The position numbers were made by a program, and so were the translations under genes. From IMG/VR virus record IMGVR_UViG_3300045952_000032, positions 1 to 20,041 of that record: a DNA stretch of 20,041 bases, one strand, 5' to 3'. This DNA is from a virus. The notes beneath the pieces were generated by a model. That model did not search any database. It was not told the origin of the DNA and saw nothing but the letters and a program-made list of their open reading frames with translations. Positions 1-20,041 of this stretch are shown piece after piece; within the stretch, counting starts at the first letter, position 1; each line of letters opens with the position of its first letter.

Positions 1-135
1 ACCATGAGGTGTGTCGTCGTGGGCATCACCGTGAGCACCATCAGTGTGGGAGTCACTATGAGGAGAATTGGTATGAGGAACATCGACGTGAGAAGAAGCG
101 CCTCCTCCATCACCGTGAGCAACGTCACCGTGGGT
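1..135 (-). repeat. Histidine-rich low-complexity coding tract
   Basis: On the minus strand this stretch encodes nine His in 45 residues, with recurring HGD, HTD, HSD and HDD units. It continues off the window. On the plus strand it appears as recurrent GTGNNCATC-like triplets. It is part of the partial fibre gene, not an independent element. Confidence 0.7.
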
Positions 136-438
136 ATATCCTCGAAAGGTTCCAGTCTGGTGCATCCAGAGGAACCAAACGTGGTCAACCCAAATGGAAC
201 CAGGAGCAGGGAGACCAAAGATGTCTCCAGGGACTCCCATATGAAGCCGATACATCCGAGTTCCAGCCTCGTTAATGTATCGGAACTCCGGCCCGTCGAC
301 GTAGATAGACCCCGGCGCTGCCTGACCAGCACCAAGGTTAGTCAGGAACTGTCCGGAACATCTCCACTCGCTACCGTATTGATCAACGTAGTGGAAATTG
401 TCGCCGTGAATCCAAATCGAGCCAGGAGCCTTAGCCAT
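1..438 (-). CDS. Partial tail fibre/adhesin protein with 37-residue repeats and a His-rich tract
   Basis: The first 146 codons are present; the frame is open to the window edge, so the C-terminus is missing. The ATG overlaps the stop of the upstream fibre gene (TAATG), which fixes the start and suggests coupled translation. Residues 4-40, 41-77 and 78-101 are three repeats, each opening APGSI(W/Y)(I/V), an aromatic-rich beta-type motif. Residues 102-146 hold nine histidines, mostly spaced 3-5 residues apart and paired with Asp, Gly, Thr or Pro. Histidine-rich shafts and tips are known to bind metal in some phage fibres and spikes (for example HxH motifs in the T4 gp37 tip). Position after the fibre genes supports a receptor-binding or fibre-tip role; exact function is inferred. 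It could instead be an adhesin-like decoration protein. Confidence 0.75.
   Translation of the reverse strand, partial: MAKAPGSIWIHGDNFHYVDQYGSEWRCSGQFLTNLGAGQAAPGSIYVDGPEFRYINEAGTRMYRLHMGVPGDIFGLPAPGSIWVDHVWFLWMHQTGTFRGYTHGDVAHGDGGGASSHVDVPHTNSPHSDSHTDGAHGDAHDDTPHG
136..429 (-). repeat. Three tandem 37-residue coding repeats
   Basis: Repeat units occupy 319-429, 208-318 and, shortened, 136-207. Each encodes APGSI(W/Y)(I/V) followed by aromatic-rich sequence and a Gly-Thr or Gly-Ser turn (YGSEW, AGTRM, TGTFR). The first two units are exactly 111 nt long. The DNA has diverged, so this is an old protein-level duplication. Confidence 0.75.
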
Positions 439-1073
439 TACGCTGGGACGAATTTATTGGTGCCAACTGGAATGATGAGACCAGTGGGAGCAATTACTCC
501 CATGTCGCCACGAACAATCAGACCAGCTATCGTTGCAGCTGCATTCCGAACGTAGAAAGCGTTCTCGGTCTTGATACTTGCTGCGTTTATGAGGACGCCT
601 TGAGAGTTTGCTGGAGAAGTGAGAACTGCCACCCAGTTTCCGGACATCCCAACTACGTTGAGAGCGATATCAGTGGTAGACGCAATATGGAAACGCCCTC
701 CATTGAACGTCATGTTACCGCCCAGGTTGGCGTTACTGATACCGACAGCGTTAAGATTTCCTCCTGAAATGTTGACGGCGTTGGCATTCTGGTCCGCCAT
801 CGTCCCTAGTGCAAGGGCAGACTTGAGAGCTGGAATGGTTGTGACGCCAGTTCCACCACCATCTACACCAAGGACTTTATCAACGAATGCGCTCCCGTTC
901 CACTCCTGGAATTTAACCAGAGGTGCTCCCACGCGAGCCATCTTGACAGAGCTCATCGGAGGATTGACGAGAGCATTCACTTGTAGAGTAATTGCGTCGA
1001 TGTCGCGATTTTTGACTTCGTCGACAAACGTAACGTAATTACTCGTTACTGTTGGTTTTGACCAGTCGGCCAT
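438..1073 (-). CDS. Tail fibre protein (211 aa)
   Basis: This is probably a trimeric tail fibre or fibre-tip subunit. The middle contains a GGGTG motif followed by an Ala/Leu-rich helix and LGTMADQNANAV. This resembles the short repeats found where many phage fibres pass from adaptor to shaft (LGT.A..NA.AV). Next comes an Asn/Gly-rich beta stretch with ISGGNLNAV, ISNANLGG and MTFNGGRF, typical of beta-helical shafts. The C-terminal 70 residues are hydrophobic beta-type sequence with no recognised enzymatic motif. The start at 1073 overlaps the upstream coiled-coil gene by 35 nt; the sequence before the ATG (GAGAAGAAA) is a weak ribosome site. The stop overlaps the next fibre gene. Receptor identity cannot be inferred. 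Confidence 0.75.
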   Translation of the reverse strand: MADWSKPTVTSNYVTFVDEVKNRDIDAITLQVNALVNPPMSSVKMARVGAPLVKFQEWNGSAFVDKVLGVDGGGTGVTTIPALKSALALGTMADQNANAVNISGGNLNAVGISNANLGGNMTFNGGRFHIASTTDIALNVVGMSGNWVAVLTSPANSQGVLINAASIKTENAFYVRNAAATIAGLIVRGDMGVIAPTGLIIPVGTNKFVPA

Positions 1074-1293
1074 TTTCTTCTCGCAGTCTCGTTATCTCTG
1101 CGCTCATCTCCCCAACTTGTATGAGGAGTTGCCGATTATGCATCAGGAGCTTTCTTCGGACAAACTCAAGCTCACCGATTACGGCGTAGACTTCATCGAT
1201 TGACCCGGTCAGCTCAGGAGCCGGAGGAGCCAGATTCGGAGGCGGCGGCAGGATCGGGAGTGCCGGTGACGGTTCCGGGAGGGAGTTTTCCAT
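1039..1293 (-). CDS. Small proline-rich, coiled-coil protein (84 aa)
   Basis: Residues 1-30 are rich in Pro, Ala and Leu. Residues 32-75 form a predicted coiled coil with Leu/Ile/Val heptads and many Glu, Arg and Gln. It has no signal peptide or membrane segment. The ATG lies 80 nt inside the preceding gene, in the +1 frame relative to it, with no clear Shine-Dalgarno sequence. A later ATG in frame (the Met of LLMH, near 1140) would make a much shorter protein. Because nothing else covers 1074-1213, a gene here is likely, but the true start is uncertain. A fibre chaperone, trimerisation factor or adaptor is plausible from position; I do not recognise the family. Confidence 0.55.
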   Translation of the reverse strand: MENSLPEPSPALPILPPPPNLAPPAPELTGSIDEVYAVIGELEFVRRKLLMHNRQLLIQVGEMSAEITRLREENGRLVKTNSNE

Positions 1294-1567
1294 CGTTTGA
1301 CAACTTTTGAAGGATGCGTTTCTGCATCGAGTTAACGGAGAAATTCGCGGTGTTCATGAATTTCATGAAGTCGATTGCTTCCTGGCCCTGATACGTGTAA
1401 GTCGAGTAGTTCCCAAGGTTGTCCTTGAGCTTGAGAAAGATGAATCCCGGACCTGACGTCGGAGTGGCATTCATCTCCATGTCAAGGTTAACCGTGACCA
1501 CCTTGTATTTCGTTATGCTCGTCGATGGATTGACGATGGGGTCCGTTAGCGTATAGTCTTCAGCCAT
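1214..1567 (-). CDS. Conserved phage protein of unknown function between fibre genes (117 aa)
   Basis: The N-terminal 60 residues look like a beta-rich domain (KYKVVTVNLDMEMN, FIFLKLKDNLG). Residues 61-90 are helical, with QEAIDFMKFMNTANFS and MQKRILQKL. The tail is rich in Pro, Gly, Ala and Ser. This layout resembles a small family that often sits beside tail fibre genes in short- and long-tailed phages: a beta domain on a hydrophobic-ligand-like strand, then a helix ending in RIL..L..DG, then a GT(V/I)(T/S)GTPD tail. That match is from memory and unverified. The ATG at 1567 follows a moderate ribosome site (TTTAGG) that overlaps the stop of the upstream gene. The last 80 nt also encode the start of the coiled-coil gene in another frame. 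Confidence 0.65.
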   Translation of the reverse strand: MAEDYTLTDPIVNPSTSITKYKVVTVNLDMEMNATPTSGPGFIFLKLKDNLGNYSTYTYQGQEAIDFMKFMNTANFSVNSMQKRILQKLSNDGKLPPGTVTGTPDPAAASESGSSGS

Positions 1568-1573
1568 AATGAC

Positions 1574-2389
1574 CTAAACAATCTGGAATTCCATTTGGAG
1601 ACGAAGGTAGTAAGGAGCACCAATAGGCCACGCATTACCACTAATGTCTCGTTGAAGGGCGATGTATGTTGCACCTGGAGTAGCAGAAGCCAGTCCAATT
1701 CCAGCCACTCCAGCAGCGTAGTAATGCACGTTTGCATACCAGTTGACACCAACTGCCGACGATACCGTGTATCCAGGAGGAAGTGAAAAATACAAATAAG
1801 TTCCACCATTAGGCGAGCCGACGCTTCCAACATCAGATTGGAAATTAATCATCATCGACTTGCCGCTTATCCTGTAACATGCAATTCCTGAAGAACCTGT
1901 AAACGAGGCTCCAGAACTACACCACAAGCCAGGATAAGTGTAAGTTTGCCAATTATCGTCTGGAAATCCTTTCCCGTAGGAGTAAATTGCAGAACCAACG
2001 TGAAGGTTAGCTCCGACTGATACCGACCCTTGAGGATGAAGATAAAGAGGAGTTGCAGTAATAGAGCCTAGATTATCAGTTAGGAATTCATATCTATAAA
2101 TACCGTCACCGTAAGTCAGGAAACGTATGTGCTTTCCGTTGACAGGACCAGCCGAACTTGACCAAATCTGATATCCATTATTACCGCTGATTCTAGTAGT
2201 GTCAGGAAAGATTTGATATGCAGACCAGGTCTTAGCAACGTCCGTATAGGCTACCGTCGGCCAATGGCGATCAGGAGCGAGATTTCCCTCCGTAATGATT
2301 GCTGCGTTCAAACCGAGAGGAGTCCACGCAGCACCGTTGTTGGTGCTTTTCTCGAAGATGTGCGTGTTCTGGTTCCAACGCTGCCACAT
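1574..2389 (-). CDS. Putative tail fibre / receptor-binding protein (271 aa)
   Basis: The protein is rich in Gly, Ser, Tyr, Trp and Asn with little charge, as is usual for the distal beta-structured parts of phage fibres. The N-terminus (MWQRWNQNTHIFEKSTNNG) could attach to the FN3 protein coded immediately upstream. The two genes share a TAATG stop/start overlap. The C-terminal 110 residues (from about SGIACYRISGKSMM) form a beta-sandwich-like block ending LRLQMEFQIV. GC content falls to about 32-47 percent in individual 60-nt lines, well below the capsid genes, as expected for a host-range gene that exchanges often. No enzymatic depolymerase motif is evident. Receptor binding is inferred from composition and position. 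Confidence 0.65.
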   Translation of the reverse strand: MWQRWNQNTHIFEKSTNNGAAWTPLGLNAAIITEGNLAPDRHWPTVAYTDVAKTWSAYQIFPDTTRISGNNGYQIWSSSAGPVNGKHIRFLTYGDGIYRYEFLTDNLGSITATPLYLHPQGSVSVGANLHVGSAIYSYGKGFPDDNWQTYTYPGLWCSSGASFTGSSGIACYRISGKSMMINFQSDVGSVGSPNGGTYLYFSLPPGYTVSSAVGVNWYANVHYYAAGVAGIGLASATPGATYIALQRDISGNAWPIGAPYYLRLQMEFQIV

Positions 2390-3831
2390 TAGATGATTCC
2401 TCGAGCCTTCCAGTCAACCAAACGCTGCACACGATTACCAGAGGAGTCAAACGCAAAAACAAAAAAGTGAGTAGGATTAGGGATGTCCGTGAAATTAAAG
2501 ATAACGTAAAAAGGCTCAGTTAATGATTTGGTCGTGCAGGTGATTGACTCTACATCCTTGAAGGGTTTCGTGAAATTGACTTGCGTGCCAGTCAGCAAAT
2601 CACCCTCATGACCTACTTCTGTCCCAGCCCAAGCTGTGATCTCACCGCCATCATTCTCCCGCTTTACAGAGAGTGAGAACGTAAGATTGTAAATCTCAAG
2701 GAGAGCGTCATCGTCAGAATTGGTGAACTCCAGTCGAACCTTGAGGTATCGCATCGACTGAGAGAACAAACTTGCACCGTCGACGAACGGAGTATAAGTA
2801 ATACCATCTTCGGATGTTGCTATCCTGATGAGGACAACAGTTGCTGGTGAGTGAACGAACTCGTTGTAAGTGACTGTGATGATTGTGTTTTGAATTACAA
2901 CTCCGTAGTCGACTACTTCCTCATAAGAGCCGGTAAGAACTGTCGGCTGAATGTAAATCGGGTAGCCTGCTGCAATCTGGTCCTGTATCTCATCCCAAAA
3001 CCGAACCTCGAAATGCTCGTGCCACATCTGGTCCGACCAGCAGCAGAGGAGGCTCGGCAATCTAACATCGCGGAGGACGTTTACACGAGTTCCCATGAGG
3101 TTGGAAACCCGTCTGTCCTGCAACGCGTAATCAGGAGGTGTATTGACCTGAACCGTTACTGAGGCAGGCGCGCTCAGATTTCCAGCTACATCAACCGCAA
3201 TAACGGAGTATGTGTAGGAGCCTGCGACGTTCTCGAAGATGGCAAAGAAGGTTGAGTCAACAGTTCCTCGTAGCTCTCCATTCCGATAAGCACGATAGTG
3301 AAGGATTCGGAAGGTTGAGGTCGGAGGGTCCCATCGGAGGAGAACGTTATTGTCGATGACCCGACTTTCCAACGTAATGGAGCCGAGCGGTGGAACCGTG
3401 ATGTTTTGTCCATTGGGGTCCACCGAGTAGACACCAGCCGCGTTGATCGTCTTGATGAGGAACGTGTGGGTTCCAACGAGCAACGGGTCAATGTCAGCCT
3501 GAAGGGAGTTCGTCCGAAGGCGGAACGTCGCCGTATCCCAAGAGGCACCCTCCCGAATCTCGTAACCGAATGCAGTCGGAACCTCAGACCAATTCAAGCG
3601 AACCGTGATAGGAGTGAACTCGTGGTCGAAGAATGCTGGAGCATCAAGGACCGGAACAACTGGAGGAGGAATTGCAGCGTCTTGAACAAGAGGAAAGAGT
3701 TCCTCCTGAACAACGATGAGTCCCTTATTCAGGGTGCTGAGAATCTGATAGAGACGAGGGTCCGCGAGTTGAATGCCCTGGATGAGGGCCTCAACATCGT
3801 AGTGCATCGTCTTTGATTCGCCGTTGCTCAT
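2389..3831 (-). CDS. Tail protein with two fibronectin type III-like domains (480 aa)
   Basis: Residues about 55-150 and 150-235 each read as an FN3-like fold. The first includes VRLNWSEVPTAFGYEIREG and THTFLIKTINAAGVYS. The second includes VLLRWDPP, YRAYRNGEL and YTYSVIAVDVAGNLS. The C-terminal half carries beta-rich sequence and Cys-Cys-Trp near residue 264. It resembles the C-terminal parts of tail tip or central fibre proteins that hold distal fibres. The N-terminal helix (residues 5-45) may be the docking segment. The ATG overlaps the preceding stop (ATGA), and the stop overlaps the fibre gene (TAATG), so the three tail genes are coupled. FN3 modules are common on phage surfaces and often bind carbohydrate or cell surfaces. 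Tail-tip or fibre-hub role is an inference. Confidence 0.7.
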   Translation of the reverse strand: MSNGESKTMHYDVEALIQGIQLADPRLYQILSTLNKGLIVVQEELFPLVQDAAIPPPVVPVLDAPAFFDHEFTPITVRLNWSEVPTAFGYEIREGASWDTATFRLRTNSLQADIDPLLVGTHTFLIKTINAAGVYSVDPNGQNITVPPLGSITLESRVIDNNVLLRWDPPTSTFRILHYRAYRNGELRGTVDSTFFAIFENVAGSYTYSVIAVDVAGNLSAPASVTVQVNTPPDYALQDRRVSNLMGTRVNVLRDVRLPSLLCCWSDQMWHEHFEVRFWDEIQDQIAAGYPIYIQPTVLTGSYEEVVDYGVVIQNTIITVTYNEFVHSPATVVLIRIATSEDGITYTPFVDGASLFSQSMRYLKVRLEFTNSDDDALLEIYNLTFSLSVKRENDGGEITAWAGTEVGHEGDLLTGTQVNFTKPFKDVESITCTTKSLTEPFYVIFNFTDIPNPTHFFVFAFDSSGNRVQRLVDWKARGII

Positions 3832-5684
3832 TCCGGTCTCGTATACCAGAGTTCCTTGTAATACAGAGAGAAGTGAGTCAGAAAGAAGAACTCGTTAGCA
3901 AGGTTCGTCCGAATCATCACCGAGCACCGCTCTGAGGAGAAATTCCAGCCTCGGAAGAACGGACGCCCAGGATTTGTAAAGAGGGGGAGGTCAGGAACAA
4001 ATGCCGTCTGAACACGGTCTAACCCAGACAGGGTAATTTTGAGGTTCCCTACTCCCTTTATTCTCATCCTCGCACCGGCGAAGTGGTAAACCGGCCAATC
4101 GTCGCCTTGAGGAAGAAGAGGAAATTCAGCCCAGGAGTCGATGGCGAGGCCGTAATCGAGCTTCTGAGTCTCATCGAGAGCTTTGATCCCAGGGTTCGTT
4201 TGAGAGGCAAACTTCATCTGAGATTCTTTGTCGGCCTGATTCACGTCGACAACAACCGTAGAAGGAGGATGCGGGAAGGCCCAGACCGAGAACTTCACGC
4301 TCTCGAGGTCTAGGCCATCCTGCCAATCACAGACAATCATGTGGCTGCACTCAGTCGCTGCGTCCATCGGAGCTACGATGTAAGTGCGAGCCCTGAGCGG
4401 GTCAACCGCAATCTCCAACTTGTGGAAATGTGCCTTGTTGATTCGGTCCCAGATGTCCGCTACGTTGAACGAGACCTCGGTGTCTGAGAAGGTCCCGACA
4501 AAGAGTTGGAGGCCGCTTCGGTCGGCGACGAATGCTCTGTCCCTAACATCCTCACCGAAGTCCAGAATCTTTCCCACTCCGTGGCATTCTGTGCCGACAG
4601 ATTTATCAAGGGCATTAACCTCCCAAAGTGCGGCAGGTTGTCCATTATCCTGGGTGATATAGGACCTCTGTGGTTTACAACAAATGAGCTGAGTTCGATA
4701 CTCAAAGCAGTATCGGACGCCTCCTCCGGCGTCTCCTGGATTAACGGTGAGGAATCCATCAACTCCGTCGAAGGACTCCGGTTGACCAGGCTGAGAAACT
4801 CGGACAATCGCGTCATTTGTATCCTCCCCCCAAGTTAAGAGTCGACCCTTGTAGATGTTGACTCCTACACCTGCGGGGATGGTATCCATCTGGTCCAGAA
4901 GAAAACTAGCGTCCGATTGGAGGTCCGCGTCGTAGAAGTCAACCGTTTTTGCAGGAGTGACGTTGTCTGGAATACGACCGTCTGGAACGAAATACCATGT
5001 CTGGTTCTCGTAATCTCCTGCGAAATTCCGAACATCTTTGGTGGCGAGAAGCACCCGAGCAACCGTTCCAGCGGGTCCAGCAGGAATCGAGGAGAGATTG
5101 ACCTGGAATCCGGTATCAGCCGGGAGACCTATCGCGCAGAATCCCCCCATCGCCCCGATGTGGCCCGATTGCGTCTCGAATGCGACGGCAAAAAGCCTGC
5201 CTCCGGTCAGTTTACCAGCCGCTCCCTGAGTTGCCACCATATTTCCAGCAGGAGCAATACCACCAGCAGGACGAGCAGCTCCAGAGCTCTCGTAAACATA
5301 GAGCTTTTCTCCTGGGAGTCCTTTGAGGCCGTTGTGAGGAGTGATGTATGCCCGATTGAACATGGAGACCATGCTGAAATCGGTCATCGCCGGAATGGAG
5401 AGGATTGGAACCCCTAGATTCGTGGAATCATAGAGGTTTCCAGCAGTATCCAAGAGGAGGAGACGGGGAGCCTCACCAATCCTCTTGTAGATTGCCTGCC
5501 TCTTGATGTTGAAGGCAGTGGGGAGGTTTACGACGGAGCCTTCCCTCGTATACGTCGCCTGGTTGACGAACGCTAGGTTCTGTGAGGTGCGAAAGTAACC
5601 GGGAGGACAGGCTTCATCCTCCCCCCGGTCAAATGTCCCCATGAACCGAGAGAACGAGATAGGCTCGTGATCTCGAACGGCCAC
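3828..5684 (-). CDS. Tail hub / packaged-DNA stabilisation-like protein (618 aa)
   Basis: This is the largest tail gene and follows the head-tail adaptor. The order adaptor, large beta-propeller-like tail protein, then fibres matches podoviruses such as P22 (gp4, gp10, gp26/gp9) and T7 (gp11, gp12). The sequence is beta-rich with repeated Gly/Asp loops. The N-terminus contains CPPGYFRTSQNLAFV, like the CP.G....NL..... openings of nozzle/stabilisation proteins that list per-strand data. It probably forms the hexameric tail nozzle below the adaptor; fold assignment is inference. The start is GTG at 5684: GGAG lies 8 nt upstream and the gap to the previous stop is 3 nt. No signal peptide or membrane segment is present. 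Confidence 0.7.
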   Translation of the reverse strand: MAVRDHEPISFSRFMGTFDRGEDEACPPGYFRTSQNLAFVNQATYTREGSVVNLPTAFNIKRQAIYKRIGEAPRLLLLDTAGNLYDSTNLGVPILSIPAMTDFSMVSMFNRAYITPHNGLKGLPGEKLYVYESSGAARPAGGIAPAGNMVATQGAAGKLTGGRLFAVAFETQSGHIGAMGGFCAIGLPADTGFQVNLSSIPAGPAGTVARVLLATKDVRNFAGDYENQTWYFVPDGRIPDNVTPAKTVDFYDADLQSDASFLLDQMDTIPAGVGVNIYKGRLLTWGEDTNDAIVRVSQPGQPESFDGVDGFLTVNPGDAGGGVRYCFEYRTQLICCKPQRSYITQDNGQPAALWEVNALDKSVGTECHGVGKILDFGEDVRDRAFVADRSGLQLFVGTFSDTEVSFNVADIWDRINKAHFHKLEIAVDPLRARTYIVAPMDAATECSHMIVCDWQDGLDLESVKFSVWAFPHPPSTVVVDVNQADKESQMKFASQTNPGIKALDETQKLDYGLAIDSWAEFPLLPQGDDWPVYHFAGARMRIKGVGNLKITLSGLDRVQTAFVPDLPLFTNPGRPFFRGWNFSSERCSVMIRTNLANEFFFLTHFSLYYKELWYTRPE

Positions 5685-5687
5685 GGC

Positions 5688-6152
5688 TTACGCTCCAGAG
5701 GTCAGTGAAGCAACTTCGAGAGCGTAAGTGAGTAGGACGTCGACTGCGGCTGCACCGGAAACAGCGGCACCAACTCGTTCGATGGAGATGCCGGTGCCGA
5801 TGTCGAGAAGGTCGTTGGAGTTTCCGTCCGTGATGATCGTGGCGCCAGCAGCTCCCATGCGGAGCATCGTGCCACGGGTAAGACCGGCGACAGGAGCCGT
5901 GAGGAGAATGACCTTCGCTCCGCTCCTGGTCCCAGTGATGTCGATCGAGGTGGCACCACCGACGGTCGCACCGACAGCGATGAGGGCAGCGTCAACGAGA
6001 CGATACCGACCGCGGGAATGAGCAGGGAGAAGCTCGAGTCCAGGAGCCACAACGAACTGAGCCTGATTGACTCGAGTCCGAAGGGTGAGGAGAACCTCGT
6101 GGTCGACGAACTTCTTGACCTCGGTCTGAAAACTCTTTCTTCGAGTTGGCAC
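5688..6152 (-). CDS. Small structural protein, possible decoration or tail-collar protein (154 aa)
   Basis: Residues 1-30 are basic and helical (MPTRRKSFQTEVKKFVDHEVL). Residues 45-154 are Ala, Gly, Val and Thr rich with few aromatics, a composition often seen in head fibre, decoration or beta-sandwich structural proteins. The start is GTG at 6152 after an excellent AGGAGG site. The preceding gene ends in two TAG codons in a row and the second merges with this site. Its place between the adaptor and the tail hub argues for a virion or assembly role. I do not recognise the family; a capsid decoration protein and a tail-collar protein are both possible. Confidence 0.6.
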   Translation of the reverse strand: MPTRRKSFQTEVKKFVDHEVLLTLRTRVNQAQFVVAPGLELLPAHSRGRYRLVDAALIAVGATVGGATSIDITGTRSGAKVILLTAPVAGLTRGTMLRMGAAGATIITDGNSNDLLDIGTGISIERVGAAVSGAAAVDVLLTYALEVASLTSGA

Positions 6153-6164
6153 GATAACCTCCTA

Positions 6165-6818
6165 CTACGTTCGGTAGCGAGTCCGCATTCTCCGAACTGG
6201 AGTGCGCTGACCTCGCTTGGTTAGTGTTCCGACAAGGGTGTCATACCACATCTCTGCGTCGGAGTTCAGAGTTGAGGCACGGGTGTAATTCTCACCCAGG
6301 ACTGCGGCTGCGATTGATGCGGTTCTCGACTCCAGAAACAGTTCCGAATTGAGGATTTGAATCGGGACGTTCACGTTGTCAATGGCCGTGAGACCCTTCA
6401 TGAACCGGATGTAAACGTCTCGATTCGTCGTGGCACCAGGGAATTTCAACTGCTCTTCCCGCCATGCCCAGACTCGAAGCTGGTCTGTCTGCTGAAAGGT
6501 GGGCTCCCAGTTTCGCTCCTCCATACCGACGAAGTCCGAGATTGGCCCGTTCATAGGGCCTTCCCTCAGCTCGATTGGGTAGAGAAGACCCGCTGGGAGC
6601 CCAGACCCATCACCGAGGAACGTGATTCCAGCAAACACAGGAACTCGGTCAGCAACTTCCTTCGTCGGCCCCATTCCAGCCCTCGCGAGCCGAATCTGGA
6701 GTTCACGATAGGCTTTGTTGAGCAGGGGAAGTAGAGCCTGGTCCGAGTAGACCAACCCTTGCGGGTCGTTCAGGAGAGGCTTGACCCCAACGAGAATCTG
6801 TGACGCTAGAACTGCCAC
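6165..6818 (-). CDS. Head-tail adaptor (head completion) protein (217 aa)
   Basis: The protein is mainly helical. Residues 1-50 include LVGVKPLLNDPQGLVYSD, LLPLLNKAYRELQIRLARAG, the usual opening of ring-forming adaptors of the P22 gp4 / T7 gp11 type (a helix, a loop, then AY.EL...L...G). A middle beta segment (LLYPIELREG) and a C-terminal helix pair (LFLESRTASIAAAVLGENYTRA) complete the pattern. It would form a ring under the portal and connect to the nozzle coded next. The start is GTG at 6818 with GAGGTG 5 nt upstream, overlapping nothing but 1 nt from the stop of the upstream gene. The C-terminus is very basic (RTPVRRMRTRYRT), possibly for DNA contact. Confidence 0.65.
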   Translation of the reverse strand: MAVLASQILVGVKPLLNDPQGLVYSDQALLPLLNKAYRELQIRLARAGMGPTKEVADRVPVFAGITFLGDGSGLPAGLLYPIELREGPMNGPISDFVGMEERNWEPTFQQTDQLRVWAWREEQLKFPGATTNRDVYIRFMKGLTAIDNVNVPIQILNSELFLESRTASIAAAVLGENYTRASTLNSDAEMWYDTLVGTLTKRGQRTPVRRMRTRYRT

Positions 6819-6819
6819 G

Positions 6820-7047
6820 TTACACCTCTCCGCCTTTCGCTATGGCGTCGGTGCAAGCCCACTTTGCCTCGAGAATCGCCCTGAGAGCCGCCGACCGATG
6901 TGCAGAATCGGGGACGTTCAAGATGACTTCCTTCGCGAGGTCGATGAACTTGACCGTGAGCGCGTCGATGAGTGCCTTCTGTGCATCGCCGATTGGGACG
7001 GAAGAAAAAGTTCTCTCGACGTTCTCCATCGTGATTTTACCCGGCAT
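6820..7047 (-). CDS. Acb2/Tad1 hairpin-domain-like protein; candidate cyclic-nucleotide sponge (75 aa)
   Basis: The protein is a predicted helical hairpin: helix one about residues 20-44, turn VPDS at 45-48, helix two 49-71. The turn and second helix (VPDSAHRSAALRAILEAKWACTDAIA) follow the pattern of the small Acb2/Tad1 hairpin family, where (C/V)PDS.ER..AL..LEEA..WA..AIAR is usual. Members of that family bind cyclic di/trinucleotides or cyclic ADP-ribose variants and block CBASS or Thoeris signalling. Others have no tested role. The N-terminal 19 residues do not match anything I know. The start at 7047 has a strong GGAGGT site 8 nt upstream and overlaps the previous gene by 11 nt. It lies beside a DUF5662-like gene. 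Sponge activity is inference; family resemblance is moderate to good. Confidence 0.6.
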   Translation of the reverse strand: MPGKITMENVERTFSSVPIGDAQKALIDALTVKFIDLAKEVILNVPDSAHRSAALRAILEAKWACTDAIAKGGEV

Positions 7048-7504
7048 CTTTGATTACCTCCACCTCGGCCTCCAACCATTTCGCTGTGTTCTCGAACGCC
7101 CGCTGGAGGACTGCCGGGTCGATCGTCAGCGGCCTTACCGTCCCAGACCTTGCTTTTCCCGCCATCACGCAGTCGGCGATGAAGTCGAGGACGTCGATGA
7201 GATTGACATCTTCGGGAACACCGTCGGCTTCGTTGAGGTGATGCCGGTTCAACTTGCGATGCGTGTCCCACCACTCCGTCTGCTTGAAACCCGTGACGAA
7301 GTCTCGATGGAACCCGTCGATGTCTGAAATCTTGTCCGGATCGTGGGCAGTCGCAGCGTCCAACAGCTTCTCCACAAAAAAGCGGAGAGCGTCCTGAACG
7401 TCCTGGATGTGCGCGATGGAAGCCTCCAGAAGCTGGTCACGAGTAACCTTGGTGTAATCACAGGTCCGGATGTCAGCAACCTTGCTCTCTCGAATACGAA
7501 GCAT
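7037..7504 (-). CDS. DUF5662-like His/Asp-rich phage protein (155 aa)
   Basis: An all-helical protein with a possible metal site: H54-D55 in TAHDPDKIS, H82, R83, H88 and H89 in THRKLNRHHL, and D104 and D111 in LIDVLDFIADCVMAG. The order HD..K, then H.....HH, then a D..ADW/C helix resembles DUF5662 proteins and, more loosely, the HD fold. The family is frequent in phages but has no established role that I know of. The ATG at 7504 has AGGAG six nt upstream, with the site overlapping TAG of a 7514-area repeat element. The gene overlaps the hairpin-domain gene by 11 nt. A phosphohydrolase or nucleotide-handling role is possible but not shown. Confidence 0.6.
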   Translation of the reverse strand: MLRIRESKVADIRTCDYTKVTRDQLLEASIAHIQDVQDALRFFVEKLLDAATAHDPDKISDIDGFHRDFVTGFKQTEWWDTHRKLNRHHLNEADGVPEDVNLIDVLDFIADCVMAGKARSGTVRPLTIDPAVLQRAFENTAKWLEAEVEVIKDAG

Positions 7505-7532
7505 GACAACTCCTATTTGTTCGCAGGCTGAA

Positions 7533-8252
7533 CTATTTCGCCGCCGGAGCTTGTGGATCTTTTCTCTCTGTGATCGGCGCGAGCTTCTCGATCATGCCAG
7601 CACCGAGAAACTCCTTCTTGTATCTCTCCTCATCGACGATACCGTGGCAGGTCGGGCAGATGCAGGCGAGCGGATGAATCATCGAGAAGCAGAACCTGCA
7701 CTTCGAGAGTGCTTCCTCGATACGGTCCTTGACCATCCACTCTCGATTGGTCTGGCCCAGAACCGTCGCCGCGGTCCTCTGGAGTTCGGTGATGAACTTG
7801 TGCTTCCGGTATTGCGCCCAATCATCGTCAGCCATGACGAGGAGGCGCTCATACCAGGTTTTCTGGAGTGCGTTCAAGCCGTCGAGGAGGCCCTTGTGCT
7901 GACTGAGAAAGGCTTTTTTCCCGTTCTCGTCGTTGAGGTATTCGCCCCAGACCCATCCCAGACCAGGCTCCGCGATTCCAGCCTCGTAGCAGATCATCGC
8001 GCACTTGTGGTCGTTGCAAATGGAGGCGGCCACGAGGTCGGAGGGGTCCGGCACGATGAGGCGAGGACGCTCGGAATCGAGGTAGACGGGATGCGTGCAC
8101 CGCTCGACCGGGAACAGCGTGAAATCACCGGGAGCCGTGTAGGGGATTCGAAAATCCGATGGCACGAGTCCCGGCTTCTTCTCCCACAAGGGGTAAGGGA
8201 GAATACTCACAACCGTCGAAATGTCATTACTTCTTGGCGCTGATGATGGCAT
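7533..8252 (-). CDS. Zinc-ribbon-containing hypothetical protein (239 aa)
   Basis: Residues about 185-202 carry CRFCFSMIHPLACICPTC: C185, C188, then C197, C199 and C202, a likely treble-clef or zinc-ribbon metal site near the C-terminus. The N-terminal 110 residues include many Pro, Tyr and Trp and a Cys-His pair (ERCTHPVYL and ICNDHKCAMIC) that could give a second metal site. The middle (120-180) is helical. The ATG overlaps the upstream gene by 26 nt. It lies between the capsid-associated genes and the accessory pair. I do not recognise the family. A DNA- or protein-binding adaptor on the virion is possible, but so is a packaged protein. Confidence 0.6.
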   Translation of the reverse strand: MPSSAPRSNDISTVVSILPYPLWEKKPGLVPSDFRIPYTAPGDFTLFPVERCTHPVYLDSERPRLIVPDPSDLVAASICNDHKCAMICYEAGIAEPGLGWVWGEYLNDENGKKAFLSQHKGLLDGLNALQKTWYERLLVMADDDWAQYRKHKFITELQRTAATVLGQTNREWMVKDRIEEALSKCRFCFSMIHPLACICPTCHGIVDEERYKKEFLGAGMIEKLAPITERKDPQAPAAK

Positions 8253-8847
8253 CGGGAGGAACCTTCTCGGTGTAAACAGGTTTACGACGTTTGGTGGAAT
8301 CCAAGAAAACGGAGTTCTCGAAAGCGAAGAGAGGAGAACGACCCATCTCCGCTAGTTCTTGCTCGAAATAAGCGGCTTCTGCATCAGTCTCCGCCATGTA
8401 TTTGTCACGCATGGTGGAATCTGAATCTTTGACCCTCGCTCCGAACTCAAGGTTATACATAACCGCCTCCAGAGCCCACTCTGTGACCTGGAGGGGATTA
8501 CCGTGCTTGTCCTGAAAAAAGTAAATAGGCTCATAGGAGCCGTTTAATGTCGGTTTCGTGATATCAAGTTCTTTTGTCGCTACAATTTCCCGATGAATAG
8601 CTGCCGAAGGAGGAAGGAAAGTAAGACGTTCAAGAACCCAACGATTAGGATTGTTCCAATACTTAGGGACTTCTCGGACTTCTTCGGTTTCTCTGAGAAA
8701 GATATTACCGTAGAAATCCGAGAATTTCCCCTTTCGCATCTCCCGCTGGTCCGTTGACCACGAAAGTCTCCATATAGGACGGCCATCGAGAGTCCTTCCC
8801 CTCGCACTGAGCTTCTTGTTGAAATACTCAATGAGAGGGTTGTTCAT
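8227..8847 (-). CDS. Hypothetical protein downstream of the capsid gene (206 aa)
   Basis: A soluble protein with no signal peptide, no membrane segment and no recognised motif. N-terminal residues 1-40 are basic and aromatic (YFNKKL, RLSWSTDQREMRKGKF), the middle has ERLTFLPPS and PIYFFQDKHGN, and the C-terminus is basic (SVFLDSTKRRKPVYTEK). GC is lower (42-47 percent in some lines) than in the capsid gene on one side, which suggests separate ancestry. No clear Shine-Dalgarno lies before the ATG at 8847. In other phages a gene at this position is often a capsid-associated or head-completion factor, so that is the tentative inference. Confidence 0.55.
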   Translation of the reverse strand: MNNPLIEYFNKKLSARGRTLDGRPIWRLSWSTDQREMRKGKFSDFYGNIFLRETEEVREVPKYWNNPNRWVLERLTFLPPSAAIHREIVATKELDITKPTLNGSYEPIYFFQDKHGNPLQVTEWALEAVMYNLEFGARVKDSDSTMRDKYMAETDAEAAYFEQELAEMGRSPLFAFENSVFLDSTKRRKPVYTEKVPPDAIISAKK

Positions 8848-8878
8848 AATGATGGGGATGAGTTAGAATTAGGTGTAT

Positions 8879-8898
8879 CAATCAGCTTTCGCCGACCA
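8879..8898 (-). other. Weak hairpin with GAAA loop after the capsid gene
   Basis: In the 83-nt gap between the capsid gene and the next gene the minus-strand RNA can pair TGGTCGGC with GCTGATTG around a GAAA tetraloop. Four of the eight pairs are G-U, and no T-run follows, so it is not a good terminator. It might slow or process the RNA, or be chance. Confidence 0.3.
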
Positions 8899-8930
8899 CC
8901 CAAAGGCGCCCTATCCCACCCCCAACATCG

Positions 8931-10208
8931 TTAGTAGCCAGCCGGAACCGAGAGCGTGTCGATGTAGCTGCACGCAGCCGGGTTGTTGATGAACGTGTTG
9001 AACGACGCCACGATGTAGAAGATCGTCGCGGTCGCAACACCACCCGAAGTTCCACGAAGCTCGAAGAGCCGACGGCCCTCTTCCTCGTAGAACCCGGCGG
9101 GGTTCATTTCCGCGCGACCCCACACCTCGTTGACGATGAAGTCGATTCGCGTCTTGTCCCACGAGTAGGACCGACGAATCGGCGCACCGGCAATCTGCTG
9201 GACGTCGAAATACAGGTCGAGGCCCTGCTGGTTCCCGCCCTGACGATTCACAACCTGAACCGTCTGGCCGAGTTCCTCATACGCCTGAACCTGACAGGGG
9301 TGCATCCACGCCTGGACTTTGACTCCATTGTCCAGCCCGATGCGGTCTCCGATTCGGTTGAGAGCGAGTCGAGCGTGCGCAAGAGCCAGGGGTCCAGCCG
9401 CTGCAACTCGATTCGCGCGAATCTCCGGGAACTGAGCACGATCCAGTCCGAGCCAGGTTCCGGTGGAGGCGTTGTTGTGGTGATAGGGGACCCCGAGAAG
9501 TCCAACCGGATTTGCTCCGGAGAGACCTTCGATGACGATTCTGTCCCCCGCGACCGGCGAGGTCGTCGCTCCCTTGATGCGGAATGTCTTGTTGGCAGGG
9601 TCCACCATGTCAATCTGGCAGGCCGTGCCGACGAGCGCGCCGGAAGAAGGAGTGATGACACGAGCCGCCGAGAAGTTCGCCGGATACACCGACACGAACT
9701 GGCCGTATCGGAGGAGGCGAACGCCGAAGCCGTCCGTCGAGCAGGTGAAAGTGTCCTGACCGGCAGCCGAGTTCACCGACGTGACCGTGGCGACAGCACC
9801 GTCACCACCCGTCATCATCGAGGAATCGACCTGACGACGGAATTCCGCCATCGCCTTGGCGAGAAGCTGTCGGAAGGCGTTGACGACCGACTTGCGGGTA
9901 TCGTCCGTCGCCCACTGAGCGCGCTTCTGCCATTCCACGCCGTGCTTGAGGTGGACTGTCGAAACCAGAGCCTTCTCGAACGACTGACCGTCGCCGCGTC
10001 CGAGGTCGCCGCCATCCGGCGAGAAGTAACCGAACCTGCCGCCAGGACGGATTTCCATCGGGACTCTCATGTCTCGATTGGAAACCTTCTCTGCGGGCCG
10101 CTTCTCGACGTTCCCGTAGAACAGAGAGTCGCGGTCGAACAGGACGGGGACTTTGCTCTGGACAGTCTCCAGCTCGGCAGCGACTACCTGAGTCTCTGTG
10201 AGAGCCAT
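8931..10208 (-). CDS. Major capsid protein (425 aa)
   Basis: The size, position after the scaffold, and fold-like pattern fit a HK97-fold major capsid protein. The N-terminal helix (MALTETQVVAAELETVQSKV) precedes an arm with PMEIRPGGRFGYFSPDGGDLGRG. A spine-helix-like region follows (SVVNAFRQLLAKAMAEFRRQVD). There is an insertion-like beta segment (150-230), and the C-terminal P-domain-like part has VWGRAEMNP, then a closing hydrophobic strand. There is no protease gene or delta-like cleavage domain nearby, so maturation may follow the scaffold-release route of P22 or T7 rather than proteolysis. The start ATG at 10208 has AGGA 8 nt upstream, the site overlapping the scaffold stop. Specific relatives cannot be named without a search. 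Confidence 0.8.
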   Translation of the reverse strand: MALTETQVVAAELETVQSKVPVLFDRDSLFYGNVEKRPAEKVSNRDMRVPMEIRPGGRFGYFSPDGGDLGRGDGQSFEKALVSTVHLKHGVEWQKRAQWATDDTRKSVVNAFRQLLAKAMAEFRRQVDSSMMTGGDGAVATVTSVNSAAGQDTFTCSTDGFGVRLLRYGQFVSVYPANFSAARVITPSSGALVGTACQIDMVDPANKTFRIKGATTSPVAGDRIVIEGLSGANPVGLLGVPYHHNNASTGTWLGLDRAQFPEIRANRVAAAGPLALAHARLALNRIGDRIGLDNGVKVQAWMHPCQVQAYEELGQTVQVVNRQGGNQQGLDLYFDVQQIAGAPIRRSYSWDKTRIDFIVNEVWGRAEMNPAGFYEEEGRRLFELRGTSGGVATATIFYIVASFNTFINNPAACSYIDTLSVPAGY

Positions 10209-10217
10209 GAGTTTGTC

Positions 10218-11561
10218 CTACTTCTGGCCTTTCGCAGTGGCTCGACCTTCCAGAATATCCATGTCGGAGGTGCGCGAGTAATCGATTTTTTTCGGATCGA
10301 GAACCGTCACGCGCTCCCGCCTCACATCGACACGCCGGGAAGAGCCCTCGAAGGCCCGTTTCTTCTGGGGTTGTGGTTGACGGCTCAGCCTCTCGTCCTT
10401 GTCGTCCCCAAGGCGCTTCTTGTTCGGTGAGCCGAGATATTCCGCTCGGATTCGGTTCCGGATTTCTCGAAGCAGAGGTTTTGCACCCGAGAGATAGGTG
10501 TTGACGATGCTCTCTTTGCTCTGTTTCGAGTAGGAGTCATTCGAGGCCCGCTTCCAAAGAGCCTGCATCCGGCGCCCGTGGACTCCATCTTGCACGAGCA
10601 CCTTGTTGATTTCGTTGATAACGTCTTTCACGATTGACGACTTCATCCGCTCGGTCATGGAACCGGCGGGGTCGAGGCCCTGACGAATCACCTGGTCGAG
10701 CGAGCGCGTGACCCGACCAAAGATTTCCTGGTCGGCCTCCTTGAATCGGGTCTGCGCCCACTGTTCTCGCTCTCTCTGGAGCTGCACTTCCGCAGGGTTG
10801 GGGGCCTTCGACTTCTTCTCGCCGATGTCGGGAATCTCGCCACCGTTCGCGAACACGAAATTCGCGATATGACGGGCCGACATAATCAAATTCTTGTCCT
10901 GGACCTTCGTTCCGTGTTTGAAGGCCAGGTAAACGAGTTCCTCGATGATTGGCTCGGTAGCCGCGATGTAGGCTTTCTCGTCAATCGCGCGCAACTGTGG
11001 GAGCCAGTTCTCAGCCACCTTCTCGAACGCGCGCGGGTTGTTGTCGTGCAGCTCCTTCATCAGAAGCTCGGGACTCCCCGACACCAAACTCTGTTCGAGC
11101 TGGTCGTAGTTGTCAGCCTTGACCGCGGCCTCCGCCGCCTCCTCGGGGTTTGCGAACGACTCCGAGAATTTCTCGTCCCTGAAGATTGACGCCTTCAGTG
11201 TCGGAAACTTCTTGAAGATGTCCGGGAACTCCTTTTTGACAGCCCCAATGGATGGGCGGCCGCCAGTGACAGGGACTTCTTCTTGTCCCTCCCCTTCTTC
11301 CTGAGTTTCTTCGTCTTCTTGTTCGCCATCTTCCTCGCCTCCCTCGTCATCCTCTCCAGCAGGCTCTTCCGAGTCGTCGTCTGCGAGGACTTTGATGTCT
11401 TTTTCGACATCTTCCGCCTCCTGTTCCGCTTCGGTCTTGTCCTCTTTGTCCGCGGGAGGAGTCTCATCGTTCAAGACAGCCATGTCCGCAGAGAAGTCGG
11501 CGACGTCCCCGATGTCCTCCGGAGAGAAGAAACGCTGAGGATTGAAGAAGAATTTGAACAC
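10218..11561 (-). CDS. Scaffolding protein (447 aa)
   Basis: Residues 37-95 are extremely acidic (Glu/Asp runs) followed by a helical middle of the kind seen in capsid scaffolds. The C-terminus is basic (PQPQKKRAFEGSSRRVDVRR), as expected for a capsid-binding end; P22 scaffold binds coat through a short basic C-terminal helix-turn-helix. Position between portal and capsid genes strengthens the call. The start is GTG at 11561 with TAGGAG about 7 nt upstream; an ATG at codon 27 is possible but has no better ribosome site. The gene is larger than P22 scaffold (303 aa), so extra functions, for example portal recruitment, may be present. Confidence 0.75.
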   Translation of the reverse strand: MFKFFFNPQRFFSPEDIGDVADFSADMAVLNDETPPADKEDKTEAEQEAEDVEKDIKVLADDDSEEPAGEDDEGGEEDGEQEDEETQEEGEGQEEVPVTGGRPSIGAVKKEFPDIFKKFPTLKASIFRDEKFSESFANPEEAAEAAVKADNYDQLEQSLVSGSPELLMKELHDNNPRAFEKVAENWLPQLRAIDEKAYIAATEPIIEELVYLAFKHGTKVQDKNLIMSARHIANFVFANGGEIPDIGEKKSKAPNPAEVQLQREREQWAQTRFKEADQEIFGRVTRSLDQVIRQGLDPAGSMTERMKSSIVKDVINEINKVLVQDGVHGRRMQALWKRASNDSYSKQSKESIVNTYLSGAKPLLREIRNRIRAEYLGSPNKKRLGDDKDERLSRQPQPQKKRAFEGSSRRVDVRRERVTVLDPKKIDYSRTSDMDILEGRATAKGQK

Positions 11562-11571
11562 GGAAGAACTC

Positions 11572-11796
11572 CTATCGAACGGTTACGTTTGCGTTTCCTG
11601 TCGTGCAACGAATGCACTTGACGGTGCCACGGACCCCGGTTGTCTCCGCTCCCGTCAGTGCAGCGAAAGTGGAGCCGTCGTGCGAGCCTTCGATGGCAAC
11701 GCTCGACCGAATATCGCACGAGGCAGCCGGAAGGTTGTAGACCACGTTCTGAAGAATCTGCGTGGTCGTCCCGAGACTCAATGTTTGAAATGGCAT
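11572..11796 (-). CDS. Small protein between portal and scaffold (74 aa)
   Basis: A short Thr/Ala/Ser/Val-rich protein with three Cys (SCDIRSS, KCIRCTTG) and a probable beta structure. No membrane segment or known motif is visible. The ATG at 11796 is 3 nt after the portal stop, with AAAGGAG upstream inside the portal's last codons, and its own stop TAG merges with the scaffold ribosome site. The strong initiation signals on both sides support a real gene. A small capsid decoration, plug or head protein is plausible, but I do not recognise it. Confidence 0.6.
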   Translation of the reverse strand: MPFQTLSLGTTTQILQNVVYNLPAASCDIRSSVAIEGSHDGSTFAALTGAETTGVRGTVKCIRCTTGNANVTVR

Positions 11797-11799
11797 TTT

Positions 11800-14397
11800 C
11801 TACTCCTTTGGAGGTTTCTTCTTTTTCTCTCCATCCTCGCCCTCTTCCTCATCGGGAGCAGCAGCTTCCGCCATCGTGACGAACTTCTGATGCTCCTGCA
11901 TGTGGAGGAGAACATTGAGGTAGGCGCCGGGATTTTCCTTCTTGTATTGCAAGCCGACATCAGACTTGAGCCACGCCTGACACGTAATCATTTCGACCTG
12001 ATGATTGTCCAGCGTAGGCTCGATACGAACGGAGGACGTCAGCATCATCCCAGGTCCCATCCCCGGAGCCGGACCACCGGGGGCTTGATCTCCAGGCATT
12101 CCTGGACTCATCGGTGGTGCCTCCCCCTCAGGCGGGCCTTCGGGCGCGGGAAGAGCGGGCCCTTCTCCACCTCCCGGCTGACCTTGAGGAGGAGGCATCA
12201 TCGGTGAGGGAGCCGGAACTGGCTCCGCGAGGATCATTTCCCCGATTTCGACGAGCTGCTTGTTGCGGTCATCATCACCAGGGATGTAAAGCTCAGGGAC
12301 CCCGATGATAAGAGCAATCAAGCCAGCGTTCTCCGGGTGCCGCAGGACTTCACCAACATCCTCGTTACCTGACTGGAATAGCTGGAGAATCATGTCGCGC
12401 TTTTGCGCCCACGAGATTGGGAAGCTCTCGTTCACATCCGGCTCAACCTCCCCGACCTTGCCAGTGAGGTGAATTTTCCGTATCCAGATGTTGATGTAGG
12501 TCGCGCCGCGTTTCTCGACGTATTTCTCGTCCTCCAGCATGTTGATGGCAAAGCTGCGGACAGCCTTGCTCAACATCACCGACCACCAAATCTTTACGAT
12601 TTTCCACGTAATCTGGAGCCGTTGGAGCGCCTGGGCTCGAGACATTTCATATTCTTTGGCGGTGCCGGAGCCTCCTTGTATAGCTCCTCCAAATACTGTC
12701 GGTAGAGCACCAGAGACGAACTGGCCGACTCGTTCAAGTCGGTTAAGGAACTTGTCAATCTCCTGAGAGATGGAAGACGTTTTGGCCTCGAAGAAGCCCT
12801 CGCCGAGAGACCTTCCAGCAGGCGCTTTTGCTGGAGAAACTTGTCCAGGTCGAGCTTCAGACCGGCTATACGCGTCGAAATCCAATACATCCGGGTCTGC
12901 GTAGAGTTCAGGGATTCCAAACTCGATGCCTTCGAGCGTGAGGTTCCAGCCTTCATTGGTCATGTCCTGGATGGGGACTACAGCGGTGCCGGTTGATTCG
13001 GCGTGGAGGGACTCCGAAAGAGGATGCTCGGTAAAAGTCCAGTGGTCGTTCATGACGTCAGGGACGCCCTCGACCACGAGGTCACGGTTGATGATGACTA
13101 CGTAACATCCGTTAGGATAAAGAGACTTGAGCTCTTGAATCTCAGCATCGCGGGTTCCCACACCAAGGACGTTGTAGGCCCAGGGAGCGAGCCAGCATCT
13201 CCGCGTGGTGCAGAGGTCGGTGGCAACGTCTCCCTTATACATGATGTTCGTTCGCATGGAACGATCAAATGTGTCGAGATCAATGAGTGGCTGAATTCGC
13301 TCTGCGATCTCGGGGTAGATGTCCTGGAGCTTGGCATAGTGCTCCTCAGTTTCGAGGATGAGGTAGGGCAGGTCCTCCTTCTTCGTCGCCCAAGGAGAAA
13401 TCTTGACGTTCAGGGGTCCGTAGACCTCCAAACATTCTCGGGATTTCGGAATCTGGTTGTAGCCGGAGATTCGCGGAACAACCTCCTCGAAGTCATCCGA
13501 CTCGGGCATGTTCTCGTATCCGCACTGCGGACACTGTTGCAGCCCAATAGGATTGTTCGCCGCGGGAGGCATCGAAGGTGGAGGAGCTGCCGGAGGAGCA
13601 GAGGGAGGATTCGGGTCTGGAGGAAGGTTCGGATCTTCGTTCGGAATCGGTTCTTCCTCACCGACCGGCGCCATCCCACCCGCCGGAGCCATCGGAGACT
13701 CCTCGAGGGGAGCAGCGGAGATTTCGTCAGCACCCAGAGAATACCCACAGTTCGCACAGTAGTATTCTCTCGTTACGACCTGGTGGTCGCGAACGATTGG
13801 CTTCTCGTAGACGCCGTATTTTCCGCTTGCGCGATTTTCGTTGTATCCGAAGACGACGCCCTGATTGTAAAGGATGTAGAGGGCTTTCATGAACAGAAGC
13901 TCGGCGTAATTGTGCTTCTGTATCAGCATCCCAATCTTCGTGTAGGCTTTCGCCGTCTGAATGTCGTCAGGATCTTCGGCGTTATCGGGGATGAAAGGCA
14001 CTGTTGGGAGCGCGCTTGACATCGCCGCGATGATGACCTCGCCGTATGCCCTGTAGATGTTGATGATTTTGGCATACAAAGCGGGGTCGATGTCGCTCTG
14101 AGGATCTTCCTCCTTGATTTGGTCAGGAGTGCGCCAGTCGTAGGCGAAATCGGACCACCAGATGTATTGGATGTTGTCCCAATAGCACATCTGCTTCCGC
14201 CACTTCTTGATGAGGCGGTCTCGGGAGAAGCGATCGTGCTTTTCGAGGTGGTCGATGATGGAATGCAGGTTTTTGGCGACTTCAGAGTCGCAGAAGTGCT
14301 CCTCCTCGACAGACGGAGGCTCGACAGGCTCCGGAGTCAAAGCGAGAGCTTCGTCTTCCGGTGCAACTGGAGGCTGTTCGAGGGTTGGAGGGAACAT
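11800..14397 (-). CDS. Portal protein with split zinc ribbon (865 aa)
   Basis: The dodecameric DNA-entry ring protein, judged by size, position before the scaffold and portal-type sequence such as WRTPDQIKEE..., YRAYGEVIIAAMSSALP, WNLTLEGIEFGIPELY and the helix rich in MSRAQALQRLQITWKIVKIW. It is much longer than P22 portal (725 aa). Residues 214-217 (CANC) and 289-292 (CPQC) form two CxxC knuckles split by about 70 residues of Pro/Ala/Glu-rich linker, an apparently interrupted zinc ribbon. The C-terminal 150 residues include a second Pro/Gly/Met-rich run and a Lys/Glu-rich end. The start overlaps the upstream stop (TAATG). The linkers look disordered and could protrude from the ring. Confidence 0.85.
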   Translation of the reverse strand: MFPPTLEQPPVAPEDEALALTPEPVEPPSVEEEHFCDSEVAKNLHSIIDHLEKHDRFSRDRLIKKWRKQMCYWDNIQYIWWSDFAYDWRTPDQIKEEDPQSDIDPALYAKIINIYRAYGEVIIAAMSSALPTVPFIPDNAEDPDDIQTAKAYTKIGMLIQKHNYAELLFMKALYILYNQGVVFGYNENRASGKYGVYEKPIVRDHQVVTREYYCANCGYSLGADEISAAPLEESPMAPAGGMAPVGEEEPIPNEDPNLPPDPNPPSAPPAAPPPSMPPAANNPIGLQQCPQCGYENMPESDDFEEVVPRISGYNQIPKSRECLEVYGPLNVKISPWATKKEDLPYLILETEEHYAKLQDIYPEIAERIQPLIDLDTFDRSMRTNIMYKGDVATDLCTTRRCWLAPWAYNVLGVGTRDAEIQELKSLYPNGCYVVIINRDLVVEGVPDVMNDHWTFTEHPLSESLHAESTGTAVVPIQDMTNEGWNLTLEGIEFGIPELYADPDVLDFDAYSRSEARPGQVSPAKAPAGRSLGEGFFEAKTSSISQEIDKFLNRLERVGQFVSGALPTVFGGAIQGGSGTAKEYEMSRAQALQRLQITWKIVKIWWSVMLSKAVRSFAINMLEDEKYVEKRGATYINIWIRKIHLTGKVGEVEPDVNESFPISWAQKRDMILQLFQSGNEDVGEVLRHPENAGLIALIIGVPELYIPGDDDRNKQLVEIGEMILAEPVPAPSPMMPPPQGQPGGGEGPALPAPEGPPEGEAPPMSPGMPGDQAPGGPAPGMGPGMMLTSSVRIEPTLDNHQVEMITCQAWLKSDVGLQYKKENPGAYLNVLLHMQEHQKFVTMAEAAAPDEEEGEDGEKKKKPPKE

Positions 14398-14858
14398 TAT
14401 CGGCTAAGCTCCTCAATATCTTCCGTAATCTGCTCCTCTTCGGTCTTTTCGGATGATGTTTTCGCTTCGGATTCGGCTTTTCTCTGTTCTTGCGGTTTTT
14501 CCCGTTCTTCTATGACCTTTTTCCAGTATCTTTCCTTGGAATCTGCCTCAGCCTTAGCTGCGACGACGTGCCAAGGAGGTGTAACCTTCCGAACAGGCTT
14601 AAGTTCGGGTTTTTTCTCCCCATTTTGAGCCACAGGCGCCAGGACGCCAAGCCTAGTAAGCAAACCGCGCTGAGTTTCGCGGTTATCCGTCTCAAATTCA
14701 CGCAACCTCTCGAGAAGTTGCTCGTTTTGGGTCACAAGGAGGCCATTTACAGCCTCTAACTCGGACACACGAGCCAAAAGTTGCAGCTCTCGGGGTGAAA
14801 CCTGGACAACCTCGCCCGGTTTTTGCTCTCCAAAAAGTCTAGTGAACCACTCTGCCAC
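14397..14858 (-). CDS. Coiled-coil protein between terminase and portal (153 aa)
   Basis: Residues 20-70 form a strong leucine/glutamate/glutamine coiled coil (QLLARVSELEAVNGLLVTQN and NEQLLERLREFE). The rest is charged, with a Lys/Glu-rich tail (from about residue 100). No signal peptide or membrane segment. It overlaps the terminase 3' end by 20 nt and its stop overlaps the portal start, so it is probably coupled to both. A packaging or assembly cofactor that bridges terminase and portal is plausible by position. I cannot assign a family. Confidence 0.6.
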   Translation of the reverse strand: MAEWFTRLFGEQKPGEVVQVSPRELQLLARVSELEAVNGLLVTQNEQLLERLREFETDNRETQRGLLTRLGVLAPVAQNGEKKPELKPVRKVTPPWHVVAAKAEADSKERYWKKVIEEREKPQEQRKAESEAKTSSEKTEEEQITEDIEELSR

Positions 14859-16479
14859 GCCTGAACCTCGTTCGATGCACCGAATGCGGAGTTTTCCGGA
14901 ATTTTTTCTCGAATTGATACATTGCCCGGTGAAATTGATTGTAGTCGTTGGTCTCCGTTAGCCTCTGGATGATTTCTCCGAGCGCCGTCTGCTTCTCGTG
15001 CTTACTTTTAGACTCTCGGATATATCGAGAATAAGCCTTAATGAGATAACGACCACCGTCATAAGGGTCATCGCCATCGAATTCGGCAACATCCTCAGTA
15101 TTTTTTCCATCCTTCTGTTCATAAATGCAAGCCGGGATTGCTTCTCGAAAGTTCACGCACGACTTGCACACAATGAGCTTCGGGAGGTTCTGTTCTGGCT
15201 CCTCAGGTTGGAAGAGCTTGACGTATTCTTGGAACGCGTCAGGCCCTTGCATCCTCAAAATTCGTTGCGCCGTCTCCTCTAGGTAGCCCTCTTGAGGAAC
15301 GTAGCGAGGAGGACGGTCCTTCCAACGCAACATCTCATGCATCAGGAGCTTTCCTCCCAGCCTATCGTTGTCGGCAGGCTGGAAATTGATCCCCGTTGCT
15401 TCGATGATTTGCTGCGCGAGTGTCTTCGCCTCTCCTCTTTTGCCCCAAGCCGAGGGGTCTAACGTCGCCGTCCCCAGATTGTCTAGTTCAAACTGAGAGA
15501 TACGTCGAACGTCGGCACCCCACTCTTCGATGCTTGTCTTTTCACGAACGTATTCACGATACAGAAAAAGCTTACCATCGGGAGCGACCGCACCCCAACC
15601 GACCCATGTTTTAGCAGTATATCCCCAGTCTGCCGATATAACACGAGGCCACCAGTAGGGTGGAGTAAAATCTTCGACGACATGACACGCGCGCTCAGGT
15701 TCTCCGTGGAACGGCGCACCGATGAACGGGTCTCGCCACTCCGTAAAGACCTGACCCGAGAACACCCACCAGTCGCCGTCGATTTTCGCACGCTGTTCCG
15801 CTTCCGGGAGAATTCTGAGTCGGTTGATGTAACCGGGGTCCTTCGTCATCAGATGCGGGTTATCGGTCAACCGCGCACGAACAAAGAACCTGTATGTATC
15901 GGTGTATTTATCGTAAAGCCTGACACCACCCTCGGGCGCAGGCGCAACGAATCGAGTCCTTACCCAAACATGTCCGATATTGCCTGGATTAGACGCTGTG
16001 CGAACCAGAGCCGGAACACCGTCCAGAGTGCTTCTAACACGAGAAGTGATATACCGATACACAAACTCCAGAAAAGCAGTGAGTTCGTCGAATCCGGCGT
16101 AGTGGTATTCCGCCGTATCGTGTTCTCGGGCATCCTTCTCAGTCTCTAGATAAGAAAGCCGAATTTTCGCGCCCGAAGGGAACGTCCAAACGTGTTTCGT
16201 GTCGTTATAGGACGCTCCGAGATGCTTATAAAAGCCGTGAGACCTCGGAATGAGAGATTCTTCAAGTTGAGGAAACGTCTGCCGAAAGACGACGCCGTGG
16301 AATCCTGGGATATCGTGGAAGCCGTAGAGGATGGGAAGCATGAGCAGAAGCTCACTTTTCCCACCCCCTGCTGCTCCGCCGTAAAGCGCCTCAAAGACCG
16401 AGAAGGGGAGCCGAATAAACTCGACTTGCTTCTTATGCGGCTCCCAGAGCTTCTCGTATCTTCCCGTGACAGTGATCAT
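14839..16479 (-). CDS. terL: Terminase large subunit (546 aa)
   Basis: The DNA-packaging motor ATPase and nuclease. Walker A is GGAAGGGKS at residues 34-42, preceded by the adenine-binding Q-motif-like WEPHKKQVEF (12-21). Walker B plus catalytic Glu is AGFDEL (D131, E132). The coupling motif TASNPG lies at 161-166. The RNase H-like nuclease has D284 (SADWG), D341 (LDPSAWG) and the final acidic cluster near D471-D474 (DGDDPYDGG). Length fits the family. The ATG at 16479 has no Shine-Dalgarno, and the 12-nt gap before it holds the palindrome CTGACGTCAG; reinitiation after the previous stop could explain this. Cys residues 438, 441 and 451 may bind metal. Confidence 0.92.
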   Translation of the reverse strand: MITVTGRYEKLWEPHKKQVEFIRLPFSVFEALYGGAAGGGKSELLLMLPILYGFHDIPGFHGVVFRQTFPQLEESLIPRSHGFYKHLGASYNDTKHVWTFPSGAKIRLSYLETEKDAREHDTAEYHYAGFDELTAFLEFVYRYITSRVRSTLDGVPALVRTASNPGNIGHVWVRTRFVAPAPEGGVRLYDKYTDTYRFFVRARLTDNPHLMTKDPGYINRLRILPEAEQRAKIDGDWWVFSGQVFTEWRDPFIGAPFHGEPERACHVVEDFTPPYWWPRVISADWGYTAKTWVGWGAVAPDGKLFLYREYVREKTSIEEWGADVRRISQFELDNLGTATLDPSAWGKRGEAKTLAQQIIEATGINFQPADNDRLGGKLLMHEMLRWKDRPPRYVPQEGYLEETAQRILRMQGPDAFQEYVKLFQPEEPEQNLPKLIVCKSCVNFREAIPACIYEQKDGKNTEDVAEFDGDDPYDGGRYLIKAYSRYIRESKSKHEKQTALGEIIQRLTETNDYNQFHRAMYQFEKKFRKTPHSVHRTRFRRGRVVH

Positions 16480-16489
16480 CTGACGTCAG
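16480..16489. promoter_or_regulatory. Palindrome at the terminase start
   Basis: A perfect 10-bp palindrome, CTGACGTCAG, sits directly before the terminase start codon where a ribosome site would be expected. It may be chance, or a protein or RNA signal that regulates terminase expression. Confidence 0.3.
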
Positions 16490-16490
16490 G

Positions 16491-17015
16491 TCAGAAGTTG
16501 TTCGGATCGTAGGCCGGTGGATTCGTCGCGGGTGCGGGCGTCGAGCCACCGGACCCAGCGGGCGGTTCCTCTGCGGGCGGTTCCGCGGCGGCCTTCCGAC
16601 GAGCCTCGCCGATGGCGATCGCACGGTAGAAAGGGTCCTCCGGGAGGAGCTTCGCCTCGATGCCCGACAGCTCGACGAACTGCTCTTCCGTGAACACGAG
16701 GTCCTCGGCCTTCGCCTCCCGAGCCATCTTGTCCTCGGGCTTCTCCTCACCCTCGGGAGCCTTCGGCGTATGCCGAGCGACGATGTCGCCCGAGAACACC
16801 TTGATGGCGCCGCGACGGGTTTCGAGCACGAGCGGGCCGACGCCGCGGTGACGACGCACGTTGGACCAGGGACCCGTGAGGGCCTTCATGGCCTCGTCGG
16901 ACGCCTTGCCCTCCTCTTCGGCCTTCTTCACGTCCTCCAGCTGAGCTTCCTTCTCCAATTCGTCCGGTGTCTTTTCGACCGGAACTTCTTCCACTGGGGT
17001 TTCCGTCATGGTCAT
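16491..17015 (-). CDS. Acidic phage protein preceding the terminase (174 aa)
   Basis: Acidic N-terminus (about 50 residues rich in Glu, Lys, Pro), a compact middle domain (WSNVRRHRGVGPLVLETRRGAIKVFSGDIV, residues about 50-85) and a Pro/Ala/Gly-rich C-terminus, probably disordered. High GC (above 60 percent). The start overlaps the upstream stop (ATGA); a second ATG two codons later sits 8 nt from AAGGA and is an equally good start (17009). Often, genes just before terL encode small terminase partners or packaging factors, but this one has no recognised motif. Confidence 0.6.
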   Translation of the reverse strand: MTMTETPVEEVPVEKTPDELEKEAQLEDVKKAEEEGKASDEAMKALTGPWSNVRRHRGVGPLVLETRRGAIKVFSGDIVARHTPKAPEGEEKPEDKMAREAKAEDLVFTEEQFVELSGIEAKLLPEDPFYRAIAIGEARRKAAAEPPAEEPPAGSGGSTPAPATNPPAYDPNNF

Positions 17016-17158
17016 TTTCCTTTCTTCGAGAACATTTTACGGGCGGAGGGCGGCGTCTTGTCGATGAACTCTCTCGCGACTTTCTTCGGAACCTTGTTTG
17101 AGGCTCCGTGGAGGGCAGCCTGCATGAGACGATATTGGGAGCCAGACGTCGCAGGCAT
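17012..17158 (-). CDS. Small basic protein beginning MPATSGSQYRLM (48 aa)
   Basis: A short ORF below the usual length cut-off, flanked by overlapping stop/start junctions: TAATG upstream and ATGA downstream. It starts MPATSGSQYRLM and ends in a basic FSKKGK. The MPA.S..Q.R.M opening followed by a Lys-rich tail is typical of small phage proteins related to DUF3008-type sequences, whose function I do not know. The coupling on both sides is the main evidence that it is real. Confidence 0.6.
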   Translation of the reverse strand: MPATSGSQYRLMQAALHGASNKVPKKVAREFIDKTPPSARKMFSKKGK

Positions 17159-17352
17159 TACTTTTTCCCTCCGAACGGAGGCTTCCCTTTGGTCAGGTTC
17201 CGGAGATGCTGAAACGCCTCCCGTTGCGCGCCTTCCTGTTGCTTCTTGCGTTTCAGGGCAGCACCCTCGGCAGGAAGGTTGACATCACCTTTCCCGAAGA
17301 TGGAGCGACGGAGGCCACGAACTTGTCTCATGAACTCGCTGTCGGTCGCCAT
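17158..17352 (-). CDS. Small basic hypothetical protein (64 aa)
   Basis: Start taken as ATG at 17352, because its first base is the last base of the preceding TGA (TGATG), a standard translational-coupling arrangement; a GTG four codons upstream also lies in frame. The protein is basic and mixed (QVRGLRRSIFGKGDVN, AALKRKKQQEGAQREAF) and predicted partly helical. No membrane segment. It ends with a TAATG overlap into the next gene. Function unknown. Confidence 0.5.
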   Translation of the reverse strand: MATDSEFMRQVRGLRRSIFGKGDVNLPAEGAALKRKKQQEGAQREAFQHLRNLTKGKPPFGGKK

Positions 17353-17489
17353 CACTCGCCCCACTTTCCTCGATGGTCAGGAGGTCGTCGGAACCCGAAC
17401 CACGGTTTGAAGATTGGACAGTGGAGGATGAATAAGATCGCGAGGCCGACGAGAACCAGAGACAGAGTGTCTTCCCCGGTGAGGATCAT
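17352..17489 (-). CDS. Tiny membrane protein (45 aa)
   Basis: One hydrophobic segment, LSLVLVGLAILFILHCPIF, at about residues 9-27, then a basic tail (KPWFGFRRPPDHRGKWG). The ATG at 17489 overlaps the preceding stop as ATGA and the stop overlaps the next start as TGATG. The size and topology fit a class of small phage membrane proteins such as holin-like or antiholin-like factors, or a membrane anchor. Without an endolysin in the window the role is unproven. Confidence 0.55.
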   Translation of the reverse strand: MILTGEDTLSLVLVGLAILFILHCPIFKPWFGFRRPPDHRGKWGE

Positions 17490-17677
17490 GGAATCATCCG
17501 ACCACAGAGGAACTCGCAGGTCACGGAGTGGAAGAGCCTGAGCGCGCCGAGGATGATGGCGGCGATGATTGCGACTCTCAACCACTCCGCGAGCGTCGGG
17601 AAGTAGGTCTTGAGAATCCACCACGTCAGGAGAGCCGGAACCAGAGCGAGAAACAGGGCAATGAGGAAGCTCAGCAT
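17486..17677 (-). CDS. Small membrane protein with two transmembrane segments; possible holin (63 aa)
   Basis: Start chosen at ATG 17677, with AGGAG about 5 nt upstream and one nt after the preceding stop; an upstream in-frame ATG at 17707 would put ten non-hydrophobic residues in front. Two hydrophobic runs are present: LSFLIALFLALVPALLTWWIL (3-23) and RVAIIAAIILGALRLF (34-49). A two-segment hydrophobic protein of this size suits a class II-like holin, but several phages encode similar membrane proteins of unknown role. The next gene is another small membrane protein, so the pair could work together. Confidence 0.55.
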   Translation of the reverse strand: MLSFLIALFLALVPALLTWWILKTYFPTLAEWLRVAIIAAIILGALRLFHSVTCEFLCGRMIP

Positions 17678-17678
17678 A

Positions 17679-18185
17679 CTATCTCCTATTCCTGAGGTCG
17701 GAAACACGGTCAGTCAGGATGACCAACCGAACACCAGAGAGACCGTAGAGAATCGCCTGTGCAACTCGTGGATGCTCCTCAGCGACCCACTGATTGACAG
17801 CGAAAACGACGGCAGCATCAAGGGCAACCCCAAGAATCGTCGCGACTGCTGGCTCCTCGAATCCGTTTCCCCACGCGAGGTAGGAGGCTCGATAGCCTGG
17901 GACTCCATCGCAGTGCTGTTTGAAGCAGGCCGCAGTCACAGACCAGTCGGCAGCAGCTACTCCGACATAAATCCAGGAAGCGATTTTGACCTGCTCCATC
18001 TCCTCCTGATGAGCCTTCTCGCGCGCGTCAGCCTCGATTTCGGCAATGATTCTCTCTGCGCGCTGTCTGGACTCCTCCGACACGTATTGCTTCTCTTGGA
18101 GGCCAGCACGGATTCTCCCAAGGTCTTGACCCCAAGATGGGGATGGGAGAACGAGGAGAACGGCGACGAGAAAGAGCTTCTTCAT
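17679..18185 (-). CDS. Exported or membrane protein with coiled coil (168 aa)
   Basis: Residues 1-20 (MKKLFLVAVLLVLPSPSWGQ) form a signal peptide with a likely cleavage after G19. Residues 25-65 are a charged helical/coiled-coil stretch (ESRQRAERIIAEIEADAREK). Then follow a hydrophobic segment around 70-85 (WIYVGVAAADWSVTAAC), and another at about 113-128 (VATILGVALDAAVVFAVNQW). The second half looks like a small membrane domain. The ATG overlaps the lipoprotein stop (ATGA). It might be a spanin-like, envelope-directed or immunity partner of the lipoprotein; the family is not recognised. Confidence 0.6.
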   Translation of the reverse strand: MKKLFLVAVLLVLPSPSWGQDLGRIRAGLQEKQYVSEESRQRAERIIAEIEADAREKAHQEEMEQVKIASWIYVGVAAADWSVTAACFKQHCDGVPGYRASYLAWGNGFEEPAVATILGVALDAAVVFAVNQWVAEEHPRVAQAILYGLSGVRLVILTDRVSDLRNRR

Positions 18186-18568
18186 GGTAGGTCGCTTCGT
18201 CTCAAGGTGCCGGAAACCGTGACGGTTCCTCCGAAAGTCGTTGAGCCTTCTCGCCAGAGGTATCCGTTCACGAAGATTTGCGCGTTGACGAATCCGAAGC
18301 CTTGTGGAATCACGTCGAGGGAGATGAAGATGTTGTCCCTCGAGGAACGAACCGACGCGGAGAATGGGAGGCCGCTGATGGTTTGCGTCAAGCCGTCGAT
18401 GGTGTTCGTGTATCGGATGGTTGCTGGGCCTCCCGTGCCGGTGACCCGATACTCGATTTGGTAGCTGACGATGGGAGCCGGTGCCGTCGGAGCTGTGACA
18501 ACCACCGTCTCATCGTCGGCGCACCCAGAAACGAGAGCAAGAAAAAGAAGCGGAAGAAGTTTTCTCAT
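18182..18568 (-). CDS. Phage lipoprotein with beta-sandwich domain (128 aa)
   Basis: The N-terminus MRKLLPLLFLALVSGCADD has a signal peptide with the lipobox LVSGC, so Cys16 would be lipidated and the protein tethered to a membrane, most probably the outer membrane with the rest in the periplasm. Residues 35-125 read as a beta sandwich: YQIEYRVTGTG, TIRYTNTIDGL, LPFSASVRS, VNAQIFVNGYLWREG, GTVTVSGTL. That pattern resembles MmpS-like and related cell-envelope lipoprotein domains. The start and stop overlap neighbouring genes (ATGA both sides). Phage lipoproteins include superinfection-exclusion factors and outer spanins, and either is possible. Confidence 0.7.
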   Translation of the reverse strand: MRKLLPLLFLALVSGCADDETVVVTAPTAPAPIVSYQIEYRVTGTGGPATIRYTNTIDGLTQTISGLPFSASVRSSRDNIFISLDVIPQGFGFVNAQIFVNGYLWREGSTTFGGTVTVSGTLRRSDLP

Positions 18569-18870
18569 TGTGCTTTTCCAGGAGGCAAAGTTGGATCATG
18601 AGCCGGATGATTCGCAGGGCGGTCGTCGATGACTCGAATCTCTATCAGCCGAGGTCCCCTCGTCTCATTTCCTTCGATCACGGAACCCTCGACCCGATCC
18701 AGGAGTTCCAACTCCCGGAAGTTCTTGGTCGTTCGTTGGAGAGCCGTCCAGTGGAAGAAATAATCCCGGCCGTCGTCTCCAGCGATGAATCCAAACCCTT
18801 CCTTGAGCTTTCTCACTTTGCCGCGCATCAAGGGGAGTTTGGACTGCTCGAACTGCTCATAAGATGGCAT
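18565..18870 (-). CDS. Cold-shock-domain protein (about 101 aa)
   Basis: Contains an OB-fold nucleic-acid-binding core: RNP1-like GFGFI at residues 25-29 and RNP2-like DYFFHW at 36-41, between KVRKLKEG and a C-terminal GNETRGPRLIEIRVID. The usual KWFN opening is replaced by KVRKLK, and the aromatic surface of RNP2 is kept. Cold-shock proteins bind single-stranded nucleic acid; phage copies could chaperone viral RNA, melt structure or modulate late transcription. The ATG at 18870 follows a GTG one codon upstream (18873), and the ribosome site is weak. The protein extends past the domain, with an N-terminal 15-residue addition. Confidence 0.75.
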   Translation of the reverse strand: MPSYEQFEQSKLPLMRGKVRKLKEGFGFIAGDDGRDYFFHWTALQRTTKNFRELELLDRVEGSVIEGNETRGPRLIEIRVIDDRPANHPAHDPTLPPGKAQ

Positions 18871-18875
18871 CACGA

Positions 18876-19592
18876 TTACGACTCTCGATTTCTCTCTTGG
18901 TAGGCTTTCTCTTCCCGCTCGGATGAGATTTCGACGGTTTTGTATTCCGATTCCTCTGCGCGGTCCGGCCTCATGATGTGGAAGTGGACGCTCTGCTCCC
19001 GGTTGTCGAAGTTGTTGTCCTTCGTGCTCTGAGAGGCGTGCGCGATTATGCCGGAGAGGTTGCGCCCGATATTCGCGAGGTCCGACGCTTTCTTCACCCC
19101 TGCCAACTTATCGTCGTCCAGGAGGTCCAGCGTCTTCATCAGCCTGCCAAAGGCTTTGTCAACGATGATTCCGTGCCCCGCGATGATTTTGTCTGCGAGG
19201 TCTTCCTTGGGGGATTTGGCAGGATTCACGAGGTCAACTGGCCCGGTGTATCCCCGCTCGTAGGAGTGAGCTGAGGAGATGGCAACGTCGTGCATTCGAG
19301 ATGCCTTCGTCGTCCCCAGAATCCCAGCTGTCACACCGATGGCCGCTTGCGTCTCCCTGGACAGGGATTTGGTCCCGCGGCCAGCGTATTCGTCGACGTT
19401 GAGCAGCTTGGAAAGGGCAGCCTCGTCCAGCTCTCCCGTTTCCTCCGAGAGGAGTTCGTGAACGTCGAGGTCGATGGAAGGTGGGAGAAGCTCCGGGTGC
19501 GCGGCTGAACCTGAATCCGGACGAGACACCCTATTGACGAGATTCTCCTCGCTTTGAAGGCGCCGGTCGGATTCTTCCTTGGGGATGAACAT
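18876..19592 (-). CDS. Candidate terminase small subunit (238 aa)
   Basis: First gene of the operon. Residues 60-110 look like a helical DNA-binding region (LLNVDEYAGRGTKSLSRETQ, then IGVTAGILGTTKASRMH). The centre (125-180) is an oligomerisation-type helix pair (DLADKIIAGHGIIVDKAFG and KKASDLANIGRNLSGIIAH). The C-terminus has VHFHIMRPDRAEESEYKTVE, the (N/V)(F/H)(H/Y)I..P....E.(Y/F)..(I/V)(D/E)(V/I) end found in several small-terminase-like phage proteins. These features and position ahead of terL suggest the small subunit, but similarity is from memory. The ribosome site before ATG is weak (TAGG 3 nt away). An acidic N-terminal 60 residues is unusual. Confidence 0.5.
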   Translation of the reverse strand: MFIPKEESDRRLQSEENLVNRVSRPDSGSAAHPELLPPSIDLDVHELLSEETGELDEAALSKLLNVDEYAGRGTKSLSRETQAAIGVTAGILGTTKASRMHDVAISSAHSYERGYTGPVDLVNPAKSPKEDLADKIIAGHGIIVDKAFGRLMKTLDLLDDDKLAGVKKASDLANIGRNLSGIIAHASQSTKDNNFDNREQSVHFHIMRPDRAEESEYKTVEISSEREEKAYQERNRES

Positions 19593-19635
19593 GGCCTAGG
19601 TCATTCAGCGAAGATGGAGGAGTCCCACGCGCATG

Positions 19636-19665
19636 ATCATACCTCGGGTGCCTGGTGGATGTCAA
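19636..19665 (-). promoter_or_regulatory. Near-consensus sigma70 promoter for the late operon
   Basis: On the minus strand TTGACA (19660-19665), an 18-nt spacer and TATGAT (19636-19641) form a nearly ideal housekeeping promoter. The expected start is about 19629, giving a roughly 37-nt leader before the candidate small terminase. This reads like a host-RNA-polymerase-driven promoter, so late genes may not need a phage-coded sigma or polymerase. Confidence 0.8.
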
Positions 19666-19740
19666 GGGGCCAAAACCTTAGCAATTCCGCGACTTTGTAA
19701 TTGTTCGTAGGCTGAACATTTCCCCTGTTTCTCTAAAAGT

Positions 19741-19777
19741 AAGGGTCCAAGGCATGAGTCCTGTGTATGGGACCCTT
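19741..19777. other. Hairpin with 8-bp perfect stem
   Basis: AAGGGTCC (19741-19748) pairs with GGACCCTT (19770-19777) around a 21-nt loop. On the plus strand it is followed by TTCGTTT, an imperfect T-rich stretch, and it lies 75 nt upstream of the late promoter. It may be a weak plus-strand terminator or a protein-binding site. Confidence 0.5.
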
Positions 19778-19827
19778 TTCGTTTGAGAAAAGAATCTTGA
19801 AGGCAGATATAAATTGGCTACCACCGC

Positions 19828-19901
19828 CTGGACGGGGGTTATGGGACCCGCTCGGCGCTGGACGGGGGGTGCTACGACGTGCTAGGCGTGGGACGTGGGG
19901 G
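19828..19901. repeat. Three G-rich iteron-like direct repeats
   Basis: CTGGACGGGGG occurs exactly twice, at 19828-19838 and 19858-19868. A third variant, GGACGTGGGGG, is at 19891-19901. The GGAC cores start at 19830, 19860 and 19891, a 30-31-nt spacing close to three helical turns. TATGGGACCC also repeats at 19766-19775 and 19840-19849. These may be regulator, packaging or replication sites. Confidence 0.55.
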
Positions 19902-19905
19902 TTAG

Positions 19906-19923
19906 TAAATGAACGTTCATTTA
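19906..19923. promoter_or_regulatory. 18-bp perfect palindrome, likely operator
   Basis: TAAATGAACGTTCATTTA reads the same on both strands. The core (TGAACGTTCA) resembles operators of dimeric regulators such as some TetR-family repressors. It lies between the terminator and the G-rich repeats, about 250 nt upstream of the late promoter, so any regulation would be at a distance or of another promoter here. Confidence 0.5.
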
Positions 19924-19938
19924 TAAACAAGGTGGGAC

Positions 19939-19973
19939 AAAAAAAGACCCAAGGTTTGCAGTCCCTTGGGTCT
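19939..19973 (-). terminator. Rho-independent terminator for the upstream minus-strand gene
   Basis: On the minus strand AGACCCAAGG pairs with CCTTGGGTCT in a perfect 10-bp stem with a 9-nt loop, followed by a run of seven T. It begins 7 nt after the stop codon of the hydrophobic-tail gene. This closes the preceding transcription unit, so the late operon must have its own promoter. Confidence 0.85.
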
Positions 19974-19979
19974 CACGTC

Positions 19980-20041
19980 TTACCGTCTTGCGCCGCTACC
20001 GATCAGTATCAGTAGCAGGATCAGCCAGAGCGGTCCATAGG
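19980..20041 (-). CDS. Partial small membrane protein, C-terminal end
   Basis: The last 19 residues before the TAA are YGPLWLILLLILIGSGARR, a single hydrophobic segment with a basic end. The N-terminus is off the right edge. It is on the same strand as the late genes and just before a terminator, which supports it as the final gene of another transcription unit. Small hydrophobic proteins of this kind are common in phages and have no predictable function. Confidence 0.5.
   Translation of the reverse strand, partial: YGPLWLILLLILIGSGARR

Follow-up and report, generated by a model that had tools for sequence, protein, structure and literature searches.

A 20,041-nt fragment of the genome of an uncultivated tailed phage (the whole stretch analysed, hereafter the window) carries, in its head-tail gene cluster, a functional gene for a 75-residue protein that is very probably homologous to the Acb2/Tad1 hairpin. 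In sister phages, a recognised Acb2-type gene is found at the same position. The best overall explanation, in which we place slightly more than even confidence, is that it encodes an Acb2-like sponge from an accessory slot within the head operon, with a ligand that is probably unlike that of standard Acb2. Below, A designates proteins of the Acb2/Tad1 hairpin family (PF24729), B the divergent lineage of the window protein, B′ the related proteins encoded next to A in other phages, and C the family phrog_1761. The features of the locus are as follows.

6165–6818, minus strand: conserved 217-aa gene, downstream edge of the slot
6820–7047, minus strand: divergent Acb2/Tad1-type hairpin gene (B lineage), 75 aa, stop codon included
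6838–6903, minus strand: long helix 2, residues 49–70 (AF2 model)
6904–6915, minus strand: VPDS turn, residues 45–48 (AF2 model and alignment)
6916–6987, minus strand: long helix 1, residues 21–44 (AF2 model)
7037–7504, minus strand: 155-aa accessory gene in the slot, weak DUF5662-like match
7056–7061, minus strand: Shine-Dalgarno sequence GGAGGT, 8 nt 5′ of the ATG (sequence and duplex energy)
7533–8252, minus strand: conserved 239-aa gene, upstream edge of the variable slot (alignment A5)

A functional gene in the head-tail cluster

The product of the minus-strand ORF at 6820–7047 is MPGKITMENVERTFSSVPIGDAQKALIDALTVKFIDLAKEVILNVPDSAHRSAALRAILEAKWACTDAIAKGGEV; translation of the plus strand over the same positions gives a different sequence. 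The terminase of the window is at most about 34% identical to any in the phage-record collection that we searched. A preliminary description had placed the gene in a head-tail cluster and credited it with a strong ribosome site, and both statements hold. The surrounding genes include terL, a major-head-protein match and tail-protein matches (PHROG), and the duplex of the Shine-Dalgarno sequence with the anti-Shine-Dalgarno has an energy of −10.6 kcal/mol, which ranks second among the 15 operon genes tested. We found an ortholog in an IMG/VR contig (L001) that is 67% identical to the window protein and is flanked by the same two conserved genes. Substitutions between the two genes are distributed 14/17/45 over the three codon positions, with a dN/dS of about 0.11, and the window gene is therefore a functional protein-coding gene under purifying selection.

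Homology to the Acb2/Tad1 hairpin

The kinship is not obvious by direct sequence search. The Pfam model PF24729 (Acb2_Tad1_hairpin) gave no match to the window protein at E up to 1, and none to the L001 ortholog or to B′ at E up to 10; direct scans with Pfam, NCBIfam and PADLOC returned nothing for the window protein, which stands outside PF24729 as Pfam formally delimits it. Sequence searches of the PDB with the window protein, with a two-member profile and with a six-member B profile recovered no Acb2 or Tad1, and a mixed profile that includes A-type rows (A3) recovered Acb2 homolog 43, T4 Vs.4 and, weakly, Tad1. Scans of bacterial genomes with the window protein and the B profile found no match, nor did tblastn of B′ against isolate phages.

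Deeper profile tests support homology. The PHROG scan matched phrog_1454 to window residues 6–71 at E 4e-4. Since the PF24729 protein gp10 of Curtobacterium phage Sunfish matches both PF24729 and phrog_1454 at E 1e-10, phrog_1454 can be equated with the Acb2/Tad1 hairpin family. A seed HMM built from six PF24729-type proteins was run against 6,391 six-frame ORFs from the loci, and beyond PF24729-type proteins it matched the window ORF and its ortholog and nothing else (E about 1e-4). The window protein scored 20.8 bits with this model, against a maximum of 7.4 bits over about 1,800 scored shuffles and −1.5 bits for the reversed window sequence. Alignment of the B profile (six sequences) to A with hhalign gave a score of 38.5 (E 6e-7); column permutation, repeated 60 times, gave at most 17.5, and reversing the alignment gave 14.4. 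A second profile-profile comparison of B with A gave E 6.6e-6 over 63 columns.

The preliminary description had been based on a VPDS turn and a LEA.WA..AIA-like helix, and both are present in the protein (...NVPDSAHRSAALRAILEAKWACTDAIAKGGEV). Its 19 N-terminal residues, which had been taken to be novel, have a counterpart in the family, residues 9–20 aligning with the N-terminal segment of PF24729; the N-terminus is not an added module. The segment is conserved in the B lineage (NVE..F) but lacks the Y-H pair of PF24729.

The AF2 model of the window protein (pLDDT 88), whose input alignment held many A-type rows that may have steered it, predicts a short helix at residues 10–15 and long helices at residues 21–44 and 49–70. 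The Acb2 protomer likewise consists of a short helix and two long helices (PMC12043709). Foldseek with the window model, a predicted monomer, returned no Acb2 among its matches, and Foldseek and VIA-align, the latter run over 75 chains preselected by Foldseek, yielded common helical arrangements only. For the A-type protein from the slot of locus L100, the top Foldseek match was T4 Vs.4:cGAMP (7uq2), with probability 0.99.

Conserved residues and the ligand

Alignment A4 comprises 27 A-type rows, the window protein and its ortholog, and is dominated by A. Conservation of at least 90% is seen at 11 positions of this alignment, of which seven are changed in the window protein (Y16S, H17V, R31T, R49A, T56R, E59L and W64A) and Q23, A38, S48 and A70 are kept, as are P46 and A54, which are invariant in A4. 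Neither residue of the N-terminal Y-H pair is left in the window protein or in L001; B′ proteins carry an aromatic and another residue there. In Acb2, an N-terminal tyrosine contacts cyclic dinucleotides. With seven of the 11 conserved positions changed, the YH motif included, binding of cyclic nucleotides should not be assumed, and because the conserved residues are mostly replaced, the ligand of the window protein, if any, is probably not the one bound by standard Acb2. The kinship proposed in the preliminary description is upheld by the HMM and profile evidence, the AF2 architecture and the slot described below, but not by the PF24729 scan or by the conserved residues, most of which have been replaced.

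An accessory slot shared with related phages

The strongest evidence for the Acb2/Tad1 idea, and one that is independent of sequence scores, is the slot that the window shares with its relatives. A scan for the downstream 217-aa gene retrieved 26 loci, and we compared slots among close relatives that are 67–76% identical in this gene and in which the slot follows a conserved gene of ~230 aa. The slot holds A alone in L006/L094 (PF24729, E 1.2e-12), B alone in L001/L095 and L104, and B′ followed directly by A in seven loci (L096, L097 and L099–L103, at about 2564–2999). In L098 it holds a 63-aa hydrophobic, small membrane-type ORF, and in more distant relatives it contains an HNH-type ORF (L008/L105) or is empty. 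B′ proteins (for example L100, 2568–2777) are 31–33% identical to the window protein and have the motifs NVE..F and NVP.S..R..AL in common with it. In the L100/L099 pair, A is the faster-evolving of the two genes (dN 0.22 vs 0.06 for B′).

The window slot contains B together with the 155-aa DUF5662-like ORF, which overlaps the start of the hairpin gene by 11 nt and was not found in the same slot among the relatives examined. This ORF has HD/HH motifs (AHDPDK, NRHH) and is possibly a metal-dependent hydrolase. A distant relative whose slot is empty (G017, the contig of L119) has a hairpin-family gene elsewhere, at 12893–13105 (E 2.5e-19). In the window itself, a 74-aa ORF after the portal gene (11572–11796, minus strand) resembles by eye a 76-aa protein (L100, 2218–2448) that is found in the slot region of L099–L104 (TQI-type start, IRCTTAxAxVT end).

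A link to phrog_1761

The window protein also matches phrog_1761 (PHROG, E 8e-5, residues 33–64). The hhalign score of B with C is 52.9, next to the 38.5 of A with B and 31.5 for A with C (PF24729 against phrog_1761, permuted maximum 14.4); permuted maxima for the three comparisons range from 14 to 18. In searches over 13,631 ORFs, the B HMM recovered 83 ORFs in C loci from E 7e-9 and A members from E 2e-5, and the C HMM found the window protein at E 5e-7. These profile comparisons suggest that the B lineage links PF24729 to phrog_1761 and lies closer to the latter; the placement of B in a tree of A, B and C, which has few columns, is not firm.

Phrog_1761 is very common in phages, with at least 560 confirmed matches among those listed. 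Its consensus, in a family annotated as "hypothetical protein", is FFAYAHLPPHLQ...LPRNPERTVALRKLLEAKDAAVRA or FFAYAHLPPHLQ...PRNPERTVALRKLLEAKDAAVRA (L135–L214). The N-terminal FFAYxHLPxHLQ motif of phrog_1761 is absent from the window protein, which reads FSSVPIGDAQ. Among the neighbours sampled for both C and A are terminase, portal, scaffold and capsid genes, and the window gene is thus placed as is usual for this group. In a hypothetical protein of Erwinia phage phB78 (L013, 1186–1620), a P-loop-like N-terminus (GDVGSGKSA) is fused to the phrog_1761 hairpin.

Proposed function and alternatives

We propose that the window protein is a small helical hairpin, probably oligomeric, from a lineage that has diverged within the Acb2/Tad1-hairpin superfamily. 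It would be produced alongside the capsid proteins, when defences that sense the capsid can be set off, and in an Acb2-like manner it would sequester the signal nucleotide of a defence system and leave the effector inactive. Co-expression with the capsid fits defences of this kind, since the Thoeris protein ThsB1 recognises a major head protein (PMC12043709) and mutants of an acb2-deleted phage that escape CBASS carry their changes in the capsid gene (PMC10419184). Whether the protein is a signal sponge with altered specificity is, in our estimation, evenly balanced.

The gene could instead encode a small accessory of morphogenesis or packaging, such as a head assembly factor, that is a hairpin by descent and does not bind signal nucleotides. 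Its position between head and tail genes, the frequent proximity of phrog_1761 relatives to terminase, portal and capsid genes and the failure to retain the residues of the known ligand family are all consistent with such a role. We nevertheless regard it as unlikely: slot content varies (empty, HNH, membrane-type ORF, A, B or B with A), so assembly can proceed without the gene, and PF24729 proteins also adjoin scaffold, portal and terminase genes.

The direct adjacency of B′ and A in seven loci, and the arrangement in L100, where the start codon of A directly follows the stop of B′ and the ribosome site of A lies within the end of B′, evoke a partner of the A-type protein, joined with it in mixed oligomers, that in the window phage has since become independent. 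This is quite improbable, because B occurs without A in L001, L104 and the window, A occurs without B in L006, and the longer contigs of L001, L006 and L104, which are possibly incomplete, contain no further A- or B-type copy. That the protein is a decayed sponge whose function has been lost, as the missing motif residues might suggest, is contradicted by the selection pattern (dN/dS of about 0.11 with L001), the intact frame and the strong ribosome site, and we give it almost no credence.

The reading of the window protein as an Acb2-like sponge can be extended. B and phrog_1761 might together constitute a large unrecognised branch of Acb2-related sponges in phage head operons, the tandem B and A genes encoding either a pair of sponges that differ in specificity or one mixed oligomer; we advance this tentatively, with less confidence than the reading of the window protein itself. 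Should B and phrog_1761 proteins capture signal nucleotides, a counter-defence role would be assigned to a phage "hypothetical protein" that is very common, and the tandem loci would represent phages stacking differently targeted sponges next to their capsid genes, themselves among the triggers of such defences. If they do not, the result still marks the reach of the Acb2/Tad1 hairpin beyond its Pfam model.

Comparison with known systems

The window protein resembles Acb2 (anti-CBASS 2; T4 Vs.4, gp24 of PaMx33 and PaMx41; PF24729) in size, in profile homology over residues 9–74 and in its predicted short N-terminal helix and two long helices, and PF24729 proteins fill the same slot in sister phages. 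It differs from Acb2 in lying below Pfam detection and in having lost the Y-H motif along with the majority of the other conserved residues. With Tad1 (Thoeris anti-defence 1) it has in common the C-terminal helical hairpin, which by name is the same Pfam domain. Tad1, however, has an N-terminal beta-sheet domain and chains of 123–138 aa, whereas the 75-aa window protein is modelled without strands and with 20 residues before helix 1. Sunfish gp10, annotated as a cyclic nucleotide sequestering protein, is its best informatively annotated tblastn match in isolate phages (35% over 51 aa, E 0.03) and, unlike the window protein, passes PF24729. Phrog_1761 and phrog_5120 keep an aromatic/H-L-P N-terminus that the window protein does not, but they are the closest large family by profile and are encoded among similar genes.
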